61,069 bases of DNA from a virus, in IMG/VR virus record IMGVR_UViG_3300032315_000228, positions 1 to 61,069 of that record; one strand, written 5' to 3'. How positions within the stretch are numbered: the stretch's first letter is position 1; each line of letters opens with the position of its first letter. A program made the position numbers and the translations under genes. The notes under the pieces are model-generated. The model was not told where the DNA came from and did no database searches. It saw only the letters and a program-made list of their open reading frames with translations. This document shows positions 1 to 61,069 of the stretch, piece by piece.

Positions 1-123
1 CAAGCTGCTCTTGTAGCTTAAAGAATGTTGAAAGCTGAGTAACGATGTCTGCCATGACTTGGGTTTCGTCAACGGCAACGTAGGCTTCCTTCTTTTTCGC
101 CACAGGCTTGGGGCTTGCGTCGG
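1..123. repeat. Terminal direct repeat, left copy
   Basis: These 123 bases are identical to 60947-61069. The repeat lies inside one open reading frame that continues without a break across the join, so it most simply reflects a circular assembly opened at an arbitrary point rather than a physical packaging repeat. Unique length is therefore 60946 bp. Confidence 0.97.
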
Positions 124-301
124 GCGTTGTTCCGAAGAGCTTTGCCCAGAATCCTCTGACTGCTTTGACATCTGAAGCAACTTCATCAACCGTTTTCTTG
201 ATCTCCATGAAAGACGTTTTAGCGTCTTTATAGAGTTTGCACCCCTGCTTAATAGCGGCAACGCAAGCGTTAGCGGCAAAGAGGATGCTGAGAGGATCCA
301 C
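1..301 (-). CDS. N-terminal part of a 222-aa protein that crosses the join
   Basis: The frame opens at a GTG (299-301), 6 nt after the stop of the preceding gene, and runs off the left edge; after removal of the terminal repeat it continues into 60946-60579 to give 222 residues. The N-terminus is a mildly hydrophobic helix (MDPLSILFAANACVAAIK), followed by a helical Lys/Asp-rich segment. No clear Shine-Dalgarno sequence precedes the GTG, so translational coupling is likely; an internal ATG (residue 32) is the alternative start. The full protein ends in a membrane segment and lies at the head of the lysis cassette. Function unknown; a membrane-associated lysis accessory is a guess. Confidence 0.75.
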   Translation of the reverse strand, partial: MDPLSILFAANACVAAIKQGCKLYKDAKTSFMEIKKTVDEVASDVKAVRGFWAKLFGTTPDASPKPVAKKKEAYVAVDETQVMADIVTQLSTFFKLQEQL

Positions 302-308
302 ATCCTAG

Positions 309-557
309 TTAGGTCTGTGGAGTTTGAGTGTCGGTTGACTCAGACTCTGTTGTCTCAGGAGTAGACAAATCAGGGAAAATGCCATCTGCTGAAAACTGAC
401 CAGTCTCAGCTTTGTAATGCCACCCTGATTGAACCTCGTCAGGACAGTAGAAAATGTTTTTCAACAGGTCAGGATGAAAACATTGTTGAATAGAAAAACC
501 ATCAACTGGTTTGACAATCTCTGCAACTGTGTTGCCTTGAATTCGTGCGTATGCCAT
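309..557 (-). CDS. Tail-fibre-associated small protein (possible fibre assembly factor)
   Basis: 82 residues. The start is the ATG at 557 because a GGAG sits 8 nt upstream; a GTG 9 nt earlier is possible. The N-terminus (MAYARIQGNTVAEIV) and a central region with Phe, Tyr and Trp (FYCPDEVQSGWHY) resemble small phage proteins encoded just after tail fibre genes. The last 20 residues are a Ser/Thr/Glu/Pro-rich tail. It follows the glycine-rich fibre gene by two bases, which supports a role in fibre folding or attachment. No catalytic motif is visible, and the role is inferred mainly from position. Confidence 0.75.
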   Translation of the reverse strand: MAYARIQGNTVAEIVKPVDGFSIQQCFHPDLLKNIFYCPDEVQSGWHYKAETGQFSADGIFPDLSTPETTESESTDTQTPQT

Positions 558-559
558 TT

Positions 560-1321
560 TTACCACTCCACAATAACCATGCCAGAACCTGCGGGAATAG
601 TAGAGGATGAGCTTGCGCCACCGCCGGGGTATCCACCACTACCAGCACTATTCCCACTGCCACCACCTCCATTTATCCCGCCAGAGAATGGCCCACCACC
701 ACCACCAGTGCCAATAAAATCTATAGAAAATGCTGGCATTCCAGACGTTGGTTGGACTGGCGCTCCGCTACTTGTGATACCACCACCACCTGAGCCAAAA
801 ATACCGTTGCCCCCTGAGGTGGTGCCGGTGCCACCTGAGCCGCCACCTGATGCACCACTTCTTCCACCCTCACCACCAGAAACAGCGCCATTCCCGCCAT
901 TACCAAAAAGAGATGCAACACCACCTCCAGCAACCGCGTAATAACCAGAACCTCCAGTGTTATTTATGTCGCCACCTACACCGGCGCCTCCAGCCGTTGT
1001 TCCACTACTGTTTGAACCACCACCTGTTGCAGAGCAGTATGACCCAAAAGATGAAGTCCCACCAGTTGAACTAGGGCCAGTTCCACCGCCGCCAACGGTT
1101 ACAGCGACAGACGAGACCCCTGTCAAATCGTATATGGCACGCATTGTGAAGCCGCCGCCGCCGCCTCCTTGACCGCCGCCGCCGCCAAAGCAACGAGCGC
1201 GAACATTTGCAACGCCGGGCGGCACAGTCCAAGTCCCAGAGGAGCTAAAAATTCGTACTTGCCCGGTGCCAAACACTCCACTTAGTGGGTTGAAGGCGGT
1301 AGATTGAATAGGAATAGCCAT
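560..1321 (-). CDS. Glycine-rich tail fibre tip / adhesin
   Basis: 253 residues. After a short N-terminus comes the segment FSSSGTWTVPPGVANVRAR, typical of phage glycine-rich fibre domains, then about 190 residues dominated by Gly and Ser with many GGGG runs, ending in GMVIVEW. Such domains form polyglycine-II-like bundles at the distal tip of fibres and often bear the receptor-binding loops (family knowledge). The start overlaps the stop of the 968-residue fibre gene by one base (TAATG). Probably a host-range determinant. Confidence 0.8.
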   Translation of the reverse strand: MAIPIQSTAFNPLSGVFGTGQVRIFSSSGTWTVPPGVANVRARCFGGGGGQGGGGGGFTMRAIYDLTGVSSVAVTVGGGGTGPSSTGGTSSFGSYCSATGGGSNSSGTTAGGAGVGGDINNTGGSGYYAVAGGGVASLFGNGGNGAVSGGEGGRSGASGGGSGGTGTTSGGNGIFGSGGGGITSSGAPVQPTSGMPAFSIDFIGTGGGGGPFSGGINGGGGSGNSAGSGGYPGGGASSSSTIPAGSGMVIVEW

Positions 1322-4227
1322 TATGAATTTCCTTGTAAATTAACGCTTCTGCCGTTGAAGGTTCCCTTGAGTCCATTCACAGCACCGCCTGTGGTGTCAA
1401 ATGCTCCAGCCGCAGTGCCTGTGTATGATGCGCCCAACAAAACCTGACCGTTGGTAGCTAATTGTCCAGTGGAGCCTGCTGTTGCATTTGTTATAGCAAC
1501 TCCAGCAAAAGTACCTGCGATATTAGAGGAAGTCGTTGCTGGCACAACTGGAACAGGCGCTGAAGGGGTTGTGCCTGCGGTTATGTTGTATACCGAAGAA
1601 TAACTATTCCCATTGACAATCATGTATACAGGAAAATTGGCAGAATTGTTTCTAAAGGTAATAAGACAATTATTGCCGACAAGAGGAGTAACTCGCGGCA
1701 TACCATTTAACATGGGACCAGCAGTTGTTATGTTATACGCGCTATTAGAGAAGAGCCCGCTCCCTAAATTATAACTTCCCCCTTGTTGGTAAGGCACTTG
1801 TTGCCCTTGACTCCAAGTCCCTTGCGCCGCCATAACACCAATACCAAGATTACCTGAATCGTAAGACGTTGCAAAAACTACATTTCCGTTGCCTGTCAAT
1901 CCTATGCCCATCATAGGATTAGAGGTTGGGTTGTTTGTCGAACCTACAGGCCAACTGGTCAATGACCCTGTATAAGTAATATCACCCGCCCCAGCATCAG
2001 TCATCATTGCATAGGCCGGATATCCACTATTGACAATAGTAATAACATACATCCCAGACTGCGTTGCAACCATTTGCGGACTTTGAACATAATTACCCAT
2101 AGAAAAAGTAAAAGCACTGCCGGGCGACCATGAACTTGTGCCTGTTGGTGTAAATGAACGGAAGTTTCCTGTACCACTACCAAAATAACTAATAGCAAAA
2201 CCACCCCAAGAATTCCCTGCTATAGCCATACCGTTTGGAGTTCCTGCAACCCCATACGAATATATATTTGTTAGAACAGAGTTATAAACTCTTACGGCGG
2301 CGTTAGTTCCGTCGTTGCTAAAGAAAATAGCAAAATTATTGTTCAACAACCCACATATATCGAAATTGTATTGAAGTTGAAAAGTCTGTGATGAGGTAAC
2401 TGTTGTGGTGGCAGTTAATTCATAAGCAGACGAATAAACTTGTAAAGTATATGCTGTTGTGGCGGAAGAAGCGGCAAACATTACAACAAAACCGCCGCCA
2501 GATAAAGCGGCTACCTTTACACCATAAACAACTGCTGAAGCACTACTAGTAGTTGAAACAGCAATAGTAGATAACACAACACCTGTTGAAGAGAGGACTT
2601 TTGCCGTTACATTCCGATTAGAAGAATTCCTATACGCAACGACCGCATTTCCATTTGGTAAAGAACAGCTTGCAATAGAATCAACAATAAAAGAATCAAG
2701 AGCAGCAGGCGCAATCACCGTTGTTGGGGTGTTAGTTACTACCGTTGAAGACGATACAGTTGAGTAATATGCTGGGCCAATTGGAGTTACCCCGTTCGGA
2801 GCTATAGCCCCAGTGGGTTGCCCAGTAACCAAAGTAGGAGCGCCTGCTACTGAGAGGACTGGAACAATCAAATAAGTTGATGTACTTATTTTGGCACAAA
2901 TTTGTTGTACAGGTTGCTGTGAATGGGTTGCATAATTCCAATATGCAAAAACAGAGCCACTTGATTCAAGCAAAGTGATTCGCGTTCCTAGGCTTGCGTA
3001 CCCGCCCGGTATCTGCAACGGAATTGCTCCAGTGGAATTACTGCCACTAATACAAACGCCAGATGAGTCATAGAACGCATACTGCATATTGCCAAACCCA
3101 TCAGCAAAAAACAACATTAAATTGTTTCCAGTAATGCCAAGAACACCAATATAGTAACCACCATAAGAAAATTTGGAAAAAAGATTGGCGTTAGGAATGC
3201 CAATTATTTCCGAGCCTAATGTATTGCCTGTTGGCAAAAATCGGAGCGCTGGGGTGCTGTTGCTACTAGTGGTGTTGTAATAGGCAAAAACAATAGTTGT
3301 GCCATTTGACAATACAGAGGCATCTGCGCCTGATTGATAAGCTGCGCTATTTACGGCAAAACTAGTTGATGAGACAATTGTTGTCCCAGTTGAACTGTAA
3401 ATAGCATAATTTATTGCGGTTGAACTAGTGTAATCAACACAACATACAGAGCTATCACTTCTTGAAACAAAACCAAAAGACCTTTGATTTGAAACCGATG
3501 TAAATGCTGTGATTGCGGCATATGCACCAACGCCAGTAGAACTGTAAGCCCTAATAAAAATAACTGAACTAGCATTTTTTATGGCAATTGCAAAACCACC
3601 ATTAGCAAGACTGGTCATTTCAATAGGAACTGCACCACTACCACCTGTGGACAAACTAGTATCCTGTGTAGCCGCTGTTACAACGCTTCCTGTATTGCTG
3701 TAAATTGCATAATTTGCACGGTTTGTTGAGCCGCCAGCATTATTTATCCAACCCACAGCAAAACCACCACCAGTTAAGGCAACAACACTTATTGCCGCAT
3801 AATCTAGAGTAAATGTTGCTGATATAAGTGTTGAGCTTACTACTACAGTGCCGCTGGGACTAATAATCCTGAAATAAGGACATTGCACATTTGCAGAAGC
3901 ATTTGCATGGTTAGCCCAAACTTGAACAATATTTCCATTAGTTAGAACAGCGGCAAATCTTCGAGCCGAGCCACCAGAAATACCGGTTTGCATCTGTGCA
4001 TATGAAAACGCAGGGTAAAGACTTCCACCTTCTCCATATGGGTTGTAAGGCGCTGAATTTGCAAAACTAAAATTTACTGAACTTGGCGCTGTCAAGTTAG
4101 CTGGACTCTTGTAGTCGCCATTCTGGAAGAACACAGGGTCACCAGCACTGAATCCAGTGGATGAGTAAACCTCAGTGACGTTTGTCGTGCCTGAGTTGTT
4201 GGGGAGCTGTTGAATAGAACGTGACAT
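1321..4227 (-). CDS. Large tail fibre / receptor-binding protein with internal repeats
   Basis: 968 residues, very rich in Ser, Thr, Ala and Gly with few charged residues. It contains repeated motifs of the type GGGFAVGWINN...YAIYSNTGSVV roughly every 60-80 residues, suggesting a beta-propeller or stacked beta repeat. The C-terminus (NGQVLLGASYTGTAAGAF...) is a collar seen in other phage fibre proteins. It lies in a run of Ser/Thr-rich virion proteins and directly before the glycine-rich tip gene. Likely the main shaft or adhesin body; the exact fold is not known. Confidence 0.75.
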   Translation of the reverse strand: MSRSIQQLPNNSGTTNVTEVYSSTGFSAGDPVFFQNGDYKSPANLTAPSSVNFSFANSAPYNPYGEGGSLYPAFSYAQMQTGISGGSARRFAAVLTNGNIVQVWANHANASANVQCPYFRIISPSGTVVVSSTLISATFTLDYAAISVVALTGGGFAVGWINNAGGSTNRANYAIYSNTGSVVTAATQDTSLSTGGSGAVPIEMTSLANGGFAIAIKNASSVIFIRAYSSTGVGAYAAITAFTSVSNQRSFGFVSRSDSSVCCVDYTSSTAINYAIYSSTGTTIVSSTSFAVNSAAYQSGADASVLSNGTTIVFAYYNTTSSNSTPALRFLPTGNTLGSEIIGIPNANLFSKFSYGGYYIGVLGITGNNLMLFFADGFGNMQYAFYDSSGVCISGSNSTGAIPLQIPGGYASLGTRITLLESSGSVFAYWNYATHSQQPVQQICAKISTSTYLIVPVLSVAGAPTLVTGQPTGAIAPNGVTPIGPAYYSTVSSSTVVTNTPTTVIAPAALDSFIVDSIASCSLPNGNAVVAYRNSSNRNVTAKVLSSTGVVLSTIAVSTTSSASAVVYGVKVAALSGGGFVVMFAASSATTAYTLQVYSSAYELTATTTVTSSQTFQLQYNFDICGLLNNNFAIFFSNDGTNAAVRVYNSVLTNIYSYGVAGTPNGMAIAGNSWGGFAISYFGSGTGNFRSFTPTGTSSWSPGSAFTFSMGNYVQSPQMVATQSGMYVITIVNSGYPAYAMMTDAGAGDITYTGSLTSWPVGSTNNPTSNPMMGIGLTGNGNVVFATSYDSGNLGIGVMAAQGTWSQGQQVPYQQGGSYNLGSGLFSNSAYNITTAGPMLNGMPRVTPLVGNNCLITFRNNSANFPVYMIVNGNSYSSVYNITAGTTPSAPVPVVPATTSSNIAGTFAGVAITNATAGSTGQLATNGQVLLGASYTGTAAGAFDTTGGAVNGLKGTFNGRSVNLQGNS

Positions 4228-4230
4228 TTT

Positions 4231-4539
4231 TTACCCTTCGTATCCATAGACATTGACGCTCACACCTGCAACGCTGGCATAAGCAACTACCAATTTACCA
4301 GACGTGGCAACGATGCCACCGCGCTCCAAAACACTGTTTGGAGGAACCACAGTCTCAAACTCCAAGTATTCAGCCGCTGTTGGTGTTGATGCTGTGGCAA
4401 TTGCCAAATTCACCGCCACAGGAAAGCCGCTTGTGTTATTGATTGAAACATTAAACACAGATGGAGTGGCGGCAACTGTATAAACAGTAGTGTTTGTTGC
4501 CGCCGCAAGTGATGCCTGACCTAGCGTGCCTGATGCCAT
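4231..4539 (-). CDS. Small beta-rich virion protein
   Basis: 102 residues, Ala/Thr/Val-rich and predicted all-beta (SLAAATNTTVYTVAATPSVF, then PNSVLERGGIVATSGK). This pattern resembles fibre-associated or decoration-like phage proteins. It begins 9 nt after the previous gene and ends 3 nt before the large fibre gene, so it is probably co-translated with the tail module. No enzymatic signature seen. Confidence 0.7.
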   Translation of the reverse strand: MASGTLGQASLAAATNTTVYTVAATPSVFNVSINNTSGFPVAVNLAIATASTPTAAEYLEFETVVPPNSVLERGGIVATSGKLVVAYASVAGVSVNVYGYEG

Positions 4540-4548
4540 GTTCGTTCC

Positions 4549-5043
4549 TTAAAATTGAGCCATGTAATAAACTTTTGCCGTCGATGGCCCTGTCACTGGA
4601 GCCGCCGCGCTTACCCATCCAGAGCCCGTTGATGTTAGCAAATTACCCGCAGTTCCTGCTGATGTTAACCCAGTACCGCCATTTGCTGCTGGAAGAATTG
4701 AACTATTTGTGGCTACTAGCGTTGTTCCATCAGCGTAGATAGAACGGCTAGATGGGTAGGTTACAAATACATCTTTTGTGCCAGCAGTAAAATTGACCAA
4801 GCTACCGCCATTACTAGAAGACAGTACAGTTGTGCGGGAGAGCGTAGTGCCAGATGATGTGTATGTACCAATACCCACTTCCCACTCATTCCCTGTTTGG
4901 GATGCAATGGTGTAATAGGTCGTATTGGCATTACCAACTGCCGCAAAAGATTGAAACCCTGTGGCTGCGCCAAGCAGAGTCACCGTCCCTGTACCAGTTG
5001 TGGTAGCGGTCTCCTTTACGCGGTCTGCAAGAACTAAAGCCAT
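4549..5043 (-). CDS. Tail fibre protein with conserved phage N-terminal domain
   Basis: 164 residues. The N-terminal 95 or so residues (MALVLADRVKETATTTGTGT, then EWEVGIGTYTSSGTTLSRTT and VFVTYPSS) match a domain I know from the start of many phage fibre proteins. The remainder (NGGTGLTSAGTAGNLLTSTG) is the linker that usually precedes variable tips. The protein is short for a fibre, so it may be an adaptor to which the separately encoded 968-residue and glycine-rich proteins attach. Confidence 0.8.
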   Translation of the reverse strand: MALVLADRVKETATTTGTGTVTLLGAATGFQSFAAVGNANTTYYTIASQTGNEWEVGIGTYTSSGTTLSRTTVLSSSNGGSLVNFTAGTKDVFVTYPSSRSIYADGTTLVATNSSILPAANGGTGLTSAGTAGNLLTSTGSGWVSAAAPVTGPSTAKVYYMAQF

Positions 5044-5051
5044 ATGTATCC

Positions 5052-5531
5052 TTATTCTGTCTCAACTAAAATCCAGTTGGATGTTTGAGCGGTATTGACC
5101 AAAATCCAGTAAACGGGGAAAACAGTTCCGACATTCCCCCTCGCCTGAACTCCAGACAAAGGAAACAATCTTAAAATGTCAATGTTTCCAACATTTCCTG
5201 TCGCTGAAACTCCTGTTATCGGGAAAAGCCTTACGTAAGGCGTTGTGTTAACAGCCCCGGATGCAGCCACGCCTGTTATGGCAACCGTGGTAGTCGGAAC
5301 AACTATGCCAACTAAACCTGTTGCTGAATCGGTAGACAGCCCATCACTCTTTACGAAAGCTACCGAACCAACAAAACCTGAAGCTACAACCCCTGACAAC
5401 CCAAATGACGCATCCCCAAAAGAAACAGTCCCAACCGCTCCGTCCGCAGATACCCCCGTCAGAGGAGTAGATGTTAACTGCTGACTAAGCGCAGAGAACG
5501 GGGTTTCTGCAAATGCGGATATGCCAAACAT
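5052..5531 (-). CDS. Virion protein with GVxAxGxVG repeats
   Basis: 159 residues. The core consists of degenerate repeats of about 15-25 residues: LTGVSADGAVGTVSFG, LSGVVASGFVGSV, ATGLVGIVVPTTTVAITGVAASG, and so on. The C-terminus carries a Trp-containing duplicate (WILVNTAQTSNWILVETE). Such repeats are typical of small phage virion proteins between connector and fibre genes. No strong Shine-Dalgarno is visible before the ATG. Structural role inferred from composition and location. Confidence 0.7.
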   Translation of the reverse strand: MFGISAFAETPFSALSQQLTSTPLTGVSADGAVGTVSFGDASFGLSGVVASGFVGSVAFVKSDGLSTDSATGLVGIVVPTTTVAITGVAASGAVNTTPYVRLFPITGVSATGNVGNIDILRLFPLSGVQARGNVGTVFPVYWILVNTAQTSNWILVETE

Positions 5532-5546
5532 TACGGCCTATACCGT

Positions 5547-6038
5547 TCAAGTTGTTGCTAAGCGAATCAGGGCTGCGGATGTTGTGTTTGCAGGCATTGT
5601 TAACGAAAACGAACCAGCCGTAACAGTCTGCGTACCAAACGTGTGAACGCTGATAGCCTTGTTACTCTGAGTCGCGTTGTACAACAACACGCAATCAAAC
5701 GCAGTTGCCAAAGTCACTGTTGTGAAGGTCAAGTTAGCCGAAGGGGTCCAGTACGCCACACCAGCAGTCGTTGAAGTGTTGGTTGAGGCTGGCGCTGTTG
5801 CATTTGTTACCGTTATGCCGCCAGCAGTATAGTTAGTGCCGCTCACTTCGCCCGATGTTGTGTAAGCAGTGGTTGCCGCATTAATTGTTGCTGTTGTCAA
5901 ATACAAAGCCGCTTTAAGCGTGTCTGTAGTTGGTGAAGTTAGGCTGGTACGTGAGACAAGCGTTGCAGTGCCAAGTTGGTGTTCGCCAACCATAAGCTCT
6001 CTCATAAACGAAGTACACATTGATTGGGTGTTTGCCAT
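5547..6038 (-). CDS. Tail/virion protein, paralogue of 6250-6672
   Basis: 163 residues, Thr/Ala/Ser-rich. The central part (TDTLKAALYLTTATINAATT, then SGEVSGTNYTAGGITV) aligns with the protein at 6250-6672 (SDTFYLALYTNNATLDQTTS, then GEASGGNYVAGGQVV), and both end in MPA(N/D)T(T/S)(S/T)(A/S)ALIRL. The two are tandem paralogues separated by one small gene. This family is common near connector genes in short-tailed phages; the function is unknown, probably structural. Confidence 0.75.
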   Translation of the reverse strand: MANTQSMCTSFMRELMVGEHQLGTATLVSRTSLTSPTTDTLKAALYLTTATINAATTAYTTSGEVSGTNYTAGGITVTNATAPASTNTSTTAGVAYWTPSANLTFTTVTLATAFDCVLLYNATQSNKAISVHTFGTQTVTAGSFSLTMPANTTSAALIRLATT

Positions 6039-6047
6039 GATATTTCC

Positions 6048-6239
6048 TTAAAAAGATGCTATTGAGCTAGTGAGCGTTGCGGTTTTCTTTAACTGAACAT
6101 GCGCCGAGCGGTGGACAAGTTCGCCATCTAACCAATACTCAACCCAAGTTGTGTACTCGTTGTCATTATCAACGAAACCCTCTTTTTTCTCAAGTAGAGA
6201 GTCGTCCATGTCGCCTTTGGTTGTGGTTACAAGTGCCAT
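6048..6239 (-). CDS. Small conserved virion-region protein
   Basis: 63 residues. The ATG at 6239 is chosen because AAAGGA stands 7 nt upstream; longer in-frame starts would run through the neighbouring paralogue. The protein is polar, with an acidic first half and an aromatic centre (NEYTTWVEYWLDGELVHRSA). It sits between two paralogous genes, so it may act with them in the tail. No known domain recognised. Confidence 0.7.
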   Translation of the reverse strand: MALVTTTKGDMDDSLLEKKEGFVDNDNEYTTWVEYWLDGELVHRSAHVQLKKTATLTSSIASF

Positions 6240-6249
6240 GTTTTTTCCT

Positions 6250-6672
6250 TTAAACAAGTCTAATGAGTGCCGATGTGCTGGTGTCAGCAGGCATTGCCAC
6301 GATGAAAGTTGAAGTGGATGTTTTGTCGTTACCAAAATCCAAAACACAAACAGCGCCATCGTCACCGGGCGTATAGATCAAAGCCCCACGAGCAGTGATT
6401 GCTCCAGTCCATGCTGGGGCTGTGAATGTTACGTATGACACGCTACCGGATGCTGTAGTTTGTGAAGAAACTGTAGCCGTCACAACCTGACCCCCAGCAA
6501 CGTAATTTCCACCAGATGCTTCGCCAGTTGTTGTGTATGCCGAAGTGGTCTGATCTAGTGTGGCGTTATTGGTGTACAAAGCAAGATAGAACGTATCGGA
6601 CGTAAAGTTAATCGTGCCGTTCATCAAGCCAGCACGTAACGTATTGCAGGAGAAGTTACCGGTGAACGCCAT
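6250..6672 (-). CDS. Tail/virion protein, paralogue of 5547-6038
   Basis: 140 residues, Thr-rich, predicted beta. Shares the ALYTNNA, TTGEASGGNYVAGG and C-terminal SALIRL motifs with 5547-6038, which indicates an old tandem duplication. Its start overlaps the stop of the connector gene at 6672 by one base. Probably a minor structural component near the connector or fibre base. Confidence 0.75.
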   Translation of the reverse strand: MAFTGNFSCNTLRAGLMNGTINFTSDTFYLALYTNNATLDQTTSAYTTTGEASGGNYVAGGQVVTATVSSQTTASGSVSYVTFTAPAWTGAITARGALIYTPGDDGAVCVLDFGNDKTSTSTFIVAMPADTSTSALIRLV

Positions 6673-7388
6673 TACGTAACCGCCTGTCTATACTGACCAG
6701 AGCGATAAGCGTCTTGACGCTCCATGCCGTCGCCCAGACGTTTAGCCATAGCAAGTGCTTCTTTGTACTTGCCGTCGTATAAACCAATGATGTCCGGCTC
6801 ACCCTTCATAAAGGTGTACGCCTCAACCAGTGAGCCATACAACAATACAGAGTCAAAGTTGTCACCCAGCCAAGTTGTAGTTGCTGTAGTGATTGACTCG
6901 GGGTAATAGTAGTAATGCAACTCTACGTAATACGTGGAATCAGGTGTTGGCCCAAGAATAAGAGACAACTCGGTTGTAATGGATAAATTAATAAGTGTTG
7001 GGCCAAACAAAGCGTAATATTTTGGCACGCCTGTGTCATTCGGGCTTGGGTACGCCTGACGGATAAAATTCACATCCTTATTGAGTAAATACTCAAACGT
7101 GCCTGTATCCAAGTTTCCGCCAGTTACACCTGTTACCAATGCCAAAGAATAAACAGACAAGAAGTCATTTGGTAAAGATACGTACTTGTTGTTTGCTGTA
7201 ATTGCGGTGTATTGGTTCTTGCGCAATGACGGGAACTGCACTGAGTTGTATATACGTTGTTCAGCCTGCGTAATGAAAGTATTGATCTGCGTGGTTGCAG
7301 ATACAGTACTCCCGTTCGCAAGGTATACATCGGGGAACTGGTTCTCCGTGTATGTCTGAATCGTGTTATACAACTCGGTGTAATTCAT
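6672..7388 (-). CDS. Head-to-tail connector / adaptor-like protein
   Basis: 238 residues. The pattern MNYTELYNTIQTYTENQFPD, AEQRIYNSVQFPSLRKNQ, then VSLPNDFLSVYSL is characteristic of phage adaptor proteins that form a ring under the portal in short-tailed phages. The C-terminal half ends in an Asp/Tyr/Gln-rich helix (DGMERQDAYRSGQYRQ). It overlaps the next upstream gene by 4 nt. It probably extends the tail tube together with 8229-9164; assignment rests on remembered family features. Confidence 0.65.
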   Translation of the reverse strand: MNYTELYNTIQTYTENQFPDVYLANGSTVSATTQINTFITQAEQRIYNSVQFPSLRKNQYTAITANNKYVSLPNDFLSVYSLALVTGVTGGNLDTGTFEYLLNKDVNFIRQAYPSPNDTGVPKYYALFGPTLINLSITTELSLILGPTPDSTYYVELHYYYYPESITTATTTWLGDNFDSVLLYGSLVEAYTFMKGEPDIIGLYDGKYKEALAMAKRLGDGMERQDAYRSGQYRQAVT

Positions 7389-7651
7389 GCCATTGGGCCT
7401 CGTGCCATCAGACCTTTAGTAGCCGCGCCAGTGCCACGAACTTTAATACCACTGGTTTTAACCTGCTCATCGCCAGCAGCTTTGCTGATGTTGCCAACGC
7501 TCATGTTGACCGTGTCAGCTTTGCTGCGGTTTGGCATAGAACCCGGAGTGGAAGAAATACCCACAGCCTTACCAGACATAGTGTGTGGTTGTGCATAGAC
7601 GCTGGCACCGCCAACTTCTTTACCGTCTCGTTTCATGCTGAATTTAGCCAT
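7385..7651 (-). CDS. Small basic virion-region protein
   Basis: 88 residues, Lys/Gly/Ser/Met-rich and low in hydrophobic residues (MAKFSMKRDGKEVGGASVYA), probably largely disordered. One of a row of short basic genes between connector and capsid genes. Start overlaps the previous stop by one base and the end overlaps the next gene by 4 nt. Could bind DNA or stabilise the head; unproven. Confidence 0.7.
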   Translation of the reverse strand: MAKFSMKRDGKEVGGASVYAQPHTMSGKAVGISSTPGSMPNRSKADTVNMSVGNISKAAGDEQVKTSGIKVRGTGAATKGLMARGPMA

Positions 7652-7830
7652 TATTTGCCTCGCTGATTTGCAACTTTAGCCATATTACGGCCCATACTCA
7701 GCATCATCTCATTGGTCTTGCCGCCTTTGGCTAGTTTAGTCATAGGCTTGCCGGGATGAAGCTTTTTCTCATGCTTGTGCACTGCGCCAGCAATCATCTT
7801 TTTGTCCTGCTTTAAATCTTTCTTGTCCAT
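7651..7830 (-). CDS. Small Lys-rich virion-region protein
   Basis: 59 residues; a short gene filling what would otherwise be a gap. ATG at 7830 is preceded by GGAG with 6 nt spacing, and the stop overlaps the next ATG by one base, as is usual in this operon. Sequence is Lys- and Met-rich (MDKKDLKQDKKMIAGAVHKH, then TKLAKGGKTNEMM). Composition resembles its neighbours at 7385 and 9877. Function unknown. Confidence 0.75.
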   Translation of the reverse strand: MDKKDLKQDKKMIAGAVHKHEKKLHPGKPMTKLAKGGKTNEMMLSMGRNMAKVANQRGK

Positions 7831-7839
7831 GATTAACTC

Positions 7840-8229
7840 CTAAGTTACGCTTACCGTTACTGTACCAAGTTCTACAGCTAAAACCAAGTTATTTGGCGTT
7901 AGCCCCGCGTCATTTGCCTGAGATCCACCAACAGGGTTCCAACCCCACTGAAAGATCCGACTACCGCCCCCGTTGAAACCATCCTCCAGCAAGCCAGATA
8001 CTTGGTAACTCAAGTCAGGACGCGGGTCGCGCACCCCTTGCGGGTCATCCACTGGGTACATACCCAACTGCAACTGCGGCTGATCTGGATCCCAGCACTG
8101 AGGGCACACTTTTAAGTCATAGACTTTTGTCTTGACCACCAGCTTTTTAAGCGCCGTAAGCTTGTACCTGAAGCCGCACCGGTCGCACTCGGCAATCGAG
8201 TTTTTGCCACTGGCAAACCGGTTCCCCAT
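7840..8229 (-). CDS. Zinc-ribbon-containing virion-region protein
   Basis: 129 residues. The N-terminal half has a probable zinc knuckle of two Cys pairs, CDRC at residues 15-18 and CPQC at about 42-45, followed by WDPDQPQLQLGMYPVDDPQG. The C-terminus is Gly/Asn/Val-rich (GSRIFQWGWNPVGGSQ) and beta-like. It lies between connector genes and abuts 8229-9164 (one-base overlap). Probably a head-completion or connector accessory; no enzymatic motif. Confidence 0.7.
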   Translation of the reverse strand: MGNRFASGKNSIAECDRCGFRYKLTALKKLVVKTKVYDLKVCPQCWDPDQPQLQLGMYPVDDPQGVRDPRPDLSYQVSGLLEDGFNGGGSRIFQWGWNPVGGSQANDAGLTPNNLVLAVELGTVTVSVT

Positions 8230-9164
8230 TATCCGCCTCCAATGAACATCTGCCTAGGCACAAGACGCAGCGCGGCGCGTTCCTGATCCTCGTCAGCCGC
8301 TGTCATCCATGCCTCGTCATACTGCTGTTTCAGTATCCCAAGGCGTTCCATACCGCCGGGCACCTTAAGCGCAATGTAATAGGCTAATCCAGCCACCATA
8401 CAAGGCACAAAACGGAAGGGAACATCCATCACATTGACACCGCTACCGGCATCTTGGACGCGACGCATACGCCAGTAGACAAATTGATATGTCTGGGAGC
8501 CGTCCGGCGTAGGCCACATGGTCACGCGGGGTACGTTGTTGATATAAATCTTGGCATTCGCACTTGCGGTGTGTGCCGCAGCCGTTGTTCCGTTCTGTCC
8601 ACGGAAACAATTGCTCAAAGTATTACCATCAATGTAGTTGTAGAAGATGGTTTCGCTGTCAAGGTTGATGTACCCAATGGCAGGAAGCCCAACCACGCTG
8701 GACAATACGATGGACGTGTCTGTTGCGTTGATACTGGTTGCCAAAACCGCCGTTGTTGGCATGATTTGGCCATCCAACCGCTGATACCAGACCTGAATTG
8801 GTCTCGCTTGGGTCAACTTGTTTGGTAGGGTGGCGTATGTAGAAACGCTGATGCGAGTAATTGTTAAATCGGCTTGGGTTGCCGCTACGTTTGCCTGTGT
8901 TCGGATGACGTGATCGAGCAAATCGACGGTATCTGTGGGGATTGTATAGGTGTTCAAGCCTTGAGTTAGGGTGATCGTGCCCTGCTCGAACGTCCACATA
9001 TTGATACCGCGATTTGCCCAGTCAGCAAACAACAAATTCAGCGACCGGCGAGCCGTTTTAAGGTCATAACCTGTACGCAACTCTGAACCAGCACGCTCAA
9101 AAGCCTCCTCCACCAGTTCGGTGAGGTCTAAATTAAAGCCTGCTGCCCCAGAGGTTGTTGCCAT
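8229..9164 (-). CDS. Head-tail adaptor protein (P22 gp4/T7 gp11-like role)
   Basis: 311 residues. The N-terminal helix-rich part (LDLTELVEEAFERAGSELRT, then RRSLNLLFADWANRGINMWT) and the C-terminal part (VPFRFVPCMVAGLAYYIALK) match a phage adaptor family that follows the portal. Between them a beta domain (residues about 145-205) is inserted, with TSIVLSSVVGLPAIGYINLD and CFRGQNGTTAAAH, which resembles adhesive domains inserted in other virion proteins. Likely forms the ring beneath the portal. Confidence 0.7.
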   Translation of the reverse strand: MATTSGAAGFNLDLTELVEEAFERAGSELRTGYDLKTARRSLNLLFADWANRGINMWTFEQGTITLTQGLNTYTIPTDTVDLLDHVIRTQANVAATQADLTITRISVSTYATLPNKLTQARPIQVWYQRLDGQIMPTTAVLATSINATDTSIVLSSVVGLPAIGYINLDSETIFYNYIDGNTLSNCFRGQNGTTAAAHTASANAKIYINNVPRVTMWPTPDGSQTYQFVYWRMRRVQDAGSGVNVMDVPFRFVPCMVAGLAYYIALKVPGGMERLGILKQQYDEAWMTAADEDQERAALRLVPRQMFIGGG

Positions 9165-9367
9165 TAAATTGTCTCCGCAGTCTCATACGCTTTTAAAAGC
9201 GCTTTTAACCGTTCAATTTCCTTGTCTCTCTCTTCCAGCTTGCGCATAAGGCTGTCATTCATATCAGCCCACATCACAATTTGTTCCATGCGTTGCTTAT
9301 GATCCCTATGCATGATCTCAAACATGCGCTCAGACATCTCAATTTGCTTTTGGATGAAAGTAACCAT
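9164..9367 (-). CDS. Small coiled-coil protein
   Basis: 67 residues, almost all alpha-helical, with heptad-like spacing over residues 8-60 (SLMRKLEERDKEIERLKALL). Highly charged with many Met. One-base overlaps at both ends with neighbouring genes place it in the head/connector operon. Possibly an oligomeric scaffold-like or connector accessory; function not known. Confidence 0.7.
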   Translation of the reverse strand: MVTFIQKQIEMSERMFEIMHRDHKQRMEQIVMWADMNDSLMRKLEERDKEIERLKALLKAYETAETI

Positions 9368-9600
9368 TATCTAAATCCTGCCGTTTTCTTTGCCACTTTG
9401 GGTGGCTGTTTTACGAACTGCTTCCCTTTAGCTTTGCCAGCACGTTTTGCGCGTGTTGTTGCAGCGTACTCAGAAGGGCTAAGAGCTTTAATTGCAGCTT
9501 CAGGGAGGTATCTTTCACCTGTGTCAGAAGATTTTTTACCACTTTTGGTTCTCCATTTTTGGTCACCCCAGTTTTTAAGGGAGGTCTGCGGCGCTTTCAA
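9367..9600 (-). CDS. Small basic protein with KWRTKSGK / TGERYLP motif
   Basis: 77 residues when started at the TTG at 9600, which overlaps the upstream TGA (TTGA) and has GGGGGA about 7 nt before it. An in-frame ATG at 9666 would require a 70-nt overlap in a composition unlike the rest. The core LKNWGDQKWRTKSGKKSSDT, GERYLPEAAIKALSPSEYAA is a recurrent small phage and giant-virus protein motif (possibly DUF5872-like). Strongly basic C-terminus; nucleic acid contact is plausible. Confidence 0.7.
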   Translation of the reverse strand: MKAPQTSLKNWGDQKWRTKSGKKSSDTGERYLPEAAIKALSPSEYAATTRAKRAGKAKGKQFVKQPPKVAKKTAGFR

Positions 9601-9872
9601 TCTTTGTATCCCCCGCCAGCAGCCTTGTACTTCTTGGCTACCAACTGAGCTTTCCTTGCTGACCACTGCCCTGCGCCCGTGCCATGAGTTGCCGCTGCTT
9701 TGACCTGAGACACAATCTTCTTACGAAGGCTTGGTTTCGTGTAGTTACCAGCGGCGTTAACACTCCCACCCTCTTTGTACTGGGTAAAGTCAGTATCATC
9801 CCTGCGTGGCTTTTTCACGCCTTTGGGCATTTTTGAGGGGTTGATATCCCCCATACCACGTGAGGGTCTCAT
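9597..9872 (-). CDS. Small basic phage protein (GQWSARKAQ motif)
   Basis: 91 residues, about a quarter Lys/Arg. It has the conserved stretch NAAGNYTKPSLRKKIVSQVK followed by GTGAGQWSARKAQLVAKKYK, ending in GGGYKD. This arrangement is common in small proteins of the head regions of aquatic phages. Overlaps the following gene by 4 nt. Probably a DNA-contacting or internal head protein; role not established. Confidence 0.75.
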   Translation of the reverse strand: MRPSRGMGDINPSKMPKGVKKPRRDDTDFTQYKEGGSVNAAGNYTKPSLRKKIVSQVKAAATHGTGAGQWSARKAQLVAKKYKAAGGGYKD

Positions 9873-9876
9873 GGGT

Positions 9877-10236
9877 TTAGCAGGTTTTGCCGCCGGACTT
9901 CATGGTAACCATCTTGCCTTTGGTTTTGCCTTTGACAGCAACACCGTCTTTGCTGGGAGCAGCAGTTTTAACTTTGCCCATTGATGTCATGCCGCCAGAA
10001 GCCATCTTCTTCATTGGCATTTCTTTTTTGCCTTTTGCCATCTCTTTTTTCTTGGCAATCATTTCCATGAAAGGGTTTGCTTTAGCCATATCACCACCTC
10101 TTTTAAAAGTTTTGCCTTTATCGGCGTTTGAAAAATCCTTGCCCACAGACTGCGGGACTCCCACCTTCTTGGCAAACGATGGGTTGTGGGCCACCGCTTC
10201 CATAAAATTGTGTTGCTTCTTACTCGTGCTCGGCAT
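9877..10236 (-). CDS. Lys/Met-rich internal head protein candidate
   Basis: 119 residues from the ATG at 10236; a longer frame to 10308 would overlap the membrane protein gene in a region that looks non-coding. The N-terminus MPSTSKKQHNFMEAVAHNPS, then KVGVPQSVGKDFSNADKGK is a motif found in several phage head-region proteins. The remainder consists of Lys/Met/Gly repeats (KKKEMAKGKKEMPMKKMASG) and is probably disordered. High positive charge suggests binding to packaged DNA. Confidence 0.75.
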   Translation of the reverse strand: MPSTSKKQHNFMEAVAHNPSFAKKVGVPQSVGKDFSNADKGKTFKRGGDMAKANPFMEMIAKKKEMAKGKKEMPMKKMASGGMTSMGKVKTAAPSKDGVAVKGKTKGKMVTMKSGGKTC

Positions 10237-10426
10237 CGTCGTCTTTCTTTTTACGGAACAAAGTAGAAAACTCTTTGCCTGTAGCCATTTCGTAGATGCG
10301 CATGACACCCACTACTGCACCGATCAAGCCAAATATTGGCGTAAGTAAATTTAAAAATGTACCGAGTGTCGTAAACACTGCTACGACGTCTAACATGTTT
10401 TTTACGGTGTCTGTTTGTTCGGTCAT
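10220..10426 (-). CDS. Small membrane protein, holin-like
   Basis: 68 residues: an acidic N-terminus, a long hydrophobic region at residues 12-43 that could form one or two membrane helices (AVFTTLGTFLNLLTPIFGLI, then GAVVGVMRIYE), and a charged C-terminal tail (RKKKDDDAEHE). Size, topology and charged tail match small phage holins, but the genome also has a better 3TM holin candidate next to the endolysin. It lies among head genes, so a virion membrane role is an alternative. Confidence 0.65.
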   Translation of the reverse strand: MTEQTDTVKNMLDVVAVFTTLGTFLNLLTPIFGLIGAVVGVMRIYEMATGKEFSTLFRKKKDDDAEHE

Positions 10427-10427
10427 A

Positions 10428-10682
10428 TCAGCACTTCCAAGCCCGAAGGCTTTTGTTAATCCTCGAATTTGGATCCTTGGCGGTTTTTTCGCTCGTCAAT
10501 TTCTTCTTCATGCCTTCCATACGGGCGCAGAAGGAGTCGCGGCGTTTGCCGCCCTCGGGTTGAGGAGCTTTCAAACCCGGCTTCCCCGGATTCGCTTTGT
10601 TGTAGGAAGCCCGACCTTTGGCGTTCAAGCCGCCTTTCTCGGATTTCCCTTCCTTGCGCGTCCATGCTGGCGTCTTAGCCAT
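10428..10682 (-). CDS. DUF6321-like small basic protein
   Basis: 84 residues. TPAWTRKEGKSEKGGLNAKG, RASYNKANPGKPGLKAPQPE, then SFCARMEGMKKKLTSEKTAK and SRINKSLRAWKC is a strongly conserved pattern that I associate with DUF6321 proteins of many phages. All invariant-looking residues (GLNAKGRASY, FCARMEGM, SRINKSLRAW) are present. Function unknown; the positive charge and position in the head operon suggest a virion or packaging accessory. Overlaps the upstream gene by 8 nt. Confidence 0.8.
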   Translation of the reverse strand: MAKTPAWTRKEGKSEKGGLNAKGRASYNKANPGKPGLKAPQPEGGKRRDSFCARMEGMKKKLTSEKTAKDPNSRINKSLRAWKC

Positions 10683-10965
10683 AAAATGTCGTCACTTTAG
10701 CTGCATTGGGGGCCGTGCCGGGTAGCGTTACATGAATGTCTGTCGCGAACAAAATGCCTTCGCCGGGAATGAGCAATGAAACGGGTTGTGTACCTGTACC
10801 AATATTAAATTGCAAGCGAATCGTGCCAGAAGCACCCCCGTCTCGAAAAATAATATCCCCCGCTGTTCCACCAGAAATGCAATGATATGCCTTGAGGCGG
10901 TTGCGCCCCGATACTACTGTACCTGTCGCTTCTACGTGCGCGGCTTTTACGTCTGTCTGCATCAT
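10675..10965 (-). CDS. Small beta-rich head decoration-like protein
   Basis: 96 residues, predicted beta sandwich (SGRNRLKAYHCISGGTAGDI, then PVSLLIPGEGILFATDIHVT). AGGAG lies 7 nt before the ATG. It sits directly after a strong UUCG hairpin that separates it from the abundant 11009-11494 product. Resembles small decoration or stabilising proteins of phage heads; not proven. Confidence 0.65.
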   Translation of the reverse strand: MMQTDVKAAHVEATGTVVSGRNRLKAYHCISGGTAGDIIFRDGGASGTIRLQFNIGTGTQPVSLLIPGEGILFATDIHVTLPGTAPNAAKVTTFYG

Positions 10966-10984
10966 AATTAATCTCCTGTTATTA

Positions 10985-11000
10985 GGGGGCCGAAGCCCCC
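10985..11000 (-). promoter_or_regulatory. UUCG-tetraloop hairpin between two virion genes
   Basis: In the transcribed direction the RNA reads GGGGGC-UUCG-GCCCCC: a 6-bp GC stem with a very stable tetraloop. No T-run follows (TAATAACAGGAG comes next), so it is not a classical terminator. It stands between the stop of 11009-11494 and the Shine-Dalgarno of 10675-10965; protection of the upstream mRNA end or partial attenuation are the likely roles. Confidence 0.7.
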
Positions 11001-11008
11001 TTGATTAA

Positions 11009-11494
11009 TTAGACTTGGCTTGGGTTTGCAGCGCCGCTAGAGTCTTTGACGACGTACACGCATGTAATCGTGGCAGCGCCGCCGCTGGCTGTACCGGCGC
11101 AAGCGTAGACTGCTTGGATAACCAAATCAGATGTGCCAACATTCAAATATGTACCAATCTGTGCGCCTGTAACAGCTACAGTTGCGCGACCTACAGACAA
11201 AGGTGTAGTTGTAGCGCCACCAACGGTAGCCAAAGAGTTACCAGCGGCGGTTTGAATAGTGATGGTGTTACCAGTCGTACCAGCGTAAGCAGTGGTAATG
11301 TCTACAAAAAATTCTATAATTTGTGCGCCAGCAGGCAAGACAAATTCTGTGGTAGCCGTGGTGTCGTTAACAGTGGTCAAACCTGTCTGGCTTACAACAG
11401 TTGCGCCCATGTTACGGATAGTGCCAGCAGTAGTACCGGTTGTGTTTTTAACAGTGCCCAACAACCAAGGGCCTAGGTGAGTTGCGAATCCCAT
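11009..11494 (-). CDS. Virion (decoration/spike-like) protein
   Basis: 161 residues, rich in Thr, Ala, Gly and Val; predicted all-beta (ATTEFVLPAGAQIIEFFVDI, then TTAYAGTTGNTITIQTAAG). It has its own consensus-like promoter upstream and a stable hairpin downstream, implying high expression, as expected for a major virion component. The sequence resembles putative capsid decoration proteins. No catalytic motif. Confidence 0.7.
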   Translation of the reverse strand: MGFATHLGPWLLGTVKNTTGTTAGTIRNMGATVVSQTGLTTVNDTTATTEFVLPAGAQIIEFFVDITTAYAGTTGNTITIQTAAGNSLATVGGATTTPLSVGRATVAVTGAQIGTYLNVGTSDLVIQAVYACAGTASGGAATITCVYVVKDSSGAANPSQV

Positions 11495-11516
11495 GTTTAA
11501 TTCTCCATGCGTTGTA

Positions 11517-11559
11517 GCGTATCAATCTGCATGAGGTCAGCCGGGACTGTTTGATACGC
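11517..11559 (-). promoter_or_regulatory. Leader hairpin upstream of 11009-11494
   Basis: A perfect 9-bp inverted repeat GCGTATCAA (11517-11525) and TTGATACGC (11551-11559) encloses a 25-nt loop, and a second short stem CCGGG-TTT-CCCGG lies just beyond it. Both fall in the 5' leader between the predicted transcription start near 11574 and the start codon at 11494. It could stabilise the mRNA or control initiation. Confidence 0.5.
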
Positions 11560-11580
11560 CGGGTTTCCCGGAATACGTTC

Positions 11581-11608
11581 AATATACACGATCTGTGTAG
11601 AATGTCAA
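11581..11608 (-). promoter_or_regulatory. Sigma70-type promoter for left-going virion genes
   Basis: On the minus strand TTGACA (11608-11603), a 16-bp spacer, then TATATT (11586-11581): a perfect -35 box and 5/6 match in the -10 box. It overlaps the start codon region of the opposing HNH gene. Predicted start near 11574. It would give the decoration and connector genes a supply of mRNA independent of the capsid transcript, which ends at 12501-12526. Confidence 0.65.
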
Positions 11609-11609
11609 C

Positions 11610-11996
11610 ATGCCGTACAAAGATCCACTAAAAAAGAAAGAAAAGCAAAAGGGCTACTCCAAGAAGCACTACGATGGAAACGTGAATAAGGTTAAAGCCA
11701 CAACCAAGAAAACAAAGGGCTGCTTCAAACAAAAGTGGAAGGATTTCAAGGACACGTTATCTTGCCTTGAATGTGGGACTAACCACCCAGCAACTTTAGA
11801 TTTTCACCATATAGACCCCGAGATGAAGAACGCCAGCGTACATAAACTTGTACAAGCCAAGAGCTATAAAAAGGCGTTGGAAGAAGTTGCGCAGTGCATA
11901 GTGCTGTGTTCAAACTGCCATAGGGTTTTCCACCACAACGAGCGTCAAAAAATAAAAATGGGGGCCGAAGCCCCCACCAAGTTACAGGAAGTGTAA
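11610..11996 (+). CDS. HNH endonuclease inserted in the structural arm
   Basis: 128 residues. A very basic N-terminus (residues 1-45) is followed by an HNH/McrA-type domain: CLEC (52-55), the catalytic HHID (66-69), and CSNCHRVFHH (100-109), i.e. a zinc-bound beta-beta-alpha metal fold. It is the only rightward gene in the leftward arm, lies between transcription units, and its last codons overlap the leftward terminator hairpin. A perfect 8-bp hairpin (11979-11999, loop GGAAG) spans its stop codon. This is the typical setting of a free-standing homing endonuclease; a packaging-associated HNH is less likely because it is far from the terminase. Confidence 0.85.
   Translation: MPYKDPLKKKEKQKGYSKKHYDGNVNKVKATTKKTKGCFKQKWKDFKDTLSCLECGTNHPATLDFHHIDPEMKNASVHKLVQAKSYKKALEEVAQCIVLCSNCHRVFHHNERQKIKMGAEAPTKLQEV
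11947..11975 (-). terminator. Rho-independent terminator (leftward)
   Basis: Read on the minus strand: GGGGGC-UUCG-GCCCCC followed by A and a T-rich tract (TTTTTATTTTTT). The stem is 6 GC pairs with a UUCG loop. It ends the transcript of the acidic protein gene (12010-12423). The complementary strand encodes residues MGAEAP of the HNH protein. Confidence 0.85.
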
Positions 11997-12009
11997 CTTC
12001 CGTTCAAGC

Positions 12010-12423
12010 TTAAATGCGGGTAATTACGTATGAGGTGACAGTTGGAGCTTCGTCTTCTGACTCTTCGTCTTCTGACTCTTCGTCTTCTGACTCTTCGTCT
12101 TCAACGTACTCAACCCAGTCATCAGACTCTTCGTCGTAGACATACCAAACATCTGCCTCTTCGTCGTACCAATACCACGCGTCAGTATCTTCGTCGTAAA
12201 CGTACTCTTCGTCTTCCTCTGCGTCAAACTCAATGCCTGCGTCGTCAAATTGATTGGCAATGAACTCGGGGGTAACGTCATAGTCAACCGCCCAGCCGTA
12301 TTCTTTTTGAAAATCAATGAACTCTTGAATGATCTGCACTTTCTCAAAATCGCTGGTCTCAATGGTCAAAATTTCATCTTCCACAAAATCCCAGTCGGCA
12401 ATGTTGATCTGAACCTTGTACAT
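12010..12423 (-). CDS. Highly acidic repeat protein
   Basis: 137 residues. The first 65 look folded (MYKVQINIADWDFVEDEIL, then FIDFQKEYGWAVDYDVTPEF). The rest is extremely acidic: several WYxYDEE-type repeats and then a DEESEDEESEDEES run encoded by three 15-bp DNA repeats (12051-12095), ending in APTVTSYVITRI. The net charge suggests a DNA mimic, an inhibitor of a host nucleic-acid-binding protein, or a chaperone for basic head proteins; none of these is proven. It forms its own transcription unit between two terminators, unlike its neighbours. AGGAG lies 7 nt before the ATG. Confidence 0.85.
   Translation of the reverse strand: MYKVQINIADWDFVEDEILTIETSDFEKVQIIQEFIDFQKEYGWAVDYDVTPEFIANQFDDAGIEFDAEEDEEYVYDEDTDAWYWYDEEADVWYVYDEESDDWVEYVEDEESEDEESEDEESEDEAPTVTSYVITRI
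12051..12101. repeat. 15-bp tandem repeat within the acidic gene
   Basis: CGTCTTCTGACTCTT occurs three times in tandem (12051-12095) with a partial fourth copy. On the coding (minus) strand each unit gives about five residues of the E/D/S run. Perfect repeats of this kind vary readily in copy number by replication slippage. Confidence 0.9.
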
Positions 12424-12465
12424 AAAAAACTCCTTTAATTTGATGCAGCCCCATGCCGCAAAACA

Positions 12466-12494
12466 ATCCTACGGAGTCTCTATGACTATTGCAA
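12466..12494 (-). promoter_or_regulatory. Candidate promoter of the acidic protein gene
   Basis: On the minus strand TTGCAA (12494-12489), 17-bp spacer, TAGGAT (12471-12466). It lies just after the capsid terminator and upstream of 12010-12423, exactly where a new promoter is needed. Both boxes are imperfect (4/6 each). Confidence 0.45.
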
Positions 12495-12500
12495 GGCTAA

Positions 12501-12526
12501 TAAAAAAGGGCCCCTTTTGGGGGCCC
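12501..12526 (-). terminator. Strong terminator after the major capsid gene
   Basis: On the minus strand a 7-bp GC stem GGGGCCC/GGGCCCC around a CAAAA loop, then a run of six T. It is 27 nt after the capsid stop codon and closes the head operon running from the terminase to the capsid gene. Confidence 0.85.
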
Positions 12527-12552
12527 CCATCTGGTTATTTAAAACCAAATTA

Positions 12553-13464
12553 TCAGGTCGTACCGGGTGAGCCAAAAGCTCCCAATGGATCAGACCAGCC
12601 GAATGAATAACGCTCACGAGCCTTGTAACGTACGTTACCAGTATCGAAGTCGCCGTCCATTTTGTTCTCCAGAGGCATACGCTCAAAGTGCTTCAAGCCA
12701 TTGGGAACGTCGGTCATCAAGAACCAGCCGTTGCTGTCTGTCAAGAAGTGATTGACAGTGTAGCCTTCGGGGATTGAGCCGTTGTTCTTCAACGCGTTGA
12801 TGTCGTTGTCGGTAGTGCCAACACGGAGGTTGGTTTCCAACAGGCGGGTAGCCACGAACATCAGAGCAGGAGGAATAATCAACTTACGGGGCTTTGCTGC
12901 AATCAACAGGCCACGCTCATCAGTCCATGCGGCGATTTGAATAACTGCATTTTCCAATGAAGTTTCGTTCAAGTCAGCGTTGGTAGTTGGGCGATTGCTG
13001 TTGGTGCCACCAGAAACCAAGGGGTGAGCTGTGCTGAACAAAGCAACACCGTCGCCACCTGTGTAGGCGCTAGAGAAGCCGTTGTTCAAAACAGAAGCTG
13101 CCTTGACTTGTTTGGTGTATGCCATAGCACGGGCCAAAGCTTTGGTGTAGCGAGCAGACAAGCTGTCGTACAAGTTATCTTCAATCGCTTCTTCAGTGAT
13201 TGAGAAACCCAAAGCAATAGTTTCGTGGTTGTAGCGCGCTGTGAACGCTTCTTGCGCATTGTCATAAGCAATGGCAGAACCTTCGTTCTTGACGGGAGCA
13301 GCGGAGAAACCAGCAAGCTTGGTCTCTTCTTCAAAGCTACGCTCTGATTTCTCAGTTTCGTAGATTTCTTTATGCTCTTCGCCGTAGCGGGAGTACTCCA
13401 TACCAAACAAGGCATTCAAGCCGGGTAAGAGTTCTTTAAGTAGTTGTGCACGTGAAATAGCCAT
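12553..13464 (-). CDS. Major capsid protein (HK97-fold, Mu gpT-like)
   Basis: 303 residues. Features of the gpT-like/HK97-fold group are visible: an N-terminal helical arm (AQLLKELLPGLNALFGMEYS), the E-loop/A-domain region with GFSITEEAIEDNLYDSLSAR, the motif GVALFSTAHPLVSGGTNSNR, then KPRKLIIPPALMFVATRLLE and GWFLMTDVPNGLKHFERMPL. Length is typical. It follows the scaffold-like gene, 149-aa gene and 277-aa gene and is closed by a strong terminator, as expected for the most abundant virion protein. Forms the icosahedral head shell. Confidence 0.85.
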   Translation of the reverse strand: MAISRAQLLKELLPGLNALFGMEYSRYGEEHKEIYETEKSERSFEEETKLAGFSAAPVKNEGSAIAYDNAQEAFTARYNHETIALGFSITEEAIEDNLYDSLSARYTKALARAMAYTKQVKAASVLNNGFSSAYTGGDGVALFSTAHPLVSGGTNSNRPTTNADLNETSLENAVIQIAAWTDERGLLIAAKPRKLIIPPALMFVATRLLETNLRVGTTDNDINALKNNGSIPEGYTVNHFLTDSNGWFLMTDVPNGLKHFERMPLENKMDGDFDTGNVRYKARERYSFGWSDPLGAFGSPGTT

Positions 13465-13476
13465 TTAAGTAACTCC

Positions 13477-14310
13477 TTATGCGCCAGTGGCAGAGTAGTA
13501 ACCATGCAAACCTTGGTTCATTTTTACCAAGATTTCAGGATACTGGGTGAAAACCACAGTCGATGTGTAAACACCAGAATTCAATGTGAATGTGGCGGCT
13601 TGGTTCAGCACAACAGAAGTTGCGCCTGCTGCGGCTGCGGTATCAACAAAAGAACCCGTGGAGGCGAGTTGACCGTTTGTGGTCAATACAGCAACGTCTG
13701 TACCAACTGGCAATGCAAAAGGCAAAGCACTCACGGTCAAGGTAGTTGTACCTGTACTGTAAGTAGCTGTACCCAGCGGAACTGCTGTGTCAGTCACAAC
13801 ACCAACCATACGCAAAGGCAAAGTGGTGGTAACAGGAGTGTCAACAGGAGCCAAAACTGCGTTAGCAGAATTGCCAGTGTTTGCACTGCCTGTGTTGTTG
13901 ATGGCTGACAGGTTAGTGCCAATCATCGCCAAAGCACCAGATGCAATGGTAGTACCAGAAGAACACACAACCGCTTTAAACACAGCATCAGGATCATCCG
14001 ATATGTAGGCTTGGCAATCACCGGCTGCGGTGCTTGCTGGCCAGTATTGGCTGAACTGCTTTTGCTTAGTTACAGGGTTAGTGAATGTGCAACCCAAGAA
14101 AATACCAACCGTCTGATTTAACGTAGTGCCGGTAGTAACTGAGGCGCGTGTGGCAAAGCCACGGGATAGAACAACGAAATCACCATAGAAGATGTCGGTT
14201 GAGTAACCGTATTGGATGGGGTACATGCGGGTGGAACCTGCAAATACTTGACCGCCAATCAAATTCAATGGTTTTAGCCCGTAAGGGGCGTCAACTACTG
14301 GATAAGCCAT
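13477..14310 (-). CDS. Head-associated structural protein (decoration candidate)
   Basis: 277 residues. The N-terminus MAYPVVDAPYGLKPLNLIGG, QVFAGSTRMYPIQYGYSTDI is a pattern I recall from proteins next to capsid genes in aquatic phages. The central portion has Thr/Val-rich beta repeats (TYSTGTTTLTVSALPFALPV) and the C-terminus an aromatic motif (QYPEILVKMNQGLHGYYSAT). It lies 12 nt upstream of the capsid gene. Probably a second abundant head protein; a capsid role of its own is a less likely alternative. Confidence 0.7.
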   Translation of the reverse strand: MAYPVVDAPYGLKPLNLIGGQVFAGSTRMYPIQYGYSTDIFYGDFVVLSRGFATRASVTTGTTLNQTVGIFLGCTFTNPVTKQKQFSQYWPASTAAGDCQAYISDDPDAVFKAVVCSSGTTIASGALAMIGTNLSAINNTGSANTGNSANAVLAPVDTPVTTTLPLRMVGVVTDTAVPLGTATYSTGTTTLTVSALPFALPVGTDVAVLTTNGQLASTGSFVDTAAAAGATSVVLNQAATFTLNSGVYTSTVVFTQYPEILVKMNQGLHGYYSATGA

Positions 14311-14322
14311 TTAAGGACTCCT

Positions 14323-14772
14323 TTATTTAGAACCTGTACCAAATCCGCTTCCGCGACTGGATGAAGACTTGCGGTCAGCAAACAGCGGCATACGCGGGTC
14401 ATTGTTTCTCATGAAGTGGTTGTCCACTGAATCCATCTGGTTCTGCGCTTGCGTGTCGTAATACTCTCTCATGGCAGCGAGTTTTTCGGTAGGAATTTTG
14501 CAAAGCATCAATCCACCAATTTCCACATTACCGTTTGCATTACCTTCAAGCATCAGTTCTGGATGGTCTACTGCCTTCACTGGAACCCAGCCATCCCGCA
14601 TCTTGCTAGATACATTGGTTGGCATTGATTGCCCCAAAACGTGAGTCGCTATATAGCGATACTCCCATCCGGGCTCAGGGGTAGGATCGGGCAGTGCACT
14701 CGATGGTTTATATACATATCGAGTTGTTTTTTCGCGTGACACATTGTCACGGGGGTTACGGTTTTCAGCCAT
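14323..14772 (-). CDS. Conserved head-region protein
   Basis: 149 residues. Polar N-terminus, then a compact centre PGWEYRYIATHVLGQSMPTN, VSSKMRDGWVPVKAVDHPEL and EIGGLMLCKIPTEKLAAMRE, followed by a Ser/Gly-rich tail (SSSSRGSGFGTGSK). It overlaps the scaffold gene by 8 nt. Similar proteins sit between scaffold and capsid genes in related phages; the role is unknown, possibly capsid assembly. Confidence 0.7.
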   Translation of the reverse strand: MAENRNPRDNVSREKTTRYVYKPSSALPDPTPEPGWEYRYIATHVLGQSMPTNVSSKMRDGWVPVKAVDHPELMLEGNANGNVEIGGLMLCKIPTEKLAAMREYYDTQAQNQMDSVDNHFMRNNDPRMPLFADRKSSSSRGSGFGTGSK

Positions 14773-15724
14773 TTTGATTCTCCAATTTTAAAACTTCAGC
14801 AACATATTTCTTAGGGTCAAGGTTGTACTTTTTAATTAACGCAGCCTGTGACGGCGTTAATTGCACTTTCCTTGTTCCTGTAGAACGAGTTGCCGGAGCA
14901 ACTACTGCTGCCGGTTTTCTACTGGAAGTATCAACCGACCTTGGCCTGTCTTCGTTTCCACCGAAAACTTCAGGGAACTTCGACTTCACGCGAGCATCAA
15001 TTTGCTCGAAATATTCATCGTGGCGGGGATCAACCCCGGAGTTGACTAGTTTTTGATGCAGCCCTAGTGCAAAGCTGGTGACTTCTTCAAACCCATCAGA
15101 ACCGAACCACTGGTTTTTTGCCTGCCAGCGCAGGGTTTTTTCGTCCGGTTGAACAGATTGGGTCTGTTGTTGTCGCGGTTGTACCGCACTTTCTTCTGTT
15201 TGTAAAGGGGGTGGACGAAAATTTTGTGCCTGTTGTAATCTTGCCTTAGCATCAAACAACGCTTCCTGAGCCGCAAGGATAGCATCGGTGTCAAACGACT
15301 CCTGCGCCGCCTTGTACTCTCGACGAGCTTTATCCATTTCCGCCTCGGCAGCGGTCTTGGCCATAACACCATATTGCTGAGTGCCGTTGTTGACGTACTG
15401 TTTAAGCTTATTGTTTTCGTCGACGTAATGCTGTGCAAGACGCTCAAGTTCTTGTTTTTCCCTCAAAAGGGCTTCTTTGGCACGGCGCTCATCGTGACGC
15501 GCATGGGTCAACTCCTTGATGCGGTCTTGTGCCCCTCTTGTATAGGACTCAATCTCTTCATCAGTGGGGTCTTCCACCTCTCTGTCCAATGGCCTACGAC
15601 CACGGTCTTGTATAGGTGTATCGTCAACAATCTCAATTTCGACATCATCTTCAGGTTGTTGTATCTCAACCTTCTGGTTCTTGCCGTCCTCAAGTTCGTC
15701 GGGGAACTTGTATTGTTCTGCCAT
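14765..15724 (-). CDS. Scaffolding protein
   Basis: 319 residues, Glu/Gln/Lys-rich and mostly helical. N-terminus acidic (EIEIVDDTPIQDRGRRPLD), then a long coiled coil (residues about 75-180: RRAKEALLREKQELERLAQH), and a small basic C-terminal domain (LTPSQAALIKKYNLDPKKYV) of the kind that binds the inner capsid surface. Placed between portal and capsid genes. No protease domain is visible, so the scaffold may exit intact or be cut by another factor. Confidence 0.75.
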   Translation of the reverse strand: MAEQYKFPDELEDGKNQKVEIQQPEDDVEIEIVDDTPIQDRGRRPLDREVEDPTDEEIESYTRGAQDRIKELTHARHDERRAKEALLREKQELERLAQHYVDENNKLKQYVNNGTQQYGVMAKTAAEAEMDKARREYKAAQESFDTDAILAAQEALFDAKARLQQAQNFRPPPLQTEESAVQPRQQQTQSVQPDEKTLRWQAKNQWFGSDGFEEVTSFALGLHQKLVNSGVDPRHDEYFEQIDARVKSKFPEVFGGNEDRPRSVDTSSRKPAAVVAPATRSTGTRKVQLTPSQAALIKKYNLDPKKYVAEVLKLENQNG

Positions 15725-15734
15725 TTCTGCTCCT

Positions 15735-16172
15735 TTAAGCGCGGGTTAGCCCACGAGGGTCTTGCACAACAGCGTCCACTTGGTCATCATTGATGAGCCG
15801 GAACTCTTTTCCAAATATCTTGAATCGCGTACCGGAATAGGTACGAACAAGGACGAAGTCGCCCTCTTTGCACCAAGCGCCTGTGGGGAATTTGGTCTGA
15901 TCTTTATACGCATCAGGGCCGACTTTCATCACAAACAACACGGTGGTTGCGCTTTCTTCTTGACGCATACTGCTTGTATCGCGCACAAGATCAAGCTCAG
16001 TGCCATCAATCTTTTCAGAGACTGGGGGCACAGCACACAAGATTCGCCAACCCGAGGGTTCTGGCAACATGGTGGCTTTTTCTTCGTCTGTAGCGTCTTG
16101 CGCTGGCGCATCGACGGGTTGGATTACATCAGGCAGGGCGTACTGCCCCGGTTCTAAAACAAGTTCACTCAT
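15735..16172 (-). CDS. GroES-like co-chaperonin
   Basis: 145 residues. After a 40-residue extension the protein follows the GroES order: PSGWRILCAVPPVSEKIDGT (first strand; GroES has DRVLVK), a mobile-loop-like segment TELDLVRDTSSMRQEESA, then VLFVMKVGPDAYKDQTKFPT, WCKEGDFVLVRTYSGTRFKI (GroES: vKvGDxVlf..y.G), and FRLINDDQVDAVVQD. Phage co-chaperonins such as T4 gp31 replace GroES so that the host chaperonin can fold the capsid protein. Its place between portal and scaffold fits this. Overlaps the upstream gene by 8 nt. Confidence 0.8.
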   Translation of the reverse strand: MSELVLEPGQYALPDVIQPVDAPAQDATDEEKATMLPEPSGWRILCAVPPVSEKIDGTELDLVRDTSSMRQEESATTVLFVMKVGPDAYKDQTKFPTGAWCKEGDFVLVRTYSGTRFKIFGKEFRLINDDQVDAVVQDPRGLTRA

Positions 16173-16359
16173 CTGTTTCTTCTACTTTCTTTGCAAGGTC
16201 AAGTAAGTGGCGCTCTGCGATAGCTAGACCCTGAATAACACCGCAAAGTTTTTGGTACTCGTCAAAATTGCGACATGCCCCACCAGCGCAGTCGTCTGCG
16301 TAGTTGTTCATATCGAGGCGTAATTTTTCGCGCAATACGCGTGCGAAGTCTTGAATCAT
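16165..16359 (-). CDS. Small helical protein next to the portal gene
   Basis: 64 residues, predicted helical hairpin with a short Cys-containing loop (NNYADDCAGGACRNFDEYQK). The start overlaps the portal stop (ATGA) and the end overlaps the co-chaperonin gene by 8 nt. Similar small proteins follow portal genes in other aquatic phages. Function unknown; a portal or packaging accessory is possible. Confidence 0.75.
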   Translation of the reverse strand: MIQDFARVLREKLRLDMNNYADDCAGGACRNFDEYQKLCGVIQGLAIAERHLLDLAKKVEETDE

Positions 16360-18857
16360 TTAGTTGGCCTCTCCTTTTGTTGTTGGTTCTGTGTGGCTTG
16401 TCTAACCAAGTCCATACCCATTTGCTGACGTTGCCGTTGCAACGCCCCAGCTTGAGACATTGCGCTGTTCTGCTCTGACTTTTTCTGCTGTTTAAGCTGG
16501 CCGGTTTTGGCCAATGCATCAATCTGAAGCTTCTTGTTGTTTTGTTTGGCTTGCTCCATCTTGGCCATTGCGTCCATCTGCAAGCGCTGTTGCTCAAGCT
16601 GCAATTTGCCTTGGACTTCTTGGCCTTTTATCTGCACCTCTTGCTGGCGCAACTGCAACTCTTGTTGCTGCATCTGGAGCACGGGGTCTTGCGCTTGCTG
16701 TTGAGCTTGTTGCTGTGCAGCCTGTGCTTGGTTCTGTTGAAGCACTTGGGCCGCGGCTTGCGCCATCATGGATGACAACGCCATCTCAACTTCAGGAGAC
16801 ATCTTCTCGCCCTCGGGAGGCAGAGGCATACCCATCTGTTGTTCAATCTTCTGACGGTAAGCAAACCCTACGTGCTCGGCAACGTGCGCCATCACTGCGC
16901 CTTGGATTTGCTGCGCCTTGGGGTTTTGCCCAATCAACTGCATGACGATGGGGTCTTGCATAGCCATCATATGAACTTTTATATGGGACTCGTGATCTTG
17001 ATAGAAGAAAGCTTTTAACGGCTCTAAGCGCAGTGCAGCCATGTTCTCAGACACGGGGTCTTTCGGCTTCTGGTCGTCCGGCAGGGGAACGAGCTTATCG
17101 GCGTCCTTGATACCCAACACCTCCAACATGTTGCGGTGCAACTGCGGCAGGTCATAAATATCCGGAGCCATCTGCGCCATCTGGATGACGGCTTGGTACT
17201 GCACAACCCGCTGGCTCATTGTGGCCGCGTTGGGGTCGCTCACGGGGATGATGTCGATGTGGTCGTAGTCTGACTGTTTAGCCCTGCGTGGGGCATCAAT
17301 GGGGTCGTAGTCGTAGTCTGGGTCGGTGTAGTCGCGGATGATCGCAGCCAACAGGCGCAGCTCTTGCTTAAAGGTGTAGTGCAGACGGGCCTGCACAGCA
17401 GACATAACCTTAAGCTGTCGCTCCAAAAGAGCCAGTGTCGTACCCACAGGAGCCTGTGCAGACATGTCCGACACGTTCATATCCGCTGTTGCGGCAAAAC
17501 GACGGCCCTCTTCTACGATCTTGTCCATCAGTCCGGCTAGGACAACGCTGGGTTCCTTGTAGGGTAAGGGCAGGATGCTGTCACGCAACGCCCCAGACGC
17601 AATGTCTACGTCTCGCCATTCTCCGGGAGCGATGGGGGTGTCGTCTCCCTTAATGCGCATTCCGCGAGTCTTAAGACCTCCGGGTAAGTTAGAAAGCGTC
17701 CCAGCATCGACGAGCTGACGCATGATACTGGTGGCTGACCTAGCGTATCCACCGATGAGGTGGAACAAGCCAAAGCCGTAGGCTCCAAAGCCGGGGATGT
17801 ACTGGTAGTGAACAAAGTGCTGGCGCTTGAGTCTGAGTGGGTCATCTTGGTTCCAGTTCCGCCGAATAGACAAGACATCATTGCTTCCTTTTATTAGGGT
17901 AACTACGTATGGCTGCATTACGCCGGTAGGTTCACCGTCGTCGTCTTTATCCTCATCGCCTTCAAGCACCAAGTCAACATGGCACTCATACAGGGTGTAG
18001 CGCTCGTCGTTTATATCGGAGAAGCCAGTTTCTTTATCCTTGGCCTGCTTGATGTCGTCCCGATCTTTGCTGGGGTCAGGCAACTCAATGTCGCGGTAAA
18101 AGCCTGCTTGCTGGAGCTTGATGATCTCGTTCTTGGTCTTGCGCATAACATGCGTCAAGCGGTAGCAAGTATCTAAATCGGTCGTTCCGTAGGGCAGAAT
18201 AATGTCTTCCGCTGGTATGAACACAGATACTTGACGTCCCAAATTGGGATCAAAATAAACTTTCTTAAACGCTGAACCGGTAGCTGGCAAGCTCCACAAC
18301 ATGCGCTCATGCTCAGGGCGGAACTCACGCATAACTTCTGTCAACTCATAGTTCATGTCAGCCTCGACACGTACCGCCGCCTCTTGTTTCTCAGGAGTCT
18401 CTTTACCAATTATTTTTGTACGCACTGGGCCTGCGGCTGGAAACTGCTCAGTGATTGTTTCTGACTGGAACCTTACAACCGCTTCTGTAATCATGGGATG
18501 GAACACGCCGCAAGCGCCGTTCCAAGGTTCTGTTCTCTCTTCATACTGAAGGCCGAGGAGTTTGAGTCCTTCTGTGTAGGCCTTCTCCCAATCTTTGCGT
18601 GAGCCTTTATCTTGTTCAACGTCTCCTGCCAAATCTCCCGCCAGTGCAGACAGCGCACCATCGTCCATGTCCTCGGCCAAGTTCTTGTTGAAGTCGTCTT
18701 CGCCTTCGCCGGGGAGGATGCTTATCTCTAAGTCACCGGCGTGTATGTTGACCGCTTCAGGATCAATAATCTCAATCTCGATGGCATCTTCATCTTGTGC
18801 CAGTTCTTCCATGCCTTGGGGTTGCTGATATAAAGCTTTGTCTATATTGGTTGCCAT
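16356..18857 (-). CDS. Portal protein (P22-like)
   Basis: 833 residues. The N-terminal acidic segment is followed by the clip/stem core with WEKAYTEGLKLLGLQYEERT, WNGACGVFHPMITEAVVRFQ, AEDIILPYGTTDLDTCYRLT, and HYQYIPGFGAYGFGLFHLIG. The long C-terminal region (about residue 660 onward) is a Gln-rich coiled coil, comparable to the barrel of P22-type portals. It forms the dodecameric DNA gate at one capsid vertex. Position right after TerL and overlap with the next gene (ATGA) support the call. Confidence 0.9.
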   Translation of the reverse strand: MATNIDKALYQQPQGMEELAQDEDAIEIEIIDPEAVNIHAGDLEISILPGEGEDDFNKNLAEDMDDGALSALAGDLAGDVEQDKGSRKDWEKAYTEGLKLLGLQYEERTEPWNGACGVFHPMITEAVVRFQSETITEQFPAAGPVRTKIIGKETPEKQEAAVRVEADMNYELTEVMREFRPEHERMLWSLPATGSAFKKVYFDPNLGRQVSVFIPAEDIILPYGTTDLDTCYRLTHVMRKTKNEIIKLQQAGFYRDIELPDPSKDRDDIKQAKDKETGFSDINDERYTLYECHVDLVLEGDEDKDDDGEPTGVMQPYVVTLIKGSNDVLSIRRNWNQDDPLRLKRQHFVHYQYIPGFGAYGFGLFHLIGGYARSATSIMRQLVDAGTLSNLPGGLKTRGMRIKGDDTPIAPGEWRDVDIASGALRDSILPLPYKEPSVVLAGLMDKIVEEGRRFAATADMNVSDMSAQAPVGTTLALLERQLKVMSAVQARLHYTFKQELRLLAAIIRDYTDPDYDYDPIDAPRRAKQSDYDHIDIIPVSDPNAATMSQRVVQYQAVIQMAQMAPDIYDLPQLHRNMLEVLGIKDADKLVPLPDDQKPKDPVSENMAALRLEPLKAFFYQDHESHIKVHMMAMQDPIVMQLIGQNPKAQQIQGAVMAHVAEHVGFAYRQKIEQQMGMPLPPEGEKMSPEVEMALSSMMAQAAAQVLQQNQAQAAQQQAQQQAQDPVLQMQQQELQLRQQEVQIKGQEVQGKLQLEQQRLQMDAMAKMEQAKQNNKKLQIDALAKTGQLKQQKKSEQNSAMSQAGALQRQRQQMGMDLVRQATQNQQQKERPTK

Positions 18858-18865
18858 TTTTTACC

Positions 18866-20404
18866 TCAGTAGTACGCCGCAGAGCGACGTTTAAAAAATC
18901 GTGGTTCATCTGGCTCATCCGTGTCTAGCGTGATGAAGCCGCCTTGTCTGAATCGAAGTAGTGCTTGGCTGGTCGTGTCCACAAAGTCATCGTGTTCGCC
19001 AACTGGGAAGGCCGCAACCTCCTCAATCACTTCACGCGCCCAGCGTGTGTCAGGTGCCCACACCATACCAGAGGAGAACAAGTCCGCAATAGCCTGCACA
19101 CGCACCATCTTATCGTTTCCGCGGCTCGGTGTAAATTCTTGTACAGGGATACCCATCGCCCTAAGCTCTTGGATCAGTGGCCCACCTGCCGCCTTTTTCT
19201 CCACAATGAAGGCATCGGGTTGCCATTCTTTCCAATGCTTGAAGGCGACTTGTTTAAGTTCTGGGAATGGGATTCGGTCTTTGAAAGCGTCAAGGAGGAT
19301 AAGCTGGGGCTTGTCGTTCTCCTCTTCGTTGTACCAGACCCCCCAAGTAGTACAGGCAGAATAGTCGGAGGTTGTTTTGGTTTCATGCGCCGTGTCCCAT
19401 GACTGGATGATGTACTCACAAGTTGGTGGTGTGTCGCCCTCCCACATCCGCCAGTGCTTCCTTGAGATGATCGCCGCCGTATCCGAGGTAGGCTGCTGCA
19501 TATACTGCGCGTTCCAGTAGCGGGGATCCATTGAGGACTTGGCAGACTTCAGCGCTTCCAGCGGCCACTGCTCCGGCCAGAGGGATTTCTCTCTATCTGT
19601 GTTCTCGTTCAGGATGGCGGGAAGCTCAACAATCTCCCAGCGTGGGCTGTCGGGGTTGCTCACCTGATACTGTATGAGTCTGCCAGTTAAGTCCAGTGGC
19701 CCCCAGCGCGTCATGATTACTATGATCGCACCGCCCGGCATCAGACGTTGCAAAGGGCCCGTCTGGAACCAACTCCACGCCGTGTCAAACGCTAGACGAC
19801 TGTTTGCTTTTACGTCCTGTTCCGAGTGCGGGTCGTCGATAACAAAGAGATCAGCCCCGCGACCGGCAAGAGCACCACCAACACCAGCAGCGTAATACTG
19901 GCCCCCAGCAGCAGTACTCCACTTTCCAGCAGCTTTCTGGTCATCTGCAACAAGTGTCTGTGGAAATAGCTCATGGTATTGCTCATCATCAAGTAAGTTA
20001 CGAACCCGCCGACCAAAGTCTTCAGACAGCGATGCAGTGTGCGTCCCCATGATAATTTTCTTGTTAGGGTAATTACCTAGGAAGAACGCGGGGAACAGGT
20101 AAGACGAGAACTCGGACTTACCCATACGTGGGGCAATGTTGATAATTACTCTCTTCTTTTTACCCTCAATCACATCTTGAAATATCTTGGCCAGCTTCCT
20201 GTGGTGTGGCCCAACCTTAAATCCGGGGTAGACATACTTAGAAAACTCGATCATGTTAGTACGACCAGCGTTGACGTTGTAACGCTTCTCACGTTCTTCC
20301 AGCATCTCCATGAGCTCCACCTTCTCCGCCAAATTCATGGTGGGGAGAGCTTTCTGGATAGCCTGAATCTCAGTTGGACTCAGTGTCAGATCGTTCAGTT
20401 TCAT
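18866..20404 (-). CDS. terL: Terminase large subunit
   Basis: 512 residues. ATPase: Walker A variant APRMGKSE (91-98), Walker B LFVIDDP (186-192) and a coupling motif IVIMTRW (near 230). Nuclease (RNase H-like): first acidic strand YIIQSWDTA with D337, later FVDTTSQALLRF near 485. It pumps DNA into the procapsid and cuts the concatemer. The start overlaps the small-subunit gene by 35 nt, suggesting coupled translation. Family comparison would place the packaging type (cos, pac or direct repeats), which sequence inspection alone cannot. Confidence 0.95.
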   Translation of the reverse strand: MKLNDLTLSPTEIQAIQKALPTMNLAEKVELMEMLEEREKRYNVNAGRTNMIEFSKYVYPGFKVGPHHRKLAKIFQDVIEGKKKRVIINIAPRMGKSEFSSYLFPAFFLGNYPNKKIIMGTHTASLSEDFGRRVRNLLDDEQYHELFPQTLVADDQKAAGKWSTAAGGQYYAAGVGGALAGRGADLFVIDDPHSEQDVKANSRLAFDTAWSWFQTGPLQRLMPGGAIIVIMTRWGPLDLTGRLIQYQVSNPDSPRWEIVELPAILNENTDREKSLWPEQWPLEALKSAKSSMDPRYWNAQYMQQPTSDTAAIISRKHWRMWEGDTPPTCEYIIQSWDTAHETKTTSDYSACTTWGVWYNEEENDKPQLILLDAFKDRIPFPELKQVAFKHWKEWQPDAFIVEKKAAGGPLIQELRAMGIPVQEFTPSRGNDKMVRVQAIADLFSSGMVWAPDTRWAREVIEEVAAFPVGEHDDFVDTTSQALLRFRQGGFITLDTDEPDEPRFFKRRSAAYY

Positions 20405-20993
20405 TAGGTTCTTGTGTGTGAGTACTAACTTCTTCTATATCCTCAATAACATCGGCGTCTTGTACGCCCATGAACTTGGCCAGCTTGTCTTTGAGCTTGC
20501 GGTCGATCTCCTCATCCGTGAGGTCAGTTTTCTTAACTTCAATCTTGTCGGTGAACAACCCAACCTCAGTGACCTTACCTAGTAATCCCAACGCTTTTAG
20601 TCGGATATTAGCGCTGGGGTTTTCGCATTCTTCCAACAGTTTGGCAACTGTATAGCCACGAAGTTCTTTAGCTTGCTGCACAAACTCCCAGTCATAGGCA
20701 GTCAGCATCCCAACTAAATGCTGTACCGCAACCGGCGTTTTGATTTGCGCAAGATGTTCGTGCGTGATTTCACTTGGCGCTGAAGACACGAGGTTTGTAA
20801 AAGATGCCCGTGCTGCTTGAACTTCTGCGTTGCTGACTACTGTGTCTGTATCTGCGGCTCCTAAACTCTTGAGCCAGTCTGCTGTTTTTACTTTAGCGTC
20901 GATAGTGTCCGCCGGATGTTCTTTTTCAAGCGGCGTAGGTTTACCAGAGTGGGCAACCACTTCCGGTTCAAAATAAATAAGGTGATCTAACAT
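20370..20993 (-). CDS. terS: Probable terminase small subunit
   Basis: 207 residues. An N-terminal polar part is followed by a helical region (VAVQHLVGMLTAYDWEFVQQ, AKELRGYTVAKLLEECENPS, ANIRLKALGLLGKVTEVGLF) and an acidic tail. It is the first gene of the leftward arm and overlaps TerL. Small terminase subunits recognise the packaging site on DNA and stimulate TerL. The assignment relies on position and on the RGYTVAKLLEE...LGKVTEVGLFTDK pattern seen before other phage terL genes; a clear HTH motif was not identified. Confidence 0.65.
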   Translation of the reverse strand: MLDHLIYFEPEVVAHSGKPTPLEKEHPADTIDAKVKTADWLKSLGAADTDTVVSNAEVQAARASFTNLVSSAPSEITHEHLAQIKTPVAVQHLVGMLTAYDWEFVQQAKELRGYTVAKLLEECENPSANIRLKALGLLGKVTEVGLFTDKIEVKKTDLTDEEIDRKLKDKLAKFMGVQDADVIEDIEEVSTHTQEPNETERSDTESN

Positions 20994-21008
20994 TGGCGCA
21001 TAAGTCCC

Positions 21009-21037
21009 TTGTACCTGCGATGCGCGGAGTGTATACT
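21009..21037 (+). promoter_or_regulatory. Promoter of the candidate small RNA
   Basis: TTGTAC (21009-21014), exactly 17 bp, TATACT (21032-21037; 5/6). Predicted start about 21044-21046. It points right into a 120-nt region without an open frame that ends in a strong terminator. Confidence 0.6.
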
Positions 21038-21057
21038 ACTTTTTAAGTGATGGGCAA
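21030..21057 (-). promoter_or_regulatory. Candidate leftward promoter for the packaging genes
   Basis: On the minus strand TTGCCC (21057-21052), 16 bp, TATACA (21035-21030). It interlocks with the rightward promoter, so polymerase binding at one would exclude the other. It is the only promoter-like sequence seen just upstream of 20370-20993. Confidence 0.4.
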
Positions 21058-21164
21058 GTTGCGAATTGGCCTTTGGCCAACCGCAACAGCAGTTGCCGGT
21101 TGCTTCTCCTCGGTTGTTGGTTCGACCGTTTAGCCCCCTGATGAAAGTCAGGGGGTTTTTTTTT
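21045..21164 (+). ncRNA. Candidate structured small RNA with anti-Shine-Dalgarno segment
   Basis: From a predicted start near 21045 to the terminator, about 120 nt with no meaningful open frame. Four successive hairpins: TTGGCC-TTT-GGCCAA (21066-21080); CCGCAAC-AGCA-GTTGCCGG with one bulge (21081-21099); CGGTTG/CGACCG (21111-21128, one G-U pair); and the terminator stem. Between hairpins 2 and 3, 21100-21110 (TTGCTTCTCCT) is unpaired and is the exact complement of AGGAGAAGCAA, the ribosome-binding segment just before the ATG of 37889; other early genes match over 10-11 nt. This suggests a trans-acting translational regulator. Existence and targets are inferred. Confidence 0.6.
21134..21164 (+). 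terminator. Strong rightward terminator
   Basis: CCCCCTGA (21134-21141), loop TGAAAG, TCAGGGGG (21148-21155), then nine T. No T-run exists on the other side, so it acts only on rightward RNA. As no rightward gene lies upstream, its existence implies a short rightward transcript. Confidence 0.9.
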
Positions 21165-21477
21165 GATTGAATACTTATTCTGCGGCTTTGTAAACTTAAA
21201 CTGTTTTGTCCAACGGTTTACACAAATTTTTATAAAATTTTTTGGGGTGGGGCATTAGTTGTAAAGTACTAAATTGAGTTGTGGAGAATGGCTGGGGAAT
21301 AGTGTTCATATGGTGACGGGGGTACGCCCTGTATATGGGGGGATGGGGGGTAGGTGGGGTCTAAGGTTCTCAGTTTATACGGCTTTGTAGTACCCTCGAA
21401 TACCCCTTCCATACAATAGAGGTATCGGTTCGGGGCACTTTGCCTACGACGATACTCGTTCTTGAAAGGAACACACC
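21165..21477. other. Non-coding control region, candidate replication origin
   Basis: No gene seen. It holds a TGTAAAC/GTTTACA inverted repeat (21189-21195 and 21216-21222), a TGTC-type dyad (21207-21222), a strongly AT-rich stretch (21223-21242), then G-rich runs (GGGGTGGGG at 21243-21251; runs at 21318-21322, 21337-21342, 21345-21350, 21356-21359) that could form a quadruplex. A -10-like TACAAT (21412-21417) without a good -35 box may serve the early operon. AT-rich DNA next to G-runs at the point where transcription diverges fits an origin, but this is inference. Confidence 0.45.
21207..21222. promoter_or_regulatory. TGTC dyad, site 1
   Basis: TGTCCAACGGTTTACA matches the sites at 29504-29519 and 37851-37866 (12 of 16 positions with the latter). 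Preceded by GTAAACTTAAACTG, similar to GTAAACGTGTAAACTG before site 3. Candidate binding site for an early regulator. Confidence 0.4.
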
Positions 21478-21858
21478 ATGTTAAAAGCTAAAGCATTTCA
21501 GGCACTCGACCAATTCGCAAACGCAAGGGTCAAACTCATCGAGGGTATGCAAGCTGCGGGCTACGCAACGTCAGAGGAATGTAGACCCATTGTTATCGAG
21601 TGGGCTTGCAAGAAAACAGGCGCAGAGTTTCGAGTCGCAGAGTCATCGGGCGCAGTCAAGCTCGTGAGCAGTCACCCCAAGTATGAGACGGCAAAGACCG
21701 TAGTTCGTGACGTGATGCTCATGCTCGAGGGCACAACCCGCAGAGAGCAGGCATCGAGTGGCGCACGAGAGACTGACGCTGTGGCAGAGCTTGCCAAGAA
21801 GTATGCCAAGCTAACCAAGGCAGAGCAGAAACGCTTCATGCGCTTGGCTGGTCTGTAA
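21478..21858 (+). CDS. First early gene, unknown function
   Basis: 126 residues, predicted helical, basic, with AKAFQALDQFANARVKLIEG at the start and LAKKYAKLTKAEQKRFMRLA at the end. AAAGGA lies about 8 nt before the ATG. As the first protein gene after the divergence region it should be made early; its charge suggests nucleic acid or host protein binding. No family recognised. It is followed within 3 nt by the first copy of the GGGTCAC palindrome. Confidence 0.8.
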   Translation: MLKAKAFQALDQFANARVKLIEGMQAAGYATSEECRPIVIEWACKKTGAEFRVAESSGAVKLVSSHPKYETAKTVVRDVMLMLEGTTRREQASSGARETDAVAELAKKYAKLTKAEQKRFMRLAGL

Positions 21859-21860
21859 TT

Positions 21861-21879
21861 TCGGGTCACGGTGACCCGA
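21861..21879 (+). repeat. GGGTCAC palindrome, copy 1
   Basis: Core GGGTCACGGTGACCC at 21863-21877, extended to TCGGGTCA-CGG-TGACCCGA and followed by ATTTTT, so this copy also looks like an intrinsic terminator. It begins 2 nt after the stop of 21478-21858. Three other copies follow early stop codons. Confidence 0.85.
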
Positions 21880-21971
21880 TTTTTCTCAGGCGGTGTGACG
21901 GCGTTGTCCTACCGCTATTTCTTTTCCTGTCAAACACGAATCATTCTCATCATCATTCAAGGAGAAACACC

Positions 21972-22121
21972 ATGCACAAACTCATCAACGCATATCGCAA
22001 ACTGCCCTCACCATCAAACCGCGCCAAACTGCAAACCTACCTCAACAAGCACATGATGGCCGTGTGCCTTGCAACCCCCGAGGACATTGCGTTCCTCAAA
22101 GCCCACAACTTCAGCATCTAA
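21972..22121 (+). CDS. Very small early protein
   Basis: 49 residues (MHKLINAYRKLPSPSNRAKL ... ATPEDIAFLKAHNFSI). AGGAGAAAC stands directly before the ATG at 21972, and the stop overlaps the AGGAG of the next gene. The sequence looks like a helix-loop-helix mini-protein. No similarity recognised; likely a host-takeover factor as for other genes in this block. Confidence 0.7.
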   Translation: MHKLINAYRKLPSPSNRAKLQTYLNKHMMAVCLATPEDIAFLKAHNFSI

Positions 22122-22132
22122 GGAGAACCAAC

Positions 22133-22333
22133 ATGAACCCAAACAAATACACCAAGCACAGCAAAACCAAAATCGACACCCTCAAGCGACTGCGTGAGAT
22201 ACGAGACCAGATAGTCGAACGACTACCCGAGGGCAAGGACAAGAAAGCCCTACAAGCCAAGGCACGGCTACGCACAGACCTCGATGAATGGAACGCAGTT
22301 AAGCGTACCTGCACACAAATGAGGTTGCTTTAA
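22133..22333 (+). CDS. Small basic helical early protein
   Basis: 66 residues from the ATG at 22133, preceded by AGGAG 7 nt upstream; an in-frame upstream extension lacks a binding site. Almost entirely helical and Lys/Arg-rich (IDTLKRLREIRDQIVERLPE, then RTDLDEWNAVKRTCTQ). Possibly binds nucleic acid or dimerises as a coiled coil. Followed by palindrome copy 2. Confidence 0.7.
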   Translation: MNPNKYTKHSKTKIDTLKRLREIRDQIVERLPEGKDKKALQAKARLRTDLDEWNAVKRTCTQMRLL

Positions 22334-22342
22334 CCAAGAATC

Positions 22343-22357
22343 GGGTCACGGTGACCC
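22343..22357 (+). repeat. GGGTCAC palindrome, copy 2
   Basis: GGGTCACGGTGACCC, 9 nt after the stop of 22133-22333. It is followed by TATTATTG, a poor terminator tail. Confidence 0.85.
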
Positions 22358-22516
22358 TATTATTGAAAACGGGGGTCAAAATCTTGGCTTCCGTGATTTT
22401 CACAAGTATCCAAGCAGTCGGACAGCGTTTAGCCCAGCAACGGCGGGGATTTTTTAAAATTCAGTACTATTAATCTATGTTTTTATATATATTTATATAT
22501 AGGAGAGTTAGTCTGT

Positions 22517-22711
22517 ATGCGTGCCCTGCCACGCAAGCGGAGAAAAACTTTTACTTTTAAGTTGGGGCTTTCTCCCCTTCAAAAACATAGATACTCAGTA
22601 CACTTTTTAAACAAACCCTTACGTCATGAGGCGTGGCGACTGTCCGATAGCGAAGATACTTTGCAAAATCACGGACAGCTTGTCCTGTTATTATCAACAC
22701 CTGTGATATAA
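22517..22711 (+). CDS. Possible small basic early protein
   Basis: 64 residues; the first 25 are very basic (MRALPRKRRKTFTFKLGLSP). AGGAG (22501-22505) stands 11 nt before the ATG, longer than for most genes here. The 3' part overlaps the inverted repeats and promoter of the next gene, so the frame may be fortuitous. The surrounding stretch (22358-22739) otherwise contains an AT-rich run (22482-22500) and control sites. Confidence 0.35.
   Translation: MRALPRKRRKTFTFKLGLSPLQKHRYSVHFLNKPLRHEAWRLSDSEDTLQNHGQLVLLLSTPVI
22640..22685. promoter_or_regulatory. TGTCC inverted repeats upstream of an early promoter
   Basis: CTGTCCG (22640-22646) and CGGACAG (22672-22678) form a perfect 7-bp inverted repeat 25 bp apart; GGACA-GCT-TGTCC (22673-22685) overlaps its right arm. 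The half-site TGTCC resembles that of the TGTC dyads elsewhere, suggesting the same regulator. Confidence 0.4.
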
Positions 22712-22712
22712 T
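22704..22712 (+). promoter_or_regulatory. Extended -10 promoter
   Basis: TGATATAAT: a perfect -10 box with the TGN extension, which can work without a -35 box. Predicted start about 20 nt before the ATG of 22740-23462. Confidence 0.6.
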
Positions 22713-22739
22713 GATTGATTTACACCCACGAGGCACACA

Positions 22740-23462
22740 ATGGAACACGAAGCACCCCTGCAATACCCCACGCTGATGAAGCTGAAGAAGCGTGAGCTTG
22801 CCAATCATTTATCCAAGCTACTCGATAAAGGGACACCACGCTTGGTCGTCAACGAGATGCGGGACACAGTACTGGCACAGAAAGAGAAGCTACGCCGACA
22901 ACGCATACACGAGGCACAGCAGAACATTTTATGGGGCGATGTATTAAAACCTTTGCAAGCCGAGCGCAGGAATGTGAGGGCATCCCTCAAGTACAAAGCG
23001 GATGACGACACCGATGCTAGGGTGCAGGCGTTTGAGGCGTATGCCGTGGTGCTGGCTGAGTTACATAACCGCATCAGCGGTATCAAGAACAGCGGTGAAT
23101 TCACACCCTCAACCTACGCCACCGAGAAGAACCTACCCAACCGAGGGTTGCACTGGTCTGACTTCATCCCTGTGCGTATCAAGAACCGCATCATTGAGCT
23201 GTTTGATGCCGTGCCACACACAGCCAAGGCAAGACGCAAGATACCCTTTGAGCGGGTAGTAACTGCCGACATACACGACAAGCGCAAGCGCAGACTGGTC
23301 AACCGCACGACCAAGGAACTGCTACACGCAAACCAAGACCATGCCCTATGTCCAACGCAGGACACGCAAGCAAAGGTCGACAAACTAAAGAAAGCCCTCG
23401 CCACCATCGAGGGATTAAACGACAACGAGCCTGTGCCTACCACTTGGCATGGGTTGTACTGA
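22740..23462 (+). CDS. Early basic protein of unknown function
   Basis: 240 residues, strongly charged and helical; N-terminal coiled-coil-like stretch (ANHLSKLLDKGTPRLVVNEM, then LAQKEKLRRQRIHEAQQNIL), a basic middle (PHTAKARRKIPFERVVTADI, HDKRKRRLVNRTTKELLHAN). GAGG precedes the ATG, and an extended -10 promoter lies just upstream, so it probably starts a transcript. Could bind nucleic acid; no family recognised. Confidence 0.8.
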   Translation: MEHEAPLQYPTLMKLKKRELANHLSKLLDKGTPRLVVNEMRDTVLAQKEKLRRQRIHEAQQNILWGDVLKPLQAERRNVRASLKYKADDDTDARVQAFEAYAVVLAELHNRISGIKNSGEFTPSTYATEKNLPNRGLHWSDFIPVRIKNRIIELFDAVPHTAKARRKIPFERVVTADIHDKRKRRLVNRTTKELLHANQDHALCPTQDTQAKVDKLKKALATIEGLNDNEPVPTTWHGLY

Positions 23463-23467
23463 ATTTC

Positions 23468-23482
23468 GGGTCACAGTGACCC
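23468..23482 (+). repeat. GGGTCAC palindrome, copy 3
   Basis: GGGTCACAGTGACCC, 5 nt after the stop of 22740-23462. Immediately downstream is a weaker hairpin (GGCAT...ATGCC, about 23494-23514). Confidence 0.85.
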
Positions 23483-23564
23483 GATTTATGTGTGGCATTC
23501 CGTCAGGCGATGCCGCGCACCACCCCGAACCTAGCCTGACATTCGTAACCGAAGGAGAAAAGAA

Positions 23565-23801
23565 ATGAACAAGTATTGGTTTTTGAGAATAGGTATGGAC
23601 ACTGTTGAGGAAGCCCTGCGCTTTGCCAGCAAGCGAGACGCAGTCGCCGAGTACAGGCGTGTAGCCAACGAGTTGGCGCAGTATGGACAGGCAATAGATG
23701 CATCGCTACACATATCGCCAAGCCGTGCCGAGGTTGTCGAGTACCCCGACTTCGTACTCTCGCTGAACGAGAACGGCAGAGTTGTAACTGAACAAGCATA
23801 A
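23565..23801 (+). CDS. Small early protein
   Basis: 78 residues, compact alpha/beta composition (MNKYWFLRIGMDTVEEALRF, then VVEYPDFVLSLNENGRVVTE). GGAGAAAAGAA directly before the ATG is the standard initiation cassette of this operon. First of a closely packed run. No domain recognised. Confidence 0.75.
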   Translation: MNKYWFLRIGMDTVEEALRFASKRDAVAEYRRVANELAQYGQAIDASLHISPSRAEVVEYPDFVLSLNENGRVVTEQA

Positions 23802-23812
23802 GGAGAAAAGAA

Positions 23813-24247
23813 ATGAGAGTAAGTGAACTGACAGGACACGCCCTTAACTGGGCGGTGGCGCAAGCCGAAGGTGACAAGGTGTACCGCCCACGCTTGGGTA
23901 GACCCGATAACTGGGACAAGGAAGCGTATCTCGCGGATGGGTCAGACGATAGGTGGGTTGTGCGTGTGCAGAACCCTAAAGTCGCGCACTTTGTGGACTG
24001 GACATACAGCCCCAGCAGTAGCTGGTGGCAAGGCGGGGCGATTGTTGAGCGGGAGGTGCCAATGCTGATGCGTACAAACGGCGGTGACTGGATTGCTCAA
24101 GGCAGTTACGACTTCGCCAACGACACAGAGGCGAAGAGGTACTACGGAAAGACGCTACTTGAAGCTGCCATGCGGTGCTATGTAGCAAGCAAGCTCGGCG
24201 ATGAAGTCGAGATACCCGAGGAGTTAACACAAGGAGAAAACAAATGA
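23813..24247 (+). CDS. NinX / DUF2591-like phage protein
   Basis: 144 residues. The order ELTGHALNWAVAQAEG, YSPSSSWWQGGAIVEREVPM, GGDWIAQGSYD and LLEAAMRCYVASKLGDEVEI is the DUF2591 (NinX) pattern, in which the first motif is LxGxxLDxAVA and the last AMRCyVasklGdeVeVP. NinX of lambdoid phages lies in the nin region and has no known biochemical role. Here the last codons (QGENK) contain the AGGAG of the next gene, and the stop overlaps its ATG (ATGA). Confidence 0.85.
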   Translation: MRVSELTGHALNWAVAQAEGDKVYRPRLGRPDNWDKEAYLADGSDDRWVVRVQNPKVAHFVDWTYSPSSSWWQGGAIVEREVPMLMRTNGGDWIAQGSYDFANDTEAKRYYGKTLLEAAMRCYVASKLGDEVEIPEELTQGENK

Positions 24248-24399
24248 GAGTACACGAACTGATAGCACTACTGAAAACAGTAGACCCTGAGTCCGAGGTG
24301 TTTGTGTGGGTAGACGGCGAGCGACACCCCGTGACAGAGATTGACCCCATCGACTGGTATGTAGACATCAACGCTGATACGAAAGAGAGGATGAAATGA
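24244..24399 (+). CDS. Small early protein, paralogue of 25180-25341
   Basis: 51 residues (MRVHELIALLKTVDPESEVF, VWVDGERHPVTEIDPIDWYV, DINADTKERMK). It aligns along its length with 25180-25341: ELI..LK, then V.VWV(D/E)G.R, I(D), Y(V/I)(D/E)IN. The family, a helix followed by a small sheet, is frequent in phages and of unknown function. ATGA overlaps at both ends. Too short for most automatic gene callers. Confidence 0.8.
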   Translation: MRVHELIALLKTVDPESEVFVWVDGERHPVTEIDPIDWYVDINADTKERMK

Positions 24400-24536
24400 A
24401 AGACGAACAAGTGCATTGCCTTAAGTGTGACCATGTGTGGAACGAGCAAGATTCACCTGACGCTTGCCCACATTGTGGCAACACCGACAAAGAGCAGACA
24501 GTTTATTTAACAACACCACAAGGAGAAAGCAAATGA
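24396..24536 (+). CDS. Zinc-ribbon mini-protein
   Basis: 46 residues with two CxxC knuckles, CLKC (8-11) and CPHC (24-27), 12 residues apart, as in rubredoxin-like or zinc-ribbon proteins. Both flanks are ATGA overlaps, and the C-terminus (QGESK) is encoded by the ribosome binding site of the next gene. Possible roles are nucleic acid or RNA polymerase binding. Confidence 0.75.
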   Translation: MKDEQVHCLKCDHVWNEQDSPDACPHCGNTDKEQTVYLTTPQGESK

Positions 24537-24724
24537 GAGCAAAAGCTGTATTGAGTCACATATTCCTGAGCCTCGTGCTCTACAACGCAATGGCGCTTGG
24601 CGCTAATCAGATGATGGAACAAGGCGGTGGATATCTATGGATGTTCATGGGTCTAGGTAGTGCGTTCCTGTTAGGGATGCAGGTTATGTTGGTAGTTATT
24701 GAATGTAAAGGAGAAACAGAATGA
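24533..24724 (+). CDS. Small two-helix membrane protein
   Basis: 63 residues with membrane helices at about 6-24 and 33-56 joined by a short QMMEQGGG loop. The ATG at 24533 (AGGAGAAAGCAA just upstream) is preferred to an in-frame start 69 nt earlier. It could modify the host membrane, for example superinfection exclusion, or be a holin-like protein, but it is far from the lysis genes. Confidence 0.75.
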   Translation: MRAKAVLSHIFLSLVLYNAMALGANQMMEQGGGYLWMFMGLGSAFLLGMQVMLVVIECKGETE

Positions 24725-24936
24725 AGACAGTATCAATTGGGTTTATGCGTGACGATGGCGACCTTGCTTTGTTTGCCACATTGAACAACCTCGATGAGCA
24801 CATGAAGCAAGATGAATTCATGAAGTTAGTTAACAGCGTTGCGTCTGAGTTGTGTAGAGCAACAAGACAAGAAGTGCGGGTGCTCGAGAGAGATGATGCG
24901 CCTGACTATGTAGAACTTCAAGGAGAAACAGAATGA
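24721..24936 (+). CDS. Small early protein
   Basis: 71 residues, mixed alpha/beta, with a helical centre (LDEHMKQDEFMKLVNSVASE). ATGA overlaps at both ends; its C-terminus QGETE repeats that of the preceding gene (KGETE) because both encode the downstream AAGGAGAAACAGAATGA cassette. Function unknown. Confidence 0.75.
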   Translation: MKTVSIGFMRDDGDLALFATLNNLDEHMKQDEFMKLVNSVASELCRATRQEVRVLERDDAPDYVELQGETE

Positions 24937-25190
24937 AAGCAAGAATGAGAGATGACTTAGCAGAGGATGGGCTTGCTATCCCTGCGTTTGAGGATGTGCT
25001 TGAACATGAGCACTACGTAGGTGAGCACTACATCGGTGCTGAAGAGCTAGTCGGTGCTAAGTTGGAAGGCAACACCGAGAACTGCGATGACCCACGCTAC
25101 AACTACACACGACTGAGGTTGAAGGACAACAGGTTGTTGTACTTCGTTGGTGTTGATTTAGATTTTGAGGAGAAACAGAATGACAGTTAA
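24933..25190 (+). CDS. Small acidic early protein
   Basis: 85 residues, acidic, with His/Tyr-rich centre (LEHEHYVGEHYIGAEELVGA) and a beta C-terminal part (YTRLRLKDNRLLYFVGVDLD). It overlaps the next gene by 11 nt. Function unknown. Confidence 0.75.
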   Translation: MKARMRDDLAEDGLAIPAFEDVLEHEHYVGEHYIGAEELVGAKLEGNTENCDDPRYNYTRLRLKDNRLLYFVGVDLDFEEKQNDS

Positions 25191-25341
25191 AGAACTGATT
25201 GAAGAGCTAAAGAAATACCCCGCTGACGCAGATGTGCAGTTATGGGTAGAAGGAGACCGATTCACAACGATAGATGTGGATGCCGAGTTCGTTGAGGAAT
25301 ACAACTACATAGAAATAAACGCAGGAGAAGACATAACATGA
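25180..25341 (+). CDS. Small early protein, paralogue of 24244-24399
   Basis: 53 residues (MTVKELIEELKKYPADADVQ, LWVEGDRFTTIDVDAEFVEE, YNYIEINAGEDIT). Shares the ELI-xx-LK, WV(E/D)G and EIN pattern with 24244-24399, so a gene duplication within this block is likely. GAGGAGAAACAGA stands just before the ATG at 25180. Overlaps both neighbours. Function unknown. Confidence 0.8.
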   Translation: MTVKELIEELKKYPADADVQLWVEGDRFTTIDVDAEFVEEYNYIEINAGEDIT

Positions 25342-25571
25342 GAGAACCAGCACAACACTTCTACGCTTCTAGCGTAGCGCAATGGGCAACGACTACACCT
25401 GAGCGGGACTTGCGCCAGCTACTCAAGCTGATGGACAAGGATGGGTATTCATACAACCTGTTCCTTGTACCTGTGGCGCACGATGCACAGTACGGCATCA
25501 AGATGTTCCAACCCCAAGTCGAGGGCACTCAATGGCTTGGGTTCTTTGAAGTAAAGAGAGGGAGAAAGTAA
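25338..25571 (+). CDS. Small early protein
   Basis: 77 residues: a helical first half with DLRQLLKLMDKDGYSYNLFL and a beta-like second half ending in a basic tail (FEVKRGRK). ATGA overlap with the preceding gene. No family recognised. Confidence 0.75.
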   Translation: MREPAQHFYASSVAQWATTTPERDLRQLLKLMDKDGYSYNLFLVPVAHDAQYGIKMFQPQVEGTQWLGFFEVKRGRK

Positions 25572-25787
25572 ATGAATCAAGAAGAAAAGCAGCTACTAGC
25601 TGACAGCTACGCTAATGCGTGGATGGCAGTCAAGGGCGGAACGACAACAGTCGAGGTACTCGACCACGGATGGTTTGTCATCAAGCATAGCTATATGCCC
25701 CTGCATTCAAACAAAGTGAGGGCAATCAAACTGCTAAAGGGCTTGGCCATACTGACCAAGCGCATAGCTAACAACGACATAGGGTAA
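25572..25787 (+). CDS. Small early protein
   Basis: 71 residues, N-terminal helix (NQEEKQLLADSYANAWMAVK), a central strand pair with HGWFVIKHSYMPLHS, and a basic C-terminal helix. Starts directly after the preceding stop (TAAATG) and is followed 6 nt later by palindrome copy 4, which closes this block of eleven closely packed genes. Confidence 0.75.
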   Translation: MNQEEKQLLADSYANAWMAVKGGTTTVEVLDHGWFVIKHSYMPLHSNKVRAIKLLKGLAILTKRIANNDIG

Positions 25788-25793
25788 TGAACA

Positions 25794-25845
25794 GGGTCAC
25801 AGTGACCCGATTCTTATGGGTTAGTGGTGTGCCCTCTCACACCAC
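25794..25845 (+). repeat. GGGTCAC palindrome, copy 4, plus second hairpin
   Basis: GGGTCACAGTGACCC at 25794-25808, 6 nt after a stop codon, then a perfect 8-bp hairpin GTGGTGTG/CACACCAC (25824-25845, 6-nt loop) just before the next ribosome binding site. Neither is followed by a T-run. Confidence 0.8.
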
Positions 25846-25864
25846 ATTCGAAACCGAGGAGATA

Positions 25865-27229
25865 ATGATGAAGATAAACTTCACAACACTGGTAAATGAA
25901 CTGGCAACCATCCTGCGTGGTGGTGCTACATATCAACGAGGCGATGGATACCGCTTCTACAACGAGTACCAAACCTGCCCATGCCGTGACTGGCATGGCA
26001 GAGAGCAACGCAAGTACCCGATGCACCCCGCTGTATTGAAAGCGTTAGAGTCAGACTACCGACCCTACGACTGGCACGCACTCACCCTTGAGTGGCCTCA
26101 TGTATCCGAGGACAGTACACGCCTTGCATACACACGAGACGACAGAGCAGGTGAGGCAGACCGACAGACTGTCACGACTGTGGGCAAGTATCTGACTCGA
26201 CACTTCAGGGATATGCCCGACCATGATGTACGCAACCTCGTTGCGCTGTATGCCGCAGGTGAGACCTGCAAATTAGTGTACACAATGGCCGAGATGCTTC
26301 ATCATATCTTGCGTGGTCCGACATCGTGCATAGGTGGTAGACCATTCGAGGTGCGTTGTGCTGACGGCGAACGCCGTCATCCCTATCAGGTATACGACCC
26401 CAAGTATGGATGGCACATGGCTGTGCGTATCGAGAACGACAACACCGTGGGTCGTGCGTTGTGTATGGCCGATGGTGACGGCAAGTACTTTGTGCGGTCG
26501 TATCGCAAGAACCCCGATGGGTACTCACCAGCAGATGAGCGTCTTGAGGCGTGGCTTATATCGCAGGGCTACACCAAGCAGAGCTACTGGGAGTCAGACA
26601 CACGGCTCGCATACTACGAGGTAAACAGCGGCGAGATACTTGCGCCATACATCGACGGCGGTCATCAGTACGTAGACATCTGCGGTAACCACCTTGAGAT
26701 TAGTAGCGATGGTGAGTACGAGTGTTCACAGACCAGTGGCATAGCGCAAGACGGTAATGGTGAGGACTGCCAAGACTGTGGCGACCGAGTGCGTGAGGGT
26801 GATGGCTACTGGGTCGGTCGGCATGAGGACTATCGTGTGTGCGAGTCGTGCTGTGACAGCAGTTACTACTATGCGTATGGTCGCAACGGCTACCAGTACT
26901 ATGTACATGACAGCAACATGGTGCGTGTCGGTGACGATTTCTACGATGAGGACTATATTGGCGACAATGGCATCGTGCGGCTTGAGGATGGCGACTATGC
27001 CTCGATGGATGACTGTGTGTGCATCAACGACGACTGGTATCTGACTGATGACGAGCGTGTCGTGTACTGTGAGGATGTCGAGGAGTACTGTCTTGAAGAA
27101 GATGGGTGCTGGCAATGTGGTGCGTCAGGCAACTGGTACACCGATGAGACAGCGGCAGTAATTGATGCAGGCGGAAATATGTACCACCCCGACCATGCAC
27201 CTGAACAAGAAACCACTGAAGGAGAATAA
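25865..27229 (+). CDS. Large Cys/Tyr/Asp-rich early protein with zinc-knuckle modules
   Basis: 455 residues from the ATG at 25865 (GAGGAG 5 nt upstream; a second ATG follows at once); a start at 25787 would run through palindrome 4. The first 250 residues form a possible globular domain with FYNEYQTCPCRDWHGREQRK. The C-terminal 200 are rich in Cys pairs: CQDC, CESCCDSS, CVCINDDW, CQCGASGNW-like, interspersed with Asp/Tyr repeats (WYLTDDERVVYCEDVEEYCL), suggesting several small zinc modules. Similar modular Cys-rich proteins occur in large phages without known role. It overlaps no neighbour and precedes the peptidase by 3 nt. Confidence 0.75.
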   Translation: MMKINFTTLVNELATILRGGATYQRGDGYRFYNEYQTCPCRDWHGREQRKYPMHPAVLKALESDYRPYDWHALTLEWPHVSEDSTRLAYTRDDRAGEADRQTVTTVGKYLTRHFRDMPDHDVRNLVALYAAGETCKLVYTMAEMLHHILRGPTSCIGGRPFEVRCADGERRHPYQVYDPKYGWHMAVRIENDNTVGRALCMADGDGKYFVRSYRKNPDGYSPADERLEAWLISQGYTKQSYWESDTRLAYYEVNSGEILAPYIDGGHQYVDICGNHLEISSDGEYECSQTSGIAQDGNGEDCQDCGDRVREGDGYWVGRHEDYRVCESCCDSSYYYAYGRNGYQYYVHDSNMVRVGDDFYDEDYIGDNGIVRLEDGDYASMDDCVCINDDWYLTDDERVVYCEDVEEYCLEEDGCWQCGASGNWYTDETAAVIDAGGNMYHPDHAPEQETTEGE

Positions 27230-27232
27230 TCA

Positions 27233-28330
27233 ATGAATAAGAAATCAATCCTGTACAAGACGCTCAGTCGTGCACTATCAGTCAAGCGCCAGCACAACGG
27301 GCGGGGCGTGGCAATGTTCACCGACTGGCTTGAAGCTCATGTGCCTGCACATCTGCAAGAACGCATCAGTTATGACGATGCGGGTAACTTGCACATAGAC
27401 GCAAGGGTAGACGCAACCAACCGCACTTTGTTCGTAGCCCATGTGGATACCGTGCATCGTGATGAGGGTGCTAACAAGATACGCAAGACCGCAGGCAAGT
27501 GGTATGCCGATGGTGCAGCTCTCGGTGCGGATGATGGCGCTGGTGTTGCTATCCTCATGCATCTGCTGTGCGGCGGTGTACCCGCATACTACGTGTTCAC
27601 GCAAGGTGAGGAGTGTGGTGGTATCGGTGCTCGGGCTATGTCCGCAGACACAGCGTTGCTGTCACAGTTTGACCGTGCCATCGCGTTCGACCGCCGAGGT
27701 ATTGACAGCGTCATCACGCATCAGGGGTATGGGCGGTGTTGCTCGGATACATTCGCTCAAGCCTTGGCCGACTCGCTCTCATCAGGCAACGTGCTCATGT
27801 ACTTAGGCGACGACTCAGGTATCTACACAGATACCGCAGAGTTTGTGGATGTCATACCCGAGTGCACCAACATCAGCGTGGGGTATATGTACGAGCACAG
27901 CGACAGAGAAGAGCTCAACATCCACCACTTCACCGCCTTGGCTGACGCTGTGCTTACCCTGCCGTGGGATACCTTGCCGACCGAGCGAGACCCCTCGGTG
28001 CGAGAGAGTAAGTGGGACAGCTACGACTACGCATACGCCATGCCATCAGGTGCGTGGACTAAGGACTGGTGGAAGACATACAAGGATGAGTACACGATGG
28101 AGATGCAGGTAGAGGATGCCATCATCGACGCACAGGTCGGTATCTTTGAGCCCCTGGTCGAGCTCATGGCTGAGTGTATCTACCCCGAAGACCCAGCCCT
28201 TGCCAAACGTAGCATACGCAAGAGTATGTTGACCGACGAGTTGTTAGAGGATGCGTTGCATATGCTCAAGGCATATGACGCAGACACCGTGTTGCTGACT
28301 CTGTATGACAACGCGTATACAGATATGTGA
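27233..28330 (+). CDS. M20/M28-type zinc metallopeptidase
   Basis: 365 residues. The ordered ligand set of co-catalytic zinc exopeptidases is present: HVD (H70, D72), GADDGAG (bridging Asp about 100), EE (126-127; catalytic base and ligand), AFDRRG (D153), and YEHSD (H222). Spacing resembles aminopeptidases and peptidase T-like enzymes. The last 120 residues are a separate acidic domain with no metal motif. Probably cleaves peptides or an N-terminal residue in the host cytoplasm; substrate unknown. A phage-encoded exopeptidase in an early operon is unusual. Followed by a clear terminator. No signal peptide. Confidence 0.8.
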   Translation: MNKKSILYKTLSRALSVKRQHNGRGVAMFTDWLEAHVPAHLQERISYDDAGNLHIDARVDATNRTLFVAHVDTVHRDEGANKIRKTAGKWYADGAALGADDGAGVAILMHLLCGGVPAYYVFTQGEECGGIGARAMSADTALLSQFDRAIAFDRRGIDSVITHQGYGRCCSDTFAQALADSLSSGNVLMYLGDDSGIYTDTAEFVDVIPECTNISVGYMYEHSDREELNIHHFTALADAVLTLPWDTLPTERDPSVRESKWDSYDYAYAMPSGAWTKDWWKTYKDEYTMEMQVEDAIIDAQVGIFEPLVELMAECIYPEDPALAKRSIRKSMLTDELLEDALHMLKAYDADTVLLTLYDNAYTDM

Positions 28331-28345
28331 CGGGTGTATTTTTGT

Positions 28346-28369
28346 GCAGGGGAATTCCCCTGCGTTTTT
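28346..28369 (+). terminator. Rho-independent terminator after the peptidase
   Basis: GCAGGGG-AATT-CCCCTGC followed by GTTTTT. Seven-bp GC-rich stem with a 4-nt loop; it closes the 25865-28330 pair. Confidence 0.85.
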
Positions 28370-28388
28370 AACTTAAAGGAGAAGTAAC

Positions 28389-28586
28389 ATGAAACGATTT
28401 GTAATCTTTGGAGACATCGAGTTCTTTGATAGGTACGATGCCTTGGTGTATAGCGTCAAGAGCGCTGAGTTCATAGCCGATGCTGACATCGAGGCGCGAG
28501 CCGCCGAGTTAGATAACTGTGACTTCATAGTGCCGCACTACTGCACATGCAGGATTGCGTTTGTTCAACATCACGAGGAGACCTGA
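28389..28586 (+). CDS. Small Cys/His-containing early protein
   Basis: 65 residues; N-terminal strand-helix (MKRFVIFGDIEFFDRYDALV) and a C-terminal cluster CDFIVPHYCTCRIAFVQHHE that could bind zinc. AGGAGAAGTAAC directly before the ATG pairs over 11 nt (one G-U) with the candidate small RNA. Function unknown. Confidence 0.75.
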   Translation: MKRFVIFGDIEFFDRYDALVYSVKSAEFIADADIEARAAELDNCDFIVPHYCTCRIAFVQHHEET

Positions 28587-28587
28587 A

Positions 28588-28827
28588 ATGAATGGATTAG
28601 ATGCATACCATGACAGCCTGCTGGCTGCACACAACGAGGGCTACGACTACGAACCGCCGTGGTCGGTGGTTGCCTACGAGGGTGAGGGCGGGGGCTATAT
28701 CGTAGTCAACGAGGATGGTGAAGAAGACAAGATGGGTTTCGTGTTCGACACCGAGCGCGAGGCACAGAGATACGCCGATGGACTTAACAAAGAGGAGATA
28801 TACGATGACGACTTCTACATTGAGTGA
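28588..28827 (+). CDS. Small acidic early protein
   Basis: 79 residues from the ATG at 28588, preceded by GAGGAG 10 nt upstream; a longer frame would overlap the previous gene. Acidic, with a Gly/Glu-rich loop (VAYEGEGGGYIVVNEDGEED) and a helix EREAQRYADGLN. Function unknown. Confidence 0.7.
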   Translation: MNGLDAYHDSLLAAHNEGYDYEPPWSVVAYEGEGGGYIVVNEDGEEDKMGFVFDTEREAQRYADGLNKEEIYDDDFYIE

Positions 28828-29008
28828 ACCCGACTTCTACAGCGGCAAGATGCTGGGAACAACGAGTGAGCTTCTTAACGAGGCACACAACCATTTGCAA
28901 GACGCAGGCTTCTACGCCGAGGCGGGGGAGACGGCCTTGTGCCTAGCATCCATAGCCAAAGTGTACGCCCTGCACGAGCAGATGAGCAAAATACTAGGAG
29001 AAGAGTAA
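28805..29008 (+). CDS. Small helical early protein
   Basis: 67 residues starting at the ATG at 28805 (AGAGGAG 8 nt upstream), overlapping the previous gene by 23 nt. Helical (TTSELLNEAHNHLQDAGFYA, EAGETALCLASIAKVYALHE). The stop shares its last base with the next ATG (TAATG). Function unknown. Confidence 0.7.
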   Translation: MTTSTLSEPDFYSGKMLGTTSELLNEAHNHLQDAGFYAEAGETALCLASIAKVYALHEQMSKILGEE

Positions 29009-29226
29009 TGCGCGTACGAAAAGTTAGAAATCAAAACAGAGTTGGCAAGATAATCTTAACGCCGACTGAGGTGAGCTTAATTTTCAAGCTAGGTTTGAAA
29101 TTTGAAGATTACATCAAACAAGCGCTAGTTTTAATAGCCCAAAAGCGTAAATGGGAATGGTACTTTAGCAAGGAGAAGAACGATGAAACTAGCCTACCTG
29201 TGCGCCGTCCTAGTGCTGGCGCTTGA
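29008..29226 (+). CDS. Small basic early protein
   Basis: 72 residues, very basic at both ends (MRVRKVRNQNRVGKIILTPT; KRKWEWYFSKEKN). AGGAGAAGAG precedes the ATG. The PTEVSLIFKLGLKFEDYIKQ section is probably helical and could form a small nucleic-acid-binding domain. Its 3' end overlaps the next possible gene by 44 nt. Confidence 0.7.
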   Translation: MRVRKVRNQNRVGKIILTPTEVSLIFKLGLKFEDYIKQALVLIAQKRKWEWYFSKEKNDETSLPVRRPSAGA

Positions 29227-29491
29227 CCTTTTTATATGGAGACCTGACACAAATGCAAACAACCAACTACGACCTGAATACCCACGAGGGCATAGAGAAC
29301 TCAAAGCTTTGGCTATCCATCGCTCTGACGATGCTTTCAGACAACGCCACTTGGGGAATCCCTCGCTCCAACACCGTCGTGCGTATCAACAAGCAGAACA
29401 AAACTGCAACAGTTACACACCAAGACTTACCCGACGTCAGTATCGAGCTTGTATTCGAGGCTTTAGGGTGGACGGTGGAGTACGCCGATAG
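29183..29491 (+). CDS. Possible small signal-peptide protein, nested with 29253-29501
   Basis: 102 residues. Has an excellent ribosome binding site (AAGGAGAAGAACG) and a hydrophobic N-terminus (MKLAYLCAVLVLALDLFIW), but the rest is an Arg/Gln-rich low-quality sequence that shares almost all its bases with the more protein-like frame 29253-29501. Either a true overlapping gene or a short membrane peptide whose frame happens to stay open. Confidence 0.35.
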   Translation: MKLAYLCAVLVLALDLFIWRPDTNANNQLRPEYPRGHRELKALAIHRSDDAFRQRHLGNPSLQHRRAYQQAEQNCNSYTPRLTRRQYRACIRGFRVDGGVRR

Positions 29492-29501
29492 TACCCGCTA
29501 A
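29253..29501 (+). CDS. Small early protein
   Basis: 82 residues from the ATG at 29253 (GGAG 11 nt upstream). Looks like a folded domain (LNTHEGIENSKLWLSIALTM, then KQNKTATVTHQDLPDVSIEL, VFEALGWTVEY). The preferred frame in this overlap because of its balanced composition. Last gene before the promoter at 29514. Function unknown. Confidence 0.65.
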   Translation: MQTTNYDLNTHEGIENSKLWLSIALTMLSDNATWGIPRSNTVVRINKQNKTATVTHQDLPDVSIELVFEALGWTVEYADSTR

Positions 29502-29503
29502 CT

Positions 29504-29542
29504 TGTCTAACACTTGACAACCTCGTATGGGCGAGGTACATT
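29504..29542 (+). promoter_or_regulatory. Consensus promoter with overlapping dyad operator (site 2)
   Basis: TTGACA (29514-29519; perfect), 17-bp spacer, TACATT (29537-29542). The operator-like TGTCTAACACTTGACA (29504-29519) ends in the -35 box, and the spacer contains CCTCG/CGAGG, a second small dyad. The operator matches site 3 at 14 of 17 bases when one more base is included. A repressor at this dyad would block the -35 box. Confidence 0.7.
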
Positions 29543-29562
29543 TTTTAACAAAGGAGAAAGCA

Positions 29563-30060
29563 ATGCCAGACATTAAAACAGCCATGAGCGGTGTGCTCGA
29601 TGAATGGGAATTAGATAATCAACAACAGGAGAAGCAAGTGAAACACATACCACACTTTAAAGTAACTAACAACGTAACACGAGCAACATTCGATTACGTT
29701 AAAAACAACCCGCACAAATCATGCAAGACCATCTGCGTAGCATTGGAGAAGGATGGGTACAAGCCAGCATCTGTTGGCTCATTGCTCACGCAGTTTGTTA
29801 AGAATGGGTTGTGCATGAGGGATGCGAATGGCAACTACACGACGATAGTCAACGAGTACAAGCCCATAAAGGTAAGCAAGCAACTTAAAGCGGCGCAGGT
29901 CATACAGAAAGCCAAAGTTACACGAGGCGAGGGCATCGCCGCGCTCAGTCCGCAGCCTACGGTGAAGCTAGTGTGGGATGCGGATACAGTCATTAACAAC
30001 ATCGGCTTGAAGCAGGCGCACGCCCTGTATAAAGAGCTTGGCAAATATTTTGGAGGTTGA
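29563..30060 (+). CDS. Winged-helix-like early protein
   Basis: 165 residues from the ATG at 29563 (AAAGGAGAAAGCA upstream). Residues about 45-105 (RATFDYVKNNPHKSCKTICV, ALEKDGYKPASVGSLLTQFV, KNGLCMRDANGNYTTI) have the helix-helix-wing order of a winged HTH. The C-terminus (NNIGLKQAHALYKELGKYFG) is a separate conserved helix. It follows the best promoter of the early arm, so it may be a DNA-binding regulator. An internal GTG at 29638 with a perfect AGGAGAAGCAA could start a 140-residue form. Confidence 0.7.
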   Translation: MPDIKTAMSGVLDEWELDNQQQEKQVKHIPHFKVTNNVTRATFDYVKNNPHKSCKTICVALEKDGYKPASVGSLLTQFVKNGLCMRDANGNYTTIVNEYKPIKVSKQLKAAQVIQKAKVTRGEGIAALSPQPTVKLVWDADTVINNIGLKQAHALYKELGKYFGG

Positions 30061-30061
30061 T

Positions 30062-30181
30062 ATGTGGGATGTCCTTGTAACATTTATGTTGATGATGTTT
30101 GGTGCGTTCACTGTGATTGCATTCGGTGCGATTCTTATTTGGACGTTGTACTTAATACAGAATGGAGTTGATGATGAGTGA
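30062..30181 (+). CDS. Single-span membrane mini-protein
   Basis: 39 residues, one membrane helix at about residues 4-32 (MLMMFGAFTVIAFGAILIWT), short acidic tail. GGAGG 7 nt before the ATG. Overlaps the next gene by 8 nt. Such peptides often target host membrane proteins; function unknown. Confidence 0.65.
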   Translation: MWDVLVTFMLMMFGAFTVIAFGAILIWTLYLIQNGVDDE

Positions 30182-30443
30182 TAAACAAGTAAAAATAACT
30201 GAGAAGACTAGCGCAGGGTTATGCGATGCGCTGTTTGATGAATTTGATATGCTACGCAACGGCTTGAGCGATGCACATAGAGCATCCGCTGTTGCTAAAT
30301 TAGCTGTTCAGATTATTAACACAAAAAAGCTTGAGATTGAAGCCGCTGCTTTCCACAAGGCAGGATTGCGCTTCGTTCCTCTTGCTTTAACTGCCAACGG
30401 CATACCCATCGGGAAAGAAGAACGTGTTGAAGCAAGCGTTTGA
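30174..30443 (+). CDS. Small early protein
   Basis: 89 residues from the ATG at 30174 (GGAG 7 nt upstream). Helical (TSAGLCDALFDEFDMLRNGL, HRASAVAKLAVQIINTKKLE) with a short beta tail. Overlaps the next gene by 20 nt. Function unknown. Confidence 0.65.
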   Translation: MSDKQVKITEKTSAGLCDALFDEFDMLRNGLSDAHRASAVAKLAVQIINTKKLEIEAAAFHKAGLRFVPLALTANGIPIGKEERVEASV

Positions 30444-30879
30444 TTTCATGCAAGAAACCGATAGGGCACATATACACGGCGAGACTAGGGCAAAGATACT
30501 TGCTTTGGTCAAGGAGATTGATGCCGTGTACAAGCAGCACGTACGTGAACCAACAGGCATGGTGTGTGACATATGTGGCAAGGGCGATACCGACTCCATC
30601 CATAAAGTCAAGGATGTTGTCAATGGGTTTGAGCACCGCGAACATATGTCACCACGCCTGTGCTACGGACACAGTTGTGGCTGGAACAGTGTATACACAA
30701 AGTTTGAGTATCGCAGGAAGTATCAACTACTTGGTCTGAACAAGAAAGTTTTTAGTGAAATGCTTGAGATGGCGAGGACTGTGTTTGATGAGCCTGTCTT
30801 GTCAGATGAGGAGATTGACTTGCACTTTGCGCAGTACCTTGCCAAGCAACTACAGAAAACAGTAAAGGAGTACACATGA
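30424..30879 (+). CDS. Early protein with zinc-finger centre
   Basis: 151 residues; starts at a GTG (30424) after AAAGAAG, with an ATG 24 nt later as alternative. Centre contains CDICGKGD and HREHMSPRLCYGHSCGW, a likely treble-clef or zinc finger. The flanks are helical and the C-terminus is acidic (DEEIDLHFAQYLAKQLQ). ATGA overlap with the next gene. Possibly DNA- or RNA-binding. Confidence 0.7.
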   Translation: MLKQAFDFMQETDRAHIHGETRAKILALVKEIDAVYKQHVREPTGMVCDICGKGDTDSIHKVKDVVNGFEHREHMSPRLCYGHSCGWNSVYTKFEYRRKYQLLGLNKKVFSEMLEMARTVFDEPVLSDEEIDLHFAQYLAKQLQKTVKEYT

Positions 30880-31148
30880 CTGAAGAAGACGAAGCGTTCA
30901 ACGAGATTGAGCGCAGAAGTGTGGCTAAGAAAGAAGCTGTGAGGGCAACAATAGATATGAAAGAAGAGTTAACCAAGGCTCTTATTGAGAGCTATGACCA
31001 AGGGGTTAAAGACGCATTGGAATCAGTCATACAAGCCATCAAAGAACTGCGCCCCGCCATCATGCCGTTGGAGGGCATGGGTAGAGGCAAGGCCACGCAA
31101 GAATGGTTTGACATCTTGGTAAAACACATTGAGGAGATGAAGCAATGA
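30876..31148 (+). CDS. Small helical early protein
   Basis: 90 residues, nearly all helical and charged (EIERRSVAKKEAVRATIDMK, KELTKALIESYDQGVKDAL-type), with a short loop ELRPAIMPLEGMG. AAGGAG precedes the ATG, and ATGA overlaps occur on both sides. Function unknown. Confidence 0.7.
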   Translation: MTEEDEAFNEIERRSVAKKEAVRATIDMKEELTKALIESYDQGVKDALESVIQAIKELRPAIMPLEGMGRGKATQEWFDILVKHIEEMKQ

Positions 31149-31285
31149 TTTGGCTACTTGAGGACCACGCACTGTGGCGTTTGAGCAAAGACAAACAATT
31201 GGTGTGGTGTTGTAGCTGCACTAAGTTCTTACCTTGGTCAATGATTTATACCGTCCTTGCATGGACAGGGGAGAAGAACGCATGA
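31145..31285 (+). CDS. Cys-containing mini-protein
   Basis: 46 residues (MIWLLEDHALWRLSKDKQLV, WCCSCTKFLPWSMIYTVLAW). Trp-rich with a WCCSC cluster; only half of a zinc site is visible. ATGA overlaps on both sides with GGAGATGAAGCA upstream. Real coding is inferred from the tight packing; function unknown. Confidence 0.55.
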   Translation: MIWLLEDHALWRLSKDKQLVWCCSCTKFLPWSMIYTVLAWTGEKNA

Positions 31286-31557
31286 TTGAAAAAGACGACA
31301 CCATCAAGAACTATGTTCCTATTGGAAGTATTGAGTTGAAGTTGGCTGTGGCAAGGGCAGAGGGCTACGCCATTCGGGTTGAAGAAACAAGGTATCACCA
31401 CGTTGTTGATGGGACAGTTGTTACCAGCGTAGATGAGAGCAAGCCAAAATACTATTACTACTCTGATGACCCAAAACACCAACCCAATCGCTTGCTTCCA
31501 TTGCTTAACCCATACCGCATTGCAATGGAGTTTTATTTGAAGGAGAAGAACACATGA
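31282..31557 (+). CDS. Small early protein
   Basis: 91 residues from the ATG at 31282 (GGGGAGAAGAACGC upstream). Contains a Tyr-rich strand (SKPKYYYYSDDPKHQPNRLL) after AVARAEGYAIRVEETRYHHV. Overlaps neighbours by ATGA. Function unknown. Confidence 0.7.
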   Translation: MIEKDDTIKNYVPIGSIELKLAVARAEGYAIRVEETRYHHVVDGTVVTSVDESKPKYYYYSDDPKHQPNRLLPLLNPYRIAMEFYLKEKNT

Positions 31558-31769
31558 CACAAGATGAAATCATTAATGCAGCAAGTAAGTTGGGGCTGTC
31601 GTCCATGTACGATGCCTCGCGTGATACGTACTCAAACTGGGGGGACAAAGTTCTAGCCTTTGCCAAACTGGTAGCCGCCAAAGAACGTGAAGCAGTTGCT
31701 CAGATGGTAGAGCCGTGGCTTTTGCCTGAGTACGTGGAAAAAATAAGAGCAAGGAGTACACATGATTGA
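31554..31769 (+). CDS. Small helical early protein
   Basis: 71 residues (MTQDEIINAASKLGLSSMYD, VLAFAKLVAAKEREAVAQMV). The pattern of an N-terminal EII..A helix and a central FAKLVAAKEREA helix is frequent in short phage proteins of unknown role. ATGA overlap at its start and 8-nt overlap with the next gene. Confidence 0.75.
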   Translation: MTQDEIINAASKLGLSSMYDASRDTYSNWGDKVLAFAKLVAAKEREAVAQMVEPWLLPEYVEKIRARSTHD

Positions 31770-31923
31770 ACAAATCAAAACATTTTTTGGGAAGTTGCGT
31801 GGCTTGCATGGGCAACGCAAAGTTATAGTAGAGCAGGGATTGATATGGCGTTGCACCAAATGCCACCACATTTTTTTAACCAAGGAAGAGGGGGCAAAAC
31901 ATGATAGTGAAAACAATTGTTGA
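31762..31923 (+). CDS. Small protein with CxxCHH motif
   Basis: 53 residues; basic N-terminal half (FFGKLRGLHGQRKVIVEQG) and RCTKCHHIFLT, a half zinc finger. AAGGAG 9 nt before the ATG. Overlaps the previous gene by 8 nt and the next by 23 nt. Function unknown. Confidence 0.6.
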   Translation: MIEQIKTFFGKLRGLHGQRKVIVEQGLIWRCTKCHHIFLTKEEGAKHDSENNC

Positions 31924-32080
31924 GAACGATGATGGCACAATGACCATCACTTGTGACTTTGAGCCAGCAGAGATACGCGCTTGCGTAGAGGTTGGGTTTT
32001 TAAAACTTCTCAAGGACTACCTTGATGAACATGCCCCATTCCATGGAAGGAATATTGATGCTGAAACCAAAGAAGCGTGA
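31901..32080 (+). CDS. Small acidic early protein
   Basis: 59 residues (MIVKTIVENDDGTMTITCDF, EPAEIRACVEVGFLKLLKDY). Beta strands followed by a helix. Overlaps both neighbours. Its upstream AGGAAGAGGGG is a weak match to the usual cassette. Function unknown. Confidence 0.6.
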   Translation: MIVKTIVENDDGTMTITCDFEPAEIRACVEVGFLKLLKDYLDEHAPFHGRNIDAETKEA

Positions 32081-32261
32081 ACTGACCAAGAACGGGAGAA
32101 GCATAAGCGCCCAAGTAACACAGAGTGAGTACGAAGAGTGGGTAAAGCTTGGCAAAGTTAAATGGTTCAGATCATTTTTAAAAGATAGCAGGTTTGAAAG
32201 GGAAGCAAATGGCAATGACACCGGAAGCAAAAGTAAAGAAGCGCGTCAAGGCAATCCTTGA
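32058..32261 (+). CDS. Small basic protein, possible DNA-binding
   Basis: 67 residues from the ATG at 32058 (GGAAGGA 6-7 nt upstream). Very basic (MLKPKKRELTKNGRSISAQV, TQSEYEEWVKLGKVKWFRSF); the middle is reminiscent of small ribbon-helix-helix-like proteins. The last 50 nt overlap the nuclease gene. Function unknown. Confidence 0.55.
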   Translation: MLKPKKRELTKNGRSISAQVTQSEYEEWVKLGKVKWFRSFLKDSRFEREANGNDTGSKSKEARQGNP

Positions 32262-32526
32262 TGAGCTAAAGGTATACCACTTCTCGCCTATGCAAAACGG
32301 TATGGGCAGAGCGGGTATCCCTGACATCGTGGCGTGCCATTGCGGGAAGTTCATTGGGATAGAGTGCAAGGCGGGTAGCAATAAACCCACAGCACTACAG
32401 GAGCGCGAACTCAACCGCATACTAAACGCAGGCGGTGAGGCATACGTAATCAACGAAGAAAATATAGAACAACTTAGAGAGGAGTTGATATGGAACAAAA
32501 CGCTATTGAACGTAGGCTCGAGCTAA
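32209..32526 (+). CDS. VRR-NUC family nuclease
   Basis: 105 residues from the ATG at 32209 (AAAGGGAAGCAA upstream). Stand-alone VRR-NUC domain of the PD-(D/E)xK superfamily: N-terminal helix (PEAKVKKRVKAILDELKVYH), GIPD (36-39), IGIECKAG with E52 and K54, then the conserved helix LQERELNRILNAGGEAYVI. Such phage enzymes cut branched DNA and can resolve replication intermediates (family knowledge). It opens the replication block next to the polymerase. Confidence 0.85.
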   Translation: MAMTPEAKVKKRVKAILDELKVYHFSPMQNGMGRAGIPDIVACHCGKFIGIECKAGSNKPTALQERELNRILNAGGEAYVINEENIEQLREELIWNKTLLNVGSS

Positions 32527-32756
32527 TGAACGAGGAAGAGCGCGAGCACTTCAAGATGGTTGTAATGCAACTGATTAAGTGCTACGGCCCTGACCCAGAC
32601 CAAGCGGTACTACTTATCAAAACAGACGGGGAGATGGCAGGGCTCATCACCATGAATGTTGACGACATGGAAGCTGCGGAGCTTTTGCTCGAGGCAAACG
32701 ATTTTTTCGGCTATCTAAATATGGTTGGCGCACCACCAAAGGAGGCATTTAATTGA
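32490..32756 (+). CDS. Small acidic protein before the polymerase
   Basis: 88 residues, helical and acidic (IERRLELMNEEEREHFKMVV, MQLIKCYGPDPDQAVLLIKT). GGAG 8 nt before the ATG. It overlaps the nuclease gene by 37 nt and the TTG start of the polymerase by 4 nt. Might be a polymerase accessory by position; function unknown. Confidence 0.7.
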   Translation: MEQNAIERRLELMNEEEREHFKMVVMQLIKCYGPDPDQAVLLIKTDGEMAGLITMNVDDMEAAELLLEANDFFGYLNMVGAPPKEAFN

Positions 32757-34720
32757 CAAAACCATTTGACAGGATACTGACCATCGACTTTGAAACTCGG
32801 TGGGACAAGCGTGACTACACGCTATCCAAGATGACAACAGAGGAGTACATACGTGATAAAAGGTTCTTATCGTTCGGCGCTTGTGTCCATGAGTATGGAA
32901 GCACAGATGACATTAGCTGGGTTAGAGGAGCAGACCTACCTGAATTCTTTTCGGGAATTGACTGGGGACGGACAGCAGTGCTGGCGCATAACGCACAGTT
33001 CGATGTATCCATCCTTGAGTGGGTCTACGATTCTCACCCAGCCTTTATATTCGACACACTATCAATGGGACGCGCTCTTCGAGGCGTGGAAGTGGGGAAC
33101 AGTCTTGCGAAGCTGGCGCTCGACTTCGGACTTCAGCCAAAGGGAACGGCAGTACACAGCACTGATGGCCTCACATCAATATCGCCAGACATTGAAAAAG
33201 AACTCGCCGACTACTGTGCGCATGATGTGTACCTGTGCGAAGAAATTTTCAAGCGATTCATTGTTGGATACCCCAAATCCGAATTGCGTTTGATCGACAT
33301 GACGCTCAAGATGTACACACGACCGTACCTTGAGCTTGACAGCAAGATGCTTATCAAGGCACTGACAGAAGAAGGAGAAGCCCGTGAAAGTCTATTACAA
33401 AAGCTCGGCATACAGGAAACTGAACTTGCGTCGAACCCGAAGTTTGCTGCCATACTTGAAAGCCTCGGGGCTGTTGCCCCCACAAAAATTAGTAAAACTA
33501 CCGGCAAAGAAACACTCGCGCTGGCAAAAAACGACGCCCTCTTCCAAGCGTTGCTCAATGGTGAACGTGAGGATGTTGCCCTCCTTTGCGAAGCACGCCT
33601 TCGGGTTAAGTCAACGACTGAAAGAACCAGAGCCCAGCGCTTCCTCGATATATCCCAACGCGGCAAGCTACCTGTACCTTTATCGTATTACGGCGCTCTC
33701 TCGGGTCGCTGGACGGCGGCAAAGGGCAGCGCAATTAACATGCAAAACCTCAAGCGAGGCAGTTTCCTACGCAAAGCAATTATGGCTCCCGAGGGCTACC
33801 AGCTTGTTGTCGGTGACCTCTCACAGATTGAACCGCGAGTACTTGCGTGGCTTTCGGATTACCAAGATATGCTCAACATCTTCAGGTCAGGCGCTGACCC
33901 TTACGCGGCTTTCGGAGCGCAGATGTTTGACATACCCGGACTTACTAAGGAGTCTCATCCGGAGCTCCGTCAGTCTGCGAAAAGCGCCTTACTTGGTTGC
34001 GGCTACGGCTTGGGCTGGTCATCATTCGCGTCCCAGCTTCTCGTGGGGTTCCTCGGTGCGCCGCCGATCCGGTATGAAAGAGCCTTTGCAAAGGCGTTGA
34101 AAGTTAACCAAGAGATGGCCGAGCGCTTCTTGGAATGGTCTGAAACAGAGATCAAGCTAAGGGATATCCCACACACATGTAGCTATGCCGAGTTAGTGCA
34201 CCACGCTATCGCGGCCAAGCGCATCATTGATATATACCGTAACACGGCGTACCCTGTTGTGTCATTTTGGGACATGTGCTCTGACCTATTAGTGTCCGCG
34301 CTGGTCAACGGCAAGGAACACACCCACAAGTGCTTGACATTTAAGAAGGGTGCAATAGAATTGCCTAACGGGATGAGCTTGCTTTACCCCGATTTGCGCG
34401 AAATCAAAGACGAAAAAGGTAGGAGCCAGTGGGTATACGGGCCAAACGCTACCAAGTTGTATGCAGGGAAGATAACGAATAACGTAACACAGGCTGTTGC
34501 GCGTATTGTCATGACCGATGGAATGCTGCGGGTATCAAAGAGATACCCCGTGGTGGGAACAGTGCATGACGAGTTGATCGCGCTTGTGCCTGACAGTGAG
34601 GTCGAAGAAGCTAAGACTTGGGTCTTGGAGCAGATGACTATGGAGCCGAGTTATATGCCGGGGATACCCTTGGCCGCTGACGGTGGTGCACACCGTAGAT
34701 ATGGAGAAGCAAAGACATGA
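32753..34720 (+). CDS. Family A DNA polymerase with 3'-5' exonuclease
   Basis: 655 residues, from a TTG at 32753 (GGAGG 7 nt upstream; TTGA overlap with the previous stop). Exonuclease motifs: IDFET (D12, E14), AHNAQFD (N80, D84), YCAHD (Y154-D158). Polymerase motifs: A, VVGDLSQIEPRVLAW (D355); B, RQSAKSALLGCGYG (R406, K410, Y418); C, VHDE (605-608 region, D606). All catalytic residues are present. No 5' nuclease domain. Length fits short phage replicases; replicates the genome with the primase-helicase at 39730. No thioredoxin-binding loop is evident. Confidence 0.93.
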   Translation: MTKPFDRILTIDFETRWDKRDYTLSKMTTEEYIRDKRFLSFGACVHEYGSTDDISWVRGADLPEFFSGIDWGRTAVLAHNAQFDVSILEWVYDSHPAFIFDTLSMGRALRGVEVGNSLAKLALDFGLQPKGTAVHSTDGLTSISPDIEKELADYCAHDVYLCEEIFKRFIVGYPKSELRLIDMTLKMYTRPYLELDSKMLIKALTEEGEARESLLQKLGIQETELASNPKFAAILESLGAVAPTKISKTTGKETLALAKNDALFQALLNGEREDVALLCEARLRVKSTTERTRAQRFLDISQRGKLPVPLSYYGALSGRWTAAKGSAINMQNLKRGSFLRKAIMAPEGYQLVVGDLSQIEPRVLAWLSDYQDMLNIFRSGADPYAAFGAQMFDIPGLTKESHPELRQSAKSALLGCGYGLGWSSFASQLLVGFLGAPPIRYERAFAKALKVNQEMAERFLEWSETEIKLRDIPHTCSYAELVHHAIAAKRIIDIYRNTAYPVVSFWDMCSDLLVSALVNGKEHTHKCLTFKKGAIELPNGMSLLYPDLREIKDEKGRSQWVYGPNATKLYAGKITNNVTQAVARIVMTDGMLRVSKRYPVVGTVHDELIALVPDSEVEEAKTWVLEQMTMEPSYMPGIPLAADGGAHRRYGEAKT

Positions 34721-35037
34721 CAGCAAGAACAAAAACACCCATACCCCGCCGCATCCGTGTCGGGACTAGACAGTACTCAGTTGACATCGTGGAGACCATG
34801 TTGCGTAAGCGGGACATGGCGCGGGTCTACTACGGCGATAAGAAGATCGAGCTTGGTCAGTTCAGTAATGTGACTGGCAAGAAGTTTGATGACGACCGAG
34901 TACAAGAGAACTTTTGGCACGAGGTAACGCACGCCATCCTGCACGACATGGGCGAACACAAGCTCAACAACAACGAGAAGTTTGTAGTTGAGTTTTCTAA
35001 GCGCCTATCTAAAGCAATTAAATCAGCGAGGTTCTAA
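34717..35037 (+). CDS. Small HExxH metallopeptidase-fold protein
   Basis: 106 residues. WHEVTHAILHD carries HEVTH (68-72), with NEKFVVEFSKRL after it providing a possible third ligand Glu. Similar small proteins occur beside phage replication genes and resemble IrrE/ImmA- or SprT-like minimal domains. May process a phage or host replication protein, or be a zinc-binding scaffold. GGAGAAGCAA precedes the ATG by 4 nt and matches the small RNA over 10 nt. Confidence 0.75.
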   Translation: MTARTKTPIPRRIRVGTRQYSVDIVETMLRKRDMARVYYGDKKIELGQFSNVTGKKFDDDRVQENFWHEVTHAILHDMGEHKLNNNEKFVVEFSKRLSKAIKSARF

Positions 35038-35702
35038 TGAAAGCAGTAACGTGGAGTCACAGCGCACTGAAAGACTTTGAAGGATGCCCACGCAGGTATC
35101 ACGAAGTCAAGGTTCTCAACAACTTTCCTTTTCAGGAAACTGAGGCTACATATTACGGCAAAGAGTTTCACACCGCCGCTGAAGTTTATATCCGAGACAA
35201 CACACCCCTGCCCCCACAGTTTGGGTACGCCAAGGATGTACTCGATGCGCTGATCGCCAAGCCCGGCAGAAAGCTGTGTGAGCACGAGATGGGGTTGACC
35301 AAGGACTTACAACCTTGCGATTTCCACAGTAAAGACCGATGGGTTCGAGGCATTGCCGACCTACTTATCATTGATGACGAGAACCTTACAGCGTGGGTGG
35401 TGGACTACAAAACTGGCAACAATAAGTATCCCGACCGCGATCAGTTGAAGCTCATGTCTTTGATGGTATTCAAGCACTTCCCGCATATCAGGAAAGTCAA
35501 CTCAGCGTTGCTGTTCGTGGTTAAGAATGATATGGTTAAGCACAGCATGGCGGTGAGCGACGCGGATGCTGAGTGGTGGGATTACCGCGAGCGTGTGGCC
35601 AAGTTAGAAGCCTGTTTCGCATCCGGCGTATGGAACCCAAAGTCCTCTGCGCTGTGTCCGTGGTGCCCAGTTAAAACGTGTGAGTTCAATCCAAAACATT
35701 AA
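35037..35702 (+). CDS. Cas4/RecB-like PD-(D/E)xK nuclease with Fe-S cysteines
   Basis: 221 residues. Motifs of the RecB/Cas4 group: SALKDFEGCPRRYH (C17), YGKEFH (G41, H45), RGIADLLIIDD (D108), VVDYKTG (D123, K125), DRDQLKLMSLMVF (Q-motif), and a C-terminal CPWCPVKTC (C207, C210, C215). One N-terminal and three C-terminal cysteines are the 4Fe-4S arrangement of Cas4 and AddB. No CRISPR genes are nearby, so DNA end processing or recombination during replication is most likely. One-base overlap with the previous gene (TAATG). Confidence 0.88.
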   Translation: MKAVTWSHSALKDFEGCPRRYHEVKVLNNFPFQETEATYYGKEFHTAAEVYIRDNTPLPPQFGYAKDVLDALIAKPGRKLCEHEMGLTKDLQPCDFHSKDRWVRGIADLLIIDDENLTAWVVDYKTGNNKYPDRDQLKLMSLMVFKHFPHIRKVNSALLFVVKNDMVKHSMAVSDADAEWWDYRERVAKLEACFASGVWNPKSSALCPWCPVKTCEFNPKH

Positions 35703-35711
35703 AGGAAAATT

Positions 35712-36008
35712 ATGTCAGCTATAGAACCTAATCAACTTTCTCTTGGCAATGCAACACTATGTCATGTGTGCCACAAGCCCGTGGATGTAGCAGATTTTGC
35801 GGTAGAACATGACGGCCATGTAGGGATACGCAATCAAACATTTTCTGCTGAAGGGTACGGCCATATCATCATGCACGCAGAGTGTGCAACAGTGTTAGCA
35901 ATGCGCTTAATCCACGATGTAATGAAACAAAAAGAACGCAGCGTTCAAACCCCACTGCGTGTTGTAGAAACATTAGACAAAGTCAGAAAGGCAAACAATG
36001 GCTACTAA
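35712..36008 (+). CDS. Small zinc-finger-like protein
   Basis: 98 residues. CHVCHKPVD near residue 17 and a later HAEC give a possible Cys/His zinc site (CxxC...HxxxC). The second half is helical (VLAMRLIHDVMKQKERSVQ). AAAGGAAAA precedes the ATG. It overlaps the HNH gene by 11 nt. Function unknown. Confidence 0.7.
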   Translation: MSAIEPNQLSLGNATLCHVCHKPVDVADFAVEHDGHVGIRNQTFSAEGYGHIIMHAECATVLAMRLIHDVMKQKERSVQTPLRVVETLDKVRKANNGY

Positions 36009-36240
36009 ACGAGTTAGAGATTACAAAGCGGAATATAAGCGTGACTTGGAGACAGGCAAGTCCGGCCCCGGCTCCGATCAATCAGAGCGCCAGCGAGCAC
36101 GCAAAGCGTATGACGCTAAAGGCATCAACCGCGCAGGTAAAGACATCGACCACATCAAGCCGCTAAGAGCAGGTGGTAAGTCCACGACAGGTAACTTGAG
36201 ACTGCGTGCAAAGAAAGCCAATCAAGGCGATAACAAATAA
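35998..36240 (+). CDS. HNH-type nuclease, minimal
   Basis: 80 residues, very basic. Core KDIDHIKPLRAGGKSTTGNL contains the catalytic D51-H52 and N66 of the HNH fold, but no structural zinc cysteines. An N-terminal RQRARKAYDAKG-type helix is common in minimal phage HNH proteins. Lies between the Fe-S nuclease and helicase genes, so a replication or recombination role is possible; a homing nuclease is less likely because it is co-directional and translationally overlapped. Confidence 0.75.
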   Translation: MATKRVRDYKAEYKRDLETGKSGPGSDQSERQRARKAYDAKGINRAGKDIDHIKPLRAGGKSTTGNLRLRAKKANQGDNK

Positions 36241-36257
36241 AACAATGGAGAAGCAAC

Positions 36258-37817
36258 TTGGAAATCCTTGAAGACAAGGCACTAATATTCAAAACTAGAA
36301 ACCCCGAAAAGTACAGCATCATTCCTAAACACAAAGTCATCGAACGTGATGACGGTGGATACGACGTCGCTGTTTACTGGGGTCTAGACGAATGTAGGGT
36401 GCTACGCAACCTAGGCGTAAAAGATGTGCCCTCGCCAATCACACGCAAGTACAAGTGGCCGGGTCGTTACAAACCTATGGCACATCAGGTGGAGACTGCG
36501 GCGTTCTTAACCATGCACCGCAAGGCGTTTGTGTTCTCAGAACCTGGCACTGGCAAGACACTTTCTGCACTGTGGGCGGCGGACTACTTGATGCAACGCG
36601 GTGAGGTACGCAGATGTTTAGTTCTTTGCCCACTATCCATCATGCAGTCTGCATGGCTGGCTGACCTGAGTAACAGCATCATCCATCGCTCTGCCGTTGT
36701 CGCGCACCACACGCAGGCTAGTCGCCGCATAGAGATGATTCAACAAGACTATGAGTTCGTTATTACCAACTACGATGGCTTGAACTTGATAGCTGACGAG
36801 ATCAACGCTGATGGCCGCTTCGACTTAGTTATTGTTGATGAAGCTAACGCATACAAGACCGTGACAACAAGAAGATGGAAGTCGTTGAAGTCAATCATCA
36901 AACCTAACACACACGTATGGATGATGACCGGCACACCTGCATCACAGTCACCAGCAGATGCCTATGGCTTGGCCAAGATCGTCAACCCCGATGGCGTACC
37001 CAACTTCTTCACAGCTTGGCGCGATAAGGTAATGAACAAGGTCACCCTGTACAAGTGGGCGGCAAAGGCAGACGCTGCAGAGCAAGTACACGAAGCACTA
37101 CAACCAGCCATACGATTCAGTAAAGCGCAGTGCCTTGACCTACCACCAGTATTAACGACTACCCGCAAAGTTCCGTTGACACCCCAGCAAGCCAAGTACT
37201 ACAACCTACTCAAAGACCGTATGTTGGTGCAAGCCGCAGGCGAGACGATCAGCGCAGTCAACGCTGCCGCTGGTGTGAGTAAGTTGTTGCAGATCAGTTG
37301 TGGCGCTGTATACACCGACGAGAAAGAAGTAGTTGAATTCGATGCCGCCCCACGTCTTGGTGTGCTGGAAGAAATATTAGAAGAGACCACACGCAAGGTG
37401 ATTATCTTTGCGCTATTTCGTTCCAGCATCGACACCATACAGGCACACCTGACCAAGAAGAACATTGCCAACGAGTGTATTCATGGTGGGATTACACCCA
37501 CCAAACGGTCAGACATCATCCACCGCTTTCAACATGAGCAAGACCCTCGCGTATTGGTAATGCAACCGCAGGCTACGGCGCACGGCATCACACTGACTGC
37601 GGCTGACACGGTAGTTTTCTTTGGCCCCCTGATGAGCGTGGAGCAGTACATCCAGTGCATTGCAAGGGCTGACCGCAAGGGACAGAACTCCGACAAGGTG
37701 ACTGTCATCCACATCCAAGGCTCTCCGATTGAGGCCAAGATGTTCAAAGCATTGGAGGGAAAGGTAAGTGAGAACTCACTTCTAACTCAAATGTTCGAGC
37801 TTGAAATAAATTCTTGA
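36258..37817 (+). CDS. SNF2-like superfamily 2 helicase
   Basis: 519 residues starting at a TTG (36258; GGAGAAGCAAC upstream). Motif I EPGTGKT (95-101), motif Ia LCPLSIM, motif II VDEAN (193-197; DEAN instead of DEAH), motif III TGTPA, motif V TLTAADTVVFFGPL, and motif VI QCIARADRKGQ. The last is the SNF2-type QxxxRxxRxGQ. Such phage proteins act as DNA translocases or helicases at replication forks. The binding site pairs over 10 nt with the candidate small RNA. It lacks accessory DNA-binding domains of large chromatin remodellers. Confidence 0.88.
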   Translation: MEILEDKALIFKTRNPEKYSIIPKHKVIERDDGGYDVAVYWGLDECRVLRNLGVKDVPSPITRKYKWPGRYKPMAHQVETAAFLTMHRKAFVFSEPGTGKTLSALWAADYLMQRGEVRRCLVLCPLSIMQSAWLADLSNSIIHRSAVVAHHTQASRRIEMIQQDYEFVITNYDGLNLIADEINADGRFDLVIVDEANAYKTVTTRRWKSLKSIIKPNTHVWMMTGTPASQSPADAYGLAKIVNPDGVPNFFTAWRDKVMNKVTLYKWAAKADAAEQVHEALQPAIRFSKAQCLDLPPVLTTTRKVPLTPQQAKYYNLLKDRMLVQAAGETISAVNAAAGVSKLLQISCGAVYTDEKEVVEFDAAPRLGVLEEILEETTRKVIIFALFRSSIDTIQAHLTKKNIANECIHGGITPTKRSDIIHRFQHEQDPRVLVMQPQATAHGITLTAADTVVFFGPLMSVEQYIQCIARADRKGQNSDKVTVIHIQGSPIEAKMFKALEGKVSENSLLTQMFELEINS

Positions 37818-37823
37818 AAGGAG

Positions 37824-37866
37824 TTGCAAAACAAACGTAAACGTGTAAACTGTCCAACCCTAGACA
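37824..37866 (+). promoter_or_regulatory. Promoter candidate and dyad operator (site 3)
   Basis: TTGCAA (37824-37829), 16 bp, TAAACT (37846-37851), with TGTCCAACCCTAGACA (37851-37866) over the expected start. The dyad matches site 2 and, less well, site 1; GTAAACGTGTAAAC just upstream also resembles site 1. A 71-bp gap between genes, the largest in this block, supports a control region. Confidence 0.5.
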
Positions 37867-37888
37867 AATAACATAACAGGAGAAGCAA

Positions 37889-38293
37889 ATGAGTGAAGAC
37901 TCAATCCCAATAGATAAACTGGTAAAGATTTACCGCAAGATCAAACTTGAAATCGACACGATGACCCAAGAGTACGACACCAAGTTGGAAGTACTCAAAG
38001 GCCAACAAGACGAAATCAAATTTGCACTGAAAGATCAGATGCAGGCACTCGGTGTCTCGTCTTTGAAGAGTCCCTTTGGGACTGTGTCCATGCGTCCAAC
38101 GAAACGCTACTCTACAAACGACTGGTCGTCTTTCAAGGAGTTCATCCTTGCACATGGCGCTATCGAGTTGTTGGAGAAGCGTATTGCACAGACCAACATG
38201 GTGCAGTTTCTTGAAGAGAACCCGGGGGTGTTACCACCGGGACTGAATTCCATTTCGGATTTCAACATTGTTATTACCAAACCAACCAAGTGA
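37889..38293 (+). CDS. Replication-block protein with N-terminal coiled coil
   Basis: 134 residues. N-terminal coiled coil (residues 8-55: KLVKIYRKIKLEIDTMTQEY), then SLKSPFGTVSMRPTKRYST, DWSSFKEFILAHGAIELLEK and PPGLNSISDFNIVITK. This layout recurs in phage replication regions, and the C-terminal part looks like a small conserved domain; a role as a nuclease inhibitor or fork accessory has no direct support here. Its start region AGGAGAAGCAA is the perfect 11-nt match of the small RNA. Confidence 0.75.
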   Translation: MSEDSIPIDKLVKIYRKIKLEIDTMTQEYDTKLEVLKGQQDEIKFALKDQMQALGVSSLKSPFGTVSMRPTKRYSTNDWSSFKEFILAHGAIELLEKRIAQTNMVQFLEENPGVLPPGLNSISDFNIVITKPTK

Positions 38294-38300
38294 GTTTTAT

Positions 38301-39245
38301 ATGTCAAACATAACGCTTTTTTCGTCCGCAAACGTACCTGCATTCGCTCGTAACAACGAGTTGTCCGAAACCGCTAGAGCCCTCACAGGCGGCGGCGTAT
38401 CCAATAGCGTCAAGCGCATCTCCATCAAAGGCGGTGTGTTTCGCTTAGTAGCAGGCGGTAAGGAAGTTGCCGCTATTGATGAGCGCCATCTGAACGTCAT
38501 CATTGTGAAAGCTGCCCCCAAGGTCAGCCGCATCTTCTACGCGTCGTCCTACGATGCCGACAACATTGCTGGCCCTGACTGCTGGAGCAATGACGGTGAG
38601 CGCCCTGACCCATCCGCAGCAAAGAAGCAGTCTGACACTTGTATGAACTGCGCAAAGAACCAAGCCGGTTCTGGTCAAGGCAACAGCCGTGCTTGCCGTT
38701 ATCAACAGCGTTTGGCTGTGGTGTTGGCTAACAACCCTGAAGGAGACGTGATGCAGTTGACTCTGCCAGCGGCGTCAGTTTTTGGTAAGGAAGAAGGCGA
38801 CAAGCGCCCACTGCAAGCGTATGCACGTTACTTGGCAGTGCAGAACCCCCCTGTGAATCCTGAGCAGATCGTGACTGAGATGCGCTTTGATACTAAGGCG
38901 GAGTCCCCCAAGCTGTTCTTCAAGCCTGTGCGCTGGTTGACTGACGATGAGTACGAAATCATTAAGGCTCAAGGCGAGAGCGACGATGCCAAGCGCGCCG
39001 TTGTAATGACCGTGGCGCAGGGTGATGGCGTAAAAGCCAACACCCCCAAACTGGTGATGGCTGGCAAAGCCCCTGTGGTGGAAGTTGAGGAAGACGAGGC
39101 ACCTGTTGCTAAGAAAGCCAAAGCCGCGCCCGTTGCCGATGCTGACGATGAGCCTGAAATCCGCAAGGAAGCTGTGAAGCCGTCTGCTGTGCCTGCCAAG
39201 AAAGGCAAGTTAGCTGACATCGTGTCCGACTGGGATGATGAATAA
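38301..39245 (+). CDS. Cys-cluster replication protein, possibly ssDNA-binding
   Basis: 314 residues from the ATG at 38301. The central region has PDCWSNDGERPDPSAAKKQS, DTCMNCAKNQAGSG and SRACRYQQRLAV: four cysteines (CX~20-CX2C-CX~14-C) likely to hold zinc, a pattern recurrent in phage proteins beside polymerase genes. The N-terminal part is beta-rich (ISIKGGVFRLVAGGKEVAAI). The C-terminal 75 residues are Lys/Ala/Pro/Asp-rich and end in an acidic tip (DIVSDWDDE), as in single-stranded DNA-binding proteins. A functional SSB is the best guess. Confidence 0.65.
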   Translation: MSNITLFSSANVPAFARNNELSETARALTGGGVSNSVKRISIKGGVFRLVAGGKEVAAIDERHLNVIIVKAAPKVSRIFYASSYDADNIAGPDCWSNDGERPDPSAAKKQSDTCMNCAKNQAGSGQGNSRACRYQQRLAVVLANNPEGDVMQLTLPAASVFGKEEGDKRPLQAYARYLAVQNPPVNPEQIVTEMRFDTKAESPKLFFKPVRWLTDDEYEIIKAQGESDDAKRAVVMTVAQGDGVKANTPKLVMAGKAPVVEVEEDEAPVAKKAKAAPVADADDEPEIRKEAVKPSAVPAKKGKLADIVSDWDDE

Positions 39246-39247
39246 AT

Positions 39248-39278
39248 AGGAGAAGGGGGCTTCGGCCCCCGCACTATG
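39248..39278 (+). promoter_or_regulatory. Hairpin-spaced ribosome binding site
   Basis: AGGAG (39248-39252) is 23 nt from the ATG (39276). The gap contains GGGGGC-TTCG-GCCCCC (39255-39270), a 16-nt hairpin. Folding leaves 7 nt effective spacing, the usual distance of this operon. No other Shine-Dalgarno is present. Confidence 0.75.
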
Positions 39279-39554
39279 GCCTACTCACAAAAAACAATTG
39301 ACGCGATCATGCGAGCACCCAAGACTTCAGGCAACCAGCTTGGACGATGGGCGGCGCATCACAACTTCTCAGTTGTTCGCATCTCAAAAGCCTTGGGCGT
39401 GTCCCGACAGACGGTCTACAACTGGTTTGAGGGTGGTGACATCTTCCCAGCGTATGAACACCGAGTCGAGACGCTTCTCACAATTCTTAGATCAGCACAT
39501 TCAGCGGACGACGCATGGAGAAAAATATGTCAGCATTACAACCTCGCACCTTAA
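39276..39554 (+). CDS. Helix-turn-helix regulator
   Basis: 92 residues. Residues about 32-52 (SVVRISKALGVSRQTVYNWF) form a clear HTH of the Cro/CI-like type, flanked by GRWAAHHNF and a C-terminal helical part. It is the best candidate in the genome for a protein that binds the repeated early dyads. Its translation start lies behind a UUCG hairpin between ribosome binding site and ATG. It overlaps the next gene by 28 nt. Confidence 0.85.
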   Translation: MAYSQKTIDAIMRAPKTSGNQLGRWAAHHNFSVVRISKALGVSRQTVYNWFEGGDIFPAYEHRVETLLTILRSAHSADDAWRKICQHYNLAP

Positions 39555-39715
39555 GCAACGCAGAACTCATCAAGTACTTTGCTATATACATGGACAACAA
39601 AGACTTTGGCGCTCCCATTGAATGGCAACATGAACTACTACGCCGCTTCACTGCAATAGCCACCGACCACGCTTACCCCGTGAAAGACGAGCGCCAACTC
39701 GACCTGTTCATCTAA
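39527..39715 (+). CDS. Small early protein
   Basis: 62 residues from the ATG at 39527 (TGGAG about 8 nt upstream). Helical (NAELIKYFAIYMDNKDFGAP, IEWQHELLRRFTAIATDHAY) with the C-terminal tail RQLDLFI, which resembles a clamp-binding QxxLxLF peptide (QLDLF). It could contact the host sliding clamp. Function otherwise unknown. Confidence 0.65.
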   Translation: MSALQPRTLSNAELIKYFAIYMDNKDFGAPIEWQHELLRRFTAIATDHAYPVKDERQLDLFI

Positions 39716-39729
39716 CCCGAAGGATTCCC

Positions 39730-42621
39730 ATGACTCCGCTTGAATTTCTAGCGGTGGTTTTGCCGTCTCCGGATAACGGGTTGTACTGCGCGGCAGAGCT
39801 AACTACAAAGAAGAAAGAACACACGTTTGTTCAAAAGATTGAGGAGATAGAGCCAACCGTAGGTAAGTGGGTTACACAGAACAAGGACATCTATTTTGCG
39901 TTGTCCACGTTTGAGAAGTCGGGTAAGCGCACGGCAGAAAACGCACGTTTCATCCGGTCTTTGTTCATTGATATGGATGGGTACGCTTCCAAGAAGGAAG
40001 CTGCCCTTGCGTTAGATGGATTCCTTGCCAAGACAGGTATTGATCTACTGGGTAGCCCATACATTGTGAGTTCCGGTGGCGGACTGCACTGCTACTGGCC
40101 GTTCACGGAAGATGTGGAGGTTGGTGAATGGAAGCCTGTTGCCGAGAACTTTAAGCGCCTGTGTAGACAAGAAGCCTTGCGTATTGACATGACGGTGACC
40201 GCAGATGCGGCGAGAGTGTTACGTGTGCCTGAGACTTTCAACAACAAGGCCAAATACGCTACGCCGCGCCCAGTGCGCATACTAGCCGAGGGCGATACGT
40301 TTGACTTCAACGACTTAGCCAACCACATTGAGAGTCAGCTTGTCTCTTTGCCTGCGCTCCCGCGCCAGCAGAATACGCTTGCGTTGCCCGGCCAACGCCC
40401 TGATGTGCCCCACACCCCCACCACGGTCAAGCTGTTTGAGAACAGTATCACGCTGTTCAAGAACATCTACAAGAAGACCAAGGACGGCACAGGCTGCGAC
40501 CAGCTTCGGTACTACGCTGAGAACGCCGCCGAGGATGGCGTGGAACCTATGTGGCGTGGGTGGTTGAGCATCGCGCAGAAGTGTCAGGATGGGGAGAAGG
40601 CCGCAGTGTGGTTGAGTGACCTGCACCCCTACCCGCATGAGCGCATGCATCAGAAGCTGGCCGAGATCAAGGGGCCGTACCCTTGCACAAAGTTTGACTC
40701 AGAGAACCCCGGCATTTGTGACGGGTGTCCACATTGGGGGAAGATCACCAACCCGCTGGCGCTTGGGCGTGAGACGGCGGTAGTCACCGCTGAAACAACC
40801 ATCGAGTTGCCTGCCGTTGAAGGACAAGAAGCCAAACAGTTGATGCGCCCTGAAGCACCCCGAGGCTACGCCTACGGCATACGAGGCGGCGTGTTCATGG
40901 AGAAGGAAGACACAGACGCTAACGGTCAAGTCACCAAGCGTCAGATCATGCTGTTGCCCTACGACATGTTTCCTGTGGATATCCTGAACCATAACGGTGA
41001 ACATCTTGTGCATATGTTGGCGGTTCGTGACTACAAGGTGCAGGCCATATCGTTCCCACAGAAAGCCGTGGTCAGCAAGGACGAGACAGTCAAGGCGCTG
41101 GCTCAGCAGAACGTCTTGGCTACATTTGGTTCGGGCAACGACAAGAACCTGTACGACTACGTGCGTGCTTGCGTAGAGAAGATGAGTAGCGAGAAGAAAC
41201 CAATCGAAGTGCCCGACCACTGCGGCTGGCAACCAAACGACACCTATGTTTGGGGCGGAAAGATTTACTCTCCGAATAAAGAGCCCATCGAGGTGCCGAT
41301 GCCCGGCCTTGAAAACATCACGATGAACGCCAAACCCACCGGTACTATGGAGAACTGGCGCAGGTTCATCGACCTGCTGGTGCGTAGGAAACTATGGGAT
41401 CACTTAGCCATCATTCTCGTAGGCGCTGGCTCACCGTTGATGCGCTTCACAGGGCTACACGGCTTGACTTTCCACTGCGCCTCAACCGACTCGGGTACTG
41501 GTAAATCGCTGGCGCTAGAAGGTGCGGCATCTATATGGGGTCACCCTACCCACTACCGTACAGGTGCTGGTACTTCTGCTGTTGCAATGCAACAAAGGCT
41601 TGGCCTACTGCACAGTAACCCGCTGATTACGGATGAGATCACCAGCAGGAACCGTGAGGGGTTTGAGTGGTTCCCTGCATTCCTGCTTAGTATGACCGAG
41701 GGGCGCGGCAAAGAACGCATGGAGTCTGGAGCCAACAAAGAACGCTTGAACCTGTCTACATGGGCAGCGATGGCGATCATGTCGTCAAACACCCACGTCG
41801 TTGATAACTTGACTGGCGCACGCAAGCACGCTTCTGAGGGAGAGCTTCGCCGCGTGATTGAATACCTCATGGACGACAAGCTGTATTGGGATGCGGACGA
41901 GATCGAGATCATCAAGGCTTTAAGTAATAACTATGCCGTGGCTGGTGATGTCTTAGTGCAGTACATGGTTGACAACTTTGAAATGGTTAAGACGTTGGTG
42001 CCGCAGACTGTGCGTCAAATGTATACCGAGTACAAGGCTCCCAATGACGAGCGGTTCTGGATGGCAGGTGTTGGTTGCGCCATAGCCGCCGGTATCTTGA
42101 TGAACAGAGAACACGCAGGCATTGCCGAGTTCCCCTTGGTAGAGATCATCGAGAGTTTCCGCAAGCGTATCAACCACCAGCGCGGTTCTATCAAAGGGAG
42201 TTACCGCAACGCCGAGGACGTGCTCAACGCGTTCGTGCAGGAATACCAAGGCAAGTTTGTGGTGGTGCGCTTTGGTGAGAAAGCTGGCCCACTGGCGCAC
42301 TTGGGGGATGGCTCGATGGTGGACAAGAACACCACACGCGCAGAAGTTATGGGGCGGGTCGAGCACGGCGTAACCGCAGGGCATGTGGACTTCTTCATCG
42401 AAGAGCGTATGCTCAAGTCATTCTGTTCCAACATGAGCTTTGGTTATGCCAACTTCAAGCGTTATCTTGAAACGCAGTTTACGGTGTCGTATATAGCCAA
42501 GAAAGATATGATGGCTAAGACTAGCGCCCCGCCCATGCGTGTGACTGCCATGAAGATCAGCCGCTCTGTGACGGAAGAAGATGAAACGCTTATCAATCAA
42601 GTACCCTTGGCAAAAGACTGA
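39730..42621 (+). CDS. Primase-polymerase / helicase fusion
   Basis: 963 residues. N-terminal archaeo-eukaryotic-type primase: FIDMDG (D81, D83), SSGGGLHCYW (S114 to H120), and DMTVTADAARVLRVPETFNN (153-172). A linker includes a Cys segment GICDGCPHWG. C-terminal DUF927/SF3-like ATPase: STDSGTGKSLALEG with Walker A GTGKS (589-593), LLHSNPLITDEITSR (Walker B-like), and WAAMAIMSSN. It would unwind the fork and make primers for the 655-aa polymerase. It is the last rightward gene. Start codon has AGGATTCCC, a modest site. Confidence 0.88.
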   Translation: MTPLEFLAVVLPSPDNGLYCAAELTTKKKEHTFVQKIEEIEPTVGKWVTQNKDIYFALSTFEKSGKRTAENARFIRSLFIDMDGYASKKEAALALDGFLAKTGIDLLGSPYIVSSGGGLHCYWPFTEDVEVGEWKPVAENFKRLCRQEALRIDMTVTADAARVLRVPETFNNKAKYATPRPVRILAEGDTFDFNDLANHIESQLVSLPALPRQQNTLALPGQRPDVPHTPTTVKLFENSITLFKNIYKKTKDGTGCDQLRYYAENAAEDGVEPMWRGWLSIAQKCQDGEKAAVWLSDLHPYPHERMHQKLAEIKGPYPCTKFDSENPGICDGCPHWGKITNPLALGRETAVVTAETTIELPAVEGQEAKQLMRPEAPRGYAYGIRGGVFMEKEDTDANGQVTKRQIMLLPYDMFPVDILNHNGEHLVHMLAVRDYKVQAISFPQKAVVSKDETVKALAQQNVLATFGSGNDKNLYDYVRACVEKMSSEKKPIEVPDHCGWQPNDTYVWGGKIYSPNKEPIEVPMPGLENITMNAKPTGTMENWRRFIDLLVRRKLWDHLAIILVGAGSPLMRFTGLHGLTFHCASTDSGTGKSLALEGAASIWGHPTHYRTGAGTSAVAMQQRLGLLHSNPLITDEITSRNREGFEWFPAFLLSMTEGRGKERMESGANKERLNLSTWAAMAIMSSNTHVVDNLTGARKHASEGELRRVIEYLMDDKLYWDADEIEIIKALSNNYAVAGDVLVQYMVDNFEMVKTLVPQTVRQMYTEYKAPNDERFWMAGVGCAIAAGILMNREHAGIAEFPLVEIIESFRKRINHQRGSIKGSYRNAEDVLNAFVQEYQGKFVVVRFGEKAGPLAHLGDGSMVDKNTTRAEVMGRVEHGVTAGHVDFFIEERMLKSFCSNMSFGYANFKRYLETQFTVSYIAKKDMMAKTSAPPMRVTAMKISRSVTEEDETLINQVPLAKD

Positions 42622-42624
42622 ACC

Positions 42625-42650
42625 GGGGCAGGGGTTCTTTGTTCCCTGCC
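42625..42650 (+). terminator. Candidate terminator of the early arm
   Basis: GGCAGGG (42627-42633) and CCCTGCC (42644-42650) form a 7-bp stem with a 10-nt T-rich loop right after the 39730-42621 stop. No T-run follows, so intrinsic termination is uncertain. Confidence 0.5.
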
Positions 42651-42712
42651 TCGACACCAACGCCATACGCACCGAGGGTCTAAACCAAGCGCTCAAGCAT
42701 AGGATATTTAAT

Positions 42713-42745
42713 GCCAAAGCCACCCCGTGTATACGGGCGGGGCTT
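42713..42745. terminator. Convergence hairpin
   Basis: AAGCC-A-CCCCGT, loop GTAT, ACGGG-C-GGGGCTT forms a long interrupted stem covering the stop codon of the leftward 42744-50129 gene. It sits where the two arms meet and could stop or stabilise both transcripts; there is no strong T-run on either side. Confidence 0.45.
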
Positions 42746-45700
42746 ATCGGGGTATGGTTTTATCGGTAGCTTGTTCCACAGTTGTGGCGAAACGAATTTT
42801 CAGTTTACGAAGCTCATCCAGTTGTTGGCGTTTTTGCTCAGGTGACGCATTGGATGCTTTGATTGCGTTTTCGTACTGAGTCAACTCACGCATGGTGGTG
42901 GTGTAGTAGTCTGCTATTTCAGCCGCGGCATACTCATTACCGCGTGTGTTCAGCAACTCCATAGCCTCGGCTTTGTAGCCACGGTTCATCAAGCTTTCAA
43001 CAGAGTTTTCAACTTTCTTAAACTCATTCATGCGGTCGTAGACACGGTTGATAATGGCTCCAGCATCGTTGGGCTGGAAGGCGCTGCCCACCACAGGCAT
43101 ATTAGACAAACGCTTGACCGCCGCTTCGGGGCCTTCGCTTTTGGTAAGTCCCAAACCAACAGCCTGAACAAACGCCAAACCCATAGCGCCTGTGTAGCCT
43201 TGCACCAAGCTGTCCAAAATAATCGGTGACACACCTGCTGCGCGTCCAATAGTTTTGGAAACTTCCGAAGTGTTTTCACGGAACTGGTCTTCTGGCAGCA
43301 GCCCTTTTTCTTGCGCAGACAGTATGTCACGGCCTGTATAGAACGACTTACCAAGACCAGCTTCAATAGCTGGGCGCATGGCTTGCGGGATACCGTAGGA
43401 TGTGCCGCCCGGAATCACTTGTTTCAAGATGCTGCTAAATGCTTTGACCGCTTCTTCGCTGCCGTGCTCGTTGACCATAGAGTTATACAAAGCTTCGGGC
43501 AACGCTTTGAAGATGTAGCCAATCTCAAACGGGATGGGTAGGCGCACAGCTTCTTCCACGCCGGGCACACGGATAAACCAGTTGCCGTACTTCTGCTCTG
43601 GGGTGGCGTTCTTGTAAGCTTCGTCATCCTGCATCATGGCGGCATATGCCAGCGTACCAGCGGCAATCATGCCTCCACGCAACAGTATCTTTTTCTGAAT
43701 CTTTAACTTCTCGTTGAATGGCAGCTTGCCAGTCATGGCCTTGTACAAAACATTTAAGCCTTGAATCTGCGCGTTAAAGAACGGAATCAGTGAGTTAGCC
43801 ATGTGGACGCTAGGAGATGCGCCGCGCTTGTTAAAGTTCATAGACTCCAACGACATCAGCGTAGCTTCCATCTCAGACAAGCCTTGGTTGATGTAGCTGT
43901 TGTACTGAGCACGGCGGGTTGTTGCATCCGCTTCCATGTTGATAGCTTCGAGCTTACCAAACGCTTGCACCCAACCACTCTTGTCGTCTGCAATATCTCG
44001 CAGAATCTTAGAAATGTCTTCGCTAGAACCTGTGAATATCTGACCACCTGTGATGCCTCGGCGCTCAAGCGTCTCTTTAGTAGCTGACTTACCCAACTGT
44101 CTAAGCGCACCAATAACCGGCACGAAGTCCGCACCGACAAGGATGGGCGCTGCCAAAGAGTCACGGAACAACTGTCTAGCTGCGTACAACGGCGATGCTG
44201 TAACGGCTTTACGCAAGAACGTAGCAGGCATACCGAGCAGACGGAACATACCAGGCATCTGTGTGGGGATACCTTCCATGCCTTTGACCAATACCTCAGC
44301 AGGCACACCGGCATCATCGGTGTTGATAACCGCAAAGCGGTCTTCGCCGTCCACCTTGAAGCGCACAATATCGGGGCCAGCCATCTTACTCTTACCAATC
44401 TTGGCCAAGTCCATGTTGGCCAACTCAATGACTGCGTTCTTGGTTGAGATGTTGCGCAAGCCCATGTCCACCAGCATGTTGGTGTTCTGTACCGAGCTAG
44501 TCATGAAGTCAAGGATGGGACGGTCGCCGCCAACAAGCTCTTGCAAGTAGGGCTGCTCGGCAATGTTGCCGATCTTGATGGGGGACTCGCTACCAATAAC
44601 CAACTCTGCCGTGCCATTGCGTTGGCGATACCAAGGGATGTAGTCGTTGTTCTTTGTAAGAGCAGCAGCCGTTTCCTTTGAGATAGCGCCAGTCTGGGCA
44701 AGGAAGTTCATCATGTCCTTGTTGTACTGGTTGTACTCAGCACGGGCTGCATCAAAGATTTTTTTAACCTCTGGGTTGTTATCCACAGACGCTTTGGCTT
44801 GTTTAAGTTCAGCGGCGGTCAAATCTTCACCAAAGTGCAGTGCGGCAAAGCCTTTATCTTCAGCACGGATGGCAGACATGTACATAGTAAACAAGCGGTT
44901 TACAGCTTCGCCGTTGCCCACCATTGGGTTGGCTTGCTTGAGAATCTGCACCACGTTCTTGATGCTGGCTCCGCCACCGGCCTCGATGATGCGCTCGATG
45001 CTGCCGTCTTTGCGGGTCTTCTCAACAATTTGCAAAGCACCGTTATCAACAGCCTGAGATACAAAATTCATGCGCTGGTCGTACATGCGCAAGTAGTACA
45101 GCATCTGTGTGCCAACCAGCGGCTTCATGATCTTGGCCAAACGCTCAAAGCCTGCGAAGCGGTCAACAAACTGCGTTTCAAAAGTCAAGCCGGTGGAGTT
45201 AGCCTGTACCTTATCGTAGAACGTGCGGTTCTTGGCTACAAACTTGTCAGTCACAGCGCCAGCAGAAGCAAACTCTGGGTTAACATATTTAGCTTTTGTG
45301 CGGAACAGAACTTCGCCGGGAGCGTATTCGCCTGCCACAACATTTGGGCGCTTGCCCTCAATCACGTACTGGCGTGCGTCAGCAACAATTCGGCGAACAT
45401 CGTTGTCGCTAATATTCTTGATACCCGTGCTACTGAACCACGCTTTGATAGCGTCAAAGATTTTGCGCAGAGCACTGCGAGTGTCTGGGGTAGGCTCGGC
45501 ACCGGTCTCGGCCATGTCAGCCAAGACTTCCTCAACTGCTGTGTTGCGGTCAAGGTTTGGTTCTTTGCTTAGCTTGGCATCCGCAAGTTTACGAACTGTC
45601 TTGTTGCCGGTGTAAAGCTCGGCCATAGTCTTGCTGTAGTTGCCGCCCAGTATTTCTTGCAAGCCAAAGTGACCAGCTATTTCGTGCGCTATGGTCAATG

Positions 45701-48700
45701 CCACATCATTAGCGTCTTGCAAGTTGTCAGCAACCAAGTACACAGTTTTAGTGTTTGGGTCATACAAGCCGGGAATCAAGCCAGTTTTCTCATCACGCTC
45801 AGCTTGTTCTCTGATTCTGTCTGGCAGACCAGACTCATTGGCTACAACTTTAATTGGGGGTTTAATAACCCAGTCCGCTGTGATGCGTTCAGCTAAGCGT
45901 TTAACGTCCTCGACGCTACTGCCGCCACCCGCCGTAGCAGTTCTGAACTTTGCCGCCTTAGCGTTAATACCGGATGGATAAAATTTTGTTTTTTGGTCAA
46001 CGAACGCCTGCTCAAAAGCGTTAAGTGGTTTACCGCTTGCTCTTTTTTGAAGCAACGCATCCACGCGTTCTTTGTCTTGCTTGGTCAACTCTGCTTGGCC
46101 AATGCCTCTACCTGAATAAACAGTCTTCTCAGCTTTGCTCGCTTTTTGAACTTCTGAGCGCGTCAGCTTTTCGCCGCTGGTTGTTGGGGCGTTAGCACGC
46201 TTAGCGGCTTCAGCATTTTGTTCTTTCTGAAGGGCCGCAGCAACCGCTCTCTTTTGCGCGGGGCTTTTTCTAATCTCACCTTTTGATGGCCGCTCTTCAG
46301 GAATACGTACCTGATTATTGTTAATTTTTTCTTCAAGGATTTGTTCTTTTTGGTAGAACGCCGACAACTCTTTGATGTCCTGCGCCATACCTTTCCAAGT
46401 CACAGGTTTGGAGGTAAGTTCCGTGACGGCCTTGTCGTAAGCATTCTCTGCTTCTTCCAGCTTGGGAATTATTTCAGAACGTTCGTCCGCAGACTTAGCG
46501 TCTTTGTACTGTTTATCCAGCTTATTGCGTGCTTCCAACAAGCCTTGTACTTCTTTCATCCGCGCTTCTTCGGATGTCTTCTGTGATTCTTGCAGACGTT
46601 TTTCAATTGTTGTTATGCTGCTGCGGTAACCGCCAAGAACTTTAAGCGGGTTCTTCTTGATATCTACTTGCTCGGCCACAGACAGAACAGGTTTGCCCAA
46701 AGCCCTAGAAGCGCGTTTGGCTTCGGATATGGCAGGGTACTCTTGGCCTCTGGCCTCTTCGCCGTACATAGACTCAAGGCGCTTTTGATTTTCTTTACTA
46801 AGATCAATACGCTCTTGCACAGATTTGGCTTGAGCAATTGCCTCTGCTGTGCGTCTGGCACGGGCAGCTTCTTCTGTTTGCTTTGCCACAACTTTGCCAG
46901 CTTCGCTTTCAATAACACCAGCGGCACGTTGAGCATCCAGTAAGTTTTGTTTTGCTTCAGCAAGCGCTTCTTTTGATACGCGTTGGGGATTCAGCCTAGC
47001 CAAAGTAATCTTGGCGGCTTCTACTTTCATCTGCGCTTCAAGCGTATTCAGTGCACCGTTTAATTCTGCGGACTCGATAGACAAGTCATGTAATTTTGAT
47101 TCAACGGTATTGAGATCTACCAAGAAAGGAAGTTCAACCGTATCCCCTAATGCGCGACCTTCATTTATCAGATCAGTGCGAAGCTTTTGCAGTTCATCCA
47201 AACGCCCTTGCAACTCCATGCGCTCAATAACACGGTCAGTCATGACAGCGCGAATCTGATTTATGTCCCTGCGTTGCTTACCGACATCGCGGTTTAGCTG
47301 GATAGTGCGTGCAGCATCTGAATAGTCAAGACGGATTTTCTCCATCTCTTTGGCTTTGGCTTCCAGTTCTTTAATCTTGACTTTTAGTTCAGCAAGCTTG
47401 GCTCGGTCAAGGGCTTCTTGGTCAGTACGCAAGGCTTTACGCAGCTTATTGACAAACGGGCTACGCATGAAACGCTCAAACGCTGCACGGTCAGGCTTGA
47501 TGTAGCCAAGTTTCTTCTCTTCGTCGGGGAACAACCCAAGTTGACCAGCTTGCGCCTCGGCTGCGCCACGTTCTCTTGCTTCCAACAACGGTGTAATTTC
47601 TTCTTCCAAAGACAAGGGCTGTGCTTTTGCACTTGGGCCACGCAGTGTTTCTTTGGTAATGTCGGATACGCGCTTGCCAACTGCGGTTTCTCCGATAGGG
47701 AATCCTTGCAGTGTTGTTGGCTTCGGTGCACCTGCTCTGGCACGGCCTTCTTCGCCGCGCTCAATCTTGGCCAACTGCTTATCAAGCAGGGACAGCACGC
47801 CTTGGTTGTCTGTCCGTGGCAGTACGTTTTCAGCACGGCGCAAGAACGCATATGTGTCGTCAGTCAGTCCGGGCTGTGCAAGAGCGCTGGCAATACGCTG
47901 TGCAATATCTTCTGAGGTATTAGGTCGAACCGGCTCGCCTTGGCGTGCAAATAAACGGAACCCCTCACTTGGGGCTTTCTGAACTTTTGGCGGGGTAGTA
48001 TCGACTTCAGGCGCGGTATAGATTAACTCGCCTTGATCTCCGGGCTTAGCGCCGCGCAGTGTTTGCTGCATCTGTCCCATTGCGGCTGAACCTTCTGGCC
48101 CAGCTTCGCCACCTTGAGTGGGGATCTCAATGCCCATTTCTGGGCCTTCACCTTTGCGGCCTGCGATCCGCTGTATACCTTGGATTTCTGGGCGGATCTT
48201 CTGTTGGTACTCTTCTTCCAGCGCTTTGCGACGTGCTTCTTGGGCAGCAGTTAATCGTGCTGCAAACTCAGGCTGTGTCTCAGATACCTGCTCTTTGGTC
48301 GCTCTGCCAAAATCAAGACGTAGTTGAGCTGGCGCGGCTGTTTTTGCCCTCTCTTGCAGCGCTTCAATCTCTGCAATAAGCTTGTCAGCTTTTACGGGGT
48401 CATAACCCTCGCCGCCTAAACTCTTAAGCTGTGCTTGCTTTTTCTCAATCTTGCCTGTGATGCCATCAAGTGACTCTGCCTTTTCATCAGGCCCTAATTT
48501 TTCAAGTTGGCTATTTATATAGTTTTGCTCAGTGGCAAGCATCTCTCTGCGTGGGCGCAGTTGTTTTATCAGGTCAATGTTGCCTTGCGCAGCCGCCTCA
48601 GACTCTTGGCGTTGATGGACATCCATCAACTGCGCCAACTCTTGCTGCTTTTGCATGAACTCAGAACGCTTGGCAGCTATATCTTCTGCTGGCTTTGGCG

Positions 48701-50129
48701 CTACATTTTCTGTCTCCATCGGCTCAAGGCCGGGGATTGTTTGCTGTACGCCGGGTTGCTGATTCATTGCCTGCAACTCAAGCGCAATAGCTTTTTGCTT
48801 GTCGTCTTCGGCTTTCTGTCTGTCAATATTTTCTTGCTGCTTCTTCAACTGAGCGCGGATACCAGCCGTTTGCTGGTAGTCGGCCATAGTCTGCTTGTAC
48901 TCATCAGACTTTTTAAAGTTTTTAAGCGCAGTTTGCGCCGCATTTCGCGCTTCTATTCCAGCCAAATCGGTAGGGTCAACTTTGCTTTTGGCCTGTTCAC
49001 GCAAAGTAGCAAACTGTTGTTGCAAGTCGTTGTACTTGGCTTCAGCTTCCAACGCAAACTCAGGTGACTCACGAAGTAATTTTTCTGCGGCAGCTTGTTC
49101 AGCAGTAGCGGCTTCCTGTGCGGCACGGTCTTTCTCTTCTTGCTCCATCGCCTCCATACGCTTCTTGCGTATGTCCAAGGCTTGCTCTTGTTCAACTTGT
49201 TGGCGTGCGCCGCCAACTTCAGACATCCTACCCACAGCACCGATTGGCCCAAGCAGTCCAGCTTGATATGCAGTTTCGCCGTATTCTTTTAACGCATCTG
49301 GGCTACTAAGGGGTAACCCTGCTTGCGCCCGTTGAATAATCTGCTGCGTAATTTCAGTAGGAAGCTCAAGTGCCGCGCCAGTCGCAGTACCTTTGGCAAT
49401 TGTGGCCAGTATTCTTTCGTCAGCCAGCTTAGTGGCTTGTTCGGATGTACGACCGAGAAGCGTCTCAACAGGAAGGCCCGTCAGTTTGCTGACCAGTCTG
49501 CCGCCCAAGGGAATGAAGGTACTTGCGACATCAAGCGCGGTTTGGGGAGCGGCTGCTAGAGCAGCTTTACCTGTACTTACTTGTTGGCCTTCTGCTGCTT
49601 GGCGTTCTACGTTACCGCCCAACTGTTGCAAAAATGAGGGCGCAACTAAGCCGACACCACCACCAACAACTGAACCCACAGGCCCAAATGGTGAGCCTGC
49701 CAAAGCGCCCAGACGAGCGCCACCAACAGACGTAGCTAAGTTGGGTAACTGTTCTGAAATTGCGTAGGGTACTTGGCTGATGGCTTCGCCAGCCGCAGAC
49801 AACAAACCTTTATCTGCGTAGGCTTGCTTAACTTTCTCGAGACTTACTTGGTCAGCATAGCGTTTGCCAATGTCTTCGCCGCGTTCTAAACCGGCCCTAG
49901 CTGCTTCTTCTCCAGAGCCAAGCAGTGAACCAAGACCCGAGCGTAGCTGGGAGAAAGTAGACTCCGCACCTTTTTCAAGGCCAGCAATCAAACCTTCCTT
50001 GGGTTTCTGTTGGGGTTGTTCGGCTAGATGTTGCTGAAGAAACGCGATGACTTGTTCATCAGAAGCGCCTTCAGGGCCCTGTACGTCGTAGATTCGCCCA
50101 TCGGGGCCTTTAACGCTATATATGGGCAT
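42744..50129 (-). CDS. Giant polyvalent virion protein with zincin motif
   Basis: 2461 residues, the largest gene. N-terminus MPIYSVKGPDGRIYDVQGPE is a small conserved phage module. Hydrophobic Gly/Ala-rich stretch at about 125-175 (GGARLGALAGSPFGPVGSVV). Long coiled coils span roughly residues 320-1350. A domain with IAHEIAGHFG places the zincin motif HEIAGH at 1482-1487. Then a region with FLRKAVTASPLYAARQLFRD (LPD38-like, from memory) and a helical C-terminus. Such polyvalent proteins are carried in the head and injected with DNA; the protease and coiled-coil parts may help DNA entry or act on host proteins. Last gene of the late arm. Confidence 0.85.
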   Translation of the reverse strand: MPIYSVKGPDGRIYDVQGPEGASDEQVIAFLQQHLAEQPQQKPKEGLIAGLEKGAESTFSQLRSGLGSLLGSGEEAARAGLERGEDIGKRYADQVSLEKVKQAYADKGLLSAAGEAISQVPYAISEQLPNLATSVGGARLGALAGSPFGPVGSVVGGGVGLVAPSFLQQLGGNVERQAAEGQQVSTGKAALAAAPQTALDVASTFIPLGGRLVSKLTGLPVETLLGRTSEQATKLADERILATIAKGTATGAALELPTEITQQIIQRAQAGLPLSSPDALKEYGETAYQAGLLGPIGAVGRMSEVGGARQQVEQEQALDIRKKRMEAMEQEEKDRAAQEAATAEQAAAEKLLRESPEFALEAEAKYNDLQQQFATLREQAKSKVDPTDLAGIEARNAAQTALKNFKKSDEYKQTMADYQQTAGIRAQLKKQQENIDRQKAEDDKQKAIALELQAMNQQPGVQQTIPGLEPMETENVAPKPAEDIAAKRSEFMQKQQELAQLMDVHQRQESEAAAQGNIDLIKQLRPRREMLATEQNYINSQLEKLGPDEKAESLDGITGKIEKKQAQLKSLGGEGYDPVKADKLIAEIEALQERAKTAAPAQLRLDFGRATKEQVSETQPEFAARLTAAQEARRKALEEEYQQKIRPEIQGIQRIAGRKGEGPEMGIEIPTQGGEAGPEGSAAMGQMQQTLRGAKPGDQGELIYTAPEVDTTPPKVQKAPSEGFRLFARQGEPVRPNTSEDIAQRIASALAQPGLTDDTYAFLRRAENVLPRTDNQGVLSLLDKQLAKIERGEEGRARAGAPKPTTLQGFPIGETAVGKRVSDITKETLRGPSAKAQPLSLEEEITPLLEARERGAAEAQAGQLGLFPDEEKKLGYIKPDRAAFERFMRSPFVNKLRKALRTDQEALDRAKLAELKVKIKELEAKAKEMEKIRLDYSDAARTIQLNRDVGKQRRDINQIRAVMTDRVIERMELQGRLDELQKLRTDLINEGRALGDTVELPFLVDLNTVESKLHDLSIESAELNGALNTLEAQMKVEAAKITLARLNPQRVSKEALAEAKQNLLDAQRAAGVIESEAGKVVAKQTEEAARARRTAEAIAQAKSVQERIDLSKENQKRLESMYGEEARGQEYPAISEAKRASRALGKPVLSVAEQVDIKKNPLKVLGGYRSSITTIEKRLQESQKTSEEARMKEVQGLLEARNKLDKQYKDAKSADERSEIIPKLEEAENAYDKAVTELTSKPVTWKGMAQDIKELSAFYQKEQILEEKINNNQVRIPEERPSKGEIRKSPAQKRAVAAALQKEQNAEAAKRANAPTTSGEKLTRSEVQKASKAEKTVYSGRGIGQAELTKQDKERVDALLQKRASGKPLNAFEQAFVDQKTKFYPSGINAKAAKFRTATAGGGSSVEDVKRLAERITADWVIKPPIKVVANESGLPDRIREQAERDEKTGLIPGLYDPNTKTVYLVADNLQDANDVALTIAHEIAGHFGLQEILGGNYSKTMAELYTGNKTVRKLADAKLSKEPNLDRNTAVEEVLADMAETGAEPTPDTRSALRKIFDAIKAWFSSTGIKNISDNDVRRIVADARQYVIEGKRPNVVAGEYAPGEVLFRTKAKYVNPEFASAGAVTDKFVAKNRTFYDKVQANSTGLTFETQFVDRFAGFERLAKIMKPLVGTQMLYYLRMYDQRMNFVSQAVDNGALQIVEKTRKDGSIERIIEAGGGASIKNVVQILKQANPMVGNGEAVNRLFTMYMSAIRAEDKGFAALHFGEDLTAAELKQAKASVDNNPEVKKIFDAARAEYNQYNKDMMNFLAQTGAISKETAAALTKNNDYIPWYRQRNGTAELVIGSESPIKIGNIAEQPYLQELVGGDRPILDFMTSSVQNTNMLVDMGLRNISTKNAVIELANMDLAKIGKSKMAGPDIVRFKVDGEDRFAVINTDDAGVPAEVLVKGMEGIPTQMPGMFRLLGMPATFLRKAVTASPLYAARQLFRDSLAAPILVGADFVPVIGALRQLGKSATKETLERRGITGGQIFTGSSEDISKILRDIADDKSGWVQAFGKLEAINMEADATTRRAQYNSYINQGLSEMEATLMSLESMNFNKRGASPSVHMANSLIPFFNAQIQGLNVLYKAMTGKLPFNEKLKIQKKILLRGGMIAAGTLAYAAMMQDDEAYKNATPEQKYGNWFIRVPGVEEAVRLPIPFEIGYIFKALPEALYNSMVNEHGSEEAVKAFSSILKQVIPGGTSYGIPQAMRPAIEAGLGKSFYTGRDILSAQEKGLLPEDQFRENTSEVSKTIGRAAGVSPIILDSLVQGYTGAMGLAFVQAVGLGLTKSEGPEAAVKRLSNMPVVGSAFQPNDAGAIINRVYDRMNEFKKVENSVESLMNRGYKAEAMELLNTRGNEYAAAEIADYYTTTMRELTQYENAIKASNASPEQKRQQLDELRKLKIRFATTVEQATDKTIPR

Positions 50130-50146
50130 CGCTGCACATCCTAATT

Positions 50147-52369
50147 TTAACCGGGGCGTGACCCCACAACAGAAAATCCTCCGGCTGGGGCCGGAGTTCC
50201 CGCCGTCATTGTAGGCGTAATTCCATAAGATTGGTACGCTTCCATGCGATATTTATTTCGCATTTGTTCATACAAGTCGGGGGACTGAAGCAACGCCATT
50301 TTGTTGTTTTTAGCCCAAGCTTCTACAGCATCTAGCGCGGCTTTTTCTGCTAACGCCACGTTGTTTTTATCTTTGGCACCACGTTCATAAAAAGCAGCTT
50401 CGGCAAGCGCTTTCTTACCCATCGCTTTGCGATATTCAGATTCAGACATTCTGTTTTCGCGTTCGGATTTAGACTTTTCCTCCGCCTGTTGCATAGCCAG
50501 CGTACCCAATCCCGCTTCGCCAATATTGGTAAGCATGTTGGGAGACTTGCCCGCCATGAGTTGTAAGCCCAGTTGTAGCATCAGCCTGTTCATATCCAAG
50601 CCGCCTGTTTTTTCTTCGGGCGCGGCAGTAACAGTTTCTGGTGCAATTTCTGGTTTGGCTACTTGGACACCTTCCGTTTTGTTCTGTTGACCAATTTCAA
50701 ACTGTCGGAAGGCAGAATTTAAGTCGGACACACCACCTTGAGGCGTTTCAAATTCAATTTCAGGCTCAGTAGGCGCTATTGCTGCCAGCCCTTCTCCGGT
50801 TTGCACAGCAGTTTTTGTGTCGGTAGCAGCACGGGCGCGGTTCATCAATCTGGCGGCTTCGTCAGATTCACGCAAGTATGAAGCTTGTTGCAAGCGCTCC
50901 GCCATACTTGGCAGCTTCGCGGTTTCTTGGGCTGTACGTGCCGCCGCTTGGCTGGCGACAAGTTGATCCGCTGCTTGGTTGGCCAAACGTGCTTTTTCCA
51001 AATTTGCCGCGCTTTGAACCGTAGCTTCCCCTGCTTGTGTGACGGGAATTACTTGACTGCCTTGTTCAAGGACTTGGGCAGGAGGTGTTAAGCGTGGGGG
51101 TAGCTGTGCAGTTTGTGCAAGTCTTGCCGCTTCAGTTTCGGCTCTGAGTGCGGCAATTTGTTTCTCCGTCATACCCGCAGCAGGTACGAACTTTTCGTAT
51201 ATTTTTTCGCCTAGAGCAGCAAGTCCAGAGGATTTTGCCGCTTTTGGTAGTGCTGTCACTGGTGCCAACGGCGTTGGAGCCATTAGCGTATTGGAGATAT
51301 TGCGCTGTGTTTCTTGCGATAAACCCAGTCTGTCAGCGAGATTGCCAAAGAACGTACTCTCATCTCTTGCTGCGGGAGCCTGCACAGATTGACCGGGGAT
51401 TTGATTGATAGCGTTGTTACCGGTTAACGCAGTAATACCCGCATCTCTAGTAGGAGGTGCTTGCACAGATTGACTGGGGATTTGATTTATGGCGGGGTTA
51501 GTAGCGGCGGCTGTTGCAGTGCCAACAAAAGGAATCATAGAAGGCATACGTGCAGCTACTTGTTTCCCGTACTGAAAGGTTGTTTGTCCCTTATCTTCAG
51601 CAGAAGCAACGGCCTCCCCCTTTTGCGCTTTAGCAAGTCCTCCCGGGCCACCATAATAGTAAGCACCTGCTAACACAGGGTCTCCGCCTGATTTCTGCCA
51701 GCCTGTTGAAGCGTAACGAATGCCAGCCCGCATGTTTTCAAACGGATCAGCGCGGTCTTTTAATTCGGCGCCCTTACTTGAAACGTCCGTCCAAGCACCT
51801 TTAGTAACTTGCATAGGCCCCATTGCACCGGACTTATCGCGGGTGGGGGCGTTCAACGCTTGATCGGATTCTTGTGCATGAACAGATTTTAAAAATGCGC
51901 GTTGTGCGGGATCTTTAATGCCTTCAGCATCAAGCGCTTTTTCAAACATTTCGGGGCCGCCCTCAAATTGATACCCCTTCAACTGTTTATATTTTTTCTT
52001 TACGCCGGTAAACACGCCCTCAGCATACCCCGGTACTTCACCGCCATCATCAAACGCAACAATGCCGCCACCTGCCATGTTTTGCATATTGGGTGCGGGG
52101 AGCATAGCGATGCCTTGATCTTCGGGCATGGGCTGAGCCATCTCTTGCAAGTTCTGGTCAACTACCTTGGGCGCTGGGGGCGCTTGGGTGTTCTGCGCAG
52201 CACGCATTTGCTTACGGGTATTTGATTCTTGGAACGCCATAGGGAAGATGTACGGGTCGTTCTTGTGCATCTGGGCGTACTGAATCAACTGCTGATCCGG
52301 CATCATGCGCAACTGCGCCATGAGCTTGCTGGGGTTCGGTGCTGTGGGGTTTGAGATTGGGGCAACCAT
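50147..52369 (-). CDS. Virion lytic transglycosylase
   Basis: 740 residues. An N-terminal 120 residues are disordered; an SLT-type domain follows at about 135-250: SVHAQESD with the catalytic E167, GAMGPMQV (181-188), and ADPFENMRAGIRYAS, AGAYYYGGPGG. The rest is Ala/Gln-rich and helical with a duplicated AINQIPxQSVQAP segment (around 275-330). Such enzymes are ejected with the DNA and open the peptidoglycan for genome entry, as for T7 gp16. Placed between the giant polyvalent protein and the Gln-rich internal protein. Confidence 0.85.
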   Translation of the reverse strand: MVAPISNPTAPNPSKLMAQLRMMPDQQLIQYAQMHKNDPYIFPMAFQESNTRKQMRAAQNTQAPPAPKVVDQNLQEMAQPMPEDQGIAMLPAPNMQNMAGGGIVAFDDGGEVPGYAEGVFTGVKKKYKQLKGYQFEGGPEMFEKALDAEGIKDPAQRAFLKSVHAQESDQALNAPTRDKSGAMGPMQVTKGAWTDVSSKGAELKDRADPFENMRAGIRYASTGWQKSGGDPVLAGAYYYGGPGGLAKAQKGEAVASAEDKGQTTFQYGKQVAARMPSMIPFVGTATAAATNPAINQIPSQSVQAPPTRDAGITALTGNNAINQIPGQSVQAPAARDESTFFGNLADRLGLSQETQRNISNTLMAPTPLAPVTALPKAAKSSGLAALGEKIYEKFVPAAGMTEKQIAALRAETEAARLAQTAQLPPRLTPPAQVLEQGSQVIPVTQAGEATVQSAANLEKARLANQAADQLVASQAAARTAQETAKLPSMAERLQQASYLRESDEAARLMNRARAATDTKTAVQTGEGLAAIAPTEPEIEFETPQGGVSDLNSAFRQFEIGQQNKTEGVQVAKPEIAPETVTAAPEEKTGGLDMNRLMLQLGLQLMAGKSPNMLTNIGEAGLGTLAMQQAEEKSKSERENRMSESEYRKAMGKKALAEAAFYERGAKDKNNVALAEKAALDAVEAWAKNNKMALLQSPDLYEQMRNKYRMEAYQSYGITPTMTAGTPAPAGGFSVVGSRPG

Positions 52370-52378
52370 GATTGTTCC

Positions 52379-53719
52379 TTATTGCATTTTCAGCAGTGCC
52401 AACTCAGCTAATCCGGCGGGGCGTTTCTTTTCTTTGATTCGACCACCTTTGGCTTTACCTATGCCTGCAATACCAGCGGCAGTCAGACCCAAACCTCCAA
52501 GCTGTGAAAGTGGGTTAGGCTGGGCTTGATAGCCTTGCACGGTAGTTGACTGCATAGGCATACCACGCAACAAGTTGCTCATGTTGCTCAACTGCATCAT
52601 GGGGTACTGCTGCGCCGTAGCGTAGTTCTGAATCTGCTGGTTTAGGATTGCTTGTTGTTGCTGTTGTTGTTGTGAACCCATCTGGTTCTGCAACTTGTTG
52701 ATGTCCATACCCTGTTGGAACTCTTGACCACCTAACTGACCAAGTTGGCTTGCACCTTGTAAAGCGGTTTGGAGCCCCTGCATACCAAGACCCGCGCCGT
52801 ATTGACGAGATTGCTCGCCTAATTGCTGGCCTTGCATACGTAAACCAGCGCCATACTGACGAGATTGCTCGCCCGTTTGCTGGGCTTGCATACGACGAGC
52901 TTGGTCGGCATTGAATTGCTGCTGAGCCTGTTGAAACGCGGCATTCGAGCCTTGGGCCTGAATGTCCCCCATCTGCTGACCAAGATTACGCTCACGCTCT
53001 GCACGCATGATGGCATCGCGACCGCCACCAAAAGCACCGGCTTGGGTGGCTTGGGCTTGTTGTTGTGTACCTTGAATCGCAGACTGCCTAGCGGCTTCAC
53101 GTTTACCAATATCAGTAACACTTTGCTGATAGGGGTTCATGTAAAAGTCGGCTGCACCCTGATTAAACGTACCACCAGAGAACCTCCCGGGTTGGTAACT
53201 AGCAGCAGCAGAGAATTCTCCGGGCCTATAGTTAGTACCTAAACCGCCTATACCTGCGGCAAGGGCTAAGTCCGTGGCAGTTCCCAGTTGTTGGGACGGC
53301 TGCATGTTAGCAGCGCCCTGAAACGACTGTTCTTGCAGAGGAGAGAACCCCGCAAAATACTTGCTGGGGTCTTCACTAAAAGGTTTGTAACCTTTCAGGC
53401 CTTTTGGCACCATAGCGCCTTCCGTCCCCGGTATTAATCTTTTTTCAGTTCCAATTTGTACTCCGGGTGTACTACCACGATACCCGGTTGCCGGGCCATA
53501 GATAGGAACATCCTCGTATTGAGCTTCTGATGGCCCATATTCAAAAAGCTCCTGTTGTGCCGAGCCCAACATGGTCTCTACATAGGGGCGTGCATATTCA
53601 GGGATGTTTGTGTTGTATGAAGTGCTTGTTTGCGACCCCCCACCACCACCGCTGTCGCCTCCGCCGCCCATGTACCCGCTCAAAGGCAAAAGCTTGCGTC
53701 TCATGTCTAATATATTCAT
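52379..53719 (-). CDS. Gln/Gly-rich internal virion protein
   Basis: 446 residues. N-terminal Gly-rich linker, then YARPYVETMLGSAQQELFEY, a motif of phage internal or ejection-type proteins. The C-terminal half is Gln-rich with an 18-residue tandem repeat (GEQSRQYGAGLRMQGQQL and a second copy) and a run of eight Gln. The C-terminus is Gly-rich and basic (AGIGKAKGGRIKEKKRP). Likely part of the injected core together with the transglycosylase. ATGA overlap with the preceding GNAT-like gene. Confidence 0.7.
   Translation of the reverse strand: MNILDMRRKLLPLSGYMGGGGDSGGGGGSQTSTSYNTNIPEYARPYVETMLGSAQQELFEYGPSEAQYEDVPIYGPATGYRGSTPGVQIGTEKRLIPGTEGAMVPKGLKGYKPFSEDPSKYFAGFSPLQEQSFQGAANMQPSQQLGTATDLALAAGIGGLGTNYRPGEFSAAASYQPGRFSGGTFNQGAADFYMNPYQQSVTDIGKREAARQSAIQGTQQQAQATQAGAFGGGRDAIMRAERERNLGQQMGDIQAQGSNAAFQQAQQQFNADQARRMQAQQTGEQSRQYGAGLRMQGQQLGEQSRQYGAGLGMQGLQTALQGASQLGQLGGQEFQQGMDINKLQNQMGSQQQQQQQAILNQQIQNYATAQQYPMMQLSNMSNLLRGMPMQSTTVQGYQAQPNPLSQLGGLGLTAAGIAGIGKAKGGRIKEKKRPAGLAELALLKMQ
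52794..52894. repeat. 54-bp tandem repeat in the internal protein gene
   Basis: Copies start at 52794 and 52848 (GCGCCGTATTGACGAGATTG and GCGCCATACTGACGAGATTG). Each encodes 18 residues, so the copy number can change without a frameshift. Confidence 0.8.
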
Positions 53720-54123
53720 ATCTTCACCTCTACTATTGCATAGCGTTCTACGAAGCCAAATTTCTTTGCAAACCTTGCCATGACAGGTCTCACGGCACCT
53801 TGAATTTTAGTGGCCCCAAAGCCTTTTAAAACAACCTTTAACTTTTCCAGCATGTCGTCGCTGGTAATCAAGTTCCCACCCATTGCGGTAACAAACGCTA
53901 CCCGATCATTTGGGTAGTTTGAAAAAGTCACGGTAGCTGCGCCATGAACGTGGTTGTTCTCATCAACTGCTACCAACAGCGTCCACAAGTTTTTTGCCAA
54001 ATAAACTTTTATCTGGTCTACGTTGTAGTCGCCGCCCCCAAACTTTTCAGACGAAGCTATGTGCGCCTCAACAAGCGGCCAAGCTTGCGCTACATACTCA
54101 ACGGGGATGTGCTGAATAATCAC
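53716..54123 (-). CDS. GNAT-fold-like protein, paralogue 1
   Basis: 135 residues. Pattern of a small GNAT domain: N-terminal strand-helix (MIIQHIPVEYVAQAWPLVEA), central VAVDENNHVHGAATVTFSNY, and C-terminal GAVRPVMARFAKKFGFVERY (the GNAT strand-loop-helix). The acetyl-CoA loop Q/RxxGxG/A is not clear, so it may be a non-catalytic virion protein, as proposed for T7 internal protein gp13, which shares the length. Tandem with 54131-54538. Confidence 0.65.
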   Translation of the reverse strand: MIIQHIPVEYVAQAWPLVEAHIASSEKFGGGDYNVDQIKVYLAKNLWTLLVAVDENNHVHGAATVTFSNYPNDRVAFVTAMGGNLITSDDMLEKLKVVLKGFGATKIQGAVRPVMARFAKKFGFVERYAIVEVKI

Positions 54124-54130
54124 CCCAGCC

Positions 54131-54538
54131 TCACAACGGAATCCGCATCACCTGATGCGTTACTTTCAAACCAAGCTTCTCGTACATGTTTACCAAAGTG
54201 CCCTTAGCCCAAAGCTGCGCAGTTGTTGCACCTTGCAAACGCATCCACTTATACAGTTCTTCAATAACATGTGGGCGCACAATACCTTTGCCACCCATCA
54301 AGTTCCCATGCGCCACACGCTCAAGGGGGTAATCCATAAGATCGACCACTGCCGCACCAGTAATGCCTTCGCCCGGCTCGTCCCACACCAACAAGAACGT
54401 ACGCCCTGTGCGTATTGCATACTCGACCAGTTCTATTTTATTCAGGTCAGGATCAAGGTCAATTGCTTTCTGTATCAAAGGCGCAGCAATAGGCCACACT
54501 TGTGGCAACTCGTTTGGGCGAATTTGGTAAAGTGGCAT
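54131..54538 (-). CDS. GNAT-fold-like protein, paralogue 2
   Basis: 135 residues, exactly as long as its neighbour and of the same layout: MPLYQIRPNELPQVWPIAAP, LLVWDEPGEGITGAAVVDLM, AQLWAKGTLVNMYEKLGLKV. Similarity to 53716-54123 is clear in the opening helix (VWP versus AWP) and final strand. A tandem duplication within the internal virion module. Acetyl-CoA binding motif degenerate. Confidence 0.65.
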   Translation of the reverse strand: MPLYQIRPNELPQVWPIAAPLIQKAIDLDPDLNKIELVEYAIRTGRTFLLVWDEPGEGITGAAVVDLMDYPLERVAHGNLMGGKGIVRPHVIEELYKWMRLQGATTAQLWAKGTLVNMYEKLGLKVTHQVMRIPL

Positions 54539-54540
54539 GG

Positions 54541-55680
54541 TTAGGCTAAGTACTTATCTGCTTTGATCTGCTTGCCTTGTTTCTTGCTGCCTGTACGGGC
54601 TTGACGAACTCTGTCCATCATCTTGTACAACTGTTTAGCGCCTGCTTCAGACGAGCCATTACCGAGGTGAGAAACCACATCGGCAGGAATCACGAACTCT
54701 TCATTGGCTAAACGGGCAGGTTGCTTTCCCGCAATAGTGGCGGGGATATTGTCAGACATACCATCACCGGGCCCTTTGAGCATACGACCACCCTTAGCAT
54801 AGTCCGAATATCCACCCAAATCAGCAATACCGCCTTGAGCGTAACGTGGTTTGTAAGGGGTTGGGGAATTAAGTTTCTGCGGGGTATATCGAGCGGGGTC
54901 GTACTGAAACTTGCTTAACGGGCCCTCGTACGGTGTTGCACCCTCGGGTTCTTTTTTCTTTTTCAGCATCCCCATGATAGTGGGCGCAGCAAGACTAGCA
55001 ACACCGCCGTACAGCAGCTTGTCTTTTGGCTTCATTTCGCTGAAATCTTTGTAAAGTCCTTTAAATACGTCTCCCAACCCACCCAAAGGACTGCCTTGCG
55101 GGTTAATTTGTGGGTATTTCTTAGCCACTTCGGCTAATACGTCGTTGTCAAGTCGTAGCTGTTCTAATTTTTCGGGGGTGAGTTCTGGTACAGCTTGTTG
55201 TAGTACATTGGGATCTAACATATCGGGCGTAACGCCGCTGTTTACTAAATTGTTTGTCGCATACGCAGTTTCGATACCGGGGCCTGCGGTGGGAATACCA
55301 CTTGTAATTTGTGCTATTTGCTCAGGAGCCAGCGTTTCTAAAGCAGTAGCATTAAGCCCCTCAAACATTGCTGGTCTTAGTGTATTTTGAAGTTGCCCCA
55401 AAACCTCGGGGCTGGTTGTAGCCAACTGCTCAACCAGAGTAGGGACTCCCCCACTTAACGCCCCAGTTGCTGCCGTTCCTACCTCATACATTCCCGGTAT
55501 TGCGCTGGCCAACGACCCTAAACCTGCTGGTACTGCCGACATAGCGCCTGCAATTTCAGGAGTGAATGCCGCCAAGTTTGCCCCCGCAAGGGCGTTAGAA
55601 GCCATGACTTCGGAAGCAAGTGCAGTTGTGCCTAATTCTGCGGCGGCGGCTTCGGCAACAACGGGTTCAAATCCAGACAT
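54541..55680 (-). CDS. Ala-rich virion protein
   Basis: 379 residues. Very Ala/Leu/Pro-rich N-terminal 200 (LGTTALASEVMASNALAGAN, then VLQQAVPELTPEKLEQLRLD), a middle with YPQINPQGSPLGGLGDVFKG, and a C-terminal conserved segment (MSDNIPATIAGKQPARLANE, EFVIPADVVSHLGNGSSEAG) found at the C-terminus of several phage virion proteins. Probably a core or ejection protein. Confidence 0.65.
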   Translation of the reverse strand: MSGFEPVVAEAAAAELGTTALASEVMASNALAGANLAAFTPEIAGAMSAVPAGLGSLASAIPGMYEVGTAATGALSGGVPTLVEQLATTSPEVLGQLQNTLRPAMFEGLNATALETLAPEQIAQITSGIPTAGPGIETAYATNNLVNSGVTPDMLDPNVLQQAVPELTPEKLEQLRLDNDVLAEVAKKYPQINPQGSPLGGLGDVFKGLYKDFSEMKPKDKLLYGGVASLAAPTIMGMLKKKKEPEGATPYEGPLSKFQYDPARYTPQKLNSPTPYKPRYAQGGIADLGGYSDYAKGGRMLKGPGDGMSDNIPATIAGKQPARLANEEFVIPADVVSHLGNGSSEAGAKQLYKMMDRVRQARTGSKKQGKQIKADKYLA

Positions 55681-55713
55681 ATTTACCTCGTATAAAAGGG
55701 GTGGTTGATATTA

Positions 55714-56028
55714 TCATGGGGCTACCTTTAACACAAACGTTGTTGTGTCGTAGTAAACATCCCCAGTCTTAAGACTGCCCGCTGCTTGGTCAACCTGTGT
55801 TGGAAGACTAATCCGTAAGGTTCCGGGAGTCGTTGGGTCTGGCTGGCTAAAACTGAGCGCAGTAACAATCTTGTTGTTTACAATTTCCGTGGAGGCAAGA
55901 ATAGAGCCGGGATTGTCTAGTTGGTTAAAGTACAGGCGTATAGAACCAAGCAACGCCTCCATGTACTGCGGATCGTATTCATCCGGCGGGTTGGCTAAAC
56001 GCGGTGCGCGAAATAGGGGGTTGCTCAT
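55714..56028 (-). CDS. Small virion-region protein
   Basis: 104 residues. N-terminal LFRAPRLANPPDEYDPQYME, ALLGSIRLYFNQLDN is a short module seen before phage hub genes; the C-terminal part is beta-like (VYYDTTTFVLKVAP). It lies 3 nt after the hub gene and 33 nt before the Ala-rich protein gene. Structural role inferred. Confidence 0.65.
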   Translation of the reverse strand: MSNPLFRAPRLANPPDEYDPQYMEALLGSIRLYFNQLDNPGSILASTEIVNNKIVTALSFSQPDPTTPGTLRISLPTQVDQAAGSLKTGDVYYDTTTFVLKVAP

Positions 56029-56031
56029 TTT

Positions 56032-57963
56032 TTACCTTCTTCCGTCCGGACGCACATCAATGGATGGCACGCCAAGCTGCCACCGCACGCCAAGCCCATC
56101 AGAACTAACTTTAAACGCCATTTGCCTGCCACGAACCCGTGTGTAGATGATCTGTGTAAACTGCTGCACGTTGTAGTTTTGCTGACCCTGATAGTTCTGG
56201 GTGCTTGTCACTGCGGGAGTTAGGGCTGTGCTGTAGTTTGCGCCGGGGTTTTGTCGTGGTCGCGTGGTGAAGGTAACCGACGGATTATTAACATACGAGC
56301 CATCAAACGTAATATCTGGGACTATCCTCCAAACAAAACCGTAGTTATGCCCGTCACCAATATTAAAGTCAGCGGATTGTATATACGAACTGATTGGCAG
56401 GGGCGGGTTGGTCGTACCGTCGTCTACCCCAACTTCATGGTACACAATCTGGTTAGTGTAGGTTGCCGCCAAAGGTTGAATTCGTAGTGGACTGTCCAAC
56501 CATGCAGTACGAGCCAAATTTCCGTAAGACCAAACTTTTTCAAGATAGTTGTATATAACATACCTATCAACCGTCGTGGAGTCTGCGGAACAGTAGTACC
56601 ACCAGACCTCATTGTATCCCTCGTTAGTCCCAGCAAAAACCTGAAACGCTTGAGATAAATTAATGTTGCCGTAAATATATTGACGAAGAGGGCAATACAG
56701 CGTTTCTACCCGACCAGAGTATGAGTAGAACTTGTCTACGCCCATCCAGTAAACGACATTACTTGCCGTTGCCGTTGCGTTAGGGCTGATAATGGACAAG
56801 TTGTCCGCAAGCAATTGGAACCCCCACACATACGGTGGGCCAAGATACTGCATGGAATAAATAGCAGCGTCCGTCCAGACCAAAATCTCTTGCCTAGCCT
56901 GCAAAGCGGAAATAATCTGGGAACCGTGACTTAATGTGTAGCTGCCTGCTTGGTTGGTAACAGCAGGTGTCCACTGCGTAAAGTCTTCTTGGTCTGACCA
57001 GCGCACCAACATAGGGTTCTGTACGGCGGAGCCGTAGTCGTTTACACCAAAGGCAAGCACAAAACGTGAAGCGTCCGACACCGTGACATAGTTACAAATG
57101 TCTGGGGTATCTCCGGTAGTGAGTAAGGATCCACGATCATAAATGTTTGGATTGGCGTTGACTTGCCAGTAATATAGGCCACCGCCACGGGGGTTAAAGA
57201 TTAAATTTTCGCCGTAGTTAGACTGACTCCAAAGGCGAAGCTGTGTACCAATACCGATACCGGAAGGGGCGGGGGAGCCCCAGCCTGTGTTTGCAAAGCC
57301 GGTAGTTATACCACCCCAACCGCCAGCGCCCCAACCCACGTTGCCTGTGTAAACCTCAGAGCCGGTTGTAATTTGATACCTGCCTATGGTAGACGCGCCG
57401 CCATTGCCGACATCCGAAGCGTTTGCCGCAACAGAGGAAGTGATCGTGTAGCTGTTATTGCTGATAACAGATGCCACTCGGTATTCTCTATTAAGTACAG
57501 CGGCTGTAATTGCCCCGCCAAGACTGACTGCGCCACTGTAAGTAACAAAATCCCCAGCCTGCGCTCCGTGCGCGGTATCGGCAACCGTCAAAGTGGTTGA
57601 GCCGTTTGTAGCTGCAAAAGTTACGTCACCAGCAGCGGTAGTGAGTCGAATAGGTGTGATGTCGTGGAACGTGCCGCCAGTATCACTTTGAATATAAAAC
57701 TTGAGATTGGTTCCAACACCCAACAAATTGTAGCTAGACAGCGTGATCCAATTCCACAAAGACCGCGCAACACCCCAGTAGGAGCCCACAGGCGGAGCTA
57801 GTACAGCATTAGATGTGCCAGTGTCCGCAACCCAGCCGCCAATCTTTTCTGGAAAGCCCGAACGGAAGCGAACCTTATCCATTTCAAAGTACGTACCCTC
57901 GTTAGCGAGCGTAGTTGACTCCCGGTTTACACCGGGGCGAAACTGGAGTTTTTGTAGTGGCAT
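56032..57963 (-). CDS. Tail hub / nozzle protein (gp10-like)
   Basis: 643 residues. N-terminus MPLQKLQFRPGVNRESTTLA, NEGTYFEMDKVRFRSGFPEK, IGGW is typical of the beta-propeller hub proteins of short-tailed phages (P22 gp10 or T7 gp12 position). The centre has repeated strands with LVRWSDQEDFTQWTPAVTNQ, AGSYTLSHGSQIISALQARQ, and DKFYSYSGRVETLYCPLRQY. Closes the tail tube and anchors fibres. Four bases from the S74 fibre gene. Confidence 0.7.
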   Translation of the reverse strand: MPLQKLQFRPGVNRESTTLANEGTYFEMDKVRFRSGFPEKIGGWVADTGTSNAVLAPPVGSYWGVARSLWNWITLSSYNLLGVGTNLKFYIQSDTGGTFHDITPIRLTTAAGDVTFAATNGSTTLTVADTAHGAQAGDFVTYSGAVSLGGAITAAVLNREYRVASVISNNSYTITSSVAANASDVGNGGASTIGRYQITTGSEVYTGNVGWGAGGWGGITTGFANTGWGSPAPSGIGIGTQLRLWSQSNYGENLIFNPRGGGLYYWQVNANPNIYDRGSLLTTGDTPDICNYVTVSDASRFVLAFGVNDYGSAVQNPMLVRWSDQEDFTQWTPAVTNQAGSYTLSHGSQIISALQARQEILVWTDAAIYSMQYLGPPYVWGFQLLADNLSIISPNATATASNVVYWMGVDKFYSYSGRVETLYCPLRQYIYGNINLSQAFQVFAGTNEGYNEVWWYYCSADSTTVDRYVIYNYLEKVWSYGNLARTAWLDSPLRIQPLAATYTNQIVYHEVGVDDGTTNPPLPISSYIQSADFNIGDGHNYGFVWRIVPDITFDGSYVNNPSVTFTTRPRQNPGANYSTALTPAVTSTQNYQGQQNYNVQQFTQIIYTRVRGRQMAFKVSSDGLGVRWQLGVPSIDVRPDGRR

Positions 57964-57966
57964 AGT

Positions 57967-59196
57967 TTATTGAGATTCAAGCGCGGTAATACGTGCTGCT
58001 TGTACATCAACCAGTGCTTTAAGCTCTTGAATTGCTGCGGTCAATGTGGCAACTAAATAGCGGGGGTCAACACCTTGAGGCTTAATAGCTCCGTCTTCAT
58101 TGACAGCATCTTTTTCGCCGCTGACACACTGTGGAACTACCTCCTGCAATTCATGGGCTATAAAGCCTTGACTCTCTGAGTCGTTATTTTTCCATTTAAA
58201 TGTGCAGGGTTTAAGTAGCGCTACTTTCTCCAACGCACCAGTCATCGGTGCAATTGAGTGCTTCAGGCGATAATCTGAGAGATTGTTAAATGTGACTTCG
58301 TTTAAGGCGGGTCTCATAAAAATAGACCCTAATGGAGTACCAGAAGCATTTAAAAAAATCATGCAATTAGTCTCGTCTGACGTTGACGTTTTCATCACAA
58401 AGCCAGACTGTACCGCCCCGCTAAACAAGAGATTACCTTTTGCGCCGTATCCAACGCCAAGTGAGCCAGCCGTATTTACAAACAACTCGTTCATAAACAT
58501 AGCGCTACCACCACTGCTTATATTGCCAGTAGTAGTTAAATTACCTGCTATGGTTTGACCACCGGCAGTGGTGACAATGCCAGCGCCCACCAAAGAAGAC
58601 GAGCCTGTACCGCCGTTAGCTACAGCCAGTGTGCCCACTACGCTACTCAAATTTACGTTTGTCAATGTTCCGCCAAGTGTCAAATTACCAGAAGTGGTAA
58701 CCGTGCCAGTTAACGTAAGTCCATTGACACTGCCCGCTCCACTAACACTAGTCACTGTGCCTGAGCCGGGAGAAGGCAAGCTAAGAGTACTAAAATTGGT
58801 TGCGTTAGTAAAAACCATTGTTTTGTTGCCTGCGGCTATTGCGACCCCTGTGCCTGCTGCGGTTGTGTTGCCTAGCACCGTAGAGTTATAAATCGTCGCT
58901 GTGTAGGCGGTATTGTTATAAATGATATAAGTCTTCTCCTGCGGCGGAGCGTAGACGGCAAAGTTGGCTGTAGTTGTGGTGGTCAGTTCAATGACAGCAT
59001 TTCGAGATTCGTCGGCAGCACCGTCCAGCGCAGTAAAGGCTTGGTTTGCCGAAGTGACGGACACAGTTGTATACCCAGCAATGGCTTGATCGAGCAGTGT
59101 GCCAAGATTGGTGTTGGTTGTGGTGTTCCACGTACCAGCTTGTTCGCCGGGGCCAATCAATTCAAGTCGCAGTGAAGGGGAGTAGGTACTTGGCAT
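57967..59196 (-). CDS. Tail fibre with C-terminal S74 chaperone
   Basis: 409 residues. N-terminal fibre head (SPSLRLELIGPGEQAGTWNT, TTNTNLGTLLDQAIAGYTTV), a Gly/Thr/Ser shaft (GAGSVNGLTLTGTVTTSGNL), and a C-terminal intramolecular chaperone of peptidase family S74 starting at about 306: LSDYRLKHSI with the Ser-Lys dyad S307/K312, TFKWKNNDSESQGFIAHELQ, and a trimeric coiled coil (LVDVQAARITALESQ). The chaperone trimerises the shaft and is then cut off. It lies directly after the lysis genes. Confidence 0.88.
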   Translation of the reverse strand: MPSTYSPSLRLELIGPGEQAGTWNTTTNTNLGTLLDQAIAGYTTVSVTSANQAFTALDGAADESRNAVIELTTTTTANFAVYAPPQEKTYIIYNNTAYTATIYNSTVLGNTTAAGTGVAIAAGNKTMVFTNATNFSTLSLPSPGSGTVTSVSGAGSVNGLTLTGTVTTSGNLTLGGTLTNVNLSSVVGTLAVANGGTGSSSLVGAGIVTTAGGQTIAGNLTTTGNISSGGSAMFMNELFVNTAGSLGVGYGAKGNLLFSGAVQSGFVMKTSTSDETNCMIFLNASGTPLGSIFMRPALNEVTFNNLSDYRLKHSIAPMTGALEKVALLKPCTFKWKNNDSESQGFIAHELQEVVPQCVSGEKDAVNEDGAIKPQGVDPRYLVATLTAAIQELKALVDVQAARITALESQ

Positions 59197-59221
59197 AGGT
59201 GTCCTTTAGTTCAGTGTATTT

Positions 59222-59563
59222 TTAACCGACGTTGCGTTCAAAGTGAGGGCAATCCACCAGCGACTTGAAGTTGCCACCCCAACGGTTCTTGGGGTGCAAG
59301 GTTTCCCAGTAAGCACCCAACGGCGCAAGAATGCCTTTGTCCCAGATTATCTTCCCATCTTTAAAGAAGTTCAGGTCTACGGCACAGCGCTTCAGATGGA
59401 TGGAATTCATGGTCTTGGAACGCCCCGTCTTAAAGTAAATGGCTTGCTGTTCGGGCGTACGGGCAAGTTCCCCGCCGGTCACCACGAATCCTTGGTCTGT
59501 AGCATATTGGATTAGCTTGCACATGTCCAGCAAAAATGCAGCTTGTTCGGTACTTAAACTCAT
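59222..59563 (-). CDS. Endolysin, M15-type L-Ala-D-Glu peptidase
   Basis: 113 residues, catalytic domain only. M15/VanY metal ligands: SIHLKRCAVDLNFF with H56 and D63, and CPHFE with H107; TGGELARTPEQQAIY is the usual N-terminal motif. It cuts the peptide stem of peptidoglycan at lysis. No signal sequence or wall-binding domain, so it needs a holin to reach the cell wall, as expected for a phage of Gram-negative hosts. ATGA overlap with the holin gene. Confidence 0.9.
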   Translation of the reverse strand: MSLSTEQAAFLLDMCKLIQYATDQGFVVTGGELARTPEQQAIYFKTGRSKTMNSIHLKRCAVDLNFFKDGKIIWDKGILAPLGAYWETLHPKNRWGGNFKSLVDCPHFERNVG

Positions 59564-60072
59564 TTTTTGGCTTTCATATCAGCTAGTTTTTCAATCGTGC
59601 GCCCACCAAAGTATGCGCCCATTATCAGCATCCCCCAGTTACCCAGCAAGGTGACGTAGGACTCATTGGCGTTGTATCCATAGGCAGACATCATGGCAAA
59701 CAAGAAATAGCCTAGAAAAATGGCAATCAGGCTCATGGGGCGAATGTTCTTGGACAGCCAAGAATCACTGTTCATGTCCGACTGCCAGCGGTCTGTGACG
59801 TTGTCGTCTTCATTCTGCGCGGCTTTGGCAAACAGTTCCAGCTCGGCTAACTCCATTTTAGCCTTCTCAATACCTAACTCAAGTAGGCGTTCCTCATGCT
59901 CAAACTGAAGCTGGCGCAGGTTGCTGACATCTTCTGCGGTTGGGTTGTCGGGTATCGTTACGCCCAAAGTTTTTTCAACAACTTCCTTGCCCTTGGCTTG
60001 GATAGCGCTTGACAGCAGGGTAAGGCCGTTTTGAGCTAGGCTACCTAGAAGGGATGCGACTATTGGAATCAT
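59560..60072 (-). CDS. Holin (3TM, gene-transfer-agent type)
   Basis: 170 residues. A weakly hydrophobic N-terminus, a charged coiled-coil middle (QLQFEHEERLLELGIEKAKM), and two clear C-terminal membrane helices (LIAIFLGYFLFAMMSAYGY at 115-133; LGNWGMLIMGAYFGGRTIEK at 143-162). The RPMS-LIAIFL and AYFGGRTIEK motifs fit the GTA/3TM holin family. It would form the membrane hole at lysis. Overlaps both neighbours by 4 nt, next to the endolysin. Confidence 0.8.
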   Translation of the reverse strand: MIPIVASLLGSLAQNGLTLLSSAIQAKGKEVVEKTLGVTIPDNPTAEDVSNLRQLQFEHEERLLELGIEKAKMELAELELFAKAAQNEDDNVTDRWQSDMNSDSWLSKNIRPMSLIAIFLGYFLFAMMSAYGYNANESYVTLLGNWGMLIMGAYFGGRTIEKLADMKAKK

Positions 60073-60416
60073 TTATCTTCCTTTTTGAATGTGGTTTTCA
60101 TTCCCGCCCTGTCTTCCAAAATGGCGATATGTAAGCGGTTGACCTGAATATCATCCCTGTTCTTTTGGATTTCTTTTTCCAAGTCTTGTCTTAACTTTTC
60201 CCTAGCCAACTCAGCGCCTGTGTTACTTGCTTGCTTGTTGTCTGAAGTCACCACCAAGCTGATTTTGCTGTTGAGGATGGTCACCTCATGGGATAAATTG
60301 GACAGGGCCGACATAAGGTAAACGACGCAAGAAAACAATAAAGGCAACAAAGCAAAGGTAATCTTTTCAACAAAAGCGCTCTTTGTTTCCATAGCATGGA
60401 TTTTTTCTTCACTCAT
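60069..60416 (-). CDS. Membrane-anchored coiled-coil protein (spanin-like)
   Basis: 115 residues. One membrane helix at about 19-38 (ITFALLPLLFSCVVYLMSAL), then a long charged helix (residues 45-105, REKLRQDLEKEIQKNRDDIQ). This topology matches an i-spanin, which links inner to outer membrane after lysis. No lipoprotein partner with a lipobox was found. Overlaps the holin gene by 4 nt. Confidence 0.6.
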   Translation of the reverse strand: MSEEKIHAMETKSAFVEKITFALLPLLFSCVVYLMSALSNLSHEVTILNSKISLVVTSDNKQASNTGAELAREKLRQDLEKEIQKNRDDIQVNRLHIAILEDRAGMKTTFKKEDK

Positions 60417-60699
60417 TTTTTACCTCACGTTTCTGTTGCTCAAGTTCTCTACGCAGTTTTTCCATCTTTTCCATTTGTATCTTGGCCTCGTGCTTTGTCT
60501 GCACAACATCCACGTACAACATCCCAAGGAGTGGGAGCATTAACACCACAAGAATACACGCTGCTATCCAGCCCACAACTATCTCCCAATCCTGTGCAAT
60601 AGGCCGAGGAGCAACCACATATATAGGAGGAATAGGAAAGTCGCCAGCAGATACGCCTGCCTTTCTCTTAGGAGCCGCTCCTCTTCCTTGCGTTGCCAT
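60409..60699 (-). CDS. Membrane-anchored coiled-coil protein 2
   Basis: 96 residues. A Pro/Lys-rich N-terminus, membrane helix at 41-63 (VVGWIAACILVVLMLPLLGM), and a charged coiled coil at 68-94. The first 40 codons overlap the end of the upstream gene in another frame (60579-60699). It is the second spanin-like protein in the cassette. The initiator has only a weak binding site, so a later start is possible. Confidence 0.55.
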   Translation of the reverse strand: MATQGRGAAPKRKAGVSAGDFPIPPIYVVAPRPIAQDWEIVVGWIAACILVVLMLPLLGMLYVDVVQTKHEAKIQMEKMEKLRRELEQQKREVKNE

Positions 60700-61069
60700 G
60701 ACTCATCATCCCGCTTCTTCCTTGCCTTGTCCTGCTCTATCTTGATGACATCCCGCATATCAAACACTTTTGAGTACAAGGCTCCCATTTCTTTAGGAGC
60801 GCCGTATACCATCGCCTCTCTTATCTCCGTCTCCAACAGCGCCATCTGGTCTTGAGCCATTACCCGCTTCAGGGCGGCTTCCATTAGGTTAGCGTCGGGG
60901 TCGTAGACAGTTTTGCTCTTCTCTTCCTCTTCCCTTATGTGCTCGGCAAGCTGCTCTTGTAGCTTAAAGAATGTTGAAAGCTGAGTAACGATGTCTGCCA
61001 TGACTTGGGTTTCGTCAACGGCAACGTAGGCTTCCTTCTTTTTCGCCACAGGCTTGGGGCTTGCGTCGG
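60579..61069 (-). CDS. C-terminal part of the 222-aa protein that crosses the join
   Basis: The frame enters from the right edge and ends at 60579; together with 1-301 it gives 222 residues. The visible part has KPVAKKKEAYVAVDETQVMA, a charged coiled coil (about 100-195; KIEQDKARKKRDDESWQRKE), and a C-terminal membrane helix (YLLATFLFLLYMWLLLGLLH). The helix and basic coiled coil suggest a membrane-bound protein in the lysis cassette. Its last 121 nt overlap 60409-60699 in a different frame. Confidence 0.75.
   Translation of the reverse strand, partial: DASPKPVAKKKEAYVAVDETQVMADIVTQLSTFFKLQEQLAEHIREEEEKSKTVYDPDANLMEAALKRVMAQDQMALLETEIREAMVYGAPKEMGALYSKVFDMRDVIKIEQDKARKKRDDESWQRKEEERLLRERQAYLLATFLFLLYMWLLLGLLHRIGR
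60947..61069. repeat. Terminal direct repeat, right copy
   Basis: Identical to 1-123. See the left copy: the coding frame is continuous across the join, which favours a circular assembly. Confidence 0.97.

Follow-up and report, generated by a model that had tools for sequence, protein, structure and literature searches.

A single plus-strand cassette, consisting of a promoter, a structured RNA and then a terminator, lies at positions 21009 to 21164 of the 61,069-nucleotide stretch of viral DNA analysed here (hereafter the window), and its RNA is quite probably a trans-acting, multi-target antisense small RNA (sRNA) that would repress the early genes of the phage by blocking their translation. 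The open (U)UCUCCU tip of this RNA complements the Shine-Dalgarno (SD) sequence AGGAGA(A) of early genes, and the adjoining UUGCU, held in a G-U-rich stem, complements the AGCAA that comes next, as far as the start codon. The early genes occupy the plus strand from 21478 to 42621 and are flanked on both sides by structural and packaging genes on the minus strand, the cassette being located between the TerS-position gene and the first called early ORF (21478). Its parts and its neighbours are listed below.

18866-20404: terminase large subunit (TerL, Pfam-supported), following the TerS-position gene
20370-20993, minus strand: TerS-position gene (207 aa), without a Pfam match of its own, our marker for finding relatives
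21009-21037, plus strand: sigma-70-type promoter, with -35 TTGTAC (21009-21014) and -10 TATACT (21032-21037) at 17-nt spacing, as in relatives (sequence)
21045-21164, plus strand: predicted sRNA of about 120 nt, its 5' end placed from the -10 and its 3' end from the T run (sequence, fold, and conservation upstream of terS)
21045-21105, plus strand: long 5' hairpin P1 with a hypervariable top; its base, 21045-21051 paired with 21099-21105, contains the UUGCUU half of the seed, and it encloses further hairpins (folds)
21100-21110, plus strand: seed TTGCTTCTCCT, with CTCCT (21106-21110) single-stranded in the fold
21111-21128, plus strand: small hairpin P3 (folds; 47 different arm pairs in relatives)
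21132-21164, plus strand: intrinsic terminator of 11 pairs (stem 21132-21157) and nine T (21156-21164) (sequence)

The promoter at its 17-bp spacing and the terminator with nine T are as described in an earlier note on this DNA, and the absence of a gene within the cassette, which it had also reported, was confirmed: the window copy has a 27-aa ORF without an SD, and because any such ORF occurs in just 12 of 124 cassettes, none of them with an SD, a small protein was ruled out and the cassette is regarded as non-coding. An SD-like reverse complement of the seed, followed in some phages by ATG, suggested a minus-strand function; this was discarded as a general rule, since many copies, that of the window among them, have no start codon at this place and the terminator has plus-strand orientation. 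A tRNA/tmRNA search of the window returned nothing, and an Rfam scan of the window returned no family at gathering scores. The window RNA folds at -57.2 kcal/mol, compared with -36.0 kcal/mol in dinucleotide shuffles (z = -5.4). The same note had taken the whole of 21100-21110 to be unpaired. Fold probabilities of the window copy uphold this for CTCCT at 21106-21110 (probability unpaired 0.98-1.0), whereas TTGCTT (21100-21105) lies in the G-U-rich stem, with 21100-21104 paired (probability unpaired 0-0.05) and 21105 half open. The -10 region (21030-21037) also includes a near-palindromic TGTA(T/C)A, where a leftward terS -10 could overlap; such an overlap would give divergent promoters and a terS leader partly antisense to the sRNA.

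The carriers of the cassette are a large family of uncultured phages. Among annotated phage relatives, the window DNA and TerS were unmatched and the best TerL match was 53%, while one scan gave at least 590 TerS relatives among the matches listed. Upstream of terS, the cassette was found directly in 251 of the 271 sequences with TerS; twelve of the remaining 20 have a variant seed and eight are ended by a contig border, and every relative whose contig extends far enough has the cassette at this place. Of the 125 distinct cassettes, 120 have a 17-nt promoter spacer and 117 have TATACT or TACACT as the -10; one distant match, L100, was excluded from later counts, which refer to 124. Owing to a hypervariable P1 top, the distance from the -10 to the T run ranges from 83 to 136 nt. 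Folds left (U)UCUCCU open in all classes (0.88-0.99) and UUGCU paired, both main seed classes having UUGC paired and UCUCCU open. The seed C has G as its partner in 121 of 124 cassettes, and the seed G has C in 54 and U in 67, so that the P1 stem persists through changes of its 5' strand and stays G-U-rich. Across the 47 arm pairs of P3, 93% paired with their own partner compared with 48% when swapped, the arms being drawn from folds, which favours this outcome; a fold-independent test was weak (own 5.34 versus swapped 5.01 of 6; perfect matches 42% versus 25%). MAFFT with RNAalifold across the cassettes recovered the terminator stem alone, because the P1 insert and the P3 register vary, and our stem claims are therefore based on individual folds and swap tests. 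The conserved open seed with covarying stems that the earlier note had looked to in relatives was thus found in part: the seed is conserved and UCUCCU open, whereas UUGCU is paired and stem covariation, as judged from these alignments and folds, appears only moderate.

Several further observations were made around the cassette. A hairpin of about 31 nt (TTGCGAATTGGCCTTTGGCCAACCGCAACA), at about 21058-21088 in the window, is present or absent in the P1 top among closely related cassettes; the homologous places in L018, L003, L037 and L039 mark it as a polymorphic insertion within the sRNA, and a similar TTTTGGCC hairpin sits in the P1 top of another clade. After the terminator, relatives share a conserved element (window 21200-21245), a palindrome of the GTCTAACGTTAGAC type beside AAATTTTTATAAAATTTTT and then a G-rich stretch, for which operator, origin or promoter are possible roles. 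Copies of a GGGTCACNGTGACCC hairpin stand between early genes in at least four places (21861-21879, 22343-22357, 23466-23484 and 25794-25808). Two of 13 exact 16-mer matches, L008 and L014, were dismissed as chance, the cassette being absent. A search for a chromosomal progenitor with the R1 model gave weak matches in 32 of 150 bacterial genomes, and the cassette was absent from the ten retrieved. At the R1 matches L338 (about 1443, minus strand of the locus), L332, L334 and L335, bacterial genomes have RNA-like cassettes in which UCCUCC stretches are combined with hairpins and terminators; some of these cassettes are perhaps undescribed double-hairpin sRNAs. L099, a contig of a Rhodocyclaceae metagenome-assembled genome (MAG), encodes a terminase 56% identical to that of the window phage, and the corresponding small gene is not preceded by an obvious cassette.

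The candidate target sites in the window are the following.

37878-37888, plus strand: AGGAGAAGCAA, exact 11-nt complement of the seed, at ATG 37889 (134 aa)
36246-36256, plus strand: TGGAGAAGCAA, 10-nt complement, before TTG 36258 (SNF2/DEAD helicase, 519 aa)
34702-34712, plus strand: TGGAGAAGCAA, complement to the seed, before ATG 34717 (106 aa, phrog_1233)
28377-28387, plus strand: AGGAGAAGTAA, 11 nt including one G-U pair, before ATG 28389 (65 aa)
29552-29563, plus strand: AGGAGAAAGCAA, pairing with a one-base bulge, at ATG 29563 (165 aa)
29627-29637, plus strand: AGGAGAAGCAA, internal, before in-frame GTG 29638 of the same gene as ATG 29563
24521-24532, plus strand: AGGAGAAAGCAA, pairing with a one-base bulge, before ATG 24533 (63 aa)
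22121-22131, plus strand: AGGAGAACCAA, weaker, before ATG 22133 (66 aa)
24232-24243, plus strand: AGGAGAAAACAA, weaker, before ATG 24244 (51 aa)

All the target sites quoted in the earlier note exist, including the exact 11-nt complement at 37878-37888, and the two exact AGGAGAAAGCAA sites (24521-24532 and 29552-29563) are additional to them. Allowing one mismatch or none, AGGAGAAGCAA occurs 9 times in the window compared with 1.27 expected (0 of 100 shuffles). The product of ATG 37889 is phrog_13900, weakly Mu Gam-like, and most of 20 orthologues of its gene retain GGAG followed by the seed complement; the sites of the helicase and phrog_1233 genes are also often retained among orthologues. 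Net binding after stem opening is moderate in the window, at -5 to -15 kcal/mol, and one late start region scores -21, both of which weigh against the antisense reading. The gene at 29563-30060 has its second seed-complementary ribosome binding site (RBS) internally, before the in-frame GTG 29638, and G001, G002 and G010 have a similar arrangement; this may be an internal start, or merely a conserved coding stretch (QEKQV).

We then compared early and late genes in 22 phages (the window and 21 further genomes or long contigs), in which genes were called by a simple, heuristic script and grouped into orthologues. Within 20 nt before the start, GGAGA was found in 345 of 826 early and 61 of 782 late genes, and AGGAGA in 252 of the 826 and 25 of the 782, pooled counts that are descriptive, since the genomes are related rather than independent and kinship was examined via the tree check alone. 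Among genes that have AGGAG, an A comes directly after it in 254 of 335 early and 25 of 127 late ones. When four letters are read beginning with the first letter other than A behind GGAGA, GCAA occurs at 74 of 348 early starts, followed by GAAC with 26. Duplexes of -16 kcal/mol or stronger are predicted at 102/826 early versus 5/782 late starts. When the anti-SD part of the seed was kept and its head replaced by 20-60 permuted heads, the real head came first in 15 of the 22 genomes and within the top two in 20; moreover, CAU precedes the seed in 48/124 cassettes, extending the complement over the start codon. As in trans-encoded base-pairing sRNAs, the seed complements the RBSs of several mRNAs to an extent greater than chance, and the sequence provides an own promoter, an intrinsic terminator and no coding. 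The earlier note had proposed a multi-target RNA directed against replication genes: the complement is indeed concentrated at early RBSs and depleted at late ones, with the qualification that many small early ORFs are concerned too. Its reading of the cassette appears, on these sequence comparisons, largely supported.

Changes of the seed were then set against changes of the sites. There are two main seed types, UUGCUUCUCC (TT) and UUGCUUUCUCC (TTT), and nearly all AGGAGAAGCAA sites near ATG belong to TT phages (14 versus 2). On the helicase tree the seed type has to change three times. Sites in the main TT clade are AAGCAA, while the recent TT clade (G007/G013/G014/G015) is discordant, having a short seed yet AAAGCAA sites, so that the TT/TTT length covariation on the tree comes to just one deep concordant and one discordant change. 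As far as the sequences tell, the rarer seeds are more telling than this split. G179 and G180 share the variant seed UUUACUUUUCUCC; the changed UUUACUUUUCUCCUC is matched by an exact AGGAGAAAAGUAA, which in G179 stands at the Gam-like gene and in G180 at a gene of 63 aa. In G178, whose seed is UUUGUUUCUCUCUCUU, the helicase has the matching GAGAGAGAAACAG and a gene of 62 aa has GGAGAGAGAAAUG. The seed/site change of G177 is partly concordant, and in G182/G183 the seed is UCUCUCUCC but the sites are GAGAAAGCAAATG, a seed change not followed by the targets. In a comparison of six seeds, the own seed was chosen in 17 of 28 genomes. Variant seeds are thus, in the genomes compared, accompanied by matching sites at orthologous genes (helicase, Gam-like), and two recent seed changes were not followed.

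The same data bear on other readings. The RNA might mainly hit host mRNAs to shut off translation, the phage early genes being collateral through their default SD and the late SDs having evolved immunity. UCUCCU does suit many bacterial SDs, AGGAGA is rare in late genes, and the anatomy of the RNA is shared with the RF02278 sRNAs of bacteria, the betaproteobacterial double-hairpin 'toxic' sRNAs, which cover RBSs with a CU-rich stretch and slow growth when overexpressed (PMC5688073, PMC11722255). However, AGGAGAAAGCAAATG accounts for 38 of 82 AGGAGAAANNNNATG sites on the early strand of the 22 phages and for 0 of about 314 AGGAGAAANNNNATG (total summed from the table) in 60 control genomes, taken from the bacterial order of the Rhodocyclaceae MAG that holds a distant terminase, an order that is a host guess only. 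By this comparison the GCAA extension after the SD core is phage-specific, and since the early phage sites also change with the seed, the phage targets would be under selection, which makes this host-directed reading unlikely. We consider it less probable still that the cassette serves the early operon as an attenuated leader, with a premature terminator and regulated read-through, rather than being a free sRNA. It does lie upstream of that operon on the same strand, with 21478 as the first called early ORF, but a leader leaves unexplained both the seed match to RBSs up to 17 kb away and the co-change of seed and sites, and the folds give a strong terminator in all classes and no evident alternative antiterminator pairing. 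There is very little room for the early genes being a sponge that titrates the RNA, its real role lying elsewhere, for instance on host RNAs once the early mRNAs are gone: each genome has many sites (the G008 contig has 12, some of them within its repeated ends), but their positions coincide exactly with translation starts, where initiation would be blocked by pairing and where sponge sites need not be. Equally improbable is an incidental match through a common RBS style or ribosome preference, for although AGGAGA is an SD and any anti-SD sequence should match it in part, early and late genes differ within the same phage, the extension is absent from the bacterial genomes searched, and the G178 sites became GAGAGAGAAACA, which fits the ribosomal CCUCC worse than the ancestral sites and the changed seed better.

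We therefore return to the trans-acting antisense sRNA, for which the following course is predicted. An RNA of about 120 nt would be made from its own sigma-70-type promoter and ended at the intrinsic terminator; its open UCUCCU tip would dock onto an early-gene SD, the weak, G-U-rich P1 stem would open by strand exchange, and the duplex would grow to 11-16 bp and block 30S binding at early-gene starts. Early proteins would fall, among them the SNF2 helicase, the Gam-like protein, the phrog_1233 protein and the products of many small early ORFs, and late genes, whose SDs are rarely AGGAGA, would remain translatable. The sigma-70-like promoter suggests that the RNA would appear early and cap early expression while accumulating; such a promoter alone does not give late timing.

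The nearest described RNAs are members of RF02278, namely the double-hairpin sRNAs bdhR1/ncS27 of Burkholderia and S17S of Bordetella. They likewise have an unpaired, pyrimidine-rich UCUCCU ahead of a small hairpin and a terminator, with RBS complementarity and many predicted targets (PMC5688073, PMC11722255). The window RNA aligned to positions 1-64 of the RF02278 model with a covariance score of 23.6 bits (E 0.004-0.009), and because this is below the gathering cutoff of 50, the cassette is not assigned to the family; nine relatives gave no match to RF02278 at E 0.5. In contrast to RF02278, which belongs to betaproteobacterial chromosomes, the cassette (i) has an extra long 5' hairpin holding half of the seed, (ii) occurs in phage contigs upstream of terS, (iii) has phage early genes as the evident targets of its RNA, and (iv) carries a different seed (UUGCUUUCUCCU versus UGUCUCCUCC). 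Anti-hemB (RF02837) also combines a pyrimidine-rich 5' part, a hairpin and a terminator, with a score of 21.3 against a gathering cutoff of 49.5 and a match mostly to the generic hairpin and terminator. The NmsR sibling sRNAs of Neisseria meningitidis have CU-rich unpaired stretches complementary to several RBSs (PMC5688073), but unlike the cassette RNA they are bacterial, in tandem, and have metabolic targets. Base-pairing RNAs of phages covered in the searched portion of a 2025 review include lambda OOP and aQ, P22 sar, lambda PreS and VP882 VpdS; OOP, aQ and sar each have a single phage gene as target, PreS targets a host gene, and VpdS affects phage and host RNAs through Hfq (PMC12197685). 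That portion of the review mentions no many-target repressor of a phage's own early RBSs with co-evolving sites. In its logic, as far as the distribution of sites goes, the cassette resembles T4 RegA/RegB, which down-regulate early genes in general after transcription, acting at translation initiation regions; the GGAG SDs of early mRNAs are cut by RegB, and late mRNAs resist (PMC3014915). RegA and RegB are proteins, a repressor and an endoribonuclease, whereas the cassette is non-coding and its structured RNA would act by base pairing.

It is an even call, in our view, whether one structured RNA serves as a general shutoff of early-gene (possibly also host) translation throughout this widespread family, with the early/late distinction encoded in the SD, AGGAGAAAGCAA being early and avoided by late genes, and with a regulon that co-evolves with a seed of 11-13 nt. 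That early sites often change along with the tip of the RNA suggests a built-in RNA switch that would turn the early genes down. If this is true, a phage family with at least 590 relatives among the matches listed would separate early from late expression by a base-pairing RNA and not by a protein, an RNA counterpart of T4 RegA/RegB, and its regulon would be readable directly from the genome sequence. The natural series of co-varying seed/site pairs would make the evolution of an sRNA regulon testable, and the cassette would provide a phage parallel to a betaproteobacterial sRNA class of unclear function.
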